Shown: in pieces, positions 1-64,000 of the stretch | How the letters are laid out: the number at the start of each line of letters is the position of its first letter | Numbering within the stretch: position 1 is the first letter of the stretch | From: Vampirovibrionales bacterium | GTDB lineage: Bacteria; Cyanobacteriota; Vampirovibrionia; Vampirovibrionales; Vampirovibrionaceae | Length of the DNA: 64,000 nt | NCBI GenBank assembly: GCA_029262635.1 | Contig: JAJCZA010000002.1 | Coordinates: 62,001 to 126,000 of the forward strand | Direction: 5' to 3' | Notes under the pieces: model-generated | The model's database searches: none | Seen by the model: only the letters and a program-made list of their open reading frames with translations | What the model was told of the DNA's origin: nothing | Translations under genes and position numbers: made by a program

Positions 1-220
1 ACGTGCTGATTTTTAGCAACTTTGTAACATAGGATTGATGAGGGATATGCGATTTCTGTATTTTAAAACTTATGACATTTCCCCCTGACGTGGGGTAATT
101 ACCCATCTTTATAAAGCGATAAACTTTTGATTTCAACACAATGAAATTGCACTTAGGGTGCGCTTCCGGGAAAGATCTGGCGAGCTTTTTGAAGGGGAAA
201 GAAGATCATAGAAGAAAGAG
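1..220. other. Non-coding left edge
   Basis: I see no convincing coding region here. The stretch is AT-rich with a few poly-T and C runs. It lies beyond the terminator of the minus-strand tRNA-Pro and probably holds the intergenic space of a gene outside the window. Confidence 0.4.
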
Positions 221-252
221 CAAGCCCCCAACCGGTGAGGGGTGGGGGCTTG
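221..252 (-). terminator. Intrinsic terminator of tRNA-Pro
   Basis: A perfect 10-bp inverted repeat (CAAGCCCCCA at 221-230, TGGGGGCTTG at 243-252) has a 12-nt loop. On the minus strand it is followed by a T/C-rich run. The right arm overlaps the CCA end of the tRNA-Pro gene, so transcription probably ends immediately after the tRNA. Confidence 0.8.
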
Positions 253-327
253 GTCGGACCGACAGGATTTGAACCTGCGACCCCTACAACCCCAATGTAG
301 TGCGCTACCAAGCTGCGCTACGGCCCG
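251..327 (-). tRNA. tRNA-Pro(GGG)
   Basis: Read on the minus strand, the sequence folds into a full cloverleaf. It has a 7-bp acceptor stem with one G-T pair, a D arm, an anticodon stem CTACA/TGTAG with loop TTGGGGT, and a T arm containing GTTCAAATC. The anticodon is GGG. The 3' CCA is encoded (positions 251-253). Confidence 0.95.
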
Positions 328-438
328 ACTGAATTTAAATAAGGGGGGAGAGGGAGCCTATTATTAATAATGCAATTGAGGCAGAATTTCAAGGGTAAAA
401 TAGTTGGCATCCACGATCGTCAACGGTAGAATGAGTAA

Positions 439-903
439 ATGATAGAGATTATCAAATCGTTTATTGCGCCGGGACTACTGGAAAGCAAGCAGTCTGGTGA
501 AGTCTCCGGCAGGTATTACACACGCCACGGTGCTTGTAACACGTGTGGACGGTGCTGTACCAATATTTATTTGATTCATGACGAAAAAACCATCGAGAGT
601 CGTGAGGAGTTTGAGGCCTTACAAGTGGATAACCCGGAATACGCGTTTTTCTCGCCCGTGGATGACACAGAACATGGGGTTCGCTTTCGGTGTGGGCATT
701 TGAGTGCTGAAAACCGTTGTAATATTTATCAGGATCGTCCGACATTCTGTAAGAAATACCCGTCGGAAAAAGGGATTTTACTGGGGGGAGAGCTGGCCAA
801 GGAATGTGGGTATTGGTTTGAGCCTCGCCATTCGTTTGATGACGTGCTGAAGCGTTCTGCCCAAGGGAAGCAATGGCAAAATGCTGGGACGCTTTTGCCA
901 TGA
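439..903 (+). CDS. YkgJ-family CxxCxxCC cluster protein
   Basis: This 154-aa protein carries the motif CNTCGRCC at residues 33-40, followed later by C-x-H-x(5)-C-x-I-Y and F-C-x-x-Y-P. That is the spacing of the YkgJ/UPF0153 family, which is thought to bind zinc or an iron-sulfur cluster; the biochemical role is unknown. The ORF ends with TGA inside the ATGA that starts the next gene, so the two are probably translationally coupled. The family call is good, but no specific function can be given. Confidence 0.85.
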   Translation: MIEIIKSFIAPGLLESKQSGEVSGRYYTRHGACNTCGRCCTNIYLIHDEKTIESREEFEALQVDNPEYAFFSPVDDTEHGVRFRCGHLSAENRCNIYQDRPTFCKKYPSEKGILLGGELAKECGYWFEPRHSFDDVLKRSAQGKQWQNAGTLLP

Positions 904-1958
904 GTTCAGAGGCTTTACGGCCTGATGAAGGGATTCCGGCGATTATCTACTCGGCGGTCAGCCCGGCAACACTGTTAAGTCGAGCCTGGAACCTGCTTCG
1001 CTATCATTTAAAGCCCAGTATTTTGCTGATGATGATACCCGCCTTTCTCGGTGTTTTAAGTTCGTTGCTGATGTTGTTGCCATCGGCTTTAAAAGGGATG
1101 GCCGGAGTAAACTCGTTTTCCCTGTTTATCGTTGCCTTTGTCCTTGGCGTGTTGTTGCTGTACTTTACCATTCTGGTCCGCTTTTTTTGCTTGGCGGGTC
1201 TTGCGCGGATGTATTACCATACCTTGGTAGAGGGGACCGTAATCTCACTTCGAGAGTCGTTTAAACGGGCGGTTAAAAGCCGAAGTGCTTTTTTAGCCAT
1301 GTTGTTGTTGTTTTCGGGTACCCTGCTTTTGGGAACCGGGTTTGTGGTGCTGGATGTGGTCGCTTTCTTTGTGGGTATGATTGGGGTTTACGTTTTAGGG
1401 GCCTTTTTGATGGTGGCTCTTGTTGTGCCCAATGCCATTTTCCAGATTGCCTTACTCATTGTGGCTTTGGGGGTGTTTATTATGGGCAGTGCTTTTATTG
1501 CCTTGGTTCTAATAGCCATGATGAGCTTTCAGGGGGCCGTTTGCCTATTTCCGGCGGTTAGTGTCGCTAATACAAATCAAACAGGCTTTCTGGCAACGTT
1601 GGAAGAAGGATTGGCATCCTATCGGCTACTGACTAAAAACTGGGTCAGGGTTGTTTTGTTTGGGATACTCCTGTATGTGCTCTATATGGTACTGTCGCTG
1701 GCCTTGATGCTTCCCCTTCAGGTTTGGTTCCTGTTAGAGATTATTTTTAACCCGGGCACAGACCCGGCGGCTTTGATGCCCATTCACAAAAGCCTGATTA
1801 TGAGTGTTTATCAGGCGTTGGTTTTTTCGGTGATCTGGCCTTTTATATTTGCGGGCGCCACCTTGCTTTGGTACGACTGCCGGGTTCGTTCCGAGGGCTT
1901 GGATATTCGGCTCCTGTTGCATCGGATGAGCGAGCGGTTGCGTGTAAAAAGTAAATAG
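900..1958 (+). CDS. Polytopic membrane protein, unknown function
   Basis: The reading frame is open from 873, but ATG at 900 overlaps the upstream TGA by 4 nt, so I prefer this start (352 aa). After a short polar N-terminus the protein has about six to seven long hydrophobic segments, Gly/Ala/Leu/Val-rich, consistent with an inner-membrane protein. The middle section resembles the general pattern of DUF975-like or glycerophosphodiesterase-type membrane domains, but I see no diagnostic motif. It is likely co-transcribed with the YkgJ-like gene. Confidence 0.75.
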   Translation: MSSEALRPDEGIPAIIYSAVSPATLLSRAWNLLRYHLKPSILLMMIPAFLGVLSSLLMLLPSALKGMAGVNSFSLFIVAFVLGVLLLYFTILVRFFCLAGLARMYYHTLVEGTVISLRESFKRAVKSRSAFLAMLLLFSGTLLLGTGFVVLDVVAFFVGMIGVYVLGAFLMVALVVPNAIFQIALLIVALGVFIMGSAFIALVLIAMMSFQGAVCLFPAVSVANTNQTGFLATLEEGLASYRLLTKNWVRVVLFGILLYVLYMVLSLALMLPLQVWFLLEIIFNPGTDPAALMPIHKSLIMSVYQALVFSVIWPFIFAGATLLWYDCRVRSEGLDIRLLLHRMSERLRVKSK

Positions 1959-2048
1959 AGGAAATCGGAAGTGGGTGGATGTTAGAATAAAGAGAGCAGG
2001 TTGGCATGAATAGGGCTGACAAGCTGATGCGTTTTAAAAAGAGGTCCC

Positions 2049-2714
2049 ATGGTTAAAAGAATAATAATGACAGGCTTGATGATGACTCTCTTTGTCATGG
2101 TCGGGAGTGGCTTAATGGGACAGGCTGCAGATTTTTTAAGAACCGTGGAAAAAAAAGAACTCACCCCGGCGGAATTAGCGCGTCTGAAAAAAGGAGAAGT
2201 CCTGGTTTTAGAAGAGGCAAAAGGCCAACGGATGCGCTATGTGATGGCCAAGGTCTGGATTGATCGTTCGCCAGATAGGGTGTGGAAAACACTGAGTAAT
2301 CAGGAGGCTCTGTTTAAGGGAGATTCTCGAATGAAGCGGGTCAAGGTGGTTAAAACTATTCCGCCCAGAACGCAACATATTGCTTATACGCTATCCGTAT
2401 CCAGGTTGTTTCCGGCATTTGATTATACAACCCGGGTTGATTTTTTAAAGCCAAGCTGGCTGATTCAATTTGTTCGTATGAGTGGGAGTTTCAAGTCATT
2501 TAAAGGGTTTGCCAAACTAAAACCCATTGAAGGTGGCCAGCAAACGGTCATGGTGTATGCGCTTCAGTTGGATAGTGGGCCGCTTCTTCCTCAGTTTTTG
2601 GTTCGAACGGTTTTAAAAAGCAGTTTGCCTGATTTAATGCGGGAGGTTCGTCATCAGGTCCACTCACAAAACCCGTGTATTCAAGCCATTCCTGAGCCGT
2701 GCCCGGCCAAATAA
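2049..2714 (+). CDS. Exported START/SRPBCC-like protein
   Basis: This 221-aa protein begins with a basic-hydrophobic signal peptide (about residues 1-26, possible cleavage after GQA). The remainder contains a conserved-looking stretch with W-I-D-R-S-P-x-x-V-W near residue 75, typical of START-like SRPBCC domains that bind hydrophobic ligands. A later beta-rich segment with F-D-Y-T and F-K-G-F fits the same fold. The ligand is unknown. It stands alone on the plus strand after a 90-nt gap. Confidence 0.7.
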   Translation: MVKRIIMTGLMMTLFVMVGSGLMGQAADFLRTVEKKELTPAELARLKKGEVLVLEEAKGQRMRYVMAKVWIDRSPDRVWKTLSNQEALFKGDSRMKRVKVVKTIPPRTQHIAYTLSVSRLFPAFDYTTRVDFLKPSWLIQFVRMSGSFKSFKGFAKLKPIEGGQQTVMVYALQLDSGPLLPQFLVRTVLKSSLPDLMREVRHQVHSQNPCIQAIPEPCPAK

Positions 2715-2863
2715 TCCATTTAGACCTTCGAATTTAAAAATAAGCATTGCGAACCGAAAGTGATTTGTTACAAAAAATAAAGACCGATGGAGAAAAAAGT
2801 CAATTTTTAATCTTTAGTCATTTATATTGAGCAGACCTTAAGCAAAACAAACTGAGATTTTGT

Positions 2864-3131
2864 ATGCAACCCACCCGCTCCATTTCACCAGATCAAAGGG
2901 AGTGTAAAAACCCTACCGGGCTTACCCCAAGCCTCTCAGGATACCGTTTGTTTCTTTGGCGCTTTAACCCAGTGGGAAATCCTTAAATCCATGAAAGAAT
3001 TAAGCGAATCGCCAAAAAACGTCCTCACACGAGTAAGAGCAGAATCGTTATTAAAAGGAACCCCTCATCATGAACTCAATACCAGCCAGTGCCCCTCGAT
3101 TTTCAGGTGTTATTATTCAAGCCAGCAATAA
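2864..3131 (+). pseudogene. Possible frameshifted remnant of a small F-x-G protein
   Basis: Two overlapping frames look coding. Frame one starts at ATG 2864 (MQPTRSISPDQ) and resembles the N-termini of other small proteins in the window. The next frame continues with KGSVKTLPGLPQ and then DTVCFFGAL, which matches the D-T-[VI]-x-F-x-G pattern seen at 8314-8472 and 36688-37539, and stops at 3129-3131. One indel near 2895-2905 would join them. No Shine-Dalgarno is visible before 2864, and the 3' end overlaps the start of the next CDS in a third frame. It could be a decayed gene, a sequencing error or chance. Confidence 0.3.
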
Positions 3132-3489
3132 TTTATCAGAATGTTCAGAGGATTCAAAAACCCTGAAATTTAATCGAGTGCCTGACCATTGTGTCCAAGG
3201 GGTTCAGTACAAAGACCAGACAGTATCCAGCCTAAAAGCCGATGAATTAACAAACGAAAACATAGATTTCCATCGTTTTGACAACAAACGGCCGGGACTC
3301 ATAGATGACCTTAAGCTAATTATTAAGGACTCCTCCATGAGCCCTGTTGAAAAAGCTTATGCAATAGTCATTATTAATAAGTGCCCTCAGCCTCAATCCA
3401 GTATGTTTAAAAGCTCTGATGGTATTCAGGAAAACAATTCGCCCCGGGAGAAAACCTTTTTTGTTAAACAGTTCTCATTTAAAGCTTGA
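3070..3489 (+). CDS. Hypothetical protein with N-terminal RFSG motif
   Basis: This 139-aa protein is preceded by an AAAAGGA Shine-Dalgarno 9 nt before ATG. Residues 8-13 read APRFSG, one of many instances in this window of a short (P/D)-x-F-x-G peptide near a terminus. The rest is hydrophilic and Lys/Ser/Asp-rich with no recognisable domain, signal peptide or membrane segment. Function is unknown. Confidence 0.6.
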   Translation: MNSIPASAPRFSGVIIQASNNLSECSEDSKTLKFNRVPDHCVQGVQYKDQTVSSLKADELTNENIDFHRFDNKRPGLIDDLKLIIKDSSMSPVEKAYAIVIINKCPQPQSSMFKSSDGIQENNSPREKTFFVKQFSFKA

Positions 3490-3541
3490 GGTTTTCTTAG
3501 TCTACTGTCCTTCTCGTTTGTAGGGGAAATGACAGCAAGGA

Positions 3542-4906
3542 CTAAAAGTTAGTTGCACTTAATGACACCTCATCCACCAGCGGTGGCGGAGTAACGGGTG
3601 TATCGGACAAGAGAATGGCTTCTTTTAGTTGTTCAAAGGCTTCTTCATCATGCTTTTTACCGACGAACAACTCAACTAAAGCTTCGCCCGCTTCGACGAA
3701 ATCGCCGATTTTTTTGCGTAAAATAACACCGACTCCCAAATCAATCGGAGTTTCCTTGGTGGTTCGACCCGCCCCTAGTAATTTAGCGGCTTGGGCGATT
3801 TTTAATGAATCCAGAGTTTTAACATAGCCGGATTTGGAAGCGGGGAAAATTCGAATTCGCTCCGGCTGAGGCATTAGGCTTGTATCCTCTAATGCTTCCA
3901 GATCACCGCCCTGGGCAGAGACCAGCTCTTGAAATTTTTTATAGGCAGTGCCGTCATCCAGGTGAGTGGCCAGTTGGGCTTCAGCCTTTTCCAGATTAGG
4001 AGAGATCCCGGCACTTACCAGTAAAACACTGCCCAGCTTTAGGCAAAGTTCCCGCAAATCCCCTGGGCCTTCCCCTTTTAAGGTTTCTAGCGCCTCAATA
4101 ACTTCTAATGTATGGCCAATAGAGTAACCCAATGGCTGATCCATGGATGAAATAACCGTGGAAATACTTCGCCCTAACTGCTGGCCCACTTTTCGGCAAG
4201 TTTTAGCCAGGGCTTGTGCGTCTTCTCTGGTTTTCATAAAGGCGCCTCGCCCCACTTTGATATCCAGTACAATGGCTTGTGCCCCTGTCGCGATTTTTTT
4301 TGACACCACCGATGCCGCAATCAAAGGGATACTGTCCACTGTTGCTGTTACATCCCGTAATGCATACATTTTCCCGTCGGCGGGCGCCAGATCCGTTGTT
4401 TGACTGGAAATCGCCGCCCCAATGGACTTCATCTGAGCCAGGATCTCCTCGTTGGAGAGTGCGACATGAAAATTGGGAATGGCTTCCAGTTTGTCGATGG
4501 TTCCGCCGGTAAAACCCAGTCCCCGCCCGGAAAGCTTAACCACATGAACACCACTCACCGCCAACAGTGGAACCAAAACTAGCGTGGCTTTATCGCCCAC
4601 GCCGCCTGTACTGTGCTTATCTACGATAACACCCTCAATTGAGGATAAATCCAGAACCTCGCCAGAATCAACAAAGGCTCGGGTCAGCCATGTGGTTTCT
4701 TCCAGATTTAACCCCTGAATACAAGTGGCCATAAGCCAGGCCGAAACTTGATAGTCAGCCGTTTCTCCTGACACCATGGTTTCTACGAGAAAACGAATCT
4801 CTTTTTCGGTGTGTGTTCCTCCCCGGCGTTTTTTGTCTATAATCGAAATGATGTTGTGCTTGATGGGTTTCAAAAGCGCGGTCTCCAAACGGGATTTCTG
4901 AGACAC
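3542..4906 (-). CDS. pdp: Pyrimidine-nucleoside (thymidine) phosphorylase
   Basis: The 454-aa protein has the family signature KHSTGGVGDK at about residue 97, then SGRGLGFTGGT and K(x)GRGAFM, covering the phosphate- and nucleoside-binding sites. It splits thymidine, deoxyuridine or uridine with phosphate into base plus (deoxy)ribose-1-phosphate. Length fits the DeoA/Pdp family (about 430-450 aa). It is divergent from the purine-nucleoside phosphorylase gene at 5019, and the pair probably shares the 112-nt intergenic promoter region. I cannot separate DeoA (thymidine-specific) from Pdp (broader specificity) by eye. Confidence 0.93.
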   Translation of the reverse strand: MSQKSRLETALLKPIKHNIISIIDKKRRGGTHTEKEIRFLVETMVSGETADYQVSAWLMATCIQGLNLEETTWLTRAFVDSGEVLDLSSIEGVIVDKHSTGGVGDKATLVLVPLLAVSGVHVVKLSGRGLGFTGGTIDKLEAIPNFHVALSNEEILAQMKSIGAAISSQTTDLAPADGKMYALRDVTATVDSIPLIAASVVSKKIATGAQAIVLDIKVGRGAFMKTREDAQALAKTCRKVGQQLGRSISTVISSMDQPLGYSIGHTLEVIEALETLKGEGPGDLRELCLKLGSVLLVSAGISPNLEKAEAQLATHLDDGTAYKKFQELVSAQGGDLEALEDTSLMPQPERIRIFPASKSGYVKTLDSLKIAQAAKLLGAGRTTKETPIDLGVGVILRKKIGDFVEAGEALVELFVGKKHDEEAFEQLKEAILLSDTPVTPPPLVDEVSLSATNF

Positions 4907-5018
4907 CCGAATGCTTTTACTCAGGCGCTTTGCTGATTATACCAAGTTCTGACTCCAAACTAAAAATAAAATAGCGAATCTTCGTTATTCGTCCCTATTT
5001 GATTCAGGAGAACCTCGT

Positions 5019-5876
5019 ATGGCTTCCCCCCTTATTCATCAACTTGATGAAAGTGTCCACCACGTTCAGGCCCATTTCAATGGTCCGCTTTCCGTCGGTC
5101 TGATTCTGGGATCCGGTCTGGGGCTTTTAGCAGACGATCTGCCGAAAGCAGTTTCTATTCCTTATGCTGAAATTCCCCATTTTGCAAAAAGTCAGGTGGA
5201 AGGTCATGCGGGCCAACTGGTTCTTTCCGAAATACGGCCCGGATTCTCTCTGGCTTGCATGCAGGGTCGGTTTCATTACTATGAAGGCCACCCAATGGCC
5301 GATGTGACCTACCCCATTCGGGTTATGAAACGTTTGGGCATTCATACTTTGATCGTTACGAATGCGGCAGGAGGATTAAATCCGTCGTTTGAGTCGGGTA
5401 ATTTAATGCTCATTACGGATCACCTGAACTTAATGGGCGAAAACCCGCTTCGAGGAAAAAATACTGATGAGTTAGGACCGCGCTTTCCAGATATGTCCGA
5501 AGCGTACAGCCTTACCCTTCAGGCCATGGCAAAAGACTCGGCTCAACACTTAAATATTCCGCTTGCGACGGGCGTGTATGCGGCTGTTAGCGGCCCAAGT
5601 TATGAAACCCCAGCCGAAGTTCGGATGCTTCAAACGCTAGGTGCCGATGCGGTTGGCATGTCGACGGTGCCGGAGGTGACGGTTGCTAACCACATGGGAA
5701 TGAATGTGCTGGGGATCTCCTGTATCACCAACTTAGCTGCAGGAATCTCACCGCATAAACTCTCTCATCAAGAGGTTATGGAAACGGGTCAGCGGGTTCG
5801 AGGCGATTTTGTTCGCTTGGTCCAGACTATTTTAGGGAAAATTCATGCACAAACGACTGAAATGACTGCATCATGA
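5019..5876 (+). CDS. punA: Purine-nucleoside phosphorylase
   Basis: This 285-aa protein is of the trimeric PNP/MTAP type. It has the N-terminal GSGLG phosphate loop, GRFHYYEGH near residue 87, TNAAGGLN, and SGPSYETPAE with GADAVGMST, all family hallmarks. It converts (deoxy)inosine or (deoxy)guanosine plus phosphate into base and (deoxy)ribose-1-phosphate. ATG follows TCAGGAG, a good Shine-Dalgarno. Its stop overlaps the helicase start in ATGA. With the divergent pyrimidine phosphorylase and the nearby NupC-type transporter it forms a salvage unit. Confidence 0.94.
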   Translation: MASPLIHQLDESVHHVQAHFNGPLSVGLILGSGLGLLADDLPKAVSIPYAEIPHFAKSQVEGHAGQLVLSEIRPGFSLACMQGRFHYYEGHPMADVTYPIRVMKRLGIHTLIVTNAAGGLNPSFESGNLMLITDHLNLMGENPLRGKNTDELGPRFPDMSEAYSLTLQAMAKDSAQHLNIPLATGVYAAVSGPSYETPAEVRMLQTLGADAVGMSTVPEVTVANHMGMNVLGISCITNLAAGISPHKLSHQEVMETGQRVRGDFVRLVQTILGKIHAQTTEMTAS

Positions 5877-8245
5877 CCCAAGCCTTTATTAAAACCCTGG
5901 CCTACGAACCCGATGCGTTTCAACAAGAAGCCATGGCCACTATCTCGGCTGGTGATAGCGTGGTGGTCTGCGCTCCCACGGGTAGTGGAAAGACCTTGAT
6001 TGCTGAGTACGCCGTGTTTAAAGCACTGGAAGTGGGCAAGAAAGTCTTTTATACAACGCCGCTAAAAGCGCTGAGCAATCAAAAATTTTATGACTTTAAG
6101 GCGCTCTACGGTGACGCAAAAGTAGGGCTTCTCACCGGTGATACGTCTATCAATCGTGACGCTCCCATTATTGTGATGACTACGGAAATCTTCCGGAACA
6201 TGCTCTATGGTCTCAGTGAAGACGCCCGTCTGCTTAGCGACGTGGGCTATGTGGTGCTCGATGAGTGCCATTATATGAACGATGCCCAACGAGGCACCGT
6301 CTGGGAAGAGAGTATTATTTACTGTCCCAGTGAGATTCAGCTCATTGCCCTCAGTGCCACCATTGCGAATGCGGACGAGTTGACCAGTTGGATCAATGAC
6401 GTGCATCCTGTCACTAAGCTGGTTCACAGTGATTTCCGTCCGGTGCCGCTTCGTTTTTTTTATTACAATCGGGAAGAATTACTCCCTCTGTTTGAGGGCG
6501 GAAAAAATAGTGATAAAAAAAGTCCAAAGCTTAACAGTAAGCTCAAATTCGATATCAAGGGCAACCGGCTGACTCGTAAAAAGCGGCAATTTGATCCCAA
6601 TGGGTTGATTCTTGAATTGCATCAAAAAAATATGTTGCCCGCTATCTTTTTTACCTTTAGCCGGAATGGTTGTGATAAGGCGGCTAAAGGGGCACGTCGC
6701 CTTAATCTACTTTCATCAATTGAAAAAGAGCTGATCCGTCGTCGTATCAGCGATTACGTAGCGCGTTACCCGTTTCTGGAAAATAATCCGAATTTGGAAT
6801 TTATCGCCCACGGCTTTGCGAGTCACCATGCTGGCTTGCTCCCTGGCCTTAAAGGGCTGGTGGAATCCCTGTTTCAGGAAGGGCTTATTAAAGCCGTCTT
6901 TGCCACGGAGACGTTAGCCGCTGGAATTAATATGCCTGCCCGCTCTACGGTTATTACCTCTCTTTCCAAGCGAACCGATGACGGTCACCGTTTACTTCAT
7001 GCCAGCGAGTTTCTTCAAATGTCTGGCCGGGCCGGGCGTCGAGGCATGGATGAGATCGGCTATGTCACTGTTGTTAGCTCGCCTTACGAAGGGGCTCGTG
7101 AGGCGGCCCATTTGGCTAGTAGCGAGGCGGATCCGCTTAATAGTCAATTTACGCCATCTTATAGCATGGTGCTGAACATGCTTCAACGTAATTCGGTTGA
7201 GGAAGCCCAGTTTCTAATTCAGAAAAGCTTTGGCCAGTTCACATGGGAACGGCGCCTGTTACCTCTGTTGAAAGAAACAGATGACTATCAACAACGATAC
7301 ACTCGTTACCTGAAAATCCTTGAAGAAAACGGCTTGGATGAAAAACAGTTTCGCTCGCTTTTAAAAACCCGAACCCTGATCCACGAAACCCACCGTTTTT
7401 TGCGGTCTCTAAAAAAGCAGGTTAAACGTTATGGCAAGGATCCCATGATCGCCAAACAACTGAGCCACGAAGAAGCAAAACTGGCGAATTTAAAACAATC
7501 CGTGGATAAGGCGCCGGTCAATATCTACGATTTGCTAAGCGAGCATAAAAATCTGGATCTTAAACTCAAGCGGACCCGAAAACATCTGAAAGCCTTGAAA
7601 GAAAAAAGTGAAGGCCAGCAAGATCTTTACTGGCGGAAATTTTTGAACCTCTATAACCTGCTTAAAGAGGCAAATTATCTGACCGAACAAGATAAACCCA
7701 CCCCCATTGGCGAGTTAACCGCTCATATTCGGGCGGAAAATGAATTTCTGATTGCCGAAATTATCCATAAAAACTTGCTAGATGGCCTATCCCCCACCGG
7801 GCTTGCCGGGGTGGCGGCGGCGTTGATTTATGACAGCAATCGGGAAAATTTGTACACCCGTTTGCCCCATTCGGGCGAAGTCCATATGGTTGTTAGCGAA
7901 ATGGCCGCTGAAGCCCGCCGAATTCATCGGCTTCAGCGTAATCACGATGTAGACGCTCCGCTGACGGTTAACCCCTTGGTGTCAGGTCTTCTTGAATCCT
8001 GGGCACAAGGCTCTCCGTGGGAGCAACTGCTGAGGAGCACCAATTTATCCGAAGGCGATATTGTTCGTATTACCCGCCGGACCGCAGACATGCTTCGTCA
8101 ATGGAGTCGAATCCCAGGCATGCCGGAACAGGTCGCTAAAAACGCCCGTATTGCCCTCAATGCTATCTTGAGGGATCCGGTTAAAGAGCCAGAGCCTCAA
8201 GATGTGCCCAACGAACCTTCACCTGAAGAAGGCCCTTCGAGTTAA
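5873..8245 (+). CDS. Ski2-like DExH RNA helicase with DSHCT domain
   Basis: This 790-aa protein has Walker A APTGSGKT (residues 34-41), the DECH box (VVLDECHYMNDAQRG), SAT (ALSATIAN), a helicase C domain with QMSGRAGRRGMDE, and a C-terminal alpha-helical region of the DSHCT type. A Lys/Arg-rich coiled region sits between about residues 500 and 620. This layout matches the Mtr4/Ski2-like helicases common in cyanobacteria and actinobacteria, thought to act in RNA processing or decay. The start overlaps punA by 4 nt. The acidic/proline-rich tail (EPEPQDVPNEPSPEEG) appears unstructured. Confidence 0.9.
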   Translation: MTQAFIKTLAYEPDAFQQEAMATISAGDSVVVCAPTGSGKTLIAEYAVFKALEVGKKVFYTTPLKALSNQKFYDFKALYGDAKVGLLTGDTSINRDAPIIVMTTEIFRNMLYGLSEDARLLSDVGYVVLDECHYMNDAQRGTVWEESIIYCPSEIQLIALSATIANADELTSWINDVHPVTKLVHSDFRPVPLRFFYYNREELLPLFEGGKNSDKKSPKLNSKLKFDIKGNRLTRKKRQFDPNGLILELHQKNMLPAIFFTFSRNGCDKAAKGARRLNLLSSIEKELIRRRISDYVARYPFLENNPNLEFIAHGFASHHAGLLPGLKGLVESLFQEGLIKAVFATETLAAGINMPARSTVITSLSKRTDDGHRLLHASEFLQMSGRAGRRGMDEIGYVTVVSSPYEGAREAAHLASSEADPLNSQFTPSYSMVLNMLQRNSVEEAQFLIQKSFGQFTWERRLLPLLKETDDYQQRYTRYLKILEENGLDEKQFRSLLKTRTLIHETHRFLRSLKKQVKRYGKDPMIAKQLSHEEAKLANLKQSVDKAPVNIYDLLSEHKNLDLKLKRTRKHLKALKEKSEGQQDLYWRKFLNLYNLLKEANYLTEQDKPTPIGELTAHIRAENEFLIAEIIHKNLLDGLSPTGLAGVAAALIYDSNRENLYTRLPHSGEVHMVVSEMAAEARRIHRLQRNHDVDAPLTVNPLVSGLLESWAQGSPWEQLLRSTNLSEGDIVRITRRTADMLRQWSRIPGMPEQVAKNARIALNAILRDPVKEPEPQDVPNEPSPEEGPSS

Positions 8246-8260
8246 ATATCACAAGGCACA

Positions 8261-8292
8261 AAAAAGGTGCTGGAATAACTCAGCACCTTTTT
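8261..8292 (+). terminator. Bidirectional intrinsic terminator
   Basis: A perfect 12-bp stem AAAAAGGTGCTG / CAGCACCTTTTT has an 8-nt loop and poly-A on the left with poly-T on the right. It lies between the helicase gene (+) and the small minus-strand gene at 8314-8472, so it can end transcription from both sides. Confidence 0.93.
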
Positions 8293-8313
8293 AAATCGTT
8301 CATCGCAAAAGGG

Positions 8314-8472
8314 TTAGTCGCAGCACCCTTTAAATTGAACCGTATCCGCTTCAAGCGGTGTTGGGAAGCCGATTTCAGATGTAAAATGGGGCATCTGGGG
8401 CTCGTTCGTGGTCGGGGCTACTTTTGAATGAATGGGGTATTGTGTTTGTGATGGGTTTAAGTTCAAATCCAT
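8314..8472 (-). CDS. 52-aa peptide ending in QFKGCCD
   Basis: A short minus-strand ORF starts at ATG 8472, with AGAGGA 8 nt upstream, and ends just before the shared terminator. It has no signal peptide or membrane segment. The C-terminus reads ADTVQFKGCCD, matching the D-T-[VI]-x-F-x-G pattern found in the bactofilin-like protein at 36688-37539, but here placed at the end and followed by two cysteines. The good RBS, correctly placed terminator and shared motif make it a likely real gene. Function is unknown. Confidence 0.6.
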   Translation of the reverse strand: MDLNLNPSQTQYPIHSKVAPTTNEPQMPHFTSEIGFPTPLEADTVQFKGCCD

Positions 8473-8576
8473 TGGAATCATCCTCTTTTCTCTTAAAAAC
8501 GAATCGGGCTTCAGTGTAAGTGATCTCGGCTTGGGTGTCCATTAAAAAAATAATAAATAAACTATTTTTTAATTAC

Positions 8577-9986
8577 TCATTCAGGCTGTTTTTCCGTTTT
8601 AGGGCGGGTGCTGTTGATGACAATAATGATGGCTGTGGCGATGAGCATGAGGGTGATGGGAATCTCAAGTGGTGTTTCGATTCCGGGGCCTTGATAGAGG
8701 ATACCGGCAATGGCGGCGGAGACATAGGAGGCCATGGTGCCGCAAATCATGGCTTTGATGCCGAGTTTGGCGAGGTCGCTTTTCCGGGACGGGGCCATTT
8801 CGCCAATACCACCAATTTGCATGGCGATGGAACTAAAATTGGCAAATCCGCATAGGGCGAATGAAGCAATGGCAATGGATTTTGGGTTGAGGCTGGCTTC
8901 GGCAATGAGGGGGGACAGTTGGTAATAGGCGACAAATTCGTTAATCACCATCTTGGTTCCCATCAGCGAACCCACCGTTGAGGCATCTTGCTCAGGAACG
9001 CCGATGGCCAGAGCGATATAGTAGAATAGGGCACCTAGTAATCCACTAAGCGTTAGGTTATTAAGGTCAAACCCCATAAAAACAGCCGGTTGTTGGGCAT
9101 TAAAAAACAGGGAAGCCAGAAGGTGACCAAATTGGGCCAGAAGGAAATCAGCCAGATAAATCAGGGCGATAAACCCGATGAGCATGGCGCAAACGTTGAG
9201 GCCGATTTTCATTCCTTCAGAAGCGCCATGGGCGGCGGCGTCAATGAGATTCACCGTGGTCTTTTCTACATCGAGTTTCACTTTGCCTTGGGTTTGGGAG
9301 GGCTCTGTTTCCGGATAAACAATTTTGGAAATAACCAGTGCACCCGGGATGGCCATCATACTGGCCGCCAGTAGATATTCCGCCGGGATGCCCATTTTAA
9401 TGTAGACGGCAAGAACCGCTCCGGCAATGCATGCCATACTTCCAGCCATTACAGCGAGTAGCTCTGACATGGTGAGGGTTGGAATATATGGTTTAATCAG
9501 CAGTTGAGCTTCAATTTGTCCGACAAACACACTGGCTGAATTGGAAAGGGCTTCGGCCCCACTGGCACCCATAATATGATAGATGACCTTGGCGATGATT
9601 TTGACAACCCACTGCATCAGGCCCACGTGGTAAGCGATGCCCACGAGGGTCGCCACAAAGATAATGGTGGGAACCAGAGTAAAGGCAAAGATAAAATCGC
9701 CGCCGGGGCCAAAAAGCTCAATCATTTTTTCCGGTTGAGAAACCAGGGCGCCGAAAACAAAACCCGCCCCTTGATCCGCAAAGCTCAGGAGTTTTTCGAC
9801 GCCGGTGCCGAGGGCCTGAAACAGGACTTTGCCCCAAGGGGTTTTTAAAATAAACAGGGCGAGGATCAGTTGGAGGCTGAGGCCGGAAAAAACCAGACGC
9901 CAGTTAATGGCTTGACGGTTGTTGGACATAAAATAGGCGGTGGCAAAAATTGCGCCAATACCGATTAGCCCGGTGAATTGTTCCAT
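8577..9986 (-). CDS. nupC: NupC/CNT-family nucleoside transporter
   Basis: This is a polytopic membrane protein of about 469 aa. The frame is open from 9998, but MEQFTGLIG at 9986 matches the usual family start better; neither start has a strong Shine-Dalgarno. Segments such as GMKIGLNVCAMLIGFIAL, then GTKMVINEFVAYYQL and ALCGFANFSSI, match the concentrative nucleoside transporter core. It imports nucleosides by symport with H+ or Na+. Its neighbours include two nucleoside phosphorylases, so imported nucleosides can be cleaved at once. Confidence 0.92.
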   Translation of the reverse strand: MEQFTGLIGIGAIFATAYFMSNNRQAINWRLVFSGLSLQLILALFILKTPWGKVLFQALGTGVEKLLSFADQGAGFVFGALVSQPEKMIELFGPGGDFIFAFTLVPTIIFVATLVGIAYHVGLMQWVVKIIAKVIYHIMGASGAEALSNSASVFVGQIEAQLLIKPYIPTLTMSELLAVMAGSMACIAGAVLAVYIKMGIPAEYLLAASMMAIPGALVISKIVYPETEPSQTQGKVKLDVEKTTVNLIDAAAHGASEGMKIGLNVCAMLIGFIALIYLADFLLAQFGHLLASLFFNAQQPAVFMGFDLNNLTLSGLLGALFYYIALAIGVPEQDASTVGSLMGTKMVINEFVAYYQLSPLIAEASLNPKSIAIASFALCGFANFSSIAMQIGGIGEMAPSRKSDLAKLGIKAMICGTMASYVSAAIAGILYQGPGIETPLEIPITLMLIATAIIIVINSTRPKTEKQPE

Positions 9987-10080
9987 ATATAGGCACATCC
10001 CGTTAGAAATTGAATCGTTTTATTTTCCCTTAAAGCCAAAGTTATGTAAAATAACCTCCCCCTTAAAAATAGGACAGCGG

Positions 10081-11463
10081 ATGATGACAACCATAATAGA
10101 TTCTAAAAAACCGATCACTTCATACGAAGAAGCGCTGTCGTTTGTTGAGTCGCTGGATATTTCAGCAACAAAGCTAGGCCTGTCCCGTATTCGCCGAATT
10201 TTGGAGCGGCTTGAAAACCCTCAAAATGAGCTATCAATTATCCATATTGGCGGAACCAACGGGAAAGGCTCGGTTTCAGCCATGCTGACTCAGGTTTTGA
10301 CGGCTGAAGGTTATCGAGTGGGAACCTTTGTCAGCCCTCACCTCTATGATATTCGGGAGCGGATTCAGCTGGATGGGCGTTGGATAAGTAAGACAGATTT
10401 TATGAACGAAGTGGTGTCATTGTACGAAGTGCTTTGGCAGTATGAGCTTCCGCAAGACGAATGGCCGACCTACTTCGAGTTTTTAAATATTCTGGCGTTC
10501 CGTTATTTTTATCGGCAACAGGTCGATATGGCGGTCCTTGAAGTGGGGTTAGGCGGGCGGCTGGATTCAACTAACGTGGTCGAAAAGCCTGTGCTTTCTA
10601 TAATTACGGGTATTGCCAAAGATCATCAGGAACATTTAGGTTCGTCTATCACAGCGATTGCAGGGGAAAAAGCGGGTATTATTAAGGCAGATGTTCCGCT
10701 GGTATTGGGTGCCGGGGTGCCGGAGGAGGCACTGAAAGTCATGCAGGAAAAAAGCAAGCGGCTTAATGTGTCATGGGTTCAGGCTTCTCAAGAACGTTGT
10801 AAGCGTTTGGAGAATAAGGTCTCAGATGAACTGTCTTCTGGTCAGCGGGTCTGGGATTCTGTCGGAAAAATGGAGTTAATCTTACCGTTATTGGGGTCTT
10901 ATCAGGTTGAGAATTTAACAACGGTTTTAACCGCGCTGGGCCGATTGGAAGACCAAGGGGTACGGGTTTCAAAAGAGTCAATCAAAGGAGGGCTGGCTAA
11001 AGTGCGCTGGCCCGCTCGGTTTCATTATTTTGAGACACAGAAATTGCTGATTGATGGCGGGCATAATGCTCAGGGCTTTCAGGCGTTGCAAACAGGGATT
11101 CAACGTTATTTTGGAGAGAGCCCCCTATTTTGGCTGGTTAGCCTTCGGAACAATCGCCCTTTGGATACGTTGGTTAACATGGTTTCGTCTTTTGAGAATA
11201 GCGTGAAAATTTACTGTATTGCAGGTCCCAATCCGTCGCTCTATTTTCCGTCAATTGTCTTGGCGGAAAGATTTGAACATGTGTTCCCTAATAAAACCCG
11301 TTGTTTTAAAGACATAAGGTCAGCATTATGTGCCTTTGAATCCGAGCGGTTGATGATAGGGGGCGTTGACTGTGTAGGCCTCATTTGTGGGTCGTTGTAT
11401 ACAGCCGGCGATGCGATTCAGTTGCTGACAGCCACTAACGGCACAGGGCAAAAAGAGAGTTAA
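10081..11463 (+). CDS. folC: Bifunctional folylpolyglutamate/dihydrofolate synthase
   Basis: The frame is open from 9940, but that would overlap nupC. ATG 10081 gives 460 aa and the expected N-terminus. The P-loop is GGTNGKGSVSAML, followed by SPHLYDIRERI and EVGLGGRLDSTN, all Mur-ligase/FolC signatures. Near the C-terminal domain DGGHNAQGFQAL matches the substrate-binding segment. The enzyme adds glutamate to dihydropteroate and folates. This supplies the folates used by the MetF-like reductase and ThyX elsewhere in the window. Starts 10081 and 10084 are equally plausible. Confidence 0.93.
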   Translation: MMTTIIDSKKPITSYEEALSFVESLDISATKLGLSRIRRILERLENPQNELSIIHIGGTNGKGSVSAMLTQVLTAEGYRVGTFVSPHLYDIRERIQLDGRWISKTDFMNEVVSLYEVLWQYELPQDEWPTYFEFLNILAFRYFYRQQVDMAVLEVGLGGRLDSTNVVEKPVLSIITGIAKDHQEHLGSSITAIAGEKAGIIKADVPLVLGAGVPEEALKVMQEKSKRLNVSWVQASQERCKRLENKVSDELSSGQRVWDSVGKMELILPLLGSYQVENLTTVLTALGRLEDQGVRVSKESIKGGLAKVRWPARFHYFETQKLLIDGGHNAQGFQALQTGIQRYFGESPLFWLVSLRNNRPLDTLVNMVSSFENSVKIYCIAGPNPSLYFPSIVLAERFEHVFPNKTRCFKDIRSALCAFESERLMIGGVDCVGLICGSLYTAGDAIQLLTATNGTGQKES

Positions 11464-11604
11464 CACAAATTGTTACATTACAAAATGTTGTACTCCGTTG
11501 TCGCCCATTGGCTTTAACCCCTATACTGAAGCTTGGATACGGGTTGAATGCCTTGATAAGGTGTCCGATTGAAAAGGTAGAATAAGTAGGATAAGAGACT
11601 GACC

Positions 11605-12945
11605 ATGCAGAAGACTTTACTGAAAATGCTAACGTATGAGCTGATTGAGCGGGTAGCTCGCTTTGATCATCTTTTATCCGGGCTGACTCAGGAATGTGAT
11701 AGTACATCCGTCGCTCTTCTGGGTGGGATGCAAGAGCGGCTGAACGACATTAAGAAAGACATTCTTGCGGAGAAGAAATTTCTACTTCGGATGTTTGATG
11801 AAAAGTCCGTTAAAGCGAAGGACTTTCAGACGAATTTACCTGGAATGCTTGAAAGAGCTGTTTATACACCCTATGAAGCATTAAGCGAACTCAGTGGCTG
11901 GCTACCTTCATTGAGTGCATTGCCTTCAATGAGCATGGAGCCAGAAGTTTCCATGCTTATGAATGAGGTGATGCCCGAGCGGTTGTTCCGGGACATGGGA
12001 CAGCGTTCTGTTGTGTTTCAGCCTGAACCCATGTCAACTCGACCTTATGTTCATGGGTTTGAGTCGGTTTTACTGGAGGTTGTGCCCTACCTTCAGCGCC
12101 GTAACCCATTAGGCTGGCTGGGTGTAATGGAAACCTATTCGGAGAAACTGACTGAGACGGAGTCGGCTTTTAAAAGCCTGCGAACAAAAGGGAAAGGACT
12201 GCTCGCTGAAGATGTATTCTTCTTGCCACTGGTTAAAAGCAGTGTGACCTTGAGACTCCTTGGACCCGCTTATTATTATTATGCCGTGGCGGATGCGTTG
12301 CTTCAGCGAGATGTGGTTTTTCTTGAGAAGATTGAACCCGCCTTGTTCTACGGGCTGAACTATTTCAACTTTGTGGATAAAAGCCTGGTTATCTTGCATG
12401 AAGCGGCTGAAAAATCTCGGGAATTATTCGATTTCTCGGCAGGGGCTCACTCGGGTGAACGATTGTTTCAGGAAGCGGAAGTGGCATCGGTGTTAAAAGC
12501 GGTTGAAAAAACTATCCCTGAGAGTCGAGCCTTTACAGAAAAGCACTTTAAACGAGCCCTTGCCCTGCAAGAACGCTTGAATCGGGGCACACTCATCAGT
12601 GCCTCGGGCTTATACCCAACCGATGAAATAATCGAAGGTTTGAACCAGCTTTTGGAGCCGGAAAACACATCGGAGAAAGTGGAAAAAGCTGGATCAAGAA
12701 CGGTTTACGATATGTTGACCCTGGTGGGTGAGAGTCCCAACACGCCTCGAGAAATTATTAATGCCGGATGGATCCACAAATTGGAGCGTAGTCCCCTTTG
12801 GCTTTACGATAGTCTATCTTCGGAGAAAAATGAACCTTATGCCGGGTTTGATCGCCTGGCACAACGGCTCTCTGCTTCAGACCACCTGTTGTTGAAGTCC
12901 ATTGAAACCTCAGAAATCCATCGAGTGTTGCTAACCACGGTTTAA
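11605..12945 (+). CDS. Conserved-looking protein of unknown function
   Basis: This 446-aa soluble-looking protein has no signal peptide. It is mostly predicted helical with many charged residues, including a coiled-like N-terminal 70 residues, a Met/Pro/Ser-rich linker (about 105-150) and a central part with AYYYYAVADALL. I recognise no catalytic motif. It lies 38 nt upstream of dcd in the same direction and may be co-transcribed with it. I cannot assign a function. Confidence 0.7.
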   Translation: MQKTLLKMLTYELIERVARFDHLLSGLTQECDSTSVALLGGMQERLNDIKKDILAEKKFLLRMFDEKSVKAKDFQTNLPGMLERAVYTPYEALSELSGWLPSLSALPSMSMEPEVSMLMNEVMPERLFRDMGQRSVVFQPEPMSTRPYVHGFESVLLEVVPYLQRRNPLGWLGVMETYSEKLTETESAFKSLRTKGKGLLAEDVFFLPLVKSSVTLRLLGPAYYYYAVADALLQRDVVFLEKIEPALFYGLNYFNFVDKSLVILHEAAEKSRELFDFSAGAHSGERLFQEAEVASVLKAVEKTIPESRAFTEKHFKRALALQERLNRGTLISASGLYPTDEIIEGLNQLLEPENTSEKVEKAGSRTVYDMLTLVGESPNTPREIINAGWIHKLERSPLWLYDSLSSEKNEPYAGFDRLAQRLSASDHLLLKSIETSEIHRVLLTTV

Positions 12946-12983
12946 TCATTAGCGTAGTGCTTATTAAAAGGAGTTCCTGGCCT

Positions 12984-13622
12984 ATGATTCTCAATGAATC
13001 CCAAATTCTGGAGCGATTGGTTGATCCCGATCCAGAGCGACGTATTGTTATTACGCCTTTGATTCGTCCTGAGGAGCAATTTGGCCCCTCATCCGTTGAC
13101 TTACGGCTTGGGACTGACTTCCAAGTTATGCGTCGATCCAACCTAACCCATATGGATGTAGTAAAAACACCGGTAGAGCTCGAAAAAGACGTGCGTCGTT
13201 CGATGCATTACGTGAAAGTTCCACCTATGGAACCGTTTGTCTTGCACCCTGGCGAATTTGCTTTGGCGTCGACGTTGGAGTTTGTGAAAATCCCATTGGA
13301 CCTGGCCGCTCGGCTCGAAGGCCGGAGCACATGGGGTCGTTTGGGTCTGCAAATTCATGCGACAGCCGGGTTTGTGGATCCGGGATTCGTGGGGGCGTTG
13401 ACCTTTGAGCTTTCTAATGTGAGTACCGTTCCACTGCAATTATATCCGGGTGTTCGAATTTCCCAAATTTGCTTTTTCGATGCGGAGCGCACCCGATTGC
13501 CTTACGCAGAAAAGCGCTTTTCCAAGTACAGCGGAAAAACATCAACCGCTTCGTCGGAATTTTTTCGGGATCCGGAATATGCGAGGATTCGAAAAGCCCG
13601 CGAGCAAAGTGCTTTCGTTTAA
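12984..13622 (+). CDS. dcd: dCTP deaminase
   Basis: The frame is open from 12957, but ATG 12984 with AAAAGGAG upstream gives the expected N-terminus and 212 aa. Core motifs are SSVDLRLG, EGRSTWGRLGLQIHATAG and DPGFVGALTFELSN, including the catalytic Glu of the dCTP deaminase/dUTPase superfamily. It converts dCTP to dUTP, the source of dUMP for ThyX. The HATAG form also occurs in bifunctional dCTP deaminase/dUTPases, so a dual activity is possible. Confidence 0.88.
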   Translation: MILNESQILERLVDPDPERRIVITPLIRPEEQFGPSSVDLRLGTDFQVMRRSNLTHMDVVKTPVELEKDVRRSMHYVKVPPMEPFVLHPGEFALASTLEFVKIPLDLAARLEGRSTWGRLGLQIHATAGFVDPGFVGALTFELSNVSTVPLQLYPGVRISQICFFDAERTRLPYAEKRFSKYSGKTSTASSEFFRDPEYARIRKAREQSAFV

Positions 13623-13632
13623 GATCCTAAGT

Positions 13633-14469
13633 TTAAGAAGGTGTACTGATGGGCTTGCTTCGGCTGATTAGTTCCTCAACCTTGGTCATGTCAATGCTAG
13701 GAGGGAGTTCCAAGTTAGGCAAGGTACTCTTTTGGATTCCATGAGCCAGTAGCAGGCCATCGGCTTTTTGGTAAAAGTCCTGAACGATTTCAGGTGTAAA
13801 TGTGTCACCGACGACAATGGGGAGGTTTGCTGTCTTCCGGAGTTCGTCAATATCCTGAGGCTGAATTTCGAGGTTGGAAAAAATCAGGGCATCCGCGACA
13901 TGATGCTTGCCAATGGATAAAATGATTTGTTCCAGATAGGCGAGAGGGGCTTTCCAAGGGGCTTGTCGTTGGGGCGCTGGAACAATCTGGTTCATGGTCA
14001 CATCGGCGAAAATTTTGATAGTGTCTGCATTTTTCAGTGCTTTTTGATAAATGCAAAGTTCATTAATTTTGCCCTGTACCATGCCTTCTTCGCTAATCAT
14101 GGTGCCGACGAGCACAGGTACCCGGATGAAGCAGGCGCCAATGTTCATAGCGATGGCCAGAGCGGTTTTTGGGTCGTTCTCAAGAACCGAAATGCCCAGA
14201 GGCGTATCCGTGAAATGCTGGATTCGGTGGGCGATTTGCGCCATGGCGATGGCGGCGGCTGGATCAATCTGGTTTTTAGCGTAAGGCGAGTCAAAATAAT
14301 TTTCAATGAGAATGCCATCTACACCGGCACTGGCCAGAGCCGTGGCTTCCTGCTCGGCGCGTAAAATTACCTGAGCCATTTTACCGTCCCATTTAGCGGA
14401 ACCGGGCAGGGGTAAAAGGTGAATAACACCAATCATGGGTTTGGGGTTTTTAAAGATTTCGGATAACAT
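13633..14469 (-). CDS. BtpA/SgcQ-family protein
   Basis: This 278-aa TIM-barrel-type protein begins with IGVIHLLPLPGSAKW, then AGVDGILIENYFDSP and GISVLENDPKTALAIAMN, all hallmarks of the BtpA family. In cyanobacteria BtpA stabilises photosystem I. Homologues in other bacteria and archaea (SgcQ) have an unclear, possibly sugar-related role. No photosystem genes are in this window. It converges with dcd and diverges from der, with a short gap to each. Confidence 0.87.
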   Translation of the reverse strand: MLSEIFKNPKPMIGVIHLLPLPGSAKWDGKMAQVILRAEQEATALASAGVDGILIENYFDSPYAKNQIDPAAAIAMAQIAHRIQHFTDTPLGISVLENDPKTALAIAMNIGACFIRVPVLVGTMISEEGMVQGKINELCIYQKALKNADTIKIFADVTMNQIVPAPQRQAPWKAPLAYLEQIILSIGKHHVADALIFSNLEIQPQDIDELRKTANLPIVVGDTFTPEIVQDFYQKADGLLLAHGIQKSTLPNLELPPSIDMTKVEELISRSKPISTPS

Positions 14470-14537
14470 ACTGCTAATTCTACGTAATCCACAGCTTTGA
14501 GAAAACCCCTGATTTGGATTAAGGACACCAAACCGTT

Positions 14538-15884
14538 ATGAATGAACCCGTTGTTGCTATTGTTGGGCGCCCCAATGTGGGTAAATCCACGCTTGTGAAT
14601 CGAATTATTGGCGCTCGAAAAGCCATTGTGGATGATCAGCCCCGAGTCACCCGAGATCGGTCTTATCACCCGGCAGATTGGTGTGGCAAGGACTTTTTCC
14701 TGGTAGATACAGGGGGTCTTGTGCTGGATAGTGATGAGCCGTTTGATCGCTTGGTCAATCAACAGGTGGATATGGCGGTTGATGAGGCGGATGTCATTGT
14801 TTTTCTGGTTGATGGTCGGGAAGGGGTAACGCCCATGGATGAGGCGGTGGCTAATCGACTTCGGCGGTGTGAAAAACCGGTAATACTCGGTGTGAATAAA
14901 ATTGATACGCCTCAGCAGGCGGCTTTAACGGCTGAATTCTACTCGTTGGGGTTGGGCGATCCACTTCCGGTGTCGGCTGTTCATGGATTTGGCGGCGTCG
15001 GCGATTTACTGGATAAAATCATTGAGCCTTTTCCAGAGGACGAAACAGATGAAAAAGCCGATGAATCGAGCGACGAACCCGTTGAGATTCGTATGGCGAT
15101 TGTGGGCCGCCCGAATGTGGGAAAATCGTCGATTCTCAATGCCCTAACGGGCAAGGAACGTGCCATTGTCAGCGATGTCTCCGGCACAACCCGAGATTCG
15201 GTTGAAGCGGTTTTGAGTTACGAGGACGCATTGATTACGGTTATTGACACGGCCGGGATTCGGAAAAAACGAAAAGTACCCTACGGGATCGAGATGTTCT
15301 CGGTGGATCGGGCCATTCAATCGCTTCGGGATGCGGACGTGACGGTTCTGGTGCTGGATGCTGTAGAAGGCGTGACGGATCAGGATAAGCGCATTATTGA
15401 CACTTCGAATAAGCAAGGGCGTGGCCTGGTGGTTGTGGTGAATAAATGGGATCAGGTGCCTGATAAAAAGCCTAACAGTGTGGATGAGTTCAAGGAAAAG
15501 CTGTTTCAAAAACTGCCCCACGCTATGTTTGCCCGAATGCTTTTTACCAGCGCCGTTTCAGGCCAGCGGATTCCTCAGGTGCTGGAAGCGGTTCGAGAAG
15601 TGTATGAAAACGCCAATCGTCGAGTCAGCACCAGTCTGGTGAATCAGGTGATTGGCGAAGCCGTGACCTTGACGCCACCGCCACCCATCAAAAGCAAGAC
15701 CATGCGTATTTTTTATGCGACCCAGGCCACGGTCGGGCCACCAACGTTTATTTTGTTTTCCAATGACGCGAAACTCATGAAAGAGTCCTACCGGCGGTAT
15801 TTGGAGCGAAAACTCCGGGAAAGTTTCGAGTTTTCGGGGACGCCGCTTAAAATTTTGGTGCGTACTCGTCGTGAGAATAAATAG
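14538..15884 (+). CDS. der: Ribosome-assembly GTPase Der (EngA)
   Basis: The 448-aa protein has two tandem GTPase domains, each with GRPNVGKS (residues 10-17 and about 188-195), DTAG/DTGG and NKxD/NKWD motifs, and a C-terminal KH-like domain. This double-G-domain layout is unique to Der, which acts in late 50S ribosome maturation. A slightly longer acidic linker ([13 protein letters not shown]) separates the two G domains. Confidence 0.97.
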
Positions 15885-16053
15885 ATCATAATCGTCAATC
15901 TTATTCATCAGGGCTCTGGTGTTAATAAATAAGATTTATGACGAATGACTTTTGTTATGGGCAATCGGGAGCTTTGAGGGGTTTTAATTGGGTTGAAGCC
16001 GAACAGTTTTTTTGCAGGATAATTTTAAAGTTTAATCAGAAAATAGGGTTCCT

Positions 16054-16623
16054 ATGTCTCTTTTTAAATTGATTTCCATTCCCCAATCAGTCAAACCGCT
16101 TGCTCCTTCTTTTGGGGCTGCATCAAGCTCCGATTCAACCCCCGTTGCTTTAACAGCGTTTGAAGATAAATTTCAAGAAAATTCCCCTGATTTTGATCCT
16201 GCAGACTCTCTCCGAGAGCATGATGTTTTTTCTCATGTTCTTGGTGGCGGCCTGCAGACCCCTAAGGGAGAAGTGTTTGGGGAATTGATGGAATTCATTT
16301 TGACAATGCCCCAAGAAAAAGGGTTTTATCCAAATTTTTCTAAGCCTGGGGTAAAACCCGAGTTGACCCTTCCTTCCAAAGACGCTTTTATAAAAATGGT
16401 GAATCGTTGGGAAAGGGACTATGGCGATTTAGGTGAAATGACGCCAGAGGAGCATTTGTCGCCAAAAGAAATCGACGAGTTTTATGACTATGGGGTGTTT
16501 CTTTTAGGCGAATATATTCAGCGTTGGGGCGTTGACGAGGGAAAAGGCTTGTTTGGTGTAAAAGGTTATAAATCATTTCAAGGATGGGATATGGATACTG
16601 AATTAGCAAAAAATAAGCTTTAA
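16054..16623 (+). CDS. Hypothetical protein with N-terminal PSFG motif
   Basis: This 189-aa protein lacks a signal peptide. Residues 17-22 are APSFGA, another instance of the recurring motif. The first 60 residues look disordered (Ser/Pro/Asp-rich). The remainder contains aromatic/acidic helices such as EIDEFYDYGVFLLGEYIQRWG. No known domain is visible. It ends 53 nt before plsY, possibly sharing its transcript. Confidence 0.6.
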   Translation: MSLFKLISIPQSVKPLAPSFGAASSSDSTPVALTAFEDKFQENSPDFDPADSLREHDVFSHVLGGGLQTPKGEVFGELMEFILTMPQEKGFYPNFSKPGVKPELTLPSKDAFIKMVNRWERDYGDLGEMTPEEHLSPKEIDEFYDYGVFLLGEYIQRWGVDEGKGLFGVKGYKSFQGWDMDTELAKNKL

Positions 16624-16675
16624 ACAACATTTTTTGAATTGTTTTGACGCTTTGGCTGTAATACGCTCTTTGTGT

Positions 16676-17290
16676 ATGAATATTGAAGTCGAACCTAATT
16701 GGATACTATGGATCAGCCTGGTGGTGCTGGGCTATTTTATTGGTGCCATTCCCACGGGGTATTTGGTGGCCAAAAAATTGACCGGGCAAGATATTCGCGA
16801 GGTGGGCAGTGGGAGTACCGGGGCAACAAATGTGCGCCGGGTTGCGGGAAAAAAAGCCTTCTGGGCGGTGATGTTGCTCGACTTCTTTAAAGGGTTTGGT
16901 CCCTTGGCCCTGATGCATTATGGGTTATTACCCGACCAATACTGGTTGCATGTACTGATGGGTGGGATGGTGCTCATTGGTCACAGCCGATCCGTTTTTT
17001 TGGGGTTTAATGGCGGTAAGTCTGCCGCAAGTGGCTTGGGAACCGTGTTTGCCTTGTCTCCGATAACGGCTTTTTGTGTGGCGCTGACCGCCTTTTTGGT
17101 GATTAAAATCATGCGGATGGTCTCGTTAGGTTCGTTAACGGCGGCGGTTTTAACACCGATTATTCTGTTTGCACTCCATGAGCCCTTGGCCTATATTGTG
17201 TATGCAATGGTGATGGCACTGTACGTTTTTTATCTCCACCGGGAAAATGTTCAGCGCTTGATTAAAGGAACGGAGAGTAAGCTCGATTGA
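16676..17290 (+). CDS. plsY: Glycerol-3-phosphate acyltransferase PlsY
   Basis: The frame is open from 16634, but ATG 16676 (MNIEVEPN) gives a normal length of 204 aa and places the first membrane segment correctly. It has GSGSTGATNVRR, the acyl-phosphate/glycerol-phosphate motif, and FNGGKSAASGLGT, the second PlsY motif. It transfers an acyl group from acyl-phosphate to glycerol-3-phosphate in the inner membrane. Its stop overlaps the start of gpsA by 4 nt, coupling it with the enzyme that makes its substrate. Confidence 0.94.
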   Translation: MNIEVEPNWILWISLVVLGYFIGAIPTGYLVAKKLTGQDIREVGSGSTGATNVRRVAGKKAFWAVMLLDFFKGFGPLALMHYGLLPDQYWLHVLMGGMVLIGHSRSVFLGFNGGKSAASGLGTVFALSPITAFCVALTAFLVIKIMRMVSLGSLTAAVLTPIILFALHEPLAYIVYAMVMALYVFYLHRENVQRLIKGTESKLD

Positions 17291-18300
17291 AAAAACTGGC
17301 GATTTTAGGTGCAGGCAGTTGGGGGTTAACCCTGGCCTGGTTAGCGTCCCATTCGAATAAAAGCGAAAAAGCGGTTTGGTTGTGGGGACGAAACCCTGAA
17401 AAAATAGCGGCCATGGCGACAAATCGGCGAATTACCTCGCCTGTAACCATGACCTTGCCGGAAGATATTAACCTGACCGATGATTTGGGTGAGGCGGTTG
17501 CGGGGGCAGACGTGGTTTTACTGGTGGTAACCAGCAACGGTACTCGAGAAGTGCTGGAAAAACTGGTGACCTTGCCGGGGTTTTCAGAAAAAACGGTATT
17601 GCTTAACGCCTCGAAGGGAATCGAGTATCCCAGCCTGAAAACATTGTGTGAGGTGATTCATGAGGTAACGCCCCATAATCCTTCAGCGGTTTTGTCTGGG
17701 CCGACCCTAGCGCAAGAAATATTGAACGGCCAACCCACGGCGGCGGTGATCGCATCGGAAGATTTGGCGGTTGCCGAGTTTCTGCAGCAGATGTTTTCAA
17801 CCGATTTATTTCGAATTTATACCAACGAGGATATGATTGGGGTGGAATTGGGCGGTTCATTAAAAAATATTTTTGCCATTGTGTCGGGTTATATGGTGTC
17901 AAAAAACTTGGGGGATAATGCGAGAGCCACATTAATTACCCGAGGACTAGCGGAAATGGCCCGATTTAGCGTGGCCATGGGTGCGGATGTTCAAACAATT
18001 TACGGACTGAGCGGTTTGGGTGATTTGTTAGCCACATGCAGTAGTCCTCTTAGTCGGAATTATCAGGTTGGATATGGTTTAGGGCGAGGGAAAACCGTGG
18101 ATGAAATTTTGAAAGAACTGAATATGGTTGCTGAAGGGGTACGAACCACCCATGCGGTGCACCAGCTTTCTAAGGATATGAAATTGGATATGCCGGTGGT
18201 CAAGCAGGTGGAACTGGCTTTGACCGGCGATCTCTCGGAAACGGAAATGATCCATACCCTTATGAGCCGACGGCTGAAGTCCGAAGGGCTTTCCTGCTAA
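17287..18300 (+). CDS. gpsA: Glycerol-3-phosphate dehydrogenase [NAD(P)+]
   Basis: The 337-aa enzyme starts at an unusual TTG that overlaps the plsY stop (TTGA). The N-terminus LAILGAGSWGLTLAW is the Rossmann nucleotide-binding loop. Further motifs are NASKGIE, LSGPTLAQEI and ELGGSLKNIFAI with the catalytic Lys. It reduces dihydroxyacetone phosphate to sn-glycerol-3-phosphate, the PlsY substrate, so plsY-gpsA form a phospholipid-precursor operon. Confidence 0.95.
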   Translation: MKKLAILGAGSWGLTLAWLASHSNKSEKAVWLWGRNPEKIAAMATNRRITSPVTMTLPEDINLTDDLGEAVAGADVVLLVVTSNGTREVLEKLVTLPGFSEKTVLLNASKGIEYPSLKTLCEVIHEVTPHNPSAVLSGPTLAQEILNGQPTAAVIASEDLAVAEFLQQMFSTDLFRIYTNEDMIGVELGGSLKNIFAIVSGYMVSKNLGDNARATLITRGLAEMARFSVAMGADVQTIYGLSGLGDLLATCSSPLSRNYQVGYGLGRGKTVDEILKELNMVAEGVRTTHAVHQLSKDMKLDMPVVKQVELALTGDLSETEMIHTLMSRRLKSEGLSC

Positions 18301-18330
18301 CGCTCGAGCTCTCAAATTGTTTCCCCGTTT

Positions 18331-19392
18331 TTACTTGCCCTTAGCATCGGCTTGTTGAAGCTTAAGAGACAGGATTAGGGAAAGAACATTTCGGCTGTAT
18401 CGCCCCTGAGGGGCAAGGGTCATATACTTCAGGCTGGAAATCAGGGCTTCATCATAGCGCTGGAGTCGATTGAGGGATACTGCATGGAGGTAATACACCG
18501 TAGCGTAATCAGGGTTGCGTTCAATGGAAGCCTGATAGGCGCTGGCGGCTTTTGAAAAATTATCGTTCTGGAAGTAGACATTACCCAGATAGAGGTGAGC
18601 CCAAGCATTATCCGGTTCATAAACGAGCGCCTTTTTGTAAAGGTGCTTGGCTTCTCTGAATCGTCCTTGCTCAGCGTAGAGGTTGCCCAGGTTGAGGCGA
18701 GCGTAATTATATTGGGGATTCTTTTTCAGGGCCGCCAGATAGACGGTTTCAGCTAGAGCCTGTTTTTGAAGGGCTTCGTAGATAAGCCCCAGGTTGTTGT
18801 AGGCGTAAATAAAGTCGGTATCAATTTCGATAGCCTTTTTATAATGAACGATTGCTTGATTATATTCGTGCTGTTCGTCGTAGACACCGGCCAGATTAAA
18901 ATGGAGAACGGCGCTGTCAGGGCTTAATTCCAGCGCTTCACTGTAATACTGCTCAGCGGTATCAAACTGTTTTTTAATGAGTGCGATTTTACCGAGTTTG
19001 AAATAGGTGGTCAGCAAATCAGGGTTCAGGCTTTGCGCTCGCAAAAAAGCTTGCTCCGAAGCGTCAAGGTGAAATTGCATGGTGTCTTGGTCGGTGCTGG
19101 TCCGGGCTATTTCCAGATGACAAATTCCTTGGTTATAGGTGGCCATTAGGCTAATCGGGTTTTTTTCAATGGCTTGAGCCAGATGAGCTAAGGCCTCGGC
19201 GTAGTTTTTTTGTTCCATGAGTTGACTGGCTTGTTGAAGTTCAAAATAGTCTGAACTCATCGCCGTTTCCTGAGTGCTGTACTCAGGAATGATTGAGGAG
19301 TAAGGCAGTTTGGCATCAGCGTTTATTGATAAAACAGTGGTTATTGCAAAACACAAAAAGAAAGCGGATAAATAATAACGACAATAAGCCAT
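18331..19392 (-). CDS. Exported TPR-repeat protein
   Basis: This 353-aa protein has a signal peptide (about residues 1-27, hydrophobic core FFLCFAITTVL) and then seven to eight tetratricopeptide repeats from about residue 47, showing the W/L-G-Y-A-F-A-P pattern (for example AIEIDTDFIYAYNNLGLIYEA). TPR arrays mediate protein-protein contacts. This one should act in the periplasm or at the membrane. No partner gene is obvious nearby. Confidence 0.88.
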   Translation of the reverse strand: MAYCRYYLSAFFLCFAITTVLSINADAKLPYSSIIPEYSTQETAMSSDYFELQQASQLMEQKNYAEALAHLAQAIEKNPISLMATYNQGICHLEIARTSTDQDTMQFHLDASEQAFLRAQSLNPDLLTTYFKLGKIALIKKQFDTAEQYYSEALELSPDSAVLHFNLAGVYDEQHEYNQAIVHYKKAIEIDTDFIYAYNNLGLIYEALQKQALAETVYLAALKKNPQYNYARLNLGNLYAEQGRFREAKHLYKKALVYEPDNAWAHLYLGNVYFQNDNFSKAASAYQASIERNPDYATVYYLHAVSLNRLQRYDEALISSLKYMTLAPQGRYSRNVLSLILSLKLQQADAKGK

Positions 19393-19698
19393 TCTGAATT
19401 TTATAACCTCTTCTATCCAGATCAGGGTGAAAGTATAAAATAGGTACTAACTATAATAAGTATAGCAATTAACGAGGCAAAAATAAAGCAAGCCCTTAAC
19501 AAAAATAAACAATAAAGACAGGCGCCGAGAGAACAAGAAAAACTTAAATTGACCCATGACCGGGTTTTTTGTCATTTAAATGAGATATAAAAACGTCTTA
19601 AGTTTGCATCGCTTTCCTTTGTTATCATCTTGTTTGAGTCCTTTTTGCGTTAGTCTTAAACATTGCGCTTTTTGGGGAATGCGTGTATATAAAACGGT
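19393..19698. other. Divergent intergenic promoter region
   Basis: This AT-rich spacer lies between the minus-strand TPR gene and the plus-strand helix-turn-helix gene. It contains TATAAT-like hexamers on both strands near 19452-19465 and a weak CCC/GGG hairpin followed by TTTTTT near 19552-19572. I see no coding sequence. Confidence 0.35.
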
Positions 19699-19998
19699 AT
19701 GGATGACGAACAAGCACTCTTAGGGCGTATTGCTTACGAAATCATGAAAACAACGGATCAGGTGATTGCCGAGGATCTGTCAGAGGATGAGCTGTTGAGC
19801 GCTCCTGAGTTAGCCAAACGCTTGGGGATGAAATTAGACAAACTAAAACGTAAGCTCAAGCTCTTGCAAAAAGAAGACTTGATCCAACCCATTCGCTTGA
19901 GTCCAAAGCGGTATCGTTTCAACCATTTTACATTCGAACGCCTGTCAGAAACCCATGTGTTCGCTGAGCTGGAAACCTTCATCGAGAATCAGGGATAA
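19699..19998 (+). CDS. Small winged-helix-like protein
   Basis: This 99-aa protein has a helix-turn-helix pattern SAPELAKRLGMKLDKLKRKL (about residues 34-53), followed by a short beta wing (PIRLSPKRYRFN). This resembles a DNA-binding winged helix of about 60 residues. No dimer or ligand domain is visible. It may be a small transcription regulator. The target is unknown. Confidence 0.6.
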   Translation: MDDEQALLGRIAYEIMKTTDQVIAEDLSEDELLSAPELAKRLGMKLDKLKRKLKLLQKEDLIQPIRLSPKRYRFNHFTFERLSETHVFAELETFIENQG

Positions 19999-20004
19999 GG
20001 GTAG

Positions 20005-20583
20005 CTATTGGTTTGGTTCAGGTTGTTGGTTGCTCCAGCGGGTTTTGTCATTGTATTGGACGTCCGTGAGGATGGCCCATTCCATGTTGCTGTCTGTAAA
20101 GTTAGCGCCAGAGCAATTGGCATCCGTGAAATCAGTGTCGCTGAGTTGAGCTTTAATAAAGAAACTATCGGTGAGGGTGGCGTCTCGAAAACTGGTGCCC
20201 TTGGCGTTAACTTGATTTAATACAGCCTCTACTAGCTGGGCCGAGCTGAAGTTCGCATCGGTCAGGTTGCTACCGGTTAAGTCAGCCTCTTCCATGGACG
20301 TCATGTAGAAATCTGTTTCAATGCAGGAGCAGTGGTGCATTTCTGAAAGGACAAAGCGGGCCTCGCCAAAATAAGTATAATCAAGGATTGCATTGCTGAG
20401 GTTGACATTGCTAAAGTTAATGCCGGTCAAATCCATATGGGTGAGTTGAATGCCGGTGAGGTCTAGGAAATCATACCCCACGTCCTGCCGATAGGCATTA
20501 AAGGCGCTGGCCCCTCCTTCAGTGAGGAGCTCGGCGATTTCCGCTTTGGATTTGATTTTGGCTTTTTCAGTCATGTTTTGCAT
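20005..20583 (-). CDS. Pentapeptide-repeat protein
   Basis: This 192-aa protein contains many A(D/N)LxX-type pentapeptides from about residue 40 (for example ADLTGSNLTDANF), which fold into a right-handed quadrilateral beta helix. The N-terminal 35 residues are different and Lys-rich. Pentapeptide proteins are abundant in cyanobacteria; most lack a known role. It faces away from purL and converges on the winged-helix gene with a 6-nt gap. Confidence 0.88.
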   Translation of the reverse strand: MQNMTEKAKIKSKAEIAELLTEGGASAFNAYRQDVGYDFLDLTGIQLTHMDLTGINFSNVNLSNAILDYTYFGEARFVLSEMHHCSCIETDFYMTSMEEADLTGSNLTDANFSSAQLVEAVLNQVNAKGTSFRDATLTDSFFIKAQLSDTDFTDANCSGANFTDSNMEWAILTDVQYNDKTRWSNQQPEPNQ

Positions 20584-20700
20584 TTAACCTAAAAATCAGG
20601 ACCAGTTCAAGGGACAAATCCTTGCCTATGGTGTAGGACCTGTTTTTAGGCCATAATATGGGCCACTGATTCAATTAAATTAAAAAAGGTAATCGCTCCC

Positions 20701-22992
20701 ATGATGTTGACCGTGTCCCTTGAGCTTCAGCAAACCTTGAAAGAGATGAATTTAACGGAAGGTGAGTATCAAAAAATCACCAACCACCTGGGCCGGGAGC
20801 CTAATTTTAACGAACTGGGCATGTTTAGCGTGTTGTGGAGTGAGCATTGCTGTTATAAAAACTCTCGCCACTTGTTGAAAAAGCTTCCGACAGAAGGTCC
20901 CCGGATCCTTCAAGGGCCAGGCGAAAATGCCGGTGTGGTGGCTATTGGCGATGGGATTGCCGTGGCGTTTAAAATCGAAAGCCATAACCATCCAACGGCC
21001 GTTGAGCCGTTTCAGGGGGCAACGACCGGGGTTGGTGGTATTTTGCGGGATATTTTTACCATGAATGCGAGGCCCATCGCTAATTTGAATTCCTTACGCT
21101 TTGGCCCGATTAATGCGGGTGAGGATGCCCAACGTAACCGATACCTGTTTAGTCGAGCGGTTGAAGGAATTGCCCATTACGGAAATTGTGTGGGTGTTCC
21201 CACCGTAGGAGGCGAGGTCTTTTTCGATGAAAGCTATTCGGGCAATCCACTGGTCAACGCCATGGCCGCCGGAGTGCTGTATGACGATGAACTGATGGAA
21301 TCCGGTGCGGTCGGCGTGGGGAATCCTGTCCTGTACGTCGGATCAGATACGGGTAAAGATGGTATGGGCGGTGCCGCTTTTGCCAGTCGGGAATTGGACG
21401 AAGCCAGCAATGAGGATCGACCTGCTGTACAGGTGGGAGACCCTTTTTCTGAAAAATTGCTGATTGAGTCCTGTTTAGAAGCGTTTCAGTCGGGTTATGT
21501 GCTGTCGGCTCAGGATATGGGTGCGGCTGGGCTGACGTGTTCTGGTGCGGAAATGGCCGCCAAGGGTAATAAAGGGATGCTAATCGATCTGGACAAGGTA
21601 CCGGCAAGGGAACCGGATATGAAAGCCTATGAATACCTTTTGTCCGAAAGCCAGGAACGGATGCTGATGGTGCTGGATAAAGGCCATGAGCAGGCCGTGA
21701 TTGATATCTTCTCGAAATGGGGTGTGCCAGCCGTGGTTGTTGGCGAGGTGACCGATGATGAAAATATCCGCTTTCTGTATCATGGTGAGGAAGTGGTGAA
21801 TGTTCCGGCTAAACTACTGACGGATCTGGCGCCTTCCTACAAACGAGGTGCTGAGCCTCCAGAGTCGGAAAGAGCTAAGGCCCTGAGAAATCGAGACCCA
21901 GAAGAGGGGTTGACGGATATATTGCTGAGTGAAGTTGGCTCGTGGTTGGAGAAACTTTTTGGGCAGTTAAATATTGCCCGACCCATGGGCGTGTTTCAGC
22001 AATACGATCGCCATGTGCAAAATAACACGTTGCTGGCCTCGGAAAGCAATACGAGCGGGGTGGTTCGCCTGCGAAAGAAAGGCGGCGCGTTTTCGCCGTA
22101 TTCCATTGCCTTAACCACCGATTGTAACCCCAGGTATGTGTATCTGGAACCCTGGTCAGGCGCTAAGTCTGCTGTGGCGGAAGCATGCCGAAACCTGGCT
22201 TGTGTTGGGGCAGAACCTTTGGCGGTGACAGACAACCTGAACTTTGGAAACCCGGAAAAACCGGAGATCTATTATCAACTCTATTACGCGGTAGAAGGTA
22301 TTAAAGAGGCGTGTGAAGCGTTCCAGACACCGGTGACCGGCGGGAACGTTAGCTTGTACAACGAGCATTCGGGTACGGCGATTTATCCGGCGCCGGTTAT
22401 TGGCATGGTCGGGCTTCTGGAAAATAACGCCACGCCCATGACGCCGCAATTCAAATCAGCCGGGGATGAAGTTGCGCTAATTGGCCGGTTTAAACCGACG
22501 TTAGGCGGCTCAGAGTATCAATTCTTGCGGCAAGATGAAATTTATGGCCGTCCACCGACGATTTCGCTTCAGGACGAAGTGCGAACCCTGGCATTGGTGC
22601 GACAGCTCATTGCTGAAAGCCAGGTACAGTCGGTGAGTGATGTCTCACTGGGCGGATTGTTGGTGTCCCTCGTGGAAAATACGTTTAAACAGAATCTTTC
22701 GGAGCAGGTTGGAGAAACTGGATTGGGGCTTGCGTTGAACTTGGCTGACTTGCAAGCACGGGAATCTTTGCGGCTCGACGCCCTGCTGTTTGGTGAAACC
22801 AATGGCAGTTACCTTATCAGTTATTTACCCGATCAGAAAGCAGCGGTTCAGCAAGCTTGTGAGGAGGCGAAGGTTGCTTTTGAACCTTTAGGAGCTGTGC
22901 TGGATTCGCCAGTGCTCACGTTACAGCCGGATCAAAAAGAAATATCCTTGCAGTCAGCCCTTGACCAATGGAGAACGACCCTTGCCCTCTAG
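20701..22992 (+). CDS. purL: Phosphoribosylformylglycinamidine synthase subunit PurL
   Basis: The 763-aa protein is the small-type PurL (about 740-760 aa) with motifs [36 protein letters not shown] and [10 protein letters not shown]. It makes FGAM from FGAR, ATP and ammonia and normally partners with PurQ and PurS, which are not in this window. Its stop lies 1 nt before the preferred purF start, so the two are one transcriptional unit. Confidence 0.96.
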
Positions 22993-22993
22993 C

Positions 22994-24472
22994 ATGAATC
23001 CTATTACACCCTTTGTCGAGGGTGAGTTACCTGAGCACACGCTTTCGGATGAAGTTCCTTATCGCTCACTGGGCGAGGAATGCGGCGTGTTCGGTATGGT
23101 TACGTCTAAAACTCAAAATCTGGGTCAGTTTTTGTTTTATGGGCTGTATGCCTTGCAACACCGAGGGCAGGAAAGTTGTGGCATGGCCGTTTTTGATAAC
23201 GACCAACTGCGTATCCACAAGGACATGGGATTGGTGAATCAGGTGTTTGTCCCCTCTGTTCTGGAAAAAATGACCGGTCAGGTGGGCATCGGTCATACTC
23301 GGTACTCAACCACCGGAAGCAGTAATCTGGATAACGCTCAACCTGTGGTGGTGCGAACCCGGCTGGGCGCTGTCACTCTGGCCCACAACGGCAACCTGAT
23401 TAACACGGAATCTTTGCGCACATTTCTTGAGGAGAAGGGCTATAGTGGCTATGGGGATAGCGACAGCCATTGGGTGGCGCATTATATTCGTTATGCCTTG
23501 CAGCAGCAAGAGCAACTGGACAAATTCCCCCTGAAATCCGCAGTCAAAGAAGCGTTGGAAGCGTGTGAAGGGGCGTTTTCCATGGTGATTTCCACCGGGG
23601 ATACGTTAATTGCCGCTCGGGATCGTAATGGCCTGCGCCCTTTATGCTACGGAAAAACCGATTCCGGTATGTTGGTGGTGGCATCGGAAACCTGTGCGCT
23701 GGATATTGTGGGTGCGGAGTATGTTCGGGATATTTATCCGGGGGAGATTTTTGTTGCCAAGCGAAACGGCGCGACGGAATCATTTTTCCTTGATGGCGAG
23801 CGGGACGAGCATTTCTGTTTCTTTGAGTTGGTTTATTTTGCCCGGCCGGATAGCATGATCAATGGGTCGTCTATTTACAATTACCGAATGGAGCTGGGGC
23901 GGAAGCTGGCAAGGGTTTCGCCAGAAATTAACGCTGATATGGTGATTCCCGTTCCGGATTCAGGCAATGTCGCGGCCGTGGGCTATAGCCATGAGTCAGG
24001 GATTCCGTATATGGAAGGGTTGATTAAGAATCGCTATGTAGGGCGGACGTTTATTCATCCCACGCCGGAACTGCGGGAGCGGAGCATTCAACTGAAGCTG
24101 AACCCGTTGTTGGATGTGCTGAAGGGTAAAAGTGTCGTGGTGGTGGATGACTCGGTGGTTCGAGGCAATACCAGTAAAAAATTGGTAGAAATGCTTAGAG
24201 AGTGTGGGGTTCGAGAAATTCACCTCCGGATTTCATCAGCGCAGGTGAAGCATCCGTGTTTTTATGGCATTGATATGTCGGTTCCCTCCGAGCTTATTGC
24301 CAATAAAATGGATATTCAGGAAATCCAACAGTGGCTTGGAGTGGAAAGTCTGGTTCATCTTTCGGTGGAGGATATGCGGGAGGTGGGACATAATTTACCC
24401 TACTGTATGGCCTGTTTTAACAGCGAATATCCCGCCGGAAAGCCAAATAGTGAACAAGTGGGTGTTTGCTAG
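22994..24472 (+). CDS. purF: Amidophosphoribosyltransferase
   Basis: I prefer ATG 22994, directly after the purL stop; the frame is open from 22961. The 492-aa product has a propeptide ending before Cys30 (GEE-CGVFG), the N-terminal nucleophile. The PRPP loop is VVVVDDSVVRGNTS. Cysteines in HFCFFEL, KHPCFYG and YCMACFNSEYP match the ligands of the Bacillus-type [4Fe-4S] enzyme. It performs the first committed step of purine synthesis. Confidence 0.96.
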   Translation: MNPITPFVEGELPEHTLSDEVPYRSLGEECGVFGMVTSKTQNLGQFLFYGLYALQHRGQESCGMAVFDNDQLRIHKDMGLVNQVFVPSVLEKMTGQVGIGHTRYSTTGSSNLDNAQPVVVRTRLGAVTLAHNGNLINTESLRTFLEEKGYSGYGDSDSHWVAHYIRYALQQQEQLDKFPLKSAVKEALEACEGAFSMVISTGDTLIAARDRNGLRPLCYGKTDSGMLVVASETCALDIVGAEYVRDIYPGEIFVAKRNGATESFFLDGERDEHFCFFELVYFARPDSMINGSSIYNYRMELGRKLARVSPEINADMVIPVPDSGNVAAVGYSHESGIPYMEGLIKNRYVGRTFIHPTPELRERSIQLKLNPLLDVLKGKSVVVVDDSVVRGNTSKKLVEMLRECGVREIHLRISSAQVKHPCFYGIDMSVPSELIANKMDIQEIQQWLGVESLVHLSVEDMREVGHNLPYCMACFNSEYPAGKPNSEQVGVC

Positions 24473-24548
24473 ACCCCCTGAATTAAAAGAAGTTAAAGTA
24501 GTTTACGAAACCCGCCTATAAATAAAGCCAGCTTTGCTGGCCTTGTGG

Positions 24549-24554
24549 TATAGT
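24549..24554 (+). promoter_or_regulatory. -10 hexamer of the SRP RNA
   Basis: TATAGT ends 6 nt before the first base of the predicted SRP RNA helix, a typical distance. No good -35 hexamer is seen at the proper spacing. Confidence 0.5.
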
Positions 24555-24560
24555 ACAAAT

Positions 24561-24674
24561 CTGTGTGTGCTATTGATGGCGCGTTTGGCGTAAGGCTAGC
24601 GAACCATGTCAGGCCGGGAACGGAGCAGCATTAAGTTTTTCCTTACGGGTAAACATTGCCGGAAGCGCACACAG
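24561..24674 (+). ncRNA. ffs: Signal recognition particle RNA (small bacterial type)
   Basis: The ends CTGTGTGTGC and GCGCACACAG pair to form the closing helix. The apical part contains GCGAACCATGTCAGG and GGGAACGGAGCAGCA, the conserved Ffh-binding internal loops and tetraloop region of SRP domain IV. Total length of about 114 nt fits the 4.5S-type RNA. A short CCCC-TTTC-GGGG hairpin follows directly. Confidence 0.93.
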
Positions 24675-24742
24675 CCCCTTTCGGGGACGGTAAAACTGCC
24701 TTTATTTAGGGCTTTGAGCGTAGGAAATTGAAGCGGGATGTA

Positions 24743-24928
24743 ATGAGTCAACCGCTGTCAGAGCAGGAAATGATTGAGCGATGCCATGCGGAAGCATGTG
24801 AGGCGGGGCAGTCGTCGTATATTGATCCGAACACCGGATACACGGTCATGACCGAGCTGTATCTCAAAGCTCAGGGGAGTTGTTGCCGCTCCGGGTGTCG
24901 TCACTGTCCGTATGGTTACACGTTGTAA
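24743..24928 (+). CDS. Small DUF5522-like cysteine protein
   Basis: From ATG 24743 the product is 61 aa; a TTG start at 24728 is possible. It contains Y-I-D-P-N-T-G-Y-T-V-M-T followed by GSCCRSGCRHCPYG, the cysteine pattern of the DUF5522 family, which may bind a metal. Function is unknown. It lies downstream of the SRP RNA in the same direction. Confidence 0.8.
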   Translation: MSQPLSEQEMIERCHAEACEAGQSSYIDPNTGYTVMTELYLKAQGSCCRSGCRHCPYGYTL

Positions 24929-24995
24929 TTAAAAGCTCTTGTTATTTATAATGAAATTTACAGTGTGATTTGATTATGATACCCTTCATGCGAGA

Positions 24996-25012
24996 CACTT
25001 GATTGACAAGTG
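24996..25012. repeat. 6-bp inverted repeat upstream of a small gene
   Basis: CACTTG and CAAGTG flank a 5-nt spacer about 34 nt before the ATG at 25046. It could be an operator or a small RNA hairpin in the leader. Confidence 0.3.
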
Positions 25013-25045
25013 AGTATTTTAAAAGAACTCAAGAAAGGAAAAGGT

Positions 25046-25228
25046 ATGAGTATGATATCTAATTCACGACAACTTCCACGCTTTGGCGATGAATTTCCGG
25101 GGGCTCCCCCTAACGTGCCGATGGATCCTAAAACCGCTCAAGCGCTTCAGGATGCTTTAAACTCTCTCGTTTTAGCAGAAAATCTCGAAAAGCCTTCTGT
25201 AGATACGTTTGAAAAACATTCAAAATAA
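25046..25228 (+). CDS. 60-aa protein with PRFGDEF motif
   Basis: ATG 25046 is preceded by AAAGGAAAAGG, a good Shine-Dalgarno, so I prefer it over GTG 25010. Residues 9-16 read QLPRFGDE, another F-G motif instance near an N-terminus. A short helix rich in Ala/Leu follows (TAQALQDALNSLVLAENL). Function is unknown. The hairpin at 25268 probably ends its transcript. Confidence 0.55.
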   Translation: MSMISNSRQLPRFGDEFPGAPPNVPMDPKTAQALQDALNSLVLAENLEKPSVDTFEKHSK

Positions 25229-25267
25229 ACAAAAAAGCTCGAAAAAGAGAGGCGTTTTAAATACCTA

Positions 25268-25301
25268 TTCCCACTGCCCGTAAGGTTATAGGCAGTGGGA
25301 A
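25268..25301. terminator. Hairpin between convergent genes
   Basis: A perfect 11-bp stem TTCCCACTGCC / GGCAGTGGGAA has a 12-nt loop, located between the stop of the plus-strand 60-aa gene and the stop of the minus-strand gene at 25320. There is no T-run, so its efficiency is uncertain. Confidence 0.6.
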
Positions 25302-25319
25302 AATACTTGAGCTACAGTG

Positions 25320-25748
25320 TTAACCTTTTAAGTTAATGCGAGAAATAGGCTGGTTTGCTGTTTCTATTAGTTCAGTGTATTGAGTCACTAAATTGGATAA
25401 TTGTAAAAAGCGCCCTTTCAGAGAGGCATCAGGATAAATTTGGGCCAAACCCGCTTCAATTTTTGCTTGATTCACTTCTTTAGAATCTTTGAGGGATACA
25501 TCAATACCCATCAGTCTTAATAGGCCCTGGGCGTGCTTATCGGTAATCACCCGGCTGATGTAAGCTGGTTGATTCGCATTGCTGTTGTGAGAAGGTATTT
25601 CGCGACGAGGATAGCTTGAAAGAGCAAGAGAAGCCGATTTGGTCATATTCGCGAGCCGATTGACTATAGCTTGTTCTGCTATTTTATTATGATTAGAGTT
25701 CTTTAGGGTTTTTTGAGCGTAAATAACTTGTCCAAAATGAATATTCAT
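25320..25748 (-). CDS. Hypothetical protein with N-terminal IHFG motif
   Basis: This 142-aa protein is preceded by AAGGAGG, an almost ideal Shine-Dalgarno. The first residues MNIHFGQV place an H-F-G motif at the very start. The rest is helical and polar (Gln/Lys/Ser), without a signal peptide or known domain. The strong RBS supports real expression. Confidence 0.65.
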   Translation of the reverse strand: MNIHFGQVIYAQKTLKNSNHNKIAEQAIVNRLANMTKSASLALSSYPRREIPSHNSNANQPAYISRVITDKHAQGLLRLMGIDVSLKDSKEVNQAKIEAGLAQIYPDASLKGRFLQLSNLVTQYTELIETANQPISRINLKG

Positions 25749-26107
25749 TGATAAACCTCCTTATAAATGAGCCGTTTGATTAAAAATCCCACTGTGATAA
25801 TAATCTAACAAAAACCAAACATGTTCATAATTAATTAATATTTGTAACATCATGGTGAATAATGGGTGTTTGCTATCATCAAAAATAAAAAGCGCTTTTT
25901 TATATACCCATAAGAGTGAATTTATCGTAAACGCACGAAAGAAAACCACGCTCATGATTTTCTGTCTCTCGTTATAAGGGGAGAAGCTGTTAAGGCAGAA
26001 AAATGAATGCGTTGAATAAGGCAATGAAACGGTGATTAACCGGAAGACCAATTTTGTCCGTGTTGAACCTGTTTTGAATAATACTCAAGGAATGAGGGAC
26101 ATGGTGC
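25749..26107. other. Divergent intergenic region
   Basis: This AT-rich stretch separates the minus-strand gene at 25320-25748 from the plus-strand gene at 26108. An open minus-strand frame at 25761-26051 encodes 96 aromatic-rich residues without an RBS or recognisable sequence, which I do not accept as a gene. Promoters for both flanking genes are expected here. Confidence 0.35.
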
Positions 26108-26311
26108 ATGACCAAGAAGAGAGACCCTAAAAAAAAGGGGTTAAATCAGTTGATGACCCAATTTATGCAATATCAATGGGAAACCTTTAAAGCGGAAACC
26201 TCTCCGTTTGAAGTGTTGGCAACACGGCACCCGGTGCACGCAATGAGTTTAAATCCGGTGGTTAAGCCATTAGAAAAAACAGAGACCGGTTTCGAGGTGT
26301 TATTCGAGTAA
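26108..26311 (+). CDS. Small basic hypothetical protein
   Basis: This 67-aa protein starts with a Lys/Arg-rich segment (TKKRDPKKK), then a helix with QLMTQFMQYQWETFKAETSPFEVLA. A GAGGGAC Shine-Dalgarno lies upstream. No known domain is visible. It converges with the MetF-like gene. Confidence 0.5.
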   Translation: MTKKRDPKKKGLNQLMTQFMQYQWETFKAETSPFEVLATRHPVHAMSLNPVVKPLEKTETGFEVLFE

Positions 26312-26329
26312 CGTCGTTAGATAACGGGG

Positions 26330-27244
26330 TCAAACGAGAGAAAAACATTTGTCGAGAAGTTCGCCGACCCGGGTTTCCATGCCCACGGGCATGAAGTGGA
26401 ATCCCGGACTAACCGGCTTAAGCTGGTTAATCACCTCGGCACAGTAGAGAATACTTTCTCGTTTTGGGTCATTGGATTGCTCTAAAAGGTCAATAAAGGA
26501 TTCTGGGATATTAATGCCCGCCACATGGGTGTTCATAAATCGGGCCGCTTTAGCTGAACTCGGTGGTACAATGCCGACCAGTACTTTAGGTACGCAGCAG
26601 CCTACTTCCTCACAGGCTTCAGCCAGAATGGCGTTCATTTGCTCAATCGGTTCCGGGGTGTAAACCGGTTGGGTCTGAAAGAAATCGACCCCTCGTTCTA
26701 ACTTGGCTTTCAAACGATTCCTCTGAGCGCTGGAGGAGAGTTTCAGCGGGTTCAGGGCGGCGCCCACCGTAAACTGCGTCCCTTGGTGTTTCAGATCTTT
26801 ACCCGTGGCGTCGTGACCCTTGTTGAGTCCCTGAACCAGTTCCAGAAGCCGGGTCGATTCCAGGTGGAACACTTGTTTGGCGTATTCTTTATGGTCGCCG
26901 ACCTGAATGGGATCGCCGGTGAGGGCCAGAATGTTGGTGAGTCCCAAAGCGTAAGCGCCTAAAACATCTGCTTGCAGGGCCAGCAGGTTTCGATCTCGGC
27001 AGGTTAACTGCCATACGGTTTCCAGCCCGGTATGCTCCTGAATAATTTTTGAAGTGGCCAACGAACTCATTTTCAAGATAGAGCGCTGGCAATCCGGGAT
27101 GTTAATGGCATCGACCTTGCCTTTAACGGATAAGACTCGTTCGATGAGTTGAGACACATTGGTCCCCTTGGGTGGAGAAAACTCAACCGTAATGACCATG
27201 CGAGGGGTCATTAATTTTTCACGAAATGTTTGGGGGGCTGACAC
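26330..27244 (-). CDS. Methylenetetrahydrofolate reductase family protein
   Basis: The 304-aa protein is a MetF-type TIM barrel: TVEFSPPKG near residue 19, then the substrate/FAD-binding segments LTCRDRN and LALTGDP, and a Q-x-Q-P-V-Y (FFQTQPVYT) motif. I keep the GTG start at 27244, since the preceding F-R-E-K-L segment is family-like, although no Shine-Dalgarno is seen. It reduces 5,10-methylene-THF to 5-methyl-THF for methionine synthesis and competes with ThyX for the same cofactor. The cysteine pair CC near residue 222 is unusual but unexplained. Confidence 0.87.
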   Translation of the reverse strand: MSAPQTFREKLMTPRMVITVEFSPPKGTNVSQLIERVLSVKGKVDAINIPDCQRSILKMSSLATSKIIQEHTGLETVWQLTCRDRNLLALQADVLGAYALGLTNILALTGDPIQVGDHKEYAKQVFHLESTRLLELVQGLNKGHDATGKDLKHQGTQFTVGAALNPLKLSSSAQRNRLKAKLERGVDFFQTQPVYTPEPIEQMNAILAEACEEVGCCVPKVLVGIVPPSSAKAARFMNTHVAGINIPESFIDLLEQSNDPKRESILYCAEVINQLKPVSPGFHFMPVGMETRVGELLDKCFSLV

Positions 27245-27342
27245 GGGGGAGGGGCGGTCTCGCTAGGGCATTGACGATAAGTGAGGAGGGGCTTTACACG
27301 AAAAAAGCAATTGCAGACTATTTTACCAGACTCTGTGGTGAT

Positions 27343-28839
27343 TTATATAAGTGGTTCGCTTTTTGGGGGAATCTTCAGATCGGGTATCAGGTTGCAAAGT
27401 CCGGTTTTTTGCTCAAAAGCGTAAGCGGCTTGAAAAAGGCGGGCCTCGCTTTGATGAGGGCCCATCAGTTGAAGGCCAATGGGCAGGTGTTGTTGATCAA
27501 ACCCACAGGGGATACTAATGGCCGGGATGCCAGCCATATTAACAGGAATGGTTGCAATATCTGAAAGGTACATGTTGACCGGGTCATTGAGTTTTTCGCC
27601 TATTTTAAACGCGGTGGAAGGTGATGTGGGACAAACAAGGATGTCCACTTGCTCAAAGGCTTTGCGTAGTTCATGTCGCATGAGCTCCCGAGCTTTTTCG
27701 GCTTTGGCATAGAAGGCGTCGTAATAGCCTGAGCTGAGGCAGAACGTTCCCAAGATAATTCGTCGCTTGACCTCAGGACCAAAGCCTTGGGATCGGGTTT
27801 TTCGATACATGGTGTGAAGGTCGCTGTCAGGCTCTTCAACACGTTGGCCATAGCGAACCCCGTCGTAGCGACCCAGATTCGAACTGGCTTCAGCGGTAGC
27901 GAGAATATAGTAAGCGGCTACGGCGTATTGAAAACTGGGGAGTGATACGGGCTGAGTGGTCGCGCCCAGTGATTCAAATGTTTGGACGGCGTCCTGAATG
28001 CTTTTCAAGACTTCGGGCTGGATGGCATCGTTTTGAAGCTCTTGAATTACCCCAATGCGTAGGTCAGAGATATCCTGATCGATGCATTGAAGGTAGTTGG
28101 GCTCAGGGTGATTTTTAATGGAGGTAGAGTCCAGTTCATCGGCGCCTGAAATGACTTGAAGAAGCGCCGCCGTGTCTTTGACGTTTTGACCAAAGGGACT
28201 GATTTGATCCAGACTACTGGCAAAAGCCACCAGCCCGTAGCGGGATACCAGCCCGTAGGTTGGTTTAATCCCTGTAATTCCACAAAGTGATGCTGGTTGA
28301 CGGACACTGCCTCCAGTGTCGGAGCCTAAACTTAGGGGTACCATATTGGCAGAAACTACGGCAGCCGAGCCACCAGAGCTACCACCCGGAACTCGACTGA
28401 GGTCCCAGGGGTTTTTGGTGATTTTCAGGGCGCTGGTTTCGGTGGAGCTACCCATGGCAAACTCATCTAGGTTGGTTTTACCGATAACGGGCATCAGGTG
28501 TTGTTTTAGCTTTTGGTAAACCGTCGCATCGTAAGGGGAGACGTAGCCTTCTAAAATTCGACTACTGCAAGTGGTGGGGTAGCCTTTGATATTAATGTTA
28601 TCTTTGATTGCAATGGGGACACCGGCCAGCAGGGGAAGCGTCTCTCCGACCTGAACCCGCCGGTCTACCTCTCTCGCCGTTTCTCTAGCCAGTTCTTGGG
28701 TCAGGCAGTTAAAGCCTTCAATGGCGGGCTCGTGTTCAGCTATTTTATTGTACACGTCATCGAGAACGGACAAGGCTGTTTGTTGGCCAGACTGAATGGC
28801 TTCATGAAGTTCAAGGGCGGTGCGTGTCGTTTTCATCAT
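27343..28839 (-). CDS. gatA: Glutamyl-tRNA(Gln) amidotransferase subunit A
   Basis: The 498-aa amidase has the Ser-cisSer-Lys catalytic set: Lys in IAIKDNI, the motif GGSSGGSAA and LGSDTGGSVRQPA. It belongs to the amidase signature family and, by length and motifs, to GatA, which converts misacylated Glu-tRNA(Gln) or Asp-tRNA(Asn) with GatB and GatC. Neither partner is in the window. Start may be 28839 or 28836. Confidence 0.95.
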   Translation of the reverse strand: MMKTTRTALELHEAIQSGQQTALSVLDDVYNKIAEHEPAIEGFNCLTQELARETAREVDRRVQVGETLPLLAGVPIAIKDNINIKGYPTTCSSRILEGYVSPYDATVYQKLKQHLMPVIGKTNLDEFAMGSSTETSALKITKNPWDLSRVPGGSSGGSAAVVSANMVPLSLGSDTGGSVRQPASLCGITGIKPTYGLVSRYGLVAFASSLDQISPFGQNVKDTAALLQVISGADELDSTSIKNHPEPNYLQCIDQDISDLRIGVIQELQNDAIQPEVLKSIQDAVQTFESLGATTQPVSLPSFQYAVAAYYILATAEASSNLGRYDGVRYGQRVEEPDSDLHTMYRKTRSQGFGPEVKRRIILGTFCLSSGYYDAFYAKAEKARELMRHELRKAFEQVDILVCPTSPSTAFKIGEKLNDPVNMYLSDIATIPVNMAGIPAISIPCGFDQQHLPIGLQLMGPHQSEARLFQAAYAFEQKTGLCNLIPDLKIPPKSEPLI

Positions 28840-29152
28840 CTTGGGATTTTAGCGTAAAACTCGTCGGCTGGGAATGCGATTTTAAGAAGGTGCATGAATG
28901 AGAGCGTTAATTTCCAGCTCTGAAGACTCTGAATATTTCATATTGTAAAGAAATGGAGGGGTGTGCTTAAAAGGGCTGAAATTACTTCTTTGCAAAGGTT
29001 TTCAGTTTTGGTCATGGGTGTGTTTTGAAAAAAGAGTGCATGAAAAACAGGTGGGTTTTTAAACTATATCAAAAGTATGCCGATAGTATTTTAAATAGAT
29101 GAATTATTGGAAAATAGGAATAGGTAGAAGAAGTATTTTTGAGGGAAAGTTT
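28840..29152. other. Leader region of the pilin-like array
   Basis: No gene is seen. It carries the promoters of gatA (minus) and of the array starting at 29153 (plus). TATATC at about 29068 and the AT-rich TATTTTAAATAG at about 29086 are candidate -10 elements. GAGGGAAAG lies 5 nt before the ATG at 29153. Confidence 0.4.
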
Positions 29153-30148
29153 ATGACCATCAAATCAAAAGCCTTATCCGGAAGTAGTTTAATGGAGTAT
29201 GCCTTGCCGATGGCTGTCTTCTTTTTAACGGGCGCCGTGGCTCTTTTAAGCGGTATGCCAGACATTTTTCAGACTTATTTTTCTGATTCGCTCAAAGGAA
29301 CCCAATCGGGTGATTCGGTTGCGGTCGTAGCTTATGGAGCTGTGGAACAATTGCCGGCACTTTATTCATCGCCCACATCGTTGGGAGCCCCGCCTCCAAG
29401 CATAGATGGGACGATCCTCGGGTTTGATCTCTCCGATTATCCGACGGATTTGTTATCAAGCATTGAAACAACCGGTGGAAACGGAACAACAAAGATTTTG
29501 TTGGCGACCTTGCAAAAGTACGTTGAAGAGCAAGTCGCTGCTGGTAAAATGAGCGTAGAAGACTCTCAGGCTTTGATTCAACTGTCAAATCAAGGGCATA
29601 AAATGGCCGAAATAGAAAAGCTTGTTGAGGATCGCTATGCGAATTCAAGTGGTTATGGAGAGTTCATGAAGCCCATTGCTTATGGTGGGGTTGTTTACTC
29701 TAATCCGAGCGAGTTGCTTGACGCGACCTTGGGCTGGGTTGGAGATGATGGCCGAGCGGATAAGCTGGTTGCCAACGATGAAATGTTAGACCCTTATGCC
29801 GATCAAACGAATCCGAACGTGTGGCAAATTGGAAACGAGACCCGAGAATTCGCGAAAATTTATCAAGAAGCCAAGGCGGCCGGACTGTTAAGTGATCCAG
29901 AAACCGATCTGGTTGTGACGGCCTTGGCCAAGCAAATTGCACTATTGAGCGGAACCATTCAACAGGGACCTAGTTATGTCGCAAATTGGGAAGACTATGC
30001 AAACGAGGTTCCTTACGAAGACGTGTTTAGCGTTGTGGTGGCCTCAGAAATAACCGATATTAACTCGGTCGGGATTTGTGCCGCTAACAATGGAAAAGAT
30101 AGCGGAGCTAAATGTAAAAAAGATAAAAAAGATAAAGACGATGACTAA
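29153..30148 (+). CDS. Large Flp-pilin-like protein, copy 1
   Basis: ATG 29153 has GAGGGAAAG upstream, so I prefer it over 29099. The 331-aa product begins with a short basic leader, then LSG^SSLMEYALP followed by a long hydrophobic helix and GMPD. This fits a class IVb (Flp) prepilin: Gly before the cut, Glu at +5, Tyr at +6. The large C-terminal domain ends with ITDINSVGICAA, a second Cys and a Lys/Asp tail. Normal Flp pilins are about 50-70 aa, so this is a much larger pilin-like protein. It heads a three-gene array. Confidence 0.75.
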   Translation: MTIKSKALSGSSLMEYALPMAVFFLTGAVALLSGMPDIFQTYFSDSLKGTQSGDSVAVVAYGAVEQLPALYSSPTSLGAPPPSIDGTILGFDLSDYPTDLLSSIETTGGNGTTKILLATLQKYVEEQVAAGKMSVEDSQALIQLSNQGHKMAEIEKLVEDRYANSSGYGEFMKPIAYGGVVYSNPSELLDATLGWVGDDGRADKLVANDEMLDPYADQTNPNVWQIGNETREFAKIYQEAKAAGLLSDPETDLVVTALAKQIALLSGTIQQGPSYVANWEDYANEVPYEDVFSVVVASEITDINSVGICAANNGKDSGAKCKKDKKDKDDD

Positions 30149-30213
30149 GTAGGATCATGATGCCTAGTGGGTGTGAGTCAAAAGTGGTTACAGGTGCATT
30201 TAAGGGAAAATTG

Positions 30214-31212
30214 ATGACCGTCAAATTAAAAGCTTTATCAGGGAACAGCTTACTGGAGTATGCGTTGCCGATGGTTGCCTTTTTTCTGACGGGTACCATG
30301 GCTCTTTTGAGTGGTATGCCCGATCTTCTGCAGGCTTATTTTACCGATACGGTTAAGGGGAACTCCTCGAGCCATTCGGTTGCTATTGCTGCCTATGGAA
30401 CCGTTGGAGCGGCGGCGCAAGTGCTAACACCCTCCTCACCAACGGAAACGGAGCCTGAAACCGAAACCCCGAACTTAGATGAGCCTCCTCTTAATGAGGA
30501 GGAAAGCATCAGTTTCGACTTATCCGATTACCCGACGGATCTGTTATCAACTATTGAAACAACCGGTGGAAACGGAACAACAACGCTTTTACTCTCGATC
30601 TTGGAGCGATATATTGAGCAGGAAGTTGCCGCAGGTAACATGACCGAGGAAGATTCTCAGATACTGATCCAACTGGCCAATCAGGGGCATAAAATGGCTG
30701 CAGTTGAGAAAATTGTTGAGGATCGCTATGCTAATTCAAGTAGTTACGACGAATTTTTGCAGCCGATTACTTATGACGGGGTTACTTATCCCAACCCGAG
30801 TGATTTGGTTGATGCAACCTTAGGCTGGGTTGGGAGTGAGGGTAACCCGAGTGGCCTGATTGCCTACGATATCATATTAGACCCTAATGCCGATCAAACG
30901 CACTCGGGTATATGGGAGATTGGCGGAGAGACACGAGAATTCGCAAGAATTTATCAGGAAGCCAAGGCCGCTGGGCGATTAAGTGATCCCACAACCGATC
31001 TGGTTGTGACCTCCCTGGCCGAGCAGATTTCAATGCTGAGTGGAACCATGCAACAAGCTCCCAATCATATGTATGTCGGTATCTTTCCAGGGACAGTTCC
31101 TTACGAAGATGCGTTTAGCAAGGTGATAGCATCAGAAATCACTGATATTAACTCGGTCGGGATTTGTGCGGCTGACGGTGGGGAGGATAGTGGCGTTCAG
31201 TGCAAAAAATGA
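30214..31212 (+). CDS. Large Flp-pilin-like protein, copy 2
   Basis: ATG 30214 follows TAAGGGA and gives 332 aa. Leader LSG^NSLLEYALP again shows the prepilin pattern. After the helix comes an acidic/Pro/Thr-rich linker (ETEPETETPNLDEPP), then a domain closely similar to copy 1: DYPTDLLS, ETTGGNGTT, QGHKMA, RYANSS, ETREFARIYQEAKAAG. The end ITDINSVGICAA with a second Cys is conserved. Its stop overlaps copy 3 by 4 nt. Confidence 0.75.
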   Translation: MTVKLKALSGNSLLEYALPMVAFFLTGTMALLSGMPDLLQAYFTDTVKGNSSSHSVAIAAYGTVGAAAQVLTPSSPTETEPETETPNLDEPPLNEEESISFDLSDYPTDLLSTIETTGGNGTTTLLLSILERYIEQEVAAGNMTEEDSQILIQLANQGHKMAAVEKIVEDRYANSSSYDEFLQPITYDGVTYPNPSDLVDATLGWVGSEGNPSGLIAYDIILDPNADQTHSGIWEIGGETREFARIYQEAKAAGRLSDPTTDLVVTSLAEQISMLSGTMQQAPNHMYVGIFPGTVPYEDAFSKVIASEITDINSVGICAADGGEDSGVQCKK

Positions 31213-32147
31213 TGATAGTCAGATTAAAAGCTTTACCCGGGAACAGCTTACTTGAGTACGCGTTGCCGGTGGCTGTTTTTTTTCTGACGGGTGCCCTGGC
31301 TCTTTTGAGTGGTATGCCCGATGTTATGCAGGCTTATTTTACGGATACGGTTAAGGGAACCCAATCGGGCCATTCGGTTGTCATTGCAGCCTATGGAAGC
31401 GTTGGAGCCGCGGCGCAAGCGCTAACATCCTCCTTACCACCAGAAACGCCTTCTTCGACGGGTAATGTTCAAATAATAACAGCGAACGGCACAACGATTA
31501 ATCTGGAAGGCTATTCTCCATTGTTTTCCGACTCTATCGAAACCACGGGGGCCAATGGAACAACACTTAGCTTGTATTCAAGCCTTATGCATATTGCTCA
31601 AGAGTTGGAGTCAGCCGGTGAAGTCGATGCTGCTCAAGCTAATTTGCTTCGAGATTTGGCCAATCAAGGCCATCGAATCGCTGAAATTGAAGGACTGATC
31701 GAAACGGCCGCTCAGCAAGCCAGTAGTGTCGCCGAGTATAATTCAGTTGATCTTACCTTTGATGGTCAAAGCTATAAGACTTTTGAACTGGAGGCGTTAC
31801 TAGGCTGGAGTGCCAATGGTTCCGCCACACCTGAGAATATTTCTTCCAATGCCTTAGATGCCACTGGAGCAAGCCCTGAAACCGCCACGTTTATTGCTCT
31901 TTATGAGTCCGTCCTTGCCTCAGGCGCATTGGATGATCCAGCTGTTATGGGCATCGTTACGGGGCTTTCGGGCGAGATCGCTTATCTCACCGAGCTGACC
32001 GAACATGCTTCGGCACTCGTTGGCCGGGAAGAAAAACCGTTGAGTGAATTTAATTCAACCATGGTTTCCGAAACAACACATTATGACTCTGAATTGATTT
32101 GCAATCAGGGTAACGGAGCAGAGGATACCGGGGTCTCTTGCCCTTAA
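31209..32147 (+). CDS. Large Flp-pilin-like protein, copy 3 (diverged)
   Basis: ATG 31209 lies inside the ATGA overlap with copy 2, indicating translational coupling. The 312-aa product has LPG^NSLLEYALPV, a long hydrophobic helix and GMPDVMQAYF, so the N-terminal 45 residues match copies 1-2. The C-terminal domain keeps ETTGANGTT, a helix with NQGHRIAEIE, and a two-Cys end (ELICNQGNGAEDTGVSCP), but is otherwise diverged. Such a protein would be processed by a prepilin peptidase and displayed as pilus subunit or adhesin. Confidence 0.73.
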   Translation: MMIVRLKALPGNSLLEYALPVAVFFLTGALALLSGMPDVMQAYFTDTVKGTQSGHSVVIAAYGSVGAAAQALTSSLPPETPSSTGNVQIITANGTTINLEGYSPLFSDSIETTGANGTTLSLYSSLMHIAQELESAGEVDAAQANLLRDLANQGHRIAEIEGLIETAAQQASSVAEYNSVDLTFDGQSYKTFELEALLGWSANGSATPENISSNALDATGASPETATFIALYESVLASGALDDPAVMGIVTGLSGEIAYLTELTEHASALVGREEKPLSEFNSTMVSETTHYDSELICNQGNGAEDTGVSCP

Positions 32148-32552
32148 CTATATTATTCAGGCGGATAAATAACTTAAGATATTCGTGATTATCTACTAAA
32201 TAAAATAGGGGATGGCCGTTAAGGATGCATGCTTGCTTTAGAGGTATAAACTAAGATCTGGACCAGAGTAGTGGAAGCGGTTAAATAAGGTTGTAAACAG
32301 AAGGAATCCCACAAAGTAGTGAACTATTTTTAGGTCCCATCTGTTTGTTACGCAACTTAAATTCAATCACTTACCCGGTAGGGTTAATAAGTAGGGATGA
32401 TTTAAAAGTGATATATCTTTAAGATATATAGCAATGTAACAATTGTTACGTATGTCGTCAAAAAAACCTGCCCCATTGTTTTTATATATGTATAGGCATC
32501 TTTAGATCGATGCCCTAGATAAATAAGTGGATAGAACAAAGGGTAGCACAAC
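32148..32552. other. Long intergenic region with two palindromes
   Basis: I see no coding sequence. It holds a 9-bp inverted repeat with a 1-nt centre (ATATATCTT / AAGATATAT, 32411-32429) and a perfect 14-bp palindrome GTAACAATTGTTAC at 32436-32449. Both lie about 105-140 nt before the gene at 32553 and may be operator sites. Confidence 0.5.
32436..32449. promoter_or_regulatory. 14-bp palindrome GTAACAATTGTTAC
   Basis: A perfect 14-bp palindrome, suited to a dimeric regulator, lies upstream of the small genes at 32553 and 32944. A related string AATTGTTAC occurs at 11468-11476. Whether it is bound by anything is unknown. Confidence 0.35.
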
Positions 32553-32792
32553 ATGGCATCACCACAAGTGATCTGGCAACTGTCTAAAGGGTTCTTTCAA
32601 CGGAATAACCCGTTAGAAATCGTCATGCGTTCTACCTTTGAAGCTGTCCACAATCTGTTGACCTTCCACAGTAAGATTAAACTGCTGAGATACAAGTTTA
32701 TGCTGGCTCAGCAACAATTAAACGAGATGGAGGGCCATGTCACCAACAACCCGTATGAGGTTCGAGGCGACAAGCTTGACCGAGCGTTTTAA
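32553..32792 (+). CDS. Small helical hypothetical protein
   Basis: This 79-aa protein is predicted mostly helical with a heptad-like region KIKLLRYKFMLAQQQLNEMEG. No known domain is seen. It is followed 151 nt later by a coiled-coil protein in the same direction, and the pair may work together. Confidence 0.55.
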   Translation: MASPQVIWQLSKGFFQRNNPLEIVMRSTFEAVHNLLTFHSKIKLLRYKFMLAQQQLNEMEGHVTNNPYEVRGDKLDRAF

Positions 32793-32943
32793 CGTATCGA
32801 AAGTTTATGGAAACCGGTCAGGGAAATAAGGAATCACACAGTAGATCCAAAAAAGTCACAGAAGCAATCGAAAGGAAAACGGGTTATTTACATTAAGCCC
32901 ATTAGGGGAAATTAGTAACGACTTGGGGTAATCATTACACATT

Positions 32944-33279
32944 ATGGGGTTTGCAGCTAGTCAAGCAAGATTGATGTATCTCATCGCTCGTAAAAGCGAT
33001 CTGGAGCTTGAGACGCAGTTTATCAGTCAGCACCGCATGTATCTGGCGAATCAGGTTTCGGGTCTGTTTAACCAACAGGCTCAACTGGATCCTGAATCGA
33101 AAGCCTCCAAGATATTGGAAGGCAAGATCAAGCATTTGCAGATGGCCGATAAACAGCTTGAAATGCACCTGAACCGACTGAAATCACAACGAGACGCCGT
33201 GGTTCAAGAGCATCAAGCCGCTCGAAAAGTCATCAGTCAGAACATTAAGGATTCGTTCGGACTGATGGGACAACAATAA
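32944..33279 (+). CDS. Coiled-coil protein of the MGFAASQARL type
   Basis: This 111-aa protein starts MGFAASQARLMYLIARKSDLE and is a continuous amphipathic helix rich in Gln/Lys/Leu. I recall similar N-termini in Vampirovibrionia proteins but cannot verify this here. It lacks a signal peptide. Length and helix are reminiscent of small secreted filament or chaperone-type proteins, but no function can be assigned. Confidence 0.6.
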   Translation: MGFAASQARLMYLIARKSDLELETQFISQHRMYLANQVSGLFNQQAQLDPESKASKILEGKIKHLQMADKQLEMHLNRLKSQRDAVVQEHQAARKVISQNIKDSFGLMGQQ

Positions 33280-33373
33280 CTTCTCGGATGACATCATCTT
33301 TTAATTAACCGTTTCATTTACACTTCCTTTGGTCTACCGTAAAGGGAATACCATACCAAGGGGAGATATTGGC

Positions 33374-34342
33374 GTGTCTGTGGCTCAAAAATTAAAAATT
33401 GCCTCACCTCGTGAAAAATCAAACATAAAAACAGGTCTATTGGCCCTTTCGGGGATTCAGTGGGAAGAGAAGCCAGAGCAGTATTGTGATTACCGGCTAG
33501 ATGGCCGAGGCCCGGAAGGCTGGCTGAGAGTCAAGCAATATACCAATGGTACGCTTTATATTGAGGCCAGTGCCATGGCGTTGATGAGTCGGCTGGTTGC
33601 GTTTATTCCAGGAATCGAGGCACCGATAACGAATGGCACTGGTGGAGGTGCAGCGACCTCTGTATCGGCCAAGCCTTCTGGAAAATTAGATATTCAAGGC
33701 GCTTATGTCGGGACCGATGAATCGGGCAAGGGCGACTTCTTTGGTTCGCTGGTCATTGCCGGGGTGTACGTAACCGAGGAAACCATCCCAATCCTGATTG
33801 AATTAGGCGTGATGGACAGCAAGAAACTGACGGATAAGACCATGGCGGGCCTGGCGATGGACATTGTTCAGGTGGTGGGAGAACAGGCAATCTCCTGTGT
33901 TGAATTGGCCCCTAAGCGCTATAACGAGTTGTATCAGGAATTTAAGCAAAATGGGAAAAACCTGAACCATCTGCTGGCCTGGGGACATGCCACGGTCATT
34001 GAAAACTTGCTGATTGCTAACCCGGAGTGCATGCAGGCCGTGGCCGATCAGTTTGGGAATGAGCGTTATATCCTGTCTCAATTAAAAGAGAAGGGAAAGC
34101 AGATTAAATTGTATCAAACGCCTCGGGCGGAAGCCAATGTGGGGGTGGCGGCGGCGAGTATTATTGCCCGGAACCGTTTTGTTCAACGCATGGAACGATT
34201 GAACCAGGATTTTGGCTTGCCTTTTTCAAAAGGTGCCAATCCCATCGTGAAAAACCAGGCGCGTGCGTTTCTTCAAAAATTTGGCCGTGGGCGACTCAAC
34301 GAAATCGCCAAACTCCATTTTAAAACCGCCAACGAACTTTAA
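33374..34342 (+). CDS. rnhC: Ribonuclease HIII
   Basis: The frame is open from TTG 33329, but GTG 33374 has GGGGAG 8 nt upstream, giving 322 aa. An N-terminal TBP-like region (about residues 1-90) precedes the catalytic domain with GTDESGKGDFFG around residue 115, where Asp/Glu/Gly are the metal ligands. Later D-S-K-K-L and the HxxxxxN region fit RNase HIII. It cleaves the RNA strand of RNA-DNA hybrids. The TBP-like domain separates it from RNase HII. Confidence 0.9.
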   Translation: MSVAQKLKIASPREKSNIKTGLLALSGIQWEEKPEQYCDYRLDGRGPEGWLRVKQYTNGTLYIEASAMALMSRLVAFIPGIEAPITNGTGGGAATSVSAKPSGKLDIQGAYVGTDESGKGDFFGSLVIAGVYVTEETIPILIELGVMDSKKLTDKTMAGLAMDIVQVVGEQAISCVELAPKRYNELYQEFKQNGKNLNHLLAWGHATVIENLLIANPECMQAVADQFGNERYILSQLKEKGKQIKLYQTPRAEANVGVAAASIIARNRFVQRMERLNQDFGLPFSKGANPIVKNQARAFLQKFGRGRLNEIAKLHFKTANEL

Positions 34343-34365
34343 TTTATGAATTTAAGATAACAGGC

Positions 34366-35073
34366 TTATTGCATGTTGAAAACGTTTCGAGCGGTGGTGT
34401 TTAAGTTATATTCTTTAAGCACATAGTCGGCGGCCTGACCAGTGTTGTTTGGGTTCATTATAAATTGGTTCTCTAAAAAAATTCGCTTCTTGAGGGTGGA
34501 AACGCCAGCGGTTTCGGGGGTCTCGTCGATTTTTCGTTGGTTTAGTCCCGTTTCCGTGACGGAGAGACTATAGCCATCGGCTAGCTTTATTCCCTCTGGG
34601 AGAGGTGAATTTTCAATTTCAGTGGTAATGACCGGTTTAAAAGCCTCTCTGGGTACCACTTCAACCACATTTCGTGCGGTGAGTTCATCCAACGTGAGTT
34701 TTTGATCCGGCGCACCACCCTTGCCGTTGCCGCGGTCAAAGGCTTTCATAAACCCTTGAGCTCTTTCTTCCGCAAATGCGTTGACTTCAGGATCGTCCAA
34801 ACCATCCCGGAAAAAATGCTGAAGCTCCTTGAGTGTAATCATGCCATCGGCTTTTGTCCTGGGCGCTTTTCCGTCGACGAGCTCCATGTCTTTTTTCGTG
34901 TAGGCCATGATGTTTTCGATGGCCTCGGCAGAGAGTTGAATGCTATCTTCCTGTTGAATAATCGTATTTTCCGGTGTAATACGGATGTCAGCCTCAAAAC
35001 GATTAAGTTTATCCATTTGTTGTACAGCGGTAGCCACTTGAAGTCCATATTGTCCCGGGCGCTGAATTGACAT
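34366..35073 (-). CDS. Hypothetical protein with EF-hand-like motifs
   Basis: This 235-aa protein has AGGGGAA before ATG. Two stretches resemble calcium-binding loops: DGKAPRTKADGMITLKEL and DRGNGKGGAPDQKLTLDEL, each with Asp/Gly ligands and a following Leu-Glu-Leu helix, although spacing is non-standard. No signal peptide is seen. Converging on rnhC with 23 nt between them. Calcium binding is only a suggestion. Confidence 0.55.
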   Translation of the reverse strand: MSIQRPGQYGLQVATAVQQMDKLNRFEADIRITPENTIIQQEDSIQLSAEAIENIMAYTKKDMELVDGKAPRTKADGMITLKELQHFFRDGLDDPEVNAFAEERAQGFMKAFDRGNGKGGAPDQKLTLDELTARNVVEVVPREAFKPVITTEIENSPLPEGIKLADGYSLSVTETGLNQRKIDETPETAGVSTLKKRIFLENQFIMNPNNTGQAADYVLKEYNLNTTARNVFNMQ

Positions 35074-35166
35074 AAGTATTCCCCTGTTTTTGTGTTGTTT
35101 TATCGTTTCATTTCTATTTTAGTAAAACAGGAAAAAGAAAAAAGATGCGTTTTGATTGAAATTTTG

Positions 35167-35172
35167 TATAAT
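35167..35172 (+). promoter_or_regulatory. -10 box TATAAT before the riboswitch
   Basis: A perfect TATAAT lies immediately before the predicted cobalamin riboswitch. No strong -35 is found at the right spacing, so an extended or activator-dependent promoter is possible. Confidence 0.55.
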
Positions 35173-35175
35173 AAG

Positions 35176-35266
35176 GGAGTCTGTTCGGGAAATTTGGTGA
35201 AATGCCGAAGCTGTGCCGCAACTGTAACCTGTTATTTTCAGGGAGCCAGAATACCAGAGACAGATG
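35176..35266 (+). promoter_or_regulatory. Cobalamin (B12) riboswitch
   Basis: The strand shows the conserved cobalamin-riboswitch core in order: CGGGAA, GGTGAAATGCCGAAGC, GTGCCGCAACTGTAA and then GAGCCAGAATACC. The flanking TCTGT and ACAGA can form P1. The only gene downstream on this strand is the membrane protein starting near 35326, about 60 nt away, so translation or transcription of that gene should fall when B12 is high. Confidence 0.88.
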
Positions 35267-35325
35267 ATTCCGCTTTTTTCAAAGCTTACCTCACTGGCTT
35301 GCGAGCACAAGAAAGAGACACTGCG

Positions 35326-36648
35326 TTGACTATTTCCCCTCCTCATTCGATCATGCCAAAAACATTCGCTGACTTTACGTCTTTGGCTTCGAATACCGAT
35401 TCTCCCTATATGACCTCTCTATCAGGTCAAACGTTTGGGAAGACCCCACCCTGGATCACTCAGCAAGAAGGGGAAAAAGTATTTCAGTCGGAGGGTGTTA
35501 TTTCCTTAAAACGTGCTGGGACTTTATTTGCATTGGGTGTTGCCGGTGCGTATGGCGGGAGCGCCATTTACAAGAAAATGTTTAAAGAGGTTGGGAAGGG
35601 TGTTGCCTTAAAAAATTTAAAGGGTTTTGAAAAAACGGTTCACAACGAGAGTCAAACGTACCTGAATATTCAGAATCCTTTGCTGGCACTTTATACCATG
35701 GCCGTTGAAAAGCCTGAATTTAAAAAAGTGTTTGGCACGTATATTGGTGCCAGTATTTTGGGCTATCTTTCGTCCAGCTTAATGCAAGGAGCGCAAGAAG
35801 CCTGGGTTCGACGGGAAGAGATGGGGATTCGAGCCAAGCTGATTGCCCGGATGAATGGCACGTTTCAACAGAGTATTCGCATTAAGCAAAATATGGATGA
35901 TGTGTTGCACACTCGGGCACGTCAACAGATTCAAATCCTTTTGCAACAGCATCAAATTGCTCATATTGAGAGATTAATGGACGAGACCCTCCAAGTAGAA
36001 TCTCCAGAGATTAATCGGCATTATTTTTATGAGCCAACCCACCGAACATCATCCTCCCTCCATTTTGGGGGAGATGCCCGTTCTTTTGGCGAACCTTTCA
36101 AGGATTCTTCGCCTGATTTTATCAAAGCCCTGGATGTGTTCTTTGTAGGTGTTGGGGTTTCTGTGGGTTTGCTGCTTCAAGGCTTTGGTAAAGTGGTTAA
36201 AACATTGGGCGGTGCGCTTCGAACGTCAGTCAATAAGGATCAGATGATTAAAAGCGTTTCTCTGTACGATAGCGAAGCGTTACTGGCTTTATTAAACAGT
36301 AAAATGACCGTGTTAAGCTATGGTCTTCTGGTGGGTGTAGCGGCGGCCGGTAAGTTGGTGGTCGATGGGCTTCGAGAGATTGAAGTAACTCAGGTTCATT
36401 CAGCGACAGAGTATCGGTACCAAAAACACAATTGGGAAGTGTTGGATCCGGGGTTTCATCGAATCTCTGAAGAAGAAGCGCTCAATTATGCGTTAAAGCA
36501 ATTGGCGCGGGATTTATCACGCTTGAAACGCAACCCGAAAAAATTAAGAGAACGGATTCAGGCGATTTTAACCAACATCGGCCGAAATTCTGCCCCCAAC
36601 TATTTCCCCATGACCCCGCCGGTTGGGTTGGTTGTGGCCCGAAGTTAA
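35326..36648 (+). CDS. B12-riboswitch-controlled membrane protein of unknown function
   Basis: I prefer TTG 35326 with AAAGAGA upstream (440 aa) because MTISPPHSIMPKTF resembles N-termini of other small proteins here (for example MINTISPQAIQPKF). ATG 35353 is the alternative. The protein has about four hydrophobic segments (near residues 70-90, 130-150, 280-300 and 335-355) and an amphipathic middle. It contains an internal HFGG. No transporter, corrinoid or enzyme signature is visible, so the B12-linked role is unknown. Confidence 0.65.
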   Translation: MTISPPHSIMPKTFADFTSLASNTDSPYMTSLSGQTFGKTPPWITQQEGEKVFQSEGVISLKRAGTLFALGVAGAYGGSAIYKKMFKEVGKGVALKNLKGFEKTVHNESQTYLNIQNPLLALYTMAVEKPEFKKVFGTYIGASILGYLSSSLMQGAQEAWVRREEMGIRAKLIARMNGTFQQSIRIKQNMDDVLHTRARQQIQILLQQHQIAHIERLMDETLQVESPEINRHYFYEPTHRTSSSLHFGGDARSFGEPFKDSSPDFIKALDVFFVGVGVSVGLLLQGFGKVVKTLGGALRTSVNKDQMIKSVSLYDSEALLALLNSKMTVLSYGLLVGVAAAGKLVVDGLREIEVTQVHSATEYRYQKHNWEVLDPGFHRISEEEALNYALKQLARDLSRLKRNPKKLRERIQAILTNIGRNSAPNYFPMTPPVGLVVARS

Positions 36649-36687
36649 ACGAGGCCAGGCTAAAGAGATTTAACTTTTTGCTTGAAT

Positions 36688-37539
36688 CTAACGAGCGATT
36701 AGGGCTTGGTACTCGCTGGCGGAAATAAATTTGAAATTTCCATGGATTCTGGAGGCATCGAGCTTGAGTATTGAGCCCTCCGGTTGGTTGATGATTAGTT
36801 GGGGGTGGTCAGGGTCGGTTTCATCTACTTGGGAGCCCTCCGGATAGACAATTAGCCCGGGGTTCATTTTGTTGTCAGTGTTCTTAAAGAAAATCTGGCT
36901 GGTTTCACCCAGAACGGCTGCTCGTTCTAACCGAAGTATGGGCGTGCCGGTATGTGGGTTACACCCTGTTAGTGTGATGTCACTATGGGCCGTTCCATAG
37001 AGCCTAACGCCTTCAGTGGATTGAATATCTCCTCCCACCACGCCAGAGTGCTGGATAAAAACACTCCCCTTATTGCTTTCTGCCTTGCCGAAGACCATCC
37101 CCTCTATAAATAAATTGCCTTCTAGAGAGGTTGCGTGGCCCACCTTTCCCGTTTCTCTGATGTCCATTCGTCCTTTAGCCGTAGCATGGCCTAAGATGGT
37201 TCCTTCTACGTCCATATCCGGGATGCCCTCCTCCTCTGGGAGGAGACTATTTGAGTAAGCGCTTTTAACGATCCCGGTTTGTTCGATGAGCATTCGCTTC
37301 GCTGAATAAGCATGGCTAAGCACTATACCTCCAACAAACATTCCCCCTTTGGATAAGGCGTTCAGGACGGTTGTTGATGGGGAAATAGATAACCCCTCAT
37401 TAGGAGTAAATGTTGTGTCCCCCGAAAACTGGATTGTATCCTGAGGGTGGGAGAATGAGAGTTTGGCTCCTGAGAATTGTGGTGTTTGTGGAGGTGCCAT
37501 TGGGCGAGGTTGGGCTGGCGAGAAGGAAAGTGAATGCAT
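36688..37539 (-). CDS. Bactofilin-like beta-helix protein with two QFSG motifs
   Basis: The 283-aa protein has two copies of the peptide QFSG in its first 40 residues (TPQFSG and DTIQFSG), then a repetitive segment from about residue 60 with regular hydrophobic spacing and short turns (G-x-A-x-S-x-x-G-x-V). That is typical of right-handed beta-helix polymer-forming (bactofilin-like) proteins. No signal peptide is seen. Such proteins form cytoplasmic or membrane-associated scaffolds. The assignment is by pattern only. Confidence 0.6.
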   Translation of the reverse strand: MHSLSFSPAQPRPMAPPQTPQFSGAKLSFSHPQDTIQFSGDTTFTPNEGLSISPSTTVLNALSKGGMFVGGIVLSHAYSAKRMLIEQTGIVKSAYSNSLLPEEEGIPDMDVEGTILGHATAKGRMDIRETGKVGHATSLEGNLFIEGMVFGKAESNKGSVFIQHSGVVGGDIQSTEGVRLYGTAHSDITLTGCNPHTGTPILRLERAAVLGETSQIFFKNTDNKMNPGLIVYPEGSQVDETDPDHPQLIINQPEGSILKLDASRIHGNFKFISASEYQALIAR

Positions 37540-37647
37540 TGAGCGGGGTCCTTTTTAATGGAAATGAGAATTAAAGGGGTATCCGAATAAAAGCACCCTC
37601 CCTCTTTTAATTGCTCTGAAGAAGTTAAAACATTAAAAAAGATGAAA

Positions 37648-38388
37648 TTAGCTGTGGTTTTCTACGCCGAGTAGGTATTGGTAGGAGGTGGGAACCACCT
37701 GCTGAGTCAGTTTCTCCAAGGCGTCGGCAAATTCCCGGATTTCATACTGAGCGCCGGGATGTTGGCGTAATTTAATAAAATTAACCAGCGCCTGAAGCGA
37801 GGCGGTCCAGTAGTATTCGGTGTAGATGCTCAGGGGTAGAACGCCGCGGGCTTGCTCGCGAGCTACGCCTGATTCAATGAGGTTCTGATAGAGTTTGAGC
37901 GAATTGTCGCAATGGGTGTCGTAAGCGGTTTTTAGTTTGCCGTCCGGGTCGCTGACGCAAACATTGGTAGAGGCTTGCTTGTTATCGTCCGATTGGGTTC
38001 GAAATCCGTCGGGGGTGTAAAAGTCAAATTCAGAGGCGTTAACATAACGCAAGCTCACTTCGTTCCAGGCATGATCCACAGTCGGCATTTCGCTGTAGGC
38101 AATCCCGACTACATGTTTGTACCATTGGCGAGCGACGAATTCGGGTACTTTGCAGTGAAACTGAAGTTGAACATGGCGAAACGGACTCCAGTGCTTGTGG
38201 TCAGCGAGGAATTTAATGAGCTTTTTATCCCCTTCCGAGAGTTCGGTTTTTCGTTTGCCAAATGACACACGAGCCGAGTTCACCACCGTTAGATCACTTC
38301 CCAAAGCGTCAACCAGCTCAACAAAACCGTGGTCCAGCACGTCAATATGGCGGGTCTCTGTCTGTTCGTTTGTCATTACCGGACTCAT
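37648..38388 (-). CDS. thyX: FAD-dependent thymidylate synthase ThyX
   Basis: ATG 38388 (MSPVMTNEQ), with GAGGAAC upstream, gives 246 aa; the frame extends further to 38475. It has WSPFRHVQLQF, VARQWYKHVVG and WNEVSLRYV. The classic ThyX RHRxxSxNE motif appears here as RQWYKHxxG with an insertion before NEVSLRY, which resembles the cyanobacterial/cyanophage ThyX form. It methylates dUMP to dTMP using methylene-THF, NAD(P)H and FAD, linking dcd and folate genes of the window. Confidence 0.9.
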   Translation of the reverse strand: MSPVMTNEQTETRHIDVLDHGFVELVDALGSDLTVVNSARVSFGKRKTELSEGDKKLIKFLADHKHWSPFRHVQLQFHCKVPEFVARQWYKHVVGIAYSEMPTVDHAWNEVSLRYVNASEFDFYTPDGFRTQSDDNKQASTNVCVSDPDGKLKTAYDTHCDNSLKLYQNLIESGVAREQARGVLPLSIYTEYYWTASLQALVNFIKLRQHPGAQYEIREFADALEKLTQQVVPTSYQYLLGVENHS

Positions 38389-38551
38389 GGCAAAAGTTCC
38401 TCTCTCAATCTCTAAACTGTCTCTATTGTAATGGGTTTCAGTCGGAACCCCAAGGCATGTTAAGGGCTTTGCCATGAGTCTTTACAGTCCCGTCTACTTT
38501 AGTTACTATTGGCCTAGCAAATTAGAGGGATAAATTAAGGAGATAGAAATC

Positions 38552-38953
38552 ATGATCAACACAATAAGCCCACAAGCCATCCAGCCCAAATTTGGTATTC
38601 CAGGAGTGGAAAGGGAAGAAAGGTCCTTTAGCACGAGTCTGGCCAACTGGCTTCATTCGATGAAGGATGAAAATGAAGGTCGCACTCCCACGAATGAAAA
38701 CCACCCTGCAAGCCAACCTCCCAGGTATACAAATTTTATTAAAGGGAATTTATGGGAAACGCTTCCACTGTTTCAACAGCCCGTTGCTTCACCGCAATTG
38801 TTAACCCAATGGGTTCGCCGATTAGCGGTCGAGTCGGCGTTTCATGATATTGGGAAGCCCGGAGATGAAATACCCGTGATGAAGCATATTTTAAACACGG
38901 AGCCGAATTTACCCCCAGATTTTCGGGAACACTTGGTCAACTTAACCGCTTAA
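38552..38953 (+). CDS. QPKFG-motif protein, array member 1
   Basis: This 133-aa protein starts MINTISPQAIQPKFGIPG; the I-Q-P-K-F-G peptide ends at residue 15. Later, QPVASPQLLTQWVRRLAVES matches member 2, and N-terminal residues match member 3. It has no signal peptide or membrane segment. The start is preceded by GGAGATAG. It is one of three tandem, modular small genes. Function is unknown. Confidence 0.65.
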   Translation: MINTISPQAIQPKFGIPGVEREERSFSTSLANWLHSMKDENEGRTPTNENHPASQPPRYTNFIKGNLWETLPLFQQPVASPQLLTQWVRRLAVESAFHDIGKPGDEIPVMKHILNTEPNLPPDFREHLVNLTA

Positions 38954-39094
38954 ATCTTCTGGATCAATCGAATACTCTTTTGTTCAGGGCCTTGCGAGAA
39001 GGGTTTGACTGTCTTGGCAATTTTAGGTGCTAGTGTTATAGTAAGTCGAGTGAAATAAGAAGTAAAAATAAGAACTAAAAGGAGAATAGATATC

Positions 39095-39409
39095 ATGTTA
39101 AATTTGCAATCTGTACAACCCAAATTTGGGTGGCTTGGCTCTGAGTGGATTAGCCCTATGAAGACTTTCGATAAAAGGGTCTCAGAGAAACTCAATGTGG
39201 AATTAATGAACCTTGGCCCTTTATTTGAACAAAAGCCGTCAGTAGAGCTTCTTCTTCCTTGGGTACAGCAATATGCATTAGAATCCACCTTGAGAAAGGG
39301 GACAAGAGCAGAAAAAAAGCAGGCTCTTGAAAATACGCATCAGCCTTCCAATGATTTACCACTTGTACTTCGAGCACGGCTTCAGGAGCGTATGGACTTA
39401 TATGCTTAG
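39095..39409 (+). CDS. QPKFG-motif protein, array member 2
   Basis: This 104-aa protein begins MLNLQSVQPKFGWLG. A central stretch LLPWVQQYALEST is similar to LLTQWVRRLAVES of member 1, showing paralogy. AAAAGGAGA precedes ATG. No known domain is recognised. Confidence 0.65.
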   Translation: MLNLQSVQPKFGWLGSEWISPMKTFDKRVSEKLNVELMNLGPLFEQKPSVELLLPWVQQYALESTLRKGTRAEKKQALENTHQPSNDLPLVLRARLQERMDLYA

Positions 39410-39440
39410 CGTTTAAGTTGTATTGAAGGAAATAAAAAGT

Positions 39441-39674
39441 ATGATCAACACACAACCCATCCAACCCAAATTTGGTATTCCAGGAATGACAAAGGCAGAA
39501 AGAGAAAAAACAGGGTTACCTGGCCTGACAATGAGCCAATGGATGGCGCAAACAAGTATTCCTGAAGATGAAGCATTTAGCCCAGATGAAAAATTGAGCA
39601 CTCCCGAACCGACAGAGATCCTTAGAAACAAGGTGTGGCAATCTTTAAAGAACTGGTTCAAGGGAAGTAATTGA
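39441..39674 (+). CDS. QPKFG-motif protein, array member 3
   Basis: ATG 39441 has GAAGGA upstream (77 aa). The N-terminus MINTQPIQPKFGIPGMTKAE is close to member 1, but the rest is a short charged tail ending in a W-F-K-G helix, so members share modules rather than full length. The stop lies directly against the convergent GH8 gene. Confidence 0.65.
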   Translation: MINTQPIQPKFGIPGMTKAEREKTGLPGLTMSQWMAQTSIPEDEAFSPDEKLSTPEPTEILRNKVWQSLKNWFKGSN

Positions 39675-41054
39675 TTAAATCGCTTGAATCAATCGAATCA
39701 ACGCATCCAGCGTTTTTTGTTTGGGTTGACTGTTGAGCCGTTGGATCGGCTTGGCGTAGCGGGTTTTTTGATAATAGTCATGGGCCGCTAACCCAAACCA
39801 AACCCAGTTCTGGGCGTAGTAGTCCTTTTTATCACCCCAGAAAGCCTCCTGGTGCAAGGAAGGCAACAGTTGTTGATCAATAATGGCATTGGCCGTAACT
39901 TTGTTGGTCAGGGTTAAACCCAATAGTGATGCACCATAAGTTGAAAGAGAAGGCGATTTTACCTTGTTATTTCGTTCAATGCCATCCACCGTAAGTGTTT
40001 CGGGCAATCGATTTTTTAGCGCCCAATAGCGCTCAAGAAAGTTGGATTTTTTTAAAAAGGCCAAGGCACGGGGATTGTTAGGGGTTAGCAGGTGATCCAT
40101 GCCGATGCGCCAGTGAACCCGAATAGCGTCGTAGCCGTAGTCACTGCGTTGGTCTGAAGTCTGGTAAAAGAGGCTGATCTTTTTATCCGGTTCCAGTGAA
40201 AACAACAGCCAGTTAGGGGGCAGTCCGGTTCGGGTCTGGTCAGTGGCCTGATTAAGAATATAATATGAGGAATCCACCAGCTCAAGCCAATGATGTTCCG
40301 GGTTGGTGTCGACTTCGGCGAAAATCCGGTAGGCGTAAGGCGCAAAGTATGACGGGTTAATCAGTTCAGCCGTGATGTCATTTTTATGCCAGTCGCCCGC
40401 AAATAACACCCGACCCGCCGGGCTGGCGCCCGTGTTTTTATTCCAGAAATCATGGAGAATGGCCAGTGCGTCGGTTTGATACTGAGGTTCCTTCCAGATG
40501 CGGGCGGCAAGAATCAAAGCCAGTGCGATGTCCTGATCAGCGTCCGAGGCGGATTCCTGATTGAGGACCCCCCAAGTACCGTCAACAGATTCCAGCTGGG
40601 GTACGGTTTTAACGAGAAGTGTTGGGGTTTTTTCCTCGGAATTTATGATGGCTTTTGGGTTTAAAATCGTTGTTGCTTCAGCGTTGGGCAGTTTACCCCA
40701 ACGCCATGCGAATAGCTTATCGCTCCGAGGGGCTTGCAGGTTGTTGATGCTCCATTGATAGACCCGGTCAAAGGTCTCTCGGTCGTTCATCCACACGGCC
40801 CGGAGCATGGCATAGCTCTGACCTTCTGAGGTGGAAATATTCTCAGCGTTGGGATCCCGTACCCGACCATCGCTTTGGATAAAATGGGCTTTATACCCTA
40901 CCCATGTGGATTTTAAGAGAGAGGATAAGTTCGATTGAGCGTGGGATAAGGCTGGGTTAACCCCTTGAATAACCAGTAGGAAGATCAGGCTGAGTACAAG
41001 CATTCTAAAAACCTTGTCATTCCCGTGGGGGAAGGGTACAAAGGGCAGAGACAT
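39675..41054 (-). CDS. Secreted glycoside hydrolase family 8
   Basis: The 459-aa protein has an extended N-terminus and a hydrophobic signal segment (about residues 18-38, cleavage near SHA^QS). It then shows the GH8 pattern: TSEGQSYAML with Glu77 as probable general acid and ASDADQD with a catalytic Asp. GH8 enzymes hydrolyse beta-1,4-glucans, chitosan or xylan. The start is 1 nt after the thrS stop, so it is in one transcript with thrS. A shorter start at MLVLSL is possible. Cell-wall or biofilm degradation is the likely role. Confidence 0.86.
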   Translation of the reverse strand: MSLPFVPFPHGNDKVFRMLVLSLIFLLVIQGVNPALSHAQSNLSSLLKSTWVGYKAHFIQSDGRVRDPNAENISTSEGQSYAMLRAVWMNDRETFDRVYQWSINNLQAPRSDKLFAWRWGKLPNAEATTILNPKAIINSEEKTPTLLVKTVPQLESVDGTWGVLNQESASDADQDIALALILAARIWKEPQYQTDALAILHDFWNKNTGASPAGRVLFAGDWHKNDITAELINPSYFAPYAYRIFAEVDTNPEHHWLELVDSSYYILNQATDQTRTGLPPNWLLFSLEPDKKISLFYQTSDQRSDYGYDAIRVHWRIGMDHLLTPNNPRALAFLKKSNFLERYWALKNRLPETLTVDGIERNNKVKSPSLSTYGASLLGLTLTNKVTANAIIDQQLLPSLHQEAFWGDKKDYYAQNWVWFGLAAHDYYQKTRYAKPIQRLNSQPKQKTLDALIRLIQAI

Positions 41055-41055
41055 G

Positions 41056-43050
41056 TTATTTTTGTCCTACGGTTTCGGCGACTTCGATTTCGGTCTTACC
41101 GTGAGAGACGATCTCTCGGTGAAGTTGTTCCATAAATCGATCGAAGGGCAGGGCGCCCAAGTCGCCACGGGCACGAGAACGGATGGCGACGTGCTGGTTT
41201 TCAATTTCCTTATCGCCCATCACCAGCATGTAGGGGATTTTATCTAACTGTGCTCGCCGGATTTTGTTGCCGATGGTTTCACTGCTGTCGTCCACAAACA
41301 CACGAATACCTTCATCCGCCAGTTGACTGGCGAGGGTTTGACAGTGCGCCACGTGTCGGTCGGCGATGGGGAGGAATCGAACCTGTGTAGGAGCCAGCCA
41401 TGTGGGGAAAGCACCGGCGTAATGTTCGATGAGAATTCCCATAAACCGTTCCATACTGCCGAGGATGGCTCGATGGATCATAATGGGTTGTTTGTTCTGA
41501 CCATCAGAATCTTTATAGCCGAGTTCAAACCGTTCAGGCAGGTTGAAATCCAGCTGAATGGTCGAGCATTGCCAGCTTCTGCCCAAGGTATCCCGTATTT
41601 TAAAGTCAATTTTAGGCCCGTAGAAAGCACCATCGCCTTCGTTAATATCGTAAGTCAGGCCATAAGCGTCTAACGCTTCTTTCAGGGCGGATTCAGCCAA
41701 GTCCCACTTTTCGAGATCACCCACGTATTTTTCCGGGCGGGTGGAGAGTTCCACCTGAGCAAACGACATGCCAAAGACTTGAAACAGCTCGTCGGTGAAT
41801 TTAATCAGATCCAGAATCTCGGCTTTGACTTGATCTGGGCGGCAGAAGATGTGGGCGTCATCTTGTGTAAATCCCCGAGCCCGGAACAGGCCATGAACCA
41901 CGCCGGATTTTTCGTATCGGTAGACGGTGCCAAACTCGGCGATGCGGATGGGTAATTCCCGGTAGCTGTGGAGGGAGTTCTTAAAAATCATGGTGTGCAG
42001 AGGGCAGTTCATGGGCTTGAGGATGTATTGCTGTTCTTCAATGTCCATGGTGAACATATTTTCCAGATAGTGGCTGGTGTGGCCGGAAATATCCCAAAGA
42101 TCTTTTTTTGCCAAATGAGGCGTGTAAACGCTGACGTAGCCTTCCCGGCGGAGGCGCTTGCGTAGGTGGTTTTCCAGTTCTTCCCGCACGGTAGAAAGGT
42201 TTGGGTGCCAAAGGACGAGACCGGGGCCAATTTCGTCCTTGATGCTGAACAGATCCAGCATGTTGGCCAGCTTGCGGTGATCCCGCTTTTCGGCTTCCTC
42301 GCGTAGAGCTAGGTAATCGGTCAAATCCTGCTTACTCCAGAAGGCCGTAGCGTAAAGGCGTTGGAGTTGCTCCCGGTTCTCATCGCCCCGCCAGTAAGCG
42401 CCAGCCACACTAAGAAGCTTGAAGGTTCCGGGCTTAAGCCAGGAAGTGTTTGGCACATGCGGCCCTTCGCAGACATCGAACCAGACGTCGTTGTTGCTGT
42501 CATCGATACAGTAGTATAGAGTGGGCGAGTCTCGGTACTTATCCAGAATTTCGGCTTTAAATTTTTCGCCATCGTTTTGAATCTGACTGATGAGCGTGTC
42601 TACGTTTTCGACGTCCCGCTGAACCATCTTTTGCCCGGCTTTGGCGATGCGGGTCATTTCGGTTTCGATTTTCTCAAAGTCGTCGGGGGTCAGTTGGTGA
42701 TCCGGGATCTCGAAATCGTAGTAAAATCCATTTTCAATGGCCGGGCCAATGGCAATTTTTGCGTTGGGATAGAGGTTTTGGACACTCTGCGCCAGAATGT
42801 GAGCTGTGGTATGGCGAAGGATTTCCAGAGATTCTGGATCTTTTTTAGTTAGCAGACGAACGGTGTCGCCCTCCTGCAGGGGGTAGTTGAAATCTTTAAT
42901 GACATGATCCAGTGTCGCGTTTTTAATGACACAGGCCACCGCCGCCTTCGCTAAACCCGGCCCAATGGCCGTTGCTAAATCGTACGCTGAGGCTCCTGCC
43001 GGGAGTTCGCGCTGTGAACCGTCTGGAAGGGTAATGTGAATTGTGCTCAT
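41056..43050 (-). CDS. thrS: Threonyl-tRNA synthetase
   Basis: The frame is open to 43245, but MSTIHITLPDGSQ at 43050 is the conserved TGS-domain start (664 aa). TGS, second editing domain (HTTAHILAQ), class II catalytic core with FGTVYRYEKSG and GSMERFMG, and a C-terminal anticodon domain appear in order. It charges tRNA-Thr and proofreads serine. Confidence 0.96.
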   Translation of the reverse strand: MSTIHITLPDGSQRELPAGASAYDLATAIGPGLAKAAVACVIKNATLDHVIKDFNYPLQEGDTVRLLTKKDPESLEILRHTTAHILAQSVQNLYPNAKIAIGPAIENGFYYDFEIPDHQLTPDDFEKIETEMTRIAKAGQKMVQRDVENVDTLISQIQNDGEKFKAEILDKYRDSPTLYYCIDDSNNDVWFDVCEGPHVPNTSWLKPGTFKLLSVAGAYWRGDENREQLQRLYATAFWSKQDLTDYLALREEAEKRDHRKLANMLDLFSIKDEIGPGLVLWHPNLSTVREELENHLRKRLRREGYVSVYTPHLAKKDLWDISGHTSHYLENMFTMDIEEQQYILKPMNCPLHTMIFKNSLHSYRELPIRIAEFGTVYRYEKSGVVHGLFRARGFTQDDAHIFCRPDQVKAEILDLIKFTDELFQVFGMSFAQVELSTRPEKYVGDLEKWDLAESALKEALDAYGLTYDINEGDGAFYGPKIDFKIRDTLGRSWQCSTIQLDFNLPERFELGYKDSDGQNKQPIMIHRAILGSMERFMGILIEHYAGAFPTWLAPTQVRFLPIADRHVAHCQTLASQLADEGIRVFVDDSSETIGNKIRRAQLDKIPYMLVMGDKEIENQHVAIRSRARGDLGALPFDRFMEQLHREIVSHGKTEIEVAETVGQK

Positions 43051-43206
43051 GGTGAAAGAATCCGCCTTAATGCTTAATGACAGGCTTTTATTATCCCCGA
43101 AGCGGGGCTCTAAATAAAGCGGGTTTTTTACGTGCAAATTTTCGTGTGTGGCGTATGATAAGTCTGTATTTTGATCCACTATTTTTTGAAAGGTTTTTTG
43201 CGAACG

Positions 43207-44172
43207 ATGACCCAAATAACGAAAATGACTGTTGCAATTCCTCAAATTAAAGCGACGAGCTTTCTAACCGTGGCGGACTTATCATCGGAGGAATTGGTTC
43301 AGGTGTTGGATTATGCGGCACACTTAAAGGCGCTTCGCAAAGCCGGAACCCCTCATCCTTTGCTTCAGCGAAAAGCCGTGGCCATGTATTTTGAAAAGCC
43401 CAGCAACCGGACCCGAGTTAGTTTTGAGGTGGGGATCTTCGATTTGGGTGCCCACCCGTTTATGTTGCGTAAAGAGGAAATTAATCTGGGCGTTCGGGAA
43501 ACTATCGCCGACACGGCCCGCACCCTGAGCCGTTACGTGGATGGTATTATGATCCGAACCTTTGCTCAAAAGGATGTGGAAGAGTTGGCCGAGTGGGCTA
43601 CGGTGCCGGTGATTAACGGTCTGACGGATGAGCATCACCCGTGTCAGATTCTGGCAGATTTGCAGAGTATGCGGGAATCCTTTGGCCCGGACTTAAAAGG
43701 CCGTAAGCTGGTTTTTGTAGGTGATGGCAACAACATGGCCCATAGCTTGCTGGAAGGTGGGGCTTTAATGGGTATGGACGTGACCATTGCGTGCCCGGCC
43801 AGCCATCAGCCGTTACCGGCTATTGTGGATAAAGTAAAAACAATGGCGGCTCAAACGGGTTCGACTATCGAAATTTCGGATGATTTGGAGAAAGCCGCCG
43901 AAGGTGCTTCGGTTTTGTACACCGACGTATGGGCGAGCATGGGACAGGAATCCGAGAAAGCCGAACGAGAAAAGGCGTTTACCCGCTTTCAGGTGAATGC
44001 GGAGCTATTGGCCCGATCAGAGTCGGATGCGATTGTTCTCCATTGCCTCCCGGCGCACCGGGGCGAAGAGATTACAGCAGACACGTTTGAAAAATACGCC
44101 GATATTATTTTCAACCAGGCTGAAAACCGCCTTCACGCTCAAAAAGCCATCATGGCCGTGTTGATGGGTTAA
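43207..44172 (+). CDS. argF: Ornithine carbamoyltransferase
   Basis: ATG 43207 gives 321 aa; the frame opens at 43171. Motifs SNRTRVSFE (carbamoyl-phosphate site), HPCQILADLQ and HCLPAHRGEE are all of the OTCase family. It makes citrulline from ornithine and carbamoyl phosphate. It is divergent from thrS across a 156-nt spacer. Confidence 0.95.
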   Translation: MTQITKMTVAIPQIKATSFLTVADLSSEELVQVLDYAAHLKALRKAGTPHPLLQRKAVAMYFEKPSNRTRVSFEVGIFDLGAHPFMLRKEEINLGVRETIADTARTLSRYVDGIMIRTFAQKDVEELAEWATVPVINGLTDEHHPCQILADLQSMRESFGPDLKGRKLVFVGDGNNMAHSLLEGGALMGMDVTIACPASHQPLPAIVDKVKTMAAQTGSTIEISDDLEKAAEGASVLYTDVWASMGQESEKAEREKAFTRFQVNAELLARSESDAIVLHCLPAHRGEEITADTFEKYADIIFNQAENRLHAQKAIMAVLMG

Positions 44173-44639
44173 GAGTCGGAAAACAAGCCTAATATTTCAG
44201 CGTCAGAGGGCGTCGGTTTTTGACTAGACCGGTTGACCTCAAGTGTTACGTTACCAGCTTCTATCGTTGAGATGGGAGAAGTGATGGTGAAGTCCTCTCT
44301 ATTCGCATAAGCCAAAACAGATTTTAAGAAATTTTTTAGGCTTTTTTTTATATTAACCCCGTGGAATAGTTTTAAAGAACTCAATTGATCTCCAGAATGC
44401 GTAAAGAGTTCAAATTTAATGACGTCTATATCGCTAAAGCCGGTATTTTCTTTTTTAATTTTCTCTATTTTAGCAGGCTGAGTGATATAGGTGCTTCCCT
44501 TTTCTAAATACTGGCCTTGGCCTACTATTTTCCCATTAATAATAATTCTTTGGCTATTGTCCGCCTTGTACTCAATAGTAAGCTTTCTACTACTGGCTCG
44601 AGTGATGTGTAGGGAGCTAAAAAGAGGGGGAAATTGCAT
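44169..44639 (-). CDS. Hypothetical protein, 156 aa
   Basis: It converges with argF and the stops overlap by 4 nt. No signal peptide or transmembrane segment is seen. The sequence is beta-strand-rich (IIINGKIVGQGQYLEKGSTY) with a basic centre. Its first residues MQFPPLFSSLHITRAS lack the F-x-G peptide. No recognisable domain. The coding assignment rests on length, uninterrupted frame and location. Confidence 0.6.
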   Translation of the reverse strand: MQFPPLFSSLHITRASSRKLTIEYKADNSQRIIINGKIVGQGQYLEKGSTYITQPAKIEKIKKENTGFSDIDVIKFELFTHSGDQLSSLKLFHGVNIKKSLKNFLKSVLAYANREDFTITSPISTIEAGNVTLEVNRSSQKPTPSDAEILGLFSDS

Positions 44640-44790
44640 TTTATAAAATCCCTTTACTTGCTACGGTTGAAGTATTTTAGGATACCCCCCCTTCCAATGC
44701 AAGGAATAGATCGGCTGATTGGCTTATGGTCAAGAGAGCCTTCGCTTTGCTAAAATGAGGGACGTACCGACAGAATGGAGCATATGTGTG

Positions 44791-45600
44791 ATGGGCGAAC
44801 GACTGAAAGTATTGATTTCAAACGATGACGGCATTTATGCGGAAGGGATTCAGACGCTGGCCGAATGGCTCTCCAAAAAGTACGATGTCTACGTGTTTGC
44901 GCCGGATCGGGAACGAAGCGCCATGGGCCATGCTTTGACTTTGCATAAGCCCTTGCGAGTGGATGAAATTGAATATGACGCGCCGGTAGTCGCCGCTTAT
45001 TCCGTTACGGGAACCCCTAGCGATTGTGTGAAAATCGCCTTAAACGCCATTTTGGATTTTACGCCGGATATTGTGGTGTCGGGCATTAACCATGGGCCGA
45101 ATTTGGGTATTGATGTGCTGTACTCTGGAACGGTAAGCGCTGCTCTGGAAGGGGCGATTAATGGGGTGCCCAGTATTGCCGTCTCGTTGGTGAACGGCTT
45201 TGAGAAGCATGCGGATTTTAATCCGACAGCAGAATTTATTTGCGGTTATATTCCCCGAGTGCTGGAAGCCGGCTTACCACCAAAAACCATTGTGAACGTG
45301 AATACGCCAGCGGTGACGCTAAAAGAGATTGCGGCTATCAAAGTGACCGAATTGGGACACCGTATGTATACGGACACCTACGAGCGTCGAGTGGATCCAC
45401 GGGGGCAGGTGTATTACTGGTTGGCAGGCGAAATTATGGATGAACACGAGGCTGATGGCACCGATGTACAGACTATTCGAGACAACATGGTCTCCGTCAC
45501 GCCCATTCAGTTTGATATGACTAACACCCAAGTGCTGAATGATGAAACCTGTCGAGCCAAGCTAAATGTCGACGGATCCGTCCATGCGATTCTAGGTTAA
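44791..45600 (+). CDS. surE: 5'-nucleotidase SurE
   Basis: ATG 44791 is in frame and gives 269 aa; the frame opens at 44719. Conserved metal ligands are in SNDDGIYAEGI, with SAMGHALTLH and SGINHGPNLG. SurE hydrolyses 5'- and 3'-nucleotides and exopolyphosphate. It matches the nucleotide-salvage theme of the region near 3.5-10 kb. Confidence 0.94.
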   Translation: MGERLKVLISNDDGIYAEGIQTLAEWLSKKYDVYVFAPDRERSAMGHALTLHKPLRVDEIEYDAPVVAAYSVTGTPSDCVKIALNAILDFTPDIVVSGINHGPNLGIDVLYSGTVSAALEGAINGVPSIAVSLVNGFEKHADFNPTAEFICGYIPRVLEAGLPPKTIVNVNTPAVTLKEIAAIKVTELGHRMYTDTYERRVDPRGQVYYWLAGEIMDEHEADGTDVQTIRDNMVSVTPIQFDMTNTQVLNDETCRAKLNVDGSVHAILG

Positions 45601-45689
45601 TCGCTTACCCTGTTAAAGTGACATGCCTCCCTAAATTAGCACCAAGGGAAGTTAGAGGGTTTTGGATGGAGTCTTGCAAACAGAGAGAG

Positions 45690-45760
45690 TGGTGTCGAGG
45701 AGGGGACTTGAACCCCTACGCCTTGCGGCACAAGCTCCTCAAGCTCCGGCGCTTTCTACG
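45690..45760 (-). repeat. Partial second copy of tRNA-Leu(GAG), 3' half
   Basis: Positions 45690-45732 are identical for 43 bp to 46235-46277 of the intact tRNA-Leu gene, including the CCA end and T arm. Beyond it similarity continues through the anticodon loop (CTTGAGG) and a degraded D-arm segment, then fades. It is either a decayed tRNA duplicate or an attachment-site copy from an insertion. Confidence 0.8.
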
Positions 45761-45811
45761 TTGTTTTGGACCGTAATATGATGTTGGTCTGAATGTTCCG
45801 ACAGAGTCTCT

Positions 45812-46201
45812 CTATTGTTCAACAATATCAACAAGTTCGGATGGCAATGAAGTTTCAGGTTCTATCTGAAATGTTCCATTCTCTTGAGGAAATATCTTGG
45901 TGGGTACATAGCCTTCGATAGCTTTTCTGGCAACATCCTTAACACGTTTGAGCAAAGTCTGTTTAAGCTTGTCCGGTATGATTTTAAGGTTGCCCAGTTG
46001 TTTGCCGCGGTTCGTTTCAGTGGTTCTGTTGTGCCGGTAGGCTTTCAATTCTTTACCCGTCAGTACGTATGGTTCGCAATAATCCTCAAGGGTAATCACT
46101 TCAGCATCAACCTGCTTATCCTGCAATTTCTTTTGAAATATTAGGGCCTCTTGAATGTTTTGTGTTTGAACTTGGTAAAGTAAACCAAAGTGAACAACCA
46201 A
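45812..46201 (-). CDS. Hypothetical protein between the two tRNA-Leu copies
   Basis: This 129-aa ORF has only a TTG start (46201) and a poor RBS, so its N-terminus may be missing. It begins MVVHFGLLY, again with an H-F-G. The rest is charged helix, with YVPTKIFPQ and a C-terminal acidic end. It has no integrase-like motif. Lying exactly between the direct repeats, it may be the cargo of a small inserted element. Confidence 0.55.
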   Translation of the reverse strand: MVVHFGLLYQVQTQNIQEALIFQKKLQDKQVDAEVITLEDYCEPYVLTGKELKAYRHNRTTETNRGKQLGNLKIIPDKLKQTLLKRVKDVARKAIEGYVPTKIFPQENGTFQIEPETSLPSELVDIVEQ

Positions 46202-46234
46202 CGTTTATTACTTCCTTGGTGTGAAAGGTTAAAA

Positions 46235-46319
46235 TGGTGTCGAGGAGGGGACTTGAACCCCTACGCCTTGCGGCACACGCCCCTCAAGCGTGCGCGTCTA
46301 CCAATTCCGCCACCCCGAC
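46235..46319 (-). tRNA. tRNA-Leu(GAG)
   Basis: A full leucine cloverleaf, 85 nt with encoded CCA, has acceptor GTCGGGG/CCTCGAC (one G-T pair), an anticodon stem CACGC/GCGTG with loop TTGAGGG, anticodon GAG, and a long variable arm. It is on the minus strand. Confidence 0.95.
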
Positions 46320-46417
46320 ACAAAGGGTTGTTGTGAATGCTTGAGGAGTAATTGATTTTAAGGGCAAACCCGATTCACTGTCAACTCTGATTCGATGCTT
46401 TTCAAGTCAACGGTCCG

Positions 46418-47401
46418 CTAGCCGCCAGTAAATTCAAAGCTTGGCGGCAAAGCACACAGGTTTTGATTCGCACAGAACACCGCATGATGAAAGGTTCGAA
46501 TCCCGGTGATTTTCGTTGGTTGAGGGTCTAATTCAATGCCACGCTGAGTGCCAGCACTGCCCACCACCATGTAATCATGAACCCCGTCATCGACGAGCCT
46601 GATGGCCGCGCCCTTTTTCACATTCTGATTATAACCAAAGCCTGTGCCGCCCAAATCGATGTAAAAGTCACCATACAGAACACGGCGAACCCCAAAGCCT
46701 GGGTAGTTTCGGTCGGCAACAATGGAGTCGGGGTTGAAGGCTTTGGCGACCCCCCCAATGTCGTAGCATTTATTATTACTGCATAATTCAATTAAAACGC
46801 CATGGGTGCCTCCTCCCGATGCTCCAACGGAAAGGAACATATCGGGTCCCGGCCCATCGACGATCGGCGGGTCGGTGTTTAAAACCCGGTAGTAAGGGCC
46901 TGTTTTTGTATTGATGGTAAAACTGTCAGGATCCACGTTAGTCCGGGCATGTCGTGCTGTGGCGGTGGCTTCAATCGTATAGTCTGAAATGCCAATAAGA
47001 GCCAGAAAAGGCGTCGGAACAGTGGCAGTGGCTTCAAGGGTTACGGTTTGTTGAGCGTCGTCCATGGTGGGTGCTCCCCCCACGAGAGTCGCTCCAAAGG
47101 ATGTCATGGCCGGGTTGGCCGCAATAACATTGTCAAAGGTTGTCTGGGCCGATTGCTTCGCCAATGCGGAACTGAGTAAGGGTTCACCTGTCGCCGGATC
47201 AAATGAGTCAAAATAGGCCGCTGCACCAGCACCTGCCGCTGAGGAAACCGCATTTTGCAATTCGTTTTGAAGGTAGGCATTGAGTCCCGTATAAATGGCA
47301 ATGCCTAAAAACCCGAGTAAGGCGGTGAGTAAGACCACCAGAATGGATAAAGCGGATCCTTTTTTGCTTTTTTTAGAGTAAGAGGAAATGTGATAACGCA
47401 T
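46418..47401 (-). CDS. TadG-like protein
   Basis: ATG 47401 gives 327 aa; the frame is open to 47455. The N-terminus KKSKKGSALSIL followed by a long hydrophobic helix and NAVSSAAGAGAAAYFD is the TadE/TadG N-terminal form. The C-terminal part has several Cys (CSNNKCYD, FCANQNLC) and Asp/Gly-rich stretches. It is likely an exported minor pilus component. It lies 20 nt after the TadE-like gene, same strand. Confidence 0.7.
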   Translation of the reverse strand: MRYHISSYSKKSKKGSALSILVVLLTALLGFLGIAIYTGLNAYLQNELQNAVSSAAGAGAAAYFDSFDPATGEPLLSSALAKQSAQTTFDNVIAANPAMTSFGATLVGGAPTMDDAQQTVTLEATATVPTPFLALIGISDYTIEATATARHARTNVDPDSFTINTKTGPYYRVLNTDPPIVDGPGPDMFLSVGASGGGTHGVLIELCSNNKCYDIGGVAKAFNPDSIVADRNYPGFGVRRVLYGDFYIDLGGTGFGYNQNVKKGAAIRLVDDGVHDYMVVGSAGTQRGIELDPQPTKITGIRTFHHAVFCANQNLCALPPSFEFTGG

Positions 47402-47421
47402 TGTAGGGGGATCCTTTGGAT

Positions 47422-48141
47422 TTATTGAAAAGTAACATCCGCTGGCGAATGCCATGTATCCGTACAGCCACCCAGTTGGTTTACGGGCGCAATGTGAGCG
47501 GCGAAAAGATCTTGTGTTGCCTGTGCTCGGCAGGCCCCATCACACCCACCTACGGTTGTTGCCTGATCAAAAACGGATAAATCCGGTGTACAGTCCAATG
47601 CGATCGGGACATAAAGGGGGACATCGGATTGAAAACTGTAGTTAGCAGGTAGAATAGTTTGTGCGGTTTGTGGTGTGGCCGCATTATAAGGGGTTCCAGC
47701 TGGCCCAAGCCCTGTTTCACCAACATTAGTCGCCATTAGGTTGCTTTTGATTCCTTGAGTGATCGTAAAATTGAGCGTTGGGAATAAGGGGAAATCGACC
47801 GCTTTTTCTGCGATTATAACGGCGACCGGTTCTGTGGTTTGTGTTAAGCGAACCGAGTCAACGGTTGTTCCCGGAATACGAAAAGTCCCTGTATTATAAG
47901 CGTTAACCGTTGATTCAAAGTCTGCCAACGGGGTTTCAGAATTTGCGTAGGTTGCCTGACTTTGCAAAGCGGTACGTACGGAAGAAGAGGCATTCGCGCC
48001 CGTGTACATCGCTGCGCCAGCCATATAACTGGCGAACATTAAAAAAACGAGGATGGGCAGCGTCAGTGTAAATTCGATGAGCGCCTGTCCTTGACGAGAG
48101 TTTTCTCTTCGCTTAAGTTGCCGGGTCTGTGTTTTTTCCAT
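47422..48141 (-). CDS. TadE-like protein
   Basis: From ATG 48141, 239 aa. The N-terminus has RQG^QALIEFTLTLPILVFLMF: Gly before a possible cut and Glu at +5, as in TadE. The remainder is an extracytoplasmic domain with a Cys-rich end. TadE-type proteins are minor pilins of Tad pili. Shares the operon with the genes on either side. Confidence 0.75.
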   Translation of the reverse strand: MEKTQTRQLKRRENSRQGQALIEFTLTLPILVFLMFASYMAGAAMYTGANASSSVRTALQSQATYANSETPLADFESTVNAYNTGTFRIPGTTVDSVRLTQTTEPVAVIIAEKAVDFPLFPTLNFTITQGIKSNLMATNVGETGLGPAGTPYNAATPQTAQTILPANYSFQSDVPLYVPIALDCTPDLSVFDQATTVGGCDGACRAQATQDLFAAHIAPVNQLGGCTDTWHSPADVTFQ

Positions 48142-48274
48142 ACATATCACCGTCTAGATCTGTCTCTTTCTTCTTCAATAACTTATCGACTCTTATTGGG
48201 GAGACTTTATTTTTTAATCCGGTTGTTACATAAAATTTACATTGGAAGCTTTATCATGCTGGGTTTTTGGAAAA

Positions 48275-48451
48275 CTATCCGCCGATAGCCGATGAAAGCG
48301 CGATGGTAAACCGATCAAAGAACGCTTCAATTTCTCCGCCAAGAAGCGTGACTGCGAGAATCAGGACAAAACTCATGAAAACTAAAAGTAAGGCAAATTC
48401 CGCATTGGTTTGCCCTTTATTCGTCGTTCTCAACTTGCTATTTTCTGGCAT
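48275..48451 (-). CDS. Flp-type pilin, second copy
   Basis: This 58-aa ORF is too short for most gene finders. NKG^QTNAEFALL at residues 13-22 gives the prepilin peptidase site with Glu at +5 and Phe at +6. The hydrophobic helix and end LLGGEIEAFFDRFTIAL closely parallel the Flp at 48678. AAAAGGGC before the ATG is a fair RBS. Confidence 0.8.
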   Translation of the reverse strand: MPENSKLRTTNKGQTNAEFALLLVFMSFVLILAVTLLGGEIEAFFDRFTIALSSAIGG

Positions 48452-48615
48452 GCCCTTTTAATCAGATCCTTGAGTTCGTGAAATCTGTCTATGTTAGTAG
48501 TCACTGGCTAATAACCATTGAAGCCATGGCCGTCAGTTCCTGAAAACGCTTATGATGGTGGATCCGCATCGATTTAATTTACAGGGTAAGTCGATTTGCC
48601 TTTTTTATGAAAAGT

Positions 48616-48652
48616 AAGCTGGGTCAACAATAAAAGAGGAGTGACCCAGCTT
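48616..48652 (-). terminator. Terminator after the first Flp pilin gene
   Basis: A perfect 11-bp stem AAGCTGGGTCA / TGACCCAGCTT has a 15-nt loop. On the minus strand it is followed by TACTTTTC, so it lies just after the stop of the flp gene at 48678. It would favour high expression of the first pilin alone, with read-through to the rest of the Tad genes. Confidence 0.82.
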
Positions 48653-48677
48653 GCTTTCGAATGGATGAAAATAAAAA

Positions 48678-48872
48678 CTAACCTGCAAGAGCACCTTTTA
48701 GAGCGGCTTGCACACTATCAATAGCGGCTTCAATCTCACCACCCAGAAGGGTTAAGGCGGCAATAGAAACAACAGCAATCAATGCGAGAATCAAACCGTA
48801 CTCGGCTAAAGATTGTCCTTTTTCAGATTTTTGTGCGCTCAATGCTTGAAATTTTACAAATGCTTTTAACAT
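48678..48872 (-). CDS. flp: Flp-type pilin
   Basis: This 64-aa protein has a basic leader, SEKG^QSLAEYGLIL at residues 16-28, and a hydrophobic helix ending in LLGGEIEAAID. This is the standard Flp/Tad major pilin form, and the size is normal. It is the likely major subunit of the Tad pilus. Confidence 0.92.
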   Translation of the reverse strand: MLKAFVKFQALSAQKSEKGQSLAEYGLILALIAVVSIAALTLLGGEIEAAIDSVQAALKGALAG

Positions 48873-49056
48873 AATCTTCTAATGACCCTCATTTCTTATC
48901 TTATCTTCATTTCTTCATTTTTTACTCGCATGACACATTGGTAAGCGTAAGCTAGTACACTTTTACTGTATCTTTTTTTTTATTTAATTGTATCACCCCT
49001 CAGGGTGAAATTAATTTTAATTAGTCGAATATTTTTGGTGTTTGAGAGAAAGTAAT

Positions 49057-50715
49057 TTATTTTTTTACTTCGAATTTTTCTAAGGGTATATTTCTAAAAA
49101 AGTCATCCACGGTGAGAGGCGAACCCCCCGTCTCAAAAGACTTTTCTTTTGGGACGAGGCGTGTAACGTCTATTATAGATGTTGCTGAGTAAAGTACGGC
49201 ATTCGTATCTTGGTACTGTTTATGCCAACGGGGCGAGTGTTCGATTTTATCAAAAAAAACCTTGTTGACGGTTCGGTTATTAGGAACCAACAAATGGGTT
49301 GTCCCATATTTTAAGGGAATTTCTAAATCATGAGGCGGTGTGGCAAAACGCATAAAATCCTGGAAGACGGACAGAGGGTAGAGCACCTCGAACCGGCCAT
49401 CCATGGCTACTTTCATATTAGGGTACAAGTTCCAGTACAGAAACTCTCCCCACACAAATGTGGACCACAGATTGCCCTGAACATGATGCTCCTTAAGGTA
49501 GTTCACGGCACCGATAGGGTAGCCCATCCCGCGCTGATCCGAAACGTGAACTGAAAAGGGTTGAGGTTTTGTTATGCAAAACATAAAAACCATGTAAGAG
49601 GCGGAAATTAATAATGCCAAAGGGGTCAGGTAATAGGCAATCGCCCGGAACCGTTTTCTATTTACGCCGACTGCTTTTACCGAGCTCCATAATGTCTTGG
49701 GAAACGATAGTTGAAACCCGACGCCAAGCACAGTGATTACAAAAATAGGAACCAATTTGTAATGTAGTAAGCCTTCCAGTCCGGTGGCAAGAATCAGTAA
49801 GAAAACACGAGGAAATGTTTTAAACCCTTGATTTTTCCAAGATAAAAATGAGGAAATACTCCAAAATAAAAAGCAAACGGTATAAAAAATCCCGTAAAAC
49901 GGTTGAAAAGGGGGAAGGCGATTTGAAAAAACAGAATCCCAGTCCACGATATCGCTTCGATCCAGAAACCAGAAAGTCCAGATGTGTTTAATATAGTTAA
50001 CCCCATAGGGGGTTAACAGGATGGTTATAAAACATAGAAAGGCAATAAGAATAAGGCATTTTGCCGACAGACTTTTTCTCGGGGCCGTTGTCCTGTGGAT
50101 CAGTGCCTCCATAAAGTAGATGCCCAATACAAAAAAGCCGACAATAAACCCGCCATGGGTATTGACCCAGAGAAGAAAGAGTAGGGGCAGGCCAACAATA
50201 AACCGCTTTTTTCCGCTGAGTCGCCATTGTTCTAAAAGTAAGAATAAAATTGCCAGAAAGAAAAAGGTAAAATTATGCGCCCAGAGTGTGGGCATATAAA
50301 GCGTACACATGAGGAGAGCCAGTAAAGGGAAAAACAAGGCGAATAAAAGCTCTTTAAGAGGATTGCTTTTTGAAGGCAATTGTTTCAAGGCCAAAGATAG
50401 AGGGATGCCGAGCGCGCACCCATATAAAACAAGCTGGAGCCAAAACAGGCTGGAACTTCCTGCGTTTTTAGTCAGGCCGTAAAAAATCATGCCGGCGCCC
50501 CACTCATGGTCATAAACCATCTGATGGGGTGCCGTATAAGAAAAAACATCCCGATAAGGAAATTGTCCATTCGCCTCGAACAGCGCTCCGAAAGAAAAGT
50601 GTCCCCACAAATCTGGATGGGCCGTGTTATTTAACAAAAACAGATACATGACCGCAAACAGTGCCGCTATGAAATAAATCCATCCAAAATGCAGATGACG
50701 AAACCGTTCTAGCAT
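49057..50715 (-). CDS. Probable GT-C-like membrane glycosyltransferase
   Basis: From ATG 50715 (frame opens at 50730), 552 aa. It has about ten to eleven hydrophobic segments and an external loop with AHPDLWGHFSFG near residue 33, and YDHEWGAG, resembling the Asp motifs in GT-C enzymes. A soluble C-terminal domain follows (about residue 400 onward). Substrate is unknown. It lies next to the pilin genes and might decorate pilins or surface glycans, but this is only a guess from location. Confidence 0.55.
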   Translation of the reverse strand: MLERFRHLHFGWIYFIAALFAVMYLFLLNNTAHPDLWGHFSFGALFEANGQFPYRDVFSYTAPHQMVYDHEWGAGMIFYGLTKNAGSSSLFWLQLVLYGCALGIPLSLALKQLPSKSNPLKELLFALFFPLLALLMCTLYMPTLWAHNFTFFFLAILFLLLEQWRLSGKKRFIVGLPLLFLLWVNTHGGFIVGFFVLGIYFMEALIHRTTAPRKSLSAKCLILIAFLCFITILLTPYGVNYIKHIWTFWFLDRSDIVDWDSVFSNRLPPFQPFYGIFYTVCFLFWSISSFLSWKNQGFKTFPRVFLLILATGLEGLLHYKLVPIFVITVLGVGFQLSFPKTLWSSVKAVGVNRKRFRAIAYYLTPLALLISASYMVFMFCITKPQPFSVHVSDQRGMGYPIGAVNYLKEHHVQGNLWSTFVWGEFLYWNLYPNMKVAMDGRFEVLYPLSVFQDFMRFATPPHDLEIPLKYGTTHLLVPNNRTVNKVFFDKIEHSPRWHKQYQDTNAVLYSATSIIDVTRLVPKEKSFETGGSPLTVDDFFRNIPLEKFEVKK

Positions 50716-50903
50716 ATCTACTCGTCTCAACCCTTAAAAATCGCTTGTGACCCTATTATAGCGGTTTGCGCAAGTGGGTGATGAAACGGTCACAGAAAAA
50801 TCCTACAGGCATACGAGGGTAAGCTATATGGGTAATAGGCAAACCTTAAAAACTGCTTTAAAATAAAAGGGTTATTTATGAGAGAGGGGTTTTTCACGAA
50901 CGG

Positions 50904-52721
50904 ATGGATTCCTTGTTTGAACTCACCATTGAAAAAATCTTGGCTTCGTTTCTGTTGCCCTTGATCTATTTTTTCCATCAGGGGCAACGGGTGTTTATTC
51001 TGTATCTGTTGGTAGCCTTTGCTTTTGGTGCGCTTCTTTATTGGTCTTTAAGGAAGCAAAAGCATCCGAGTGTGGAAAAAATCTCTCTGTTGGCTTATCT
51101 TTTTCCGGCTGAATTGTATGCTCACCCGTCGACGCGGTTGGACTTTAAATTTTTCTACGCGAATACGGTTTTTCAAGCCCTGCTTCTGGTTCCTCTGGCG
51201 ACCTTTATTGCCCCGACCCTGACCCTTGTTGTTCAGGGCGGTATGAGTCAGTGGGGTTTTCCTGGAGAAGGGGCGATTCCTTCTCATTTAAACACTTGGC
51301 TTCTTTTTACGTTGGTCTTGGCCATGGCCTTGGATTTCGGCCTGTTTTTCGGGCATTATCTGCTCCATAAGATTCCGTTTCTCTGGGAGTTTCATAAGGT
51401 TCATCATACGGCGGAAGTGATGACCCCCATTACGGTCTATCGCATGCACCCCGTTGATAATATGCTAATACTTGTTTTTGGGGCCTTATGTACAGGGCTC
51501 TTGGGGGGTGTTCTCCAGTTTTATATGGGCGGTCAAGGGTTGATGCTTCAGGTGGGCGGGGTGAACCTGTTTTTTGTGTTGTATTATTTTTTCGGGTATA
51601 ACCTGCGCCATTCACATATTTGGCTGGATTATGGCCCTGTCTTAAGCCGAATACTCATGAGTCCCGCTCAGCATCAGATTCACCACAGTGCTGAGCCCCG
51701 TCATTTTGATAAAAACCAGGGTTTTATTTTTTCTTTTTGGGATGCTCTGTTCGGCACTCTGTACATTCCCAACGGGCGAGAATCGTTTCGTCTGGGTATT
51801 GATGAACTTGACGACCAGAAACAATACAACCGATCTCTCTGGGCTTTATTTTGGCATCCTTTTGAGAACCTGCGAGAAAAATTCAAGTGGACCCATCTCG
51901 GTCGTCCTAAAAAATGGGCTTTTAGCGTCCTGTTTTTGGTGCCTCTGATTTGGGGGCTTTCACTGAATTTTACTTATACGGAACCGTTGGCGCCCGTTAA
52001 CCCGAATGTTTATCTGGAAAACCTGACCTGGAATCAGGTGCAGGATTACATTGAGAGTCAGGGGTATACCACTGCCTTAATTCCCACTGGTGGGACCGAG
52101 CAAAACGGTAAGCATATGGTGTTGGGCAAGCATAATAAAATTGTTGAATACACAGCGGGGCGCATTGCCGAGGCATTAGGGAACGCCCTTGTCGCTCCAG
52201 TTATGACTTATGTGCCTGAAGGAGGAATCGCACCAGCGGAAGGGCATATGCGTTTTTCGGGAACCCTGAGTACGCCTGAACCTGTTTTTGAATCTGTATT
52301 GGAATACGCGGCCCGGAGTTTGAAGGTTCACGGGTTTAAGACCCTTTGCTTTATTGGCGATAGCGGAGGCAATCAGGCTAGCCAAAAACGGGTGGCCGAA
52401 AAGCTGAATGCCGAATGGCAGGACGAGGGGGTGACCGTCTTGCATGTGAGCGATTACTACGCCAAAAACGGTCAACGTGCCTGGTTGTTTAACCAGGGGT
52501 ACGGTGGTGATATTGGGACTCATGCCGGTATTATGGATACGTCGGAACTGATGGCCGTTGACTCTGAGGGGGTTATCTCGGAGCAACAAACGGATAATAC
52601 GGATGACGATTTTTTGAGTGTGGGTTCCGACGGAAACACTCGATCAGCTTCGTCGATTCTCGGTCATGCGCTTATTGAGATGAAAATTCGAGCCGCCGTT
52701 TATCAGATTCAACACCACTAG
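50904..52721 (+). CDS. Sterol-desaturase/creatininase-like fusion
   Basis: The 605-aa protein joins two domains. Residues about 1-330 are a membrane fatty-acid-hydroxylase (sterol desaturase) with histidine motifs HYLLH (about 151), HKVHH (about 163) and HQIHH (about 256). Residues about 365-600 resemble creatininase: PTGGTEQNGKHM near 393 and GDSGGN near 485, with variation at some metal ligands. The first would hydroxylate or desaturate a lipid; the second is a metal-dependent amidase. The product of the fusion is unknown. Confidence 0.82.
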   Translation: MDSLFELTIEKILASFLLPLIYFFHQGQRVFILYLLVAFAFGALLYWSLRKQKHPSVEKISLLAYLFPAELYAHPSTRLDFKFFYANTVFQALLLVPLATFIAPTLTLVVQGGMSQWGFPGEGAIPSHLNTWLLFTLVLAMALDFGLFFGHYLLHKIPFLWEFHKVHHTAEVMTPITVYRMHPVDNMLILVFGALCTGLLGGVLQFYMGGQGLMLQVGGVNLFFVLYYFFGYNLRHSHIWLDYGPVLSRILMSPAQHQIHHSAEPRHFDKNQGFIFSFWDALFGTLYIPNGRESFRLGIDELDDQKQYNRSLWALFWHPFENLREKFKWTHLGRPKKWAFSVLFLVPLIWGLSLNFTYTEPLAPVNPNVYLENLTWNQVQDYIESQGYTTALIPTGGTEQNGKHMVLGKHNKIVEYTAGRIAEALGNALVAPVMTYVPEGGIAPAEGHMRFSGTLSTPEPVFESVLEYAARSLKVHGFKTLCFIGDSGGNQASQKRVAEKLNAEWQDEGVTVLHVSDYYAKNGQRAWLFNQGYGGDIGTHAGIMDTSELMAVDSEGVISEQQTDNTDDDFLSVGSDGNTRSASSILGHALIEMKIRAAVYQIQHH

Positions 52722-53377
52722 CCCTGTTGAAGCTTACCCACAAGCATTTCGGCTCGCTCTAAGCAGGACGTGAGCTTTTTGGATTCTTGAGGGCTTAGGC
52801 GGGCTTTTTGAGTTTTAAGCGTCTGCGCTAACCCTTTTAACTCGTCTTGTATGCTTATAAAGGGCTGAGTCAATTCGGCAAGCCCTGGGTTTTTAACCGG
52901 AGGAAGCCCCGAGGCCAAGCATCGAAAAAGGCCCATGCCATATTTCTTTAATTTGGTTCCGTTCTGATAGGCTTTAACCGGAGCCATCAGAACGCCATCC
53001 AATAAGTCTTGCTGTTTTGGGGACAATTGAAGATTGGGATTTTGATGCAACGCTTTTAGTAAGGACTGAAAGTCTTCTGTCGTGAGATTGGGCACCAAGC
53101 GCTGGATGAAGCGAGCCCCATAAGTGGTTAACGTTTCTTTTTGGCTTGAGTTCGTATGCATCGGCCCAAAGGGGTCATCGAACAGGTTTTGTAAGATGAT
53201 GGTCTGATACGCCGTTAAGTCCAAATTGGGATTTTTCTGTCGGAATGACGCATAGTTTTCACTGGGTGAATGCCCACGAAAAAATGTCGCTCCCCCCTGT
53301 AAAGGAAAGGTATTATTGGTAATCACCCTCCTGTAAGGCGTTAGCCCTGCCGTTTTTACTTTTTGCAAACCAACCAC
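52718..53377 (-). CDS. Hypothetical protein, 219 aa
   Basis: No signal peptide is seen. Residues 28-36 read GGATFFRGH, a loose F-x-G match. The middle has helical repeats such as LTAYQTIILQNLFDDPF and QDLLDGVLMAPVK. No known domain. It converges with the fusion gene, overlapping its stop by 4 nt. Confidence 0.6.
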   Translation of the reverse strand: MVGLQKVKTAGLTPYRRVITNNTFPLQGGATFFRGHSPSENYASFRQKNPNLDLTAYQTIILQNLFDDPFGPMHTNSSQKETLTTYGARFIQRLVPNLTTEDFQSLLKALHQNPNLQLSPKQQDLLDGVLMAPVKAYQNGTKLKKYGMGLFRCLASGLPPVKNPGLAELTQPFISIQDELKGLAQTLKTQKARLSPQESKKLTSCLERAEMLVGKLQQG

Positions 53378-53549
53378 CCTCCGGTTTTATATTTTTAACT
53401 ACTAGTTATTGTAAACTATTAACAAAAATAGTAAAGCTTGGGAGGCTGATGACGATTATTCTGAATCACTATTTTAATGGAAAAGAAAAATAGTCAGGCC
53501 ATTGAGTTGTCTTGAGGCCTTAAATATCCGGTGGTTTCCAAAAGAAAAA

Positions 53550-53579
53550 GCGCCTGTTTCTTTACGATAGAAATGGCGC
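53550..53579 (-). terminator. Terminator of the gene at 53632
   Basis: GCGCC and GGCGC flank an inner TTTCT/AGAAA stem. On the minus strand it is followed by TTTTTCTTTT. It lies about 50 nt after the stop of the minus-strand gene at 53632. Confidence 0.75.
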
Positions 53580-53631
53580 GAAATTAGAAGAGATGAGAGA
53601 AGAGAATGATAATAGATGAATGCTTTTTGTT

Positions 53632-54168
53632 TTAGGTTCCCACCAGAGTGATTTTTGCGGCTTTAATCGGTGCCCAGAGTGTGTCGGTTATCCCTTTTAG
53701 CAGGGTGCGAGTACACTCTTTAAGAACGGCTTTGCTTTGAGTGACCATGTTTGAATTTTTTACTTGCGAGAAGGTCATAATCGCTAGGCCAGAGGTTAGA
53801 ATCCCCACCGAACCGACAGCGATTTCCATTGGGCCGAGTAGCAAGGTTTCTAAAACCTGTTTGCCCCGACCTTGTTTAGTATTAGTCCTAAGATCACTCC
53901 CCATCTGCTGAACACTACTTGAAAGTGTTTCAGGTGCTATGGTCACACCGTTTGTCCCCGACTCTTTTGGCTCTTTTGATACAGTTGCCGGGTAAGGGAT
54001 CGGCCTCATGGCTGAGGACACTAAACTTTGGGTGTCGGTTGGTTTTTTTTCATAGCAGTTTTCAATGTATTGAATCAGCTCAATTTCAGAACCGCCATCA
54101 TAGCGCCGCTTGTCAAATTTTAGAACCATTGAACTTAAATCGGTACGACCGTGCTGATTATCCCCCAT
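53632..54168 (-). CDS. Hypothetical protein with a central hydrophobic segment
   Basis: This 178-aa protein has a charged first half, a Ser/Thr/Lys region, and a hydrophobic stretch (about residues 126-146, LLGPMEIAVGSVGILTSGLAI). It has no signal peptide. GGAAAGGAG lies upstream. Function is unknown. Confidence 0.6.
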   Translation of the reverse strand: MGDNQHGRTDLSSMVLKFDKRRYDGGSEIELIQYIENCYEKKPTDTQSLVSSAMRPIPYPATVSKEPKESGTNGVTIAPETLSSSVQQMGSDLRTNTKQGRGKQVLETLLLGPMEIAVGSVGILTSGLAIMTFSQVKNSNMVTQSKAVLKECTRTLLKGITDTLWAPIKAAKITLVGT

Positions 54169-54411
54169 AAGACGGATACTCCTTTCCCCTGATAAGATAC
54201 TACCCCGTTGTGCAAACCCCTGAAAGACGGTGATTTATGAACCGTTGCGATGAAAGAGAGAGAGAAAATGTGTCTGAGTTTTAAAAGAGACAGATGATGT
54301 TGTGATGTCCTTCTTGTATTTGCATAAAAACAATTGTTATTGGTTTTGTGTTAGGAAATTACAAAATGTTAATACTTAAATTATATAAACAATCAATAGA
54401 TGCTTTCAGGC

Positions 54412-55443
54412 TTAATGGGCGAGGCTGAGTTGAGAAAATACTTGATTGAGGACCTGTTCGGTGTTGGTGCTTGCTTGAAGCATTCGTTTGGCCTTTTCAA
54501 TCCATTGTTGTTGCTGGGTATAACGCAAAAATTGCCGCTTATCCGCGACAATAACGTCGGATGCAAGCTCCCGGTGCAGGTATTGCTGAAAGGCATCTAA
54601 CGCCTGAGCGGGGGTTAGCCCTTCTTCGTTGATAAGGGCTTCTCTAAATCTATCGACTAATGTGTAAAAATCTTGCTCACGGGAGAGATCCGATACAAAG
54701 GTTTGAAAAAATGAGATTTGTGCCGAGGGCAAGTGGTTTTCCTCGACGCCTGATAATGGCTGAAAGGCTAGGGTCTGACACCGGGACTCAATGGTTTCTA
54801 GCACGCTTTCCTCAGAGTCGGTCAGAAAAATGAACAGGGTCTTGGAACAGGGTTCTTCCAGCGTTTTTAGCATCTTGTTGGAGGCGTGCGTGTGTAAGAC
54901 TTTCCGATTGAGCGATCGGAGGGCCAGTGCTTTTTTCGCGTTTTTCGGTTCATTTTTCCACTCGGCGGGCGGGGTTAGAGTATATCGTTCTGATACGGGC
55001 ACTTCTTCGACCTCTGTAAAAATCACCACTCGAAAATAAGGCGATGATTTGGCCAACTGTTGAATCAATTCGGAAATTTGGCTGGTTGGAATCTGGCTCA
55101 GCGCCTTACCCTTATTTTGGCTAACCTTTTTAATAGAGTCCTCATCCAATTGGGTCAACCGAGAAACTGTCATTACCGCCGGATGGGCGTTTTCTGAAAT
55201 CCATCGGCAGTTTTGACACACGCCGCACGCCATGTCGGGCGATGGTTTATCGGTGCAGTTTAAGACTTTGGCTAAAACCAGTGCCGTTTTGTACATGGGT
55301 TCCATTTGCTTGCCTTTAAACAGATAGGCATGAGCCAGAGAGCCACTATTCAGTGCATATCCCAAAAACTGTTCGGCCAGCACGGGTGAGTTTGTAAACC
55401 CGTTTTTCGGTGATTCCATCATGATGTTTACATCCTGTTCCAT
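54412..55443 (-). CDS. holB: DNA polymerase III delta' subunit
   Basis: The 343-aa protein has HAYLFKGK near residue 38 in place of the Walker A, a zinc-type CGVCQNC region, and a sensor-like ESRCQ. The overall form matches delta'/DnaX-type clamp loader subunits. AAAGG precedes ATG. It lies 26 nt downstream of holA, and both serve the clamp loader. Confidence 0.85.
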   Translation of the reverse strand: MEQDVNIMMESPKNGFTNSPVLAEQFLGYALNSGSLAHAYLFKGKQMEPMYKTALVLAKVLNCTDKPSPDMACGVCQNCRWISENAHPAVMTVSRLTQLDEDSIKKVSQNKGKALSQIPTSQISELIQQLAKSSPYFRVVIFTEVEEVPVSERYTLTPPAEWKNEPKNAKKALALRSLNRKVLHTHASNKMLKTLEEPCSKTLFIFLTDSEESVLETIESRCQTLAFQPLSGVEENHLPSAQISFFQTFVSDLSREQDFYTLVDRFREALINEEGLTPAQALDAFQQYLHRELASDVIVADKRQFLRYTQQQQWIEKAKRMLQASTNTEQVLNQVFSQLSLAH

Positions 55444-55469
55444 TTTTTACCTTTCGGTTAACCTGAGTC

Positions 55470-56441
55470 TTATGTGCCCATCAGCATTTCGTAGGATAGC
55501 CGAGGCTCAATCTGGCCGGTTTTATATTTCCACTCCAGCTCCAGCGCCTTGTCTTTTAGTGTCTGGAGCCGGGAAAACGGAACGTGCTGGAATTCCTCCA
55601 GATCTTTTTTTACTTTAAACGGGTGCTTTTTAAGCCTGTCGGCAATGGTCTGTTCGGAAAAGCCCAGCTGACTGTAATATTTTAGGCGAAACACTGTATT
55701 TAGATGAGTCTGTGTCAGGCTATACAATGGGTTGATATGTTGACGCAAGAGCAGCTCGTCCAGAATCTTGTAAATGTCCGCCCGAGGCCTGTCCTTAATC
55801 CAGTCGGACAACATTTGAAACGTATTATCACAATGATTGGACAATAAACGAACATCGTCCGGTGTAACCGTCCGTCCCTTAGCGTAAATGGCCAGCTTTT
55901 CCACCTCGTTTAGCAGGGGCAGTAATTCCACACCCATATTTTCGACCAGTAAACGGGCCGCCTGTGGAGCCAATGGGATACTCTGTTCTTTTGCCAAGTG
56001 TAGTAGTTGCTCTGTTGCCTTATCGACTTCCCAGAATTTAAACTGATTAAAGGGTTTGACCTCAACTTCTTTGCAGCTGGCGAGCCATTTGGGAAATTTG
56101 ATTTTTCGGTCCACTTTGGTGGCGGTAAAAAGCACGTGTTTCGTTGATTTGGCTGGCCTTAGGGCCATCAGTGCTTCTTTTAACTCTTCTAGCTGAGCCA
56201 GATCCGCTTTATCGTCCGTTTTTTTTGTCAGTGCCTCAAAATCTTGAATTTCGATCAGGGTGTTGCCACCCAGACTAAATGAAACCGCTGTAATCGCTTC
56301 CAGCGCCTCGTAAATAGCCGGACGAATCAGAACTTTATGCGATAAGGCGGCCATGTCCGGTGAAATCAACCGTTTTCGGATTGCGGCAATTTCTTGTGCC
56401 AGCAGGAGGTTTTCATCCCCGTAATACAAGTAGACATTCAT
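55470..56441 (-). CDS. holA: DNA polymerase III delta subunit
   Basis: Start MNVYLYYGDEN at 56441 matches family N-termini (323 aa). The frame opens at 56459. It has Y-G-D-E-N-L-L near residue 7, a short central domain with D-N-T-F-Q, and a C-terminal helical region with LKYYSQLG. The delta subunit opens the sliding clamp. Operon with holB. Confidence 0.85.
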   Translation of the reverse strand: MNVYLYYGDENLLLAQEIAAIRKRLISPDMAALSHKVLIRPAIYEALEAITAVSFSLGGNTLIEIQDFEALTKKTDDKADLAQLEELKEALMALRPAKSTKHVLFTATKVDRKIKFPKWLASCKEVEVKPFNQFKFWEVDKATEQLLHLAKEQSIPLAPQAARLLVENMGVELLPLLNEVEKLAIYAKGRTVTPDDVRLLSNHCDNTFQMLSDWIKDRPRADIYKILDELLLRQHINPLYSLTQTHLNTVFRLKYYSQLGFSEQTIADRLKKHPFKVKKDLEEFQHVPFSRLQTLKDKALELEWKYKTGQIEPRLSYEMLMGT

Positions 56442-56597
56442 CTCGCCATCACCGTCCATGTCCCTATCAACTGCATGCCATTTAACCGTAGGGCTTCCTT
56501 ACTGAGTGAGTATTAATATAAACCAACGGCGTTTCAAAAGCCATGTTCATACTAAAATGAACGCATTCAATTATCGACTTGATTCAGGGGATTCTCA

Positions 56598-57461
56598 ATG
56601 CCAAGACCACTCATTGCGCTACTGACAGATTTCGGCCAGAAAGATGGCTTTGTGGGAGTGATGAAAGGGGTTATTCATCAATTGGTGCAAACCCCAATGG
56701 TTAACCTGGTTGATATTAGCCACGATATTACCCCGCAGAACCTACAACAGGCGTGCTGGGTTCTGGAAAATAGCTATATGCATTTCCCGGAACACACGAT
56801 TTTTCTTTGTGTGGTGGATCCTAAGGTAGGCGATGCGGAACAGCATCACCTGCTTGCTCATTGGGAGGAGCGAAACCTGTTTTTTATTGCCCCGGATAAT
56901 GGATTAATTTCTCCTCTTGCCCAGGCCGCTACCTTTCCTTTTAGGGTCTATCGGATCGAGAACAAAGAATTGTTTTACAAGGGGAGTCCTGTAAGTCAGA
57001 CGTTTCACGGTCGGGATATCTACGCGCCTGTGGCGGCTCATTTGGCAAATGCTCTTGTTAACGACTGTGTTGATAGTTTTCTGGGAGCTTTAGGACATCA
57101 AACCGGCGATTTTGTCCGTTTTTCGCCGAGTGAGGCCACCCGCCGTCATTTGGAAACCGGTGCGCTGATCGAAGGGGTTATTGACCATGTAGACACTTTT
57201 GGGAATCTCATTACTAACATTCCTAATGATTGGTTGAGTACAGGGCCTGTTGTGGATATTCAGGTGATTCATCACCAGTGGCAGTCTCAAAAACTGGCGT
57301 CTTATGTACAGGGAAAAGGAAAAGACCAGGTTTTTCTGGTGCCGGGTAGTGGCGGCTATTTGGAGTTATGCCTTTATGGTCAAAGCGCTCAAAAGCTTAT
57401 AGAAGCTAATGTTCAGGACATCGTTTCCCTTCATCTTGAAAAAGACCGGGTGCCTTCTTGA
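56598..57461 (+). CDS. SAM hydrolase (DUF62 / SAM hydroxide adenosyltransferase)
   Basis: The 287-aa protein starts with ALLTDFGQKDGFVGVMKGVI, then DPKVG, HGRDIYAPVAAHL and DTFGNLITN, the motifs of the fluorinase/chlorinase-related SAM hydrolase family. It most likely cleaves S-adenosylmethionine to adenosine and methionine. AGGGGA precedes ATG. Confidence 0.9.
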   Translation: MPRPLIALLTDFGQKDGFVGVMKGVIHQLVQTPMVNLVDISHDITPQNLQQACWVLENSYMHFPEHTIFLCVVDPKVGDAEQHHLLAHWEERNLFFIAPDNGLISPLAQAATFPFRVYRIENKELFYKGSPVSQTFHGRDIYAPVAAHLANALVNDCVDSFLGALGHQTGDFVRFSPSEATRRHLETGALIEGVIDHVDTFGNLITNIPNDWLSTGPVVDIQVIHHQWQSQKLASYVQGKGKDQVFLVPGSGGYLELCLYGQSAQKLIEANVQDIVSLHLEKDRVPS

Positions 57462-57817
57462 TATAAAGAACATGTTCAGGTCTGTTAAAAATCGGGTTAA
57501 GTTCTTATGAGTAACTGCTAAGCCTGTTTGGCCTTTGTTTACTCAATGTAAATAAATCTCCCCCTCTCTAAAACACTTTTATAGTCTTGTTCTTTTGGGT
57601 TTTTAGTTCTCTGTTAATCCAAAAACCAAACGAGCAAAAGATAAAGGCGATGGGTTTTGTTAATCAATGTCAAGGGTTTTGGCCCCTTTGTTCAATTGCC
57701 CCCCTTTTCCATATGCGCTATAAATAGACTCAAGAAATTATTCTTTTGGGTTTTCTTATATAAGGAACCCGATTAGATGAAAGAAAATAAGAGAGTTTTC
57801 TGGAGACTTTATACACG
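57462..57817. other. Long leader region with promoter and direct repeat
   Basis: No gene is seen. A 14-bp direct repeat TTCTTTTGGGTTTT lies at 57590-57603 and 57741-57754. The second copy falls in the untranslated leader after the promoter at 57696. Confidence 0.4.
57696..57724 (+). promoter_or_regulatory. Sigma-70 promoter
   Basis: TTGCCC (57696-57701) and TATAAA (57719-57724) are spaced 17 nt. Transcription would start near 57731, giving a leader of roughly 87 nt before the ATG at 57818. Confidence 0.65.
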
Positions 57818-58264
57818 ATGGCCACAGTAGTAAATCCTGATAACATGGAAGCAATCAAGTTACACTTGATTAAAACGCAAACCCCCGTACAAGATCCCAG
57901 CTTTTCCTTCTCTCAGGAAGCCATCCGGAATATGGTAAAAGCGCTTGAATTTGCGGATACAACACTGGCCAACGAAATTGAAAGCTTCCTCGTTCTTTCC
58001 GGCGAAACCGCTTTGTCTGAAGTGGCTAAAGGACTTCTCTCATCTAACAATAAAGTGCGATCCACCTGCGCCATGGTAATGATTCGTACGGGTGTCCCTT
58101 CCATTCAGGTCGTAAAAAACCTTTATCAAACCAGCCGTCACCCTGAGGCTATTGGTTGGGTGATTGAATTCATTTTGGGTGAACTGGGTCAACCACTCCC
58201 CAAGCGGCAAGTTAACACACAATGGGATAACAGCAAGGTTATTGCTTTGGGATGTGCTGTTTAG
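57818..58264 (+). CDS. HEAT-repeat-like hypothetical protein
   Basis: This 148-aa all-helical protein has helix pairs such as LSEVAKGLLSSNNKVRSTCA and PEAIGWVIEFILGELG that resemble HEAT/armadillo-like repeats. It has no signal peptide. The 3' end overlaps the next gene by 13 nt, suggesting coupling. Function is unknown. Confidence 0.65.
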   Translation: MATVVNPDNMEAIKLHLIKTQTPVQDPSFSFSQEAIRNMVKALEFADTTLANEIESFLVLSGETALSEVAKGLLSSNNKVRSTCAMVMIRTGVPSIQVVKNLYQTSRHPEAIGWVIEFILGELGQPLPKRQVNTQWDNSKVIALGCAV

Positions 58265-59223
58265 CTGACGCAACCATCGTCCAACTACGGGCGTTTCCTG
58301 TTGAGCCTTCTTTATATGATGAATTAATTGCCACTTATCCTGTTGCCTATGCAACGCGAGAGGAACTTTTAGAGGGTTCCTTTCCCAAGCTTACCGGATT
58401 GATTTGTACGATTCTGGATCCGGTGGATAGCTTACTACTGGACTGCTTTCCTCAACTGAAAGTAATTGCCAACTACGGTGCCGGGGTTAATCATATTGAT
58501 CTCGCTGAAGCCGCCGCCCGGCGGATTCAGGTGACCAACACACCCGGAGTTCTTTCGGATGCGACAGCGGAATTAACGTGGGGGCTTATCCTTGATACCT
58601 GCCGACGCATTAGCGAATCGGATCGTATTCTGCGTCATCAAGGGTTTTCGGGCTGGACACCCGATTACCATCTGGGTATGGAAGTCACTGGAAAAACCTT
58701 GGGGATTCTGGGATTGGGCGATATTGGCAAAGCTGTCGCTAAGCGAGCCAAAGGCTTTGATATGCCGGTCATCTATCATAATCGGACCCGACTTGCACGA
58801 GAGAAAGAGACTGCCTTAGGGGTTTCTTACCGGGACTTTAACGAGCTTCTCGCTGAAAGCCATATTCTAAGCATCCACGCCCCTCTTACATCCGAAACTC
58901 GAGGGTTATTCAATGCCGATACACTGGCAAAGATGAGACCACAATCCGTACTCATCAACACGGCACGAGGCGAGATTGTGGATGAGTCGGCGTTGGTTGA
59001 AGCCCTCCAATCCGGGCACCTTTATAGCGTCGGACTGGATGTTTTTGAGCAAGAGCCTGATGTTCACCCGGAGCTGAAGCGCCTGGATAACGTGGTTTTA
59101 ACGGCTCATATTGGTAGCGCAACGTTGACCACCCGACGAGCAATGGGGAACCTTGTTCTGAAAAACATGACAGCCGTGTTATCAGGGGGGCAACCGATTA
59201 CGCCGGTTAGTGGGTCGTTTTAA
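58252..59223 (+). CDS. D-2-hydroxyacid dehydrogenase (glyoxylate-reductase type)
   Basis: The 323-aa enzyme has GLGDIGKAVAKRA near residue 160, the NAD-binding loop, followed by NTARGEIVDE and HIGSATLTTRR with the catalytic His. It reduces a 2-oxoacid such as glyoxylate or hydroxypyruvate; exact substrate is unknown. It starts within the preceding gene. Confidence 0.9.
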   Translation: MCCLADATIVQLRAFPVEPSLYDELIATYPVAYATREELLEGSFPKLTGLICTILDPVDSLLLDCFPQLKVIANYGAGVNHIDLAEAAARRIQVTNTPGVLSDATAELTWGLILDTCRRISESDRILRHQGFSGWTPDYHLGMEVTGKTLGILGLGDIGKAVAKRAKGFDMPVIYHNRTRLAREKETALGVSYRDFNELLAESHILSIHAPLTSETRGLFNADTLAKMRPQSVLINTARGEIVDESALVEALQSGHLYSVGLDVFEQEPDVHPELKRLDNVVLTAHIGSATLTTRRAMGNLVLKNMTAVLSGGQPITPVSGSF

Positions 59224-59327
59224 ATAAAAATAACCAGTAGAAATTTCTGTATTTTTCGTTCATAATCAGGGCTTGAACCTGCTTTTACCTCTGTGAATAC
59301 TTTAAAAGACCCGGAGATTATGAATCT

Positions 59328-60662
59328 ATGATGCCTCAAGAAACCTCTCAAAGCCCTGTAAGTGAAACGGTTACCGTGGCCGTTCTAGGTGCTACTGGCT
59401 TGGTGGGCTCTCACCTCATTCGCATTCTCGAAGAACGAAATTTTCCTGTTAGAACACTTAAACCGTTGGCAAGCGAACGCTCAGTTGGTGGCCATGTAAC
59501 TTTTAAAGGAGAGTCAATCCCTGTTGAACTGGCTTGTCCTGAAGCGTTTGAAGGCGTGGATATTGTGTTGGCCTCTGCCGGAGGGAGTGTTAGCGAAACG
59601 CTGGTCCCCGAAGCCGTTAAACGAGGTTGTGTGGTCATTGATAATACCAGCTGCTTTCGTATGAAACCCGATGTTCCTTTAGTGGTTGCCGGGGTTAATG
59701 ACGATGATGTGGAACGTCATCAAGGTATTATTGCCAACCCCAATTGTTCTACCGCTCAGCTGATGTCCGTATTGAAAGCGCTCCATGAAGCCGCTGGCTT
59801 AAAACGTGTAGTGGTTAGTACTTACCAATCGGTTAGCGGAGCCGGAAAAGCCGGTATGGATGAACTGAGAAATACAACCCGCCAAAGTGTGAACGATGAA
59901 ACCGTGGCTGAACCTAAAGCCTTTCAACGGCCCATTGCTTTTAATTTAATTCCCCATATTGATGTGTTCTTGGAAAACGATCCGGTTTACGGCAAAGATT
60001 TGGACGGTTATACCAAAGAGGAAGCCAAGCTGATTTGCGAGACCCGAAAGATCCTCCACCTGCCGGACCTGAAAATGACCGCCACTGCGGTTCGGGTTCC
60101 TGTGATGATTGGCCATAGCGAATCCGTCACCGTGGATTTGGAACGGGCGTTGTCTCCTCAAAAGGCCGAACGCTTACTGGCTAAAACGCCGGATGTGGTG
60201 GTTGGCGACGGTGTAATGGATTACCATACCCCGGCAGAAACGGCTGGAACGGATCCGGTTTATGTTAGCCGCATCCGCCGAGACAGTTCCAACATGGGGC
60301 AAGGGTTAAATCTCTGGGTGGTTTCCGATAACCTGCGCATTGGCGCGGCCCTAAACGCTGTTCGAATCGCCGAAGTTCTGGTTCAACGGGAACGCCTCAA
60401 GCCTCTCCCGCTCGAACAGCTGATTGTTGAAGAAACCACACCATCCCAATCTGAAAAACCCTCTGAGGCGCTTTTAGAAAGTGAGCCGACCGCCTGCGCT
60501 ACTCCCAACACCAAACGTCATGTGATTCAGCCGACCCAGGATGTGTTGCAACATGTGGAAGATGTGGAAATTTCAGCCATTGAAACCCATGATGAACGTG
60601 TTGCTGAAGAGGAGAAGGCGTCTGGCGAATCTTGCGCTATGCCCACGCCTCACAAAAACTAA
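59328..60662 (+). CDS. asd: Aspartate-semialdehyde dehydrogenase with C-terminal extension
   Basis: Residues about 1-350 are a standard enzyme: GATGLVGSHL, SAGGSVSE, ANPNCSTAQL with catalytic Cys, and GHSESV. After that comes an about 95-residue acidic, Thr/Glu/Pro-rich tail to residue 444 that is not normal for the family (about 330-350 aa). It makes aspartate semialdehyde for lysine, threonine and methionine. It lies 41 nt before dapA, the next lysine gene. Confidence 0.92.
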   Translation: MMPQETSQSPVSETVTVAVLGATGLVGSHLIRILEERNFPVRTLKPLASERSVGGHVTFKGESIPVELACPEAFEGVDIVLASAGGSVSETLVPEAVKRGCVVIDNTSCFRMKPDVPLVVAGVNDDDVERHQGIIANPNCSTAQLMSVLKALHEAAGLKRVVVSTYQSVSGAGKAGMDELRNTTRQSVNDETVAEPKAFQRPIAFNLIPHIDVFLENDPVYGKDLDGYTKEEAKLICETRKILHLPDLKMTATAVRVPVMIGHSESVTVDLERALSPQKAERLLAKTPDVVVGDGVMDYHTPAETAGTDPVYVSRIRRDSSNMGQGLNLWVVSDNLRIGAALNAVRIAEVLVQRERLKPLPLEQLIVEETTPSQSEKPSEALLESEPTACATPNTKRHVIQPTQDVLQHVEDVEISAIETHDERVAEEEKASGESCAMPTPHKN

Positions 60663-60703
60663 CGTCTGATTTGTTCGATAGATTAACTGAAAGGATAAGC
60701 CCT

Positions 60704-61615
60704 ATGCCTAATTTTACCGCTGAACTCATCCCTGCTATGGTAACCCCCTTTAATCCGGATGGTTCTATTGATTATGACAAGGTCAAGGCGCTGGCGGTTT
60801 ACCTGACAGATAACGGGTGTGACGGCTTGTTGGTCAACGGTACCACTGGCGAAAGTCCGACTCTGAGTTTTGATGAGAAAATGGAGCTGGTTCGAACCGT
60901 TAAAGCCGCTGCGGCTCATCGAAACGTTAAAATCATGACCGGTGCCGGTGGTAACAATACGGCCATTGCTATCGATGAGGCAAAGGAAATGGCAGCTTTG
61001 GGCGTGGATGCCTTGTTAGTGGTGGTGCCTTACTATAATAAGCCTTCGCAACGGGGTATGTTTGAGCATTTTCGTCAAGTGGCCCAAGCTGTGCCGGATA
61101 CGGAGATTATTATCTACAATATTCCCAGCCGAAGCGTGGTTCGGATGGAAGCCGACACCATGAAGAAGCTTCATGATGCCTGCCCTAACATTATTGGGGC
61201 AAAGCAAAGTTATCCGGATATGGATGCTGTCAGCGAAATTACCGCCCTGCTTCCCCAAGATGACTTTTTCGTTTGGTGTGGTGACGATACCTTGAGTTTG
61301 CCTATGTTGGCCTGTGGCGCTTACGGCACCATTAGTGTTCTGGCTCATCTGGCAGGGAATCCTCTACGAGAGCTTATTCAAGCCTTTAAGCAAGGAAAAC
61401 CCCAACAAGCGCTGGCGATCCACCATAAATTACTCCATATGGGACAGGAACTATTTTTCCTCCCGAATCCCACCGTGGTCAAAACCTGTTTAGCGAAACG
61501 AGGGCATATGGGTCCCACTCTCCGTGCGCCTATGCTAGAGCCGGATGCCAATGAAATGGTTCGGATTCAACGCCTTCTAGACGAGCTTAACACGTTGGCG
61601 CCACAGGCTGTATAA
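60704..61615 (+). CDS. dapA: 4-Hydroxy-tetrahydrodipicolinate synthase
   Basis: ATG 60704 (MPNFTAEL), with GAAAGGA upstream, gives 303 aa; the frame opens at 60632. It has NGTTGESPTL, IIIYNIPSRS with the active Tyr, and IIGAKQSYPD with the Schiff-base Lys. It condenses pyruvate with aspartate semialdehyde, the first step of lysine/diaminopimelate synthesis. Its 3' end overlaps rsmD (minus). Confidence 0.94.
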   Translation: MPNFTAELIPAMVTPFNPDGSIDYDKVKALAVYLTDNGCDGLLVNGTTGESPTLSFDEKMELVRTVKAAAAHRNVKIMTGAGGNNTAIAIDEAKEMAALGVDALLVVVPYYNKPSQRGMFEHFRQVAQAVPDTEIIIYNIPSRSVVRMEADTMKKLHDACPNIIGAKQSYPDMDAVSEITALLPQDDFFVWCGDDTLSLPMLACGAYGTISVLAHLAGNPLRELIQAFKQGKPQQALAIHHKLLHMGQELFFLPNPTVVKTCLAKRGHMGPTLRAPMLEPDANEMVRIQRLLDELNTLAPQAV

Positions 61616-62168
61616 ACCCAATCACCGTATCGCTATAGTCTTTGTACTCAATCGTGTATGGTGTATCGAGATCGCTGGTCCCGGATAGTTCTGGATCCCG
61701 TTTGCCCTGCTCCATCAAAATCAGGCCATCAGGTGTTAGCCAATGGTGTAAAAGAATATTCGCAATCAGTTTTTTCATGGCCCAATAGCCGTAAGGTGGA
61801 TCCAGATAGATCACATCAAAAGGCAACTCCGTTTCCTGTCGAGGCTTTGCCATTAAGTGTTCCACGTCCAATGTTAATATTTTGTGCTGCTCTCGAGGAA
61901 TTTCCAGCGTGTGGTAGTTTTCTCGGATTAAACGGGTGTGTGCTGGCTTTTTTTCGACGGCCATGACGAATGATGCGCCTCGACTTAGGGCTTCTAACCC
62001 CATAATCCCGCTCCCGGCAAAGAGATCCAAAAAACGAGCTTCCGTAAGCCGAGGATGGATTTTAGCAAACAGACTTTTTCGAACGCGGCCTGTGGTCGGC
62101 CGAATGGCTTTATTTTTAGGCGAATTGATTTGTCGTCCGTTCAAACGCCCACCGGTTAATCGGATCAT
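61587..62168 (-). CDS. rsmD: 16S rRNA (guanine-N2)-methyltransferase RsmD
   Basis: The start at 62168 overlaps the ccdA stop (ATGA), and the frame opens at 62192; the product is 193 aa. It has GGRLNGRQI, FLDLFAGSGIMGLEALSRGA (SAM-binding motif I) and IYLDPPY (DPPY catalytic motif). RsmD methylates G966 of 16S rRNA. The 3' end overlaps dapA by 29 nt, convergently. Confidence 0.92.
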   Translation of the reverse strand: MIRLTGGRLNGRQINSPKNKAIRPTTGRVRKSLFAKIHPRLTEARFLDLFAGSGIMGLEALSRGASFVMAVEKKPAHTRLIRENYHTLEIPREQHKILTLDVEHLMAKPRQETELPFDVIYLDPPYGYWAMKKLIANILLHHWLTPDGLILMEQGKRDPELSGTSDLDTPYTIEYKDYSDTVIGFIQPVAPTC

Positions 62169-62914
62169 AGAAGCCCCAGTTGAATCAACCAATCCGCTAA
62201 TACGCCAGAGCCTTCCAGAATCAGAATGATGCCTGCGAGAATAAAGACGATGGCGCTCATCTTTGTAATGACTGTGCCAACCCGTTGTAGTTGCGCCTGA
62301 TGCTTTAATAAGCCTGTAAATAGCCCGACTGTTACCAGCAAAACACCCTGACCAAGAGCATAAGCAAATAAACTGGCACCACCCAGAAGAAAGTTTTTCA
62401 CTTGGCTAATGAGTACGATAATTCCAGCAAGAAAAGGGGTTCCACAGGGAGATGAGGCAGCACCAAAAGCCATTCCAAGAAGAATAGGTGCTATATATCG
62501 GGCCACTCCTTGTTTCCCCGTACCACTTTCGGGTAATTGCTTGATAAATTGAGGGAAAGGAAAGTGAAGGATATCTAATAGAACCAATCCCATTAAAATA
62601 GCAATGGCTGCCGCTCCGTAATACCACCAACTTCCTGCCCAAGCGCCGAATGTTATGCCCATAACACCCGCAATAAGCCCAAGTAAAGTCATAATAATCG
62701 AAAGGCCAACCACAAAAAGAATCACCTGAATTAGAACGTCCCACTTGTTGCTGGTTTCAGCATAGCCGCCCATATACCCGACTAAAATCGGTAACATGGC
62801 AATGGTACAAGGAAGCAGTGTACTGGCAACACCACCGACAAAAGAAAGGGCAATGAGCAATAAAGATTGTTCCGCCAGAGCGGCTTGAAACAGGGCCTGA
62901 AGATCAAATGTCAT
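62165..62914 (-). CDS. ccdA: CcdA-type thiol-disulfide membrane protein
   Basis: The 249-aa protein has six hydrophobic segments, with STLLPCTIAMLP near residue 32 and SSPCGTPF near residue 155, the two redox Cys positions of CcdA/DsbD membrane domains. It passes electrons from cytoplasmic thioredoxin to periplasmic thiol proteins. It overlaps the thioredoxin-like gene upstream by 4 nt. Confidence 0.9.
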   Translation of the reverse strand: MTFDLQALFQAALAEQSLLLIALSFVGGVASTLLPCTIAMLPILVGYMGGYAETSNKWDVLIQVILFVVGLSIIMTLLGLIAGVMGITFGAWAGSWWYYGAAAIAILMGLVLLDILHFPFPQFIKQLPESGTGKQGVARYIAPILLGMAFGAASSPCGTPFLAGIIVLISQVKNFLLGGASLFAYALGQGVLLVTVGLFTGLLKHQAQLQRVGTVITKMSAIVFILAGIILILEGSGVLADWLIQLGLL

Positions 62915-63450
62915 GAGCCTATACCTTCATTGGTCAGTTGGCTCTGAGCTGAGTTTAACAAATCCAGCTCGCCTTTCAGATCGGCTTTGGGATGGAAGCC
63001 GTACAGTATGTTTTGAATGGTCCCGTCAAACCGAACAAAGACCAGGATTGGGACAATCGAAGGCTGAAAGGCTTCAAAAACAGCCCGGTTCTTTTTGCGA
63101 TCGGTTTTGATGTCATAAACTCGGGTTTGCATATTGGGATAATGAGGAAAAAGTCCTTCAAGAACGGGAGCCATTCGTTTGCAATCAAGACAGTATTTTG
63201 AACGAAACTCTATTAATAGGGGCTTTCCGGCCATCTCAGGATAAATCGCCTTAATGTCTTCCGAGGTAACGGGCTTAATCCCGGAAAACATGGCGTTTGA
63301 GTTTGAGACGGTTGTTTCAGGAATGTTTCTGGTTGCAGGGTCTGTTTTATCAGGCGCTTCATTGAGTACCCAGAAAGTACTGATAGCGAGGAGTAGAATC
63401 ATGACGACGCTGACCCAGAATTTTTCTTTAAATGTTTTTGGAGGAACCAT
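62911..63450 (-). CDS. Membrane-anchored thioredoxin-like protein
   Basis: From ATG 63450 (179 aa; frame opens at 63468, TTG). An N-terminal hydrophobic anchor (about residues 14-30) is followed by a thioredoxin-like domain with CLDC at about residues 87-90. It is a likely periplasmic thiol-disulfide partner of the overlapping CcdA. It may serve cytochrome c maturation or disulfide reduction. Confidence 0.85.
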   Translation of the reverse strand: MVPPKTFKEKFWVSVVMILLLAISTFWVLNEAPDKTDPATRNIPETTVSNSNAMFSGIKPVTSEDIKAIYPEMAGKPLLIEFRSKYCLDCKRMAPVLEGLFPHYPNMQTRVYDIKTDRKKNRAVFEAFQPSIVPILVFVRFDGTIQNILYGFHPKADLKGELDLLNSAQSQLTNEGIGS

Positions 63451-63687
63451 TAAATATCTCTTTTTCAATTGGAAAACGACCTTATCCTATAATAAAAAAC
63501 AGGGGGCTTCTATTGAGGACTTGTCATCGCTTATTTTGCGTCAGTTCTCTTATCATTCTGTCTTGATGATTTTCGACGGCCGCATCATCTGAAAGTTCCT
63601 TTGAACGCCCATTTTTCAGAGGAGGCGGGCTTATTATGAAAAAAGTTAGAGTGGAGATAGATAGCACAGATCAGGAGATTTGTTCCC

Positions 63688-64000
63688 TATGGGGTTTCGT
63701 TTTTTAAGCCTTATCGCCTTATTCACCGGCCTACTTCTCTTTCTTTTGGTAGGTTCGTTTCATCTGGAATGGCAGCCTCAGCCTAGCGGGACAACCCGAA
63801 TGCTTCTCTCTGTCGAGTTTAAACTCCCGAAACCCGTAATCGAAGATATTAATAAAAACCCGCTGGATTCTTCAGCCACATGGCGTAAAGCTTTTGGTAA
63901 TCGTTTACGCCATGCGATTATTCAAGTACTGGCTGATCCTCAGGAGGCTCCCGAAAAGTCACTTAAAAAAACAAAAATACGCTCTAAAAACCGGATGCCG
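63688..64000 (+). CDS. Partial membrane-anchored protein
   Basis: ATG 63688 is preceded by AGGAG (63672-63676) at 11 nt. The frame stays open to the window end (104 codons seen). The first 25 residues are hydrophobic (FLSLIALFTGLLLFLLVGSF), a signal anchor. The rest is polar, with a basic end. It continues past the window, so no product can be named. Confidence 0.65.

Follow-up and report, generated by a model that had tools for sequence, protein, structure and literature searches.

Probable large Flp-type pilins with a predicted tethered helical domain, including a chimeric gene copy, in a Vampirovibrionales genome

Three adjacent genes on the plus strand of a 64,000-nt stretch of DNA from a Vampirovibrionales bacterium (the whole stretch analysed, hereafter the window) encode large proteins with the N-terminus of an Flp pilin. 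Our preferred reading, to which we assign a probability of about 0.6, is that their products are display pilins, a kind of minor subunit of a Tad (Flp) pilus. The first-pass annotation of the window had described adjacent genes of 331, 332 and 312 aa, and the three ORFs were indeed intact, with copy 1 at 29153-30148, copy 2 at 30214-31212 and copy 3, a chimeric gene, at 31209-32147. Copies 2 and 3 did share the described 4 nt (ATGA, 31209-31212), and an alternative start of copy 3 is possible at 31212. Protein identity was 65% between copies 1 and 2 and 39% between copies 1 and 3. Scanning for promoters and terminators did no better than on shuffled sequences, and searches with the three proteins in Pfam and NCBIfam returned nothing usable.

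All three copies have a basic leader ending in Gly, followed by S/N-S-L-M/L-E-Y-A-L-P and a single hydrophobic helix; the Gly at -1, the Glu at +5 and the Tyr at +6 were all as the annotation had claimed. The leaders lie at 29153-29182, 30214-30243 and 31209-31241, which places the start of the mature protein at a Ser (29183) in copy 1 and at an Asn in copies 2 (30244) and 3 (31242). The mature window proteins are 301-322 aa long and include a confidently predicted helical domain, unlike the short Flp pilins, which have been described as very small and lacking the usual globular domain (PMC11067988). In copy 1, the pilin helix corresponds to mature residues ~3-37, the linker to ~32-88, and the helical domain begins at approximately position 29447.

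A Gly, four residues, Glu and Tyr before a hydrophobic stretch (GXXXXEY) is the published Flp consensus (PMC5430801). We counted this motif in ORFs that had been recruited solely through a C-terminal domain model and whose upstream part was intact, and found G-x4-E before a hydrophobic stretch in 53 of 55, with Tyr (42) or Met (7) as the commonest residues at +6. By comparison, among 121 other ORFs of these loci with a hydrophobic helix at the N-terminus, only 21 (~17%) had G-x4-E, in a control set that itself contains genuine pilins. The Glu at +5 was the sole invariant column among 39 divergent sequences, although the rows of this alignment were trimmed at the motif, so that the unbiased count is the 53 of 55. 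One of the two exceptions was truncated by a contig end and the other was a two-domain fusion with Lys at +5. The fusion (L040:14351-15919, in genome G002) has two tandem C-terminal domains, one Flp-like helix and the sequence GQPLFKY; it may be an altered member of the family or one that is not processed.

A profile built from the large proteins alone, searched against 177,635 PDB sequences, matched the Flp pilins 8u1k (PilA, E 3.2e-5) and 8u2b (E 1.5e-4) across profile columns 2-38, and the only remaining match at E < 1 was a chitinase (0.68). As the profile picked out Flp pilins within the PDB, a generic hydrophobic helix is an unlikely source of the match. Searching 382 genomes of the class with the same profile gave matches outside the family of the window's genome that were nearly all ORFs of 53-112 aa, aligned to the first ~50 profile columns, that is, ordinary Flp pilins; two long ORFs outside the family gave weak matches that aligned away from the N-terminus. 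Pfam Flp_Fap had no match to the window copies and matched nine of 39 family members (best E 4.6e-4). The large pilins thus lie below the gathering score of that model, as does the ordinary small Flp pilin of the genome, and since single window copies miss Flp_Fap, the N-terminal homology is visible at the profile level only. Together, the PDB and class-wide profile matches and the motif count bore out the earlier assignment of a Flp-type prepilin N-terminus, and we consider this region of the large pilins, judged by sequence, to be homologous to Flp pilins.

The AlphaFold model of copy 1, made with 39 family members, had helices at residues 3-23 and 26-37, a disordered stretch at 32-68 (pLDDT < 50) and a helical domain from approximately residue 90 (pLDDT mostly > 90), with two short strands flanking the region of the C-terminal cysteines. 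The N-terminal helix is therefore modelled as a separate element before a flexible linker, in keeping with the annotation. The C domain of copy 3, when modelled alone, was predicted with a pLDDT of 88.8 and a pTM of 0.87 and had short strands in addition to helices at 21-50, 56-85, 138-153, 159-187 and 193-215. The linker is rich in Pro (11.7% versus 2.9% in the domain) and Thr (12.5% versus 7.4%). The sequence blocks ETTGxNGTT, NQGH and an IC close to the C-terminus, noted earlier in the window copies, were kept family-wide, and two cysteines near the C-terminus were invariant in a 37-row alignment of the C domain; such a pair would suit an oxidising compartment.

Foldseek comparison of both models with the PDB, and comparison with viral models (BFVD), gave no match at E ≤ 0.001, and the best-ranked matches had low TM-scores; where we refer to the absence of a known fold, the comparison is with these two collections. 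What had been annotated as a large domain thus stood as a confidently predicted helical structure but acquired no Pfam or PDB fold match. No vWA match was found in the window proteins (Pfam) or in the models (Foldseek against the PDB), and no TadE or TadG sequence match in the window copies and family members (Pfam). A beta-strand pilin domain directly after the helix was also absent from the AlphaFold model, in which the disordered residues 32-68 are followed by helices.

The machinery that such pilins would require is encoded in the genome. The window itself contains, on the minus strand, a small Flp pilin gene (48678-48872; 64 aa, GQSLAEY) that is a candidate for the major pilin and that matched an HMM of the large-pilin N-module with an E of 1.6e-12; against Flp_Fap its E value was 3e-7, under the gathering score. 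Adjoining it on the same strand are genes for a TadE-like minor pilin (47422-48150) and a Tad (TadE/G-like) minor pilin (46418-47455). A 557-aa protein without a Pfam match (49057-50730, minus strand) also adjoins the small Flp gene. Two Tad loci, L118 and L119, were found on contig C5. The first has genes for RcpC, a secretin, a ParA/TadZ-like protein, a CpaF-type ATPase, two T2SSF proteins, TadE and a 105-aa Flp-like ORF, and the second has genes for RcpC, a secretin, a TadZ-like protein, an ATPase and two T2SSF proteins. There is also an ATPase/T2SSF pair on contig C4, and C26 and C22 each have a single T2SSE gene; by their gene order, we take all of these to be type IVa machinery. One prepilin peptidase was detected, a PilD-type enzyme with A24_N and A24 domains (L071:9220-10257), approximately 10 kb from the first Tad locus. 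The genome therefore has the peptidase on which the annotation depended, as well as two Tad loci. Homologues of the large pilins next to Tad genes, for which the annotation had proposed a search, were not seen: the surveyed loci had no tad operon or other common neighbour, and the only conserved neighbourhood was the ordinary synteny of three Vampirovibrio loci. The lack of linkage to a tad operon, of a recognised binding fold (PDB and viral models) and of a Flp_Fap match in the window copies count against the large proteins being display pilins.

The C-terminal domain was present in seven of the ten genomes of the window's GTDB family, with 1-17 copies each. An eighth genome (G005) encodes two tandem large Flp-type proteins of the same layout whose C part is more diverged and was missed by the C-domain model. 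Searching 58 related genomes with copy 1 identified three more loci in its own genome (contigs C29, C18 and C28) and matches in six more genomes, all from this family, and none in other families. A seventh own-genome copy (L135:597-1616, on G000:C31) is very diverged, with a leader that ends in EG followed by KSLTEY. In all, the C-domain model recruited 62 ORF segments, namely six in the window's genome G000 (seven with the C31 copy), 15 in G002, seven in G004, one in G006, eight in G007, 17 in G008 and eight in G009, a public MAG labelled Vampirovibrio sp. from the same family; as the segments came from the surveyed loci and include fragments, these are approximate gene counts. Members of the family are mostly 20-35% identical to one another. 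Across 386 genomes of the phylum, the C-domain model matched the own genome and gave one marginal match (E 5.8e-4), a scan of the whole collection with copy 2 found no relative, and plasmids gave no match to the large pilins. Based on the class (382 genomes) and phylum (386 genomes) searches, the domain is confined to the window's family and is not general to Vampirovibrionia.

Tandem copy number varied at orthologous loci: two loci had either three copies or one, and a third had several, four or two. Tandem arrays were seen in G007 (L052:2725-9900, ~7 genes) and G009 (L070:1843-5729, ~4 genes), where the motif is mostly GSTATEM, with Met at +6, and near-identical stalks precede differing C parts. 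In further large Flp-type proteins (L055:6368-7444, L055:14325-15356, L058:2159-3253, L048:14795-15601 and L120:8164-10075), the N-module was joined to C-terminal regions outside the C-domain model; the stalk looks like a general carrier. Another multicopy pilin set in Vampirovibrio was seen in G006 (L122:14525-16217 and L126:5241-6671), where several proteins of 200-240 aa have a prepilin N-terminus of type IVa-like sequence (GFTLAELLI).

Copy 3 had been annotated as a diverged duplicate, and it is better described as a chimera, with a stalk near that of copy 2 and a C-terminal domain from another paralogue. Its N-module (31205-31445), comprising the start, leader, pilin helix and beginning of the linker, was 86% identical in DNA to copy 2 (30207-30447) over 244 nt that begin four bases upstream of the start codon, and identity to copy 2 then dropped to ~20% at ~31445-31465, inside the linker. 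The C-module (31445-32147), which comprises the remaining linker, the helical domain and the stop, was 88% identical in DNA and 93% in protein to a segment of the paralogue on contig C29 (G000:C29, L033 9044-9746), the similarity extending from 31445 as far as the stop codon. The N-terminal part of the C29 paralogue had no detectable DNA similarity to copy 3, and over its N-terminal ~80 residues copy 3 differed from copy 2 to the same degree as copy 1 does. In the C-domain tree, copy 3 and the C29 paralogue were joined with 100% support, and a single clade of copies 1-3 was rejected (p-AU 0.0035). The N-module tree grouped copies 1-3 with 98.8% support, and an AU test on this short module disfavoured a pairing of copy 3 with the C29 paralogue at p 0.07, above formal rejection. 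Based on the jump in DNA identity and the AU test of the C domain, copy 3 is, by its sequence, a chimera that joins a stalk to the display domain of another paralogue.

Similar discordance was observed elsewhere in the family. Two of three tandem copies in G004 had N-modules that were 91% identical and C-domains that were 35% identical, in the G007 and G009 arrays the corresponding values were up to 98% and 30%, and in a G002 pair the N part was the less similar (31%, versus 60% for the C part). Such patterns could have come about by gene conversion of the stalks in an array or by the movement of domains from one locus to another, both of which represent recombination in or near the linker. 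Purifying selection acts on the C-modules, with dN/dS of 0.06 between copy 3 and the C29 paralogue (dS 0.55) and 0.26 between copies 1 and 2, which indicates working genes; for two mature proteins compared over their whole length between genomes, dN/dS was 0.11 and 0.23.

Joining of a constant N-terminal pilin part to alternative C-terminal parts is a feature of the PilV shufflon of IncI-type plasmids, in which the C-terminal segments are inverted by a recombinase. PilV adhesins have been described on a plasmid pilus (PMC9045228). In contrast, the large pilins show only fixed recombination of paralogues, and as the cluster has no long inverted repeats and only two imperfect ones of 14 nt, programmed inversion of the shufflon kind was without support.

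These observations suggest how the large proteins may work as display pilins. The short basic leader would be cut after the Gly by the sole detected PilD-type peptidase, as the motif implies. The first ~37 mature residues, which are homologous to a whole Flp pilin, would then pack into the Tad filament among the small Flp pilins. The Pro/Thr-rich linker of ~50 residues, predicted to be disordered, would tether outside the filament or at its tip a predicted domain of ~225 residues that is mostly helical and has the conserved Cys pair. As a flexible linker would hold the domain off the filament, packing need not be disturbed, and the geometry of the modelled linker is no less compatible with lateral display, along the shaft, than with display at the tip.

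Compared with the Flp/Tad (type IVb/IVc) pilins 8u1k and 8u2b, the large pilins are alike in leader, G-x4-E-Y, helix and first ~37 mature residues, but have ~280 extra residues that form the disordered linker and the helical domain, and are orphan multicopy genes with recombination between stalk and domain. They also resemble TadE/F/G and the KilL/M/N tip pilins of Myxococcus xanthus, which are likewise large and prepilin-type, with paralogous versions in a predator and variable distal domains, but which have a beta-strand pilin domain and form heterotrimers (PMC12075869). Caulobacter CpaL similarly combines a prepilin-type N-terminus with a large domain and has been proposed to act at the Tad pilus, but contains a vWA/MIDAS domain besides a pilin-like beta domain, while the large pilins have no fold match (PMC12607857). 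The Myxococcus adapter Flps KilK and KilO are Flp-type minor pilins, and kilO lies outside the main kil cluster; unlike the large pilins, KilO is 59 aa, fully helical and without a display domain (PMC12075869). Bdellovibrio, also a predator, has orphan Flp genes outside its tad locus that are needed for predation and that are described as short pilins, again unlike the large pilins (PMC5430801).

As a sub-case of display pilins, the large proteins could be tip-complex pilins in the narrow sense that replace or join TadE, TadF and TadG, with few per filament and one specificity per pilus, as in the Kil tips. In a predator, the predicted tips of Tad pili do consist of large pilins that vary in their distal domains (PMC12075869), CpaL, also large, is a minor pilin predicted to sit at the tip (PMC12607857), and the many paralogues per genome would fit. 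Even so, we regard this arrangement as somewhat unlikely because known tip pilins carry a beta-strand pilin domain after the helix, where the large pilins have a disordered linker, and because they have no TadE or TadG match and the window has separate TadE/G-like genes at 46418-48150. The 'tip' and 'adhesin' roles of the large pilins, both raised by the annotation, are ones that we infer, and the second does not follow automatically since Bdellovibrio flp mutants lost predation but kept attachment (PMC5430801).

More doubtful is that the proteins are prepilin-peptidase substrates that stay outside the filament, with the Flp-like helix as a pseudopilin-like inner-membrane anchor and the domain in the periplasm, for envelope sensing or as an assembly factor. 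Orphan genes distant from tad operons, one hydrophobic helix followed by a soluble domain, and the lack of a known adhesin fold (Foldseek) would all agree with this. However, a plain anchor would need neither the Glu at +5, the mostly Tyr at +6 nor the Flp-specific similarity that are retained here, and the spread in copy number and the domain swapping suit surface-exposed proteins better. We think it improbable that the Tad machinery acts as a secretion system that releases the large pilins as effectors or enzymes. A role in delivering killing activities has been proposed for Tad-like systems of Myxococcus (PMC12075869), but no enzyme or toxin domain was identified (Pfam, NCBIfam, Foldseek), and the C domain has no invariant polar set that looks catalytic, as its two Cys alone are invariant. 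Chance carriage of G-x4-E by type II membrane proteins unrelated to pilins, a motif that the ~17% background shows can arise in other N-terminal-helix ORFs, is refuted, as far as sequence can do so, by its near-complete conservation among such divergent proteins and by the Flp pilin profile matches.

In the literature covered, with subscription papers and preprints mostly outside its scope, no Flp pilins of this kind were found for Vampirovibrio or Melainabacteria; the V. chlorellavorus genome paper discusses a T4SS and type IV pili without using the word Flp. Among Tad minor pilins, large ones have been described before (KilN, TadG and CpaL), all with a beta pilin domain; the new element is a Flp-type helix to which a large helical domain is tethered, present in many copies that have recombined. 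Up to ~17 versions of the domain are kept per genome, and their sequences show diversification through tandem duplication, divergence and the exchange of modules, with stalk and display parts joined within the linker. Recombined halves between copies suggest diversified, surface-displayed domains carried by pili.

Returning to display pilins, the likeliest use of such domains, a weaker part of the proposal, would be the recognition of diverse prey, host or other surfaces. Prey or host recognition would be the most natural reason for a repertoire, by analogy with the Kil tips (PMC12075869) and with an algal predator in the lineage, Vampirovibrio chlorellavorus, the one species of the family that has been studied, for which predation is documented (PMC4451040), though not for the window's genome. 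Other surface uses may be biofilm formation, kin recognition or phage evasion. We advance only tentatively, at somewhat less than even odds, the fuller proposal of a pilus-borne modular recognition repertoire, in which one lineage of the Vampirovibrio family would have made the Flp pilin a general stalk for a new fold, with stalks and ectodomains swapped among up to ~17 paralogues per genome to diversify prey or host recognition.

The C domain, confidently predicted and with no structural relative detected in the PDB, is a target for structure determination. Tad pili have been proposed to be customised at the tip by TadE/F/G-type proteins (PMC12075869). If our reading is correct, a Flp helix bearing a diversified ectodomain would be a second route by which Tad pili are functionalised, and the large pilins would be concrete candidates for the means by which the algal predator Vampirovibrio touches or selects its prey.

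What the first reader, a model, noticed from the sequence alone, without database searches (positions are those of the whole stretch)
35167..36648. Cobalamin riboswitch controls a membrane protein of unknown function
Seen: the conserved B12-riboswitch elements (GGTGAAATGCC, GCCGCAACTGTAA, GAGCCAGAATACC) lie in order, directly after a TATAAT box and before an ORF for a 440-aa protein with about four hydrophobic segments. Known: these riboswitches normally control B12 synthesis, uptake or B12-independent isoenzymes. The protein has none of the usual signatures (BtuB, BtuFCD, Cbi, NrdJ, MetE). Inference: it may be a new B12-related membrane component, or a B12-repressed effector.
Basis: partly seen in the sequence, partly recalled or inferred. 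Interest (0 to 1): 0.75.

Follow-up and report, generated by a model that had tools for sequence, protein, structure and literature searches.

The report
B12 switch on unknown membrane protein
A vitamin B12-sensing RNA switch controls an uncharacterised membrane protein in predatory and gut relatives of cyanobacteria; the pairing is old and widely kept, and the protein may belong to a B12 uptake route not yet described.

Summary
A compact cobalamin riboswitch lies at 35188-35255, below Rfam's cut-off (27.7 of 31.5 bits) but significant (E 4.4e-5 genome-wide). A model built from relatives without this sequence scores it 93 bits (E 1.5e-21). A conserved P13/L13 hairpin, its loop complementary to L5, sits just before the start codon, so the switch most likely blocks translation when B12 binds.

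The downstream protein (440 or 431 aa) has no known family or fold match. It is an internally duplicated, about 4-TM membrane protein found across the class Vampirovibrionia. A B12 riboswitch lies upstream of its relatives in 9 of 13 genomes of the order and in 47 of 48 loci examined outside it, where it forms an A-B-C operon. Other riboswitch targets there are textbook: btuB-F-D-C in one genus that lacks this protein, and nrdAB and nrdDG. Of 46 genomes tested, none has CobS or an ECF T-component, and BtuC occurs only in the 5 that lack the protein.

Best reading: a B12-starvation protein, most likely part of an undescribed B12-acquisition route. The regulation is well supported; the transport role is inferred.

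The parts
35167..35172 (+). TATAAT box, possible -10 element; no -35 match found
   Evidence: sequence; promoter scan does not list it
35188..35255 (+). B12 riboswitch aptamer core
   Evidence: RF00174 27.7 bits, E 5e-5; E 4.4e-5 genome-wide
35166..35320 (+). full leader element: aptamer plus P13/L13 hairpin
   Evidence: leave-one-out lineage model, 93.1 bits, E 1.5e-21; covariation
35214..35218 (+). L5 stretch (UGCCG) complementary to L13
   Evidence: five L5-L13 pairs possible and invariant in 16 of 16 leaders
35298..35311 (+). P13/L13 hairpin CUUG-CGAGCA-CAAG, expression platform
   Evidence: present in 16 of 16 leaders; stem covaries
35309..35318 (+). weak Shine-Dalgarno-like purine stretch overlapping the 3' arm of P13
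   Evidence: sequence; stronger AAGGAG at this place in G001 and G004
35326..36648 (+). uncharacterised membrane protein gene, 440 aa from TTG 35326, or 431 aa from ATG 35353
   Evidence: open frame; relatives in 12 of 18 order genomes, and across the class
35665..35967 (+). internal repeat 1 (aa 105-205): membrane segment running into a long charged helix
   Evidence: hhalign with repeat 2: probability 97%, E 3.9e-11; five control pairs under 6%; helix 123-199 in AlphaFold model
36121..36177 (+). hydrophobic segment aa 257-275, likely transmembrane
   Evidence: Kyte-Doolittle mean 2.04
36250..36537 (+). internal repeat 2 (aa 300-395)
   Evidence: hhalign; helix 317-391

Best explanation
The leader is a compact B12 riboswitch that acts on translation. 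With B12 bound, loop L5 kisses L13, P13 is held closed and the ribosome-binding region is blocked; without B12 the membrane protein is made (anatomy shown; action inferred from known switches of this layout). The protein is therefore a B12-starvation product. It is most likely the membrane part of an undescribed B12-acquisition route, used by Vampirovibrionia that cannot complete cobalamin and lack BtuCD and ECF importers. In gut relatives it lies in an operon with two partners, A and C. The transport step is inference.
For: Riboswitch. Hairpin before the start codon in 16 of 16 leaders. Riboswitch upstream of relatives in 9 of 13 order genomes and 47 of 48 loci outside. Other targets of the same switch are uptake genes (btuB-F-D-C, g6) and B12-independent reductases, so this gene fills the uptake place. 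CobS 0 of 46, ECF T-component 0 of 46, BtuC only in the 5 of 18 order genomes that lack this gene and 0 of 28 others. The window's genome needs B12: MetH and NrdJ above cut-off.
Against: No transporter family or fold resemblance. No ATPase or binding-protein partner beside it; in the window it stands alone. The exclusion with BtuC in the order rests on one genus, so possibly one event, and the 28 other genomes were chosen for having the gene. Four f3 genomes have the gene without a riboswitch although they show B12-binding domains. G012 has the pair but no B12-binding domain at E<=0.001 and no NrdJ above cut-off; G011 has only a weak one. BacA-type B12 transporters and TonB receptors were not searched.
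Confidence: 0.45

Rival explanations
1. The protein belongs to the B12-starvation response but does not carry B12: for example a membrane scaffold or envelope change that serves attachment to prey or host, or part of a bypass of a B12-dependent step.
For: Long charged helices and duplicated membrane unit without transporter resemblance. Partners A (Cys/His motif) and C show no transport features. The pair is kept in G012, which shows no MetH or NrdJ above cut-off. B12 switches on genes of uncertain function are known (ppe2 of M. tuberculosis; PMC11260477 passages).
Against: Does not explain why BtuC is absent wherever the gene was found, nor how these genomes get B12 without CobS, BtuC or ECF.
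Confidence: 0.33
2. The protein handles B12 or cobalt after entry (trafficking, storage, metal supply) rather than import.
For: Same regulation and distribution evidence. Partner A has a conserved CPHGxPxGACPIC motif that could bind metal; metal binding is a guess from the motif.
Against: Membrane-embedded duplicated architecture suggests work at the membrane; A's weak match to cobalamin adenosyltransferase (16.5 bits against a cut-off of 108) is in one of two proteins tested and is taken as chance.
Confidence: 0.16
3. The riboswitch is a decayed relic or chance match and does not control the gene.
For: Score below the Rfam cut-off, weak Shine-Dalgarno here, folding energy no better than shuffles.
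Against: Leave-one-out model E 1.5e-21, covariation, same position upstream of the same gene in 9 genomes, no promoter beyond chance in between.
Confidence: 0.03

Closest known systems
Cobalamin riboswitches RF00174 and AdoCbl-II RF01689, translational layout with L5-L13 kissing loop
   Same: Core motifs, L5-L13 complementarity and a hairpin over the ribosome-binding region
   Different: Compact: model positions 1-45 and 169-189 are not matched; below the Rfam cut-off; controls a gene of no known B12 family
btuB-btuF-btuD-btuC operon under a B12 riboswitch (genus g6 of the same family)
   Same: Same riboswitch type with the same P13/L13 hairpin; same order of bacteria
   Different: TonB receptor, binding protein, ATPase and FecCD permease; this protein matches none of these, and g6 lacks it
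ppe2 leader of M. tuberculosis (PMC11260477, passages read)
   Same: A B12 switch acting on translation of a gene of uncertain function; short upstream ORFs as in several relatives here
   Different: Unrelated protein family; in the window the protein starts directly after the hairpin, without an upstream ORF
Rv1819c, BacA-type B12 transporter of M. tuberculosis (PMC3603451, abstract read)
   Same: Precedent for a B12 importer that replaces BtuFCD and was not recognisable beforehand
   Different: Rv1819c is an ABC-type protein; no ATPase domain is found in this protein

Membership tests
Cobalamin riboswitch (RF00174 clan) | Conserved core with B12 box and supporting helices | tested here: met
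   RF00174 alignment E 5e-5; leave-one-out lineage model E 1.5e-21; covariation in 16 leaders
Cobalamin riboswitch (RF00174 clan) | Rfam curated score cut-off (a database inclusion rule, not a structural feature) | tested here: not met
   27.7 bits against 31.5
Cobalamin riboswitch (RF00174 clan) | L5-L13 kissing loop | tested here: inconclusive
   Complementary in 16 of 16 but invariant, so no covariation evidence
Cobalamin riboswitch (RF00174 clan) | Binds cobalamin and changes expression | not testable with these tools
   needs bench work
BtuFCD B12 ABC importer | FecCD-type permease domain (PF01032) | tested here: not met
   protein has no Pfam match near cut-off; genome has no PF01032 match
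ECF-type B12 importer | T-component (PF02361) in the genome | tested here: not met
   0 of 46 genomes
BtuB outer-membrane receptor | TonB-dependent barrel and plug domains | tested here: not met
   no such Pfam match; model is all helical
BacA/Rv1819c-type B12 transporter | ABC-type ATPase domain in the protein | tested here: not met
   no ABC match in the protein; presence elsewhere in the genome not tested
Any solved fold | Structural match to the AlphaFold model | tested here: inconclusive
   mean pLDDT 66.4; Foldseek none at E<=0.001; VIA-align best Z 8.4 at rmsd 22.2 over 220 residues, uninformative for long helices

The most novel reading that the evidence does not exclude
This gene family (with partners A and C in gut members) is a B12 import system of a new kind, used throughout Vampirovibrionia in place of BtuFCD and switched on by B12 shortage.
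Probability: 0.35. Interest if true: 0.85.

Novelty: new variant of a known kind. Interest (0 to 1): 0.62.

Why it matters
None of the 46 genomes tested has CobS, and 41 of them have neither BtuC nor an ECF T-component, so how these gut and predatory lineages obtain B12 is open. The riboswitch points to one conserved, testable gene family for that gap. It would also be a rare case of a lineage-wide riboswitch target of unknown function that can be assayed in E. coli uptake mutants.

Tried and rejected
Rejected: chance match (leave-one-out; covariation). Rejected: a second riboswitch in the genome; the other hit is 16.4 bits, E 0.078, and the lineage model finds nothing in that stretch, L056. 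Rejected: a known protein family; Pfam and NCBIfam give nothing near cut-off for the window protein. The PDB sequence search best is E 0.018, taken as chance. Fold searches led nowhere. The first AlphaFold run on 12 sequences was poor (pLDDT 56); the second used 33 (pLDDT 66). Leader folding in isolation was uninformative. A hidden riboswitch in the f3 relatives was sought with Rfam and with the lineage model and not found. Diverged copies of the protein in genus g6 were sought with the 12-row profile at E<=1 and not found.

B12-dependent enzymes in the gut family f4 were not searched.

Literature: searches listed no paper describing this family or its riboswitch, judged from titles and abstract starts; this covers open PubMed Central text only. 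Passages read: PMC4040986, PMC11260477, PMC3787301, PMC4451040. Abstract and outline read: PMC3603451. All other papers were seen as listings only.

Full report
WHAT IS THERE. The three motifs are in the sequence in the stated order. Rfam at curated cut-offs gives no cobalamin hit in the window. By E-value, RF00174 matches 35188-35255 (+) at 27.7 bits, under its cut-off of 31.5, with E 5e-5 and 4.4e-5 over the whole 3.0-Mb genome, where the only other hit is 16.4 bits. The match lacks model positions 1-45 and 169-189, so the element is compact. Neighbouring genes on both sides are on the other strand, so the gene stands alone.

INDEPENDENT TEST OF THE RNA. RF00174 at E<=0.1 finds an element in 14 of 18 genomes of the order, 17 matches in all. 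I aligned 16 leaders from these 14 genomes, leaving out the weak second hit of the window's genome. For a structure of 24 pairs, 89.3% of cells pair, 12 pairs have changes on both sides, and 0 of 500 shuffles reach the covariation score (0.294 against a mean of 0.155). Helix 5 is paired in only 65.6% of cells. Related sequences can exceed shuffles without structure, but slid versions also score far lower (same call). A covariance model from the 15 other leaders finds the window's element at 35166-35320 with 93.1 bits, E 1.5e-21, and nothing else in the window.

HOW THE SWITCH PROBABLY WORKS. Each of the 16 leaders has, downstream of the aptamer, a hairpin with loop pattern [G/A]CG[A/C]GCA[C/U]; in the window it is 35298-35311. 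Its loop can pair with L5 (UGCCG, 35214-35218) through five pairs that do not vary in 16 of 16, so they give no covariation evidence; the P13 stem does covary. In relatives the 3' arm of this hairpin runs into a Shine-Dalgarno sequence such as AAGGAG (G001, G004). In the window the purine stretch is weaker and the first in-frame start is TTG 35326 (440 aa), with ATG 35353 next. G003 and G011 also have a TTG near this place, G002 and G012 an ATG. This is the layout of translational L5-L13 B12 switches; the kissing loop is described for the M. tuberculosis switches in PMC11260477 (passages), and other naming of switch parts is recalled. That expression is off when B12 is bound is inferred. In gut relatives the leader before gene A instead appears to end in a hairpin and T-run (read by eye).

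THE PROTEIN. No Pfam or NCBIfam family comes near its cut-off. Twelve sequences of the order, the window's included, align at 24-37% identity to it, and 33 align over the whole length, the class members at 12-15%. Two segments, aa 105-205 and 300-395, are copies of each other: hhalign probability 97%, E 3.9e-11, against under 6% for five control pairs. AlphaFold on the 33-row alignment gives mean pLDDT 66.4 with confident long helices 123-199 and 317-391. So the protein looks like a duplicated unit of membrane segments running into a long charged helix, about four membrane segments in all; the first of these is weak by hydropathy in the window's copy. No fold match was found, which says little at this confidence.

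THE LINK IS OLD. In the order, the gene is found in 12 of 18 genomes plus a copy cut by a contig end in G004. Nine of these 13 have the riboswitch directly upstream; the four f3 genomes have none by whole-genome Rfam, local Rfam or the lineage model. In a phylum sample, 150 of 386 genomes match the profile, nearly all in the same class, many weakly. Named relatives from genome contigs are Vampirovibrionales and related MAGs; that family f4 is the gut group Gastranaerophilales is my inference. I examined 48 loci outside the order: the 28 best-scoring (L104-L131), then 20 weaker ones picked by hand across genera before any riboswitch test. A B12 riboswitch lies upstream in 27 of 28 (miss: L117, whose genome also has no RF01689 hit) and in 20 of 20. 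Of these 47, 32 are above the Rfam cut-off; the weakest is 25.3 bits, E 0.15 (L176). There the riboswitch precedes gene A (about 235 aa; CPHGxPxGACPIC motif in 28 of 28 and 17 of 20 loci by pattern), then this gene, then gene C (about 180 aa, whose printed output was cut, so I saw gene C in most but not all).

WHAT ELSE THE SWITCH CONTROLS. In genus g6, B12 riboswitches precede btuB with btuF, btuD and btuC genes, and nrdB-nrdA (domains checked for one operon, a second btuB and one nrdB). In f4, 13 of 14 further riboswitch loci precede an nrdD-like gene with nrdG (one nrdD checked by Pfam) and one precedes a B12-binding radical SAM protein. Uptake and B12-independent replacements are the two textbook kinds of target.

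B12 ECONOMY. CobS is absent from 46 of 46 genomes and the ECF T-component from 46 of 46, while most control genomes ring (10 and 9 of 14). BtuC (PF01032) is in 5 of 18 order genomes, exactly the g6 genomes without this gene, and in 0 of 28 others. So 41 of 46 genomes lack all three, and all 41 have the gene; the 28 were chosen because they have it. The window's genome encodes MetH and a B12-dependent ribonucleotide reductase above cut-off. Draft genomes may miss genes.

FUNCTION. The gene sits in the uptake place of the regulon and in genomes without a recognised inner-membrane B12 importer, which is why B12 acquisition is my first reading. Against it: no transporter resemblance, partners without transport features, the BtuC exclusion in the order being perhaps one event, and two genomes (G011, G012) keeping the pair without a MetH-type or NrdJ hit above cut-off. 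M. tuberculosis shows both that B12 importers can go unrecognised (PMC3603451, abstract) and that B12 switches can control genes of uncertain function (PMC11260477, passages).

NOVELTY. The RNA is a compact member of a known riboswitch class. The target family and its class-wide pairing with B12 riboswitches are not described in the papers my searches listed.

Noticed in passing
L016, L009, L010, L011, L017, L007, L005 (g6) and L006, L008, L012, L004: Short ORFs of a few to 37 codons begin right after the P13 hairpin in these leaders, with the real gene further downstream; they resemble the riboswitch-controlled uORFs of M. tuberculosis.
   Followed up: partly
L144, L146-L157: Second B12 riboswitch in gut-family genomes precedes nrdD-nrdG-like genes (13 of 14 loci), and one (L145) a B12-binding radical SAM protein.
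   Followed up: partly
L104:547-1257 and equivalents: Partner gene A starts with a near-invariant CPHGxPxGACPIC motif, possibly metal-binding, of no known family.
   Followed up: partly
window 29099-32147: Three tandem paralogues (349, 351, 315 aa) share an N-terminal hydrophobic EYALP...FFLTG segment, pilin-like in look.
   Followed up: no
window 38552-38953 and 39095-39409: Two short neighbouring proteins share an N-terminal QPKFG motif.
   Followed up: no
window 33329-38475; L046:8362-11932: Gene order RNase HII-like, riboswitch, this gene, then a ThyX-like gene is shared with G010, with an extra bactofilin-like gene in the window (ThyX by eye).
   Followed up: no
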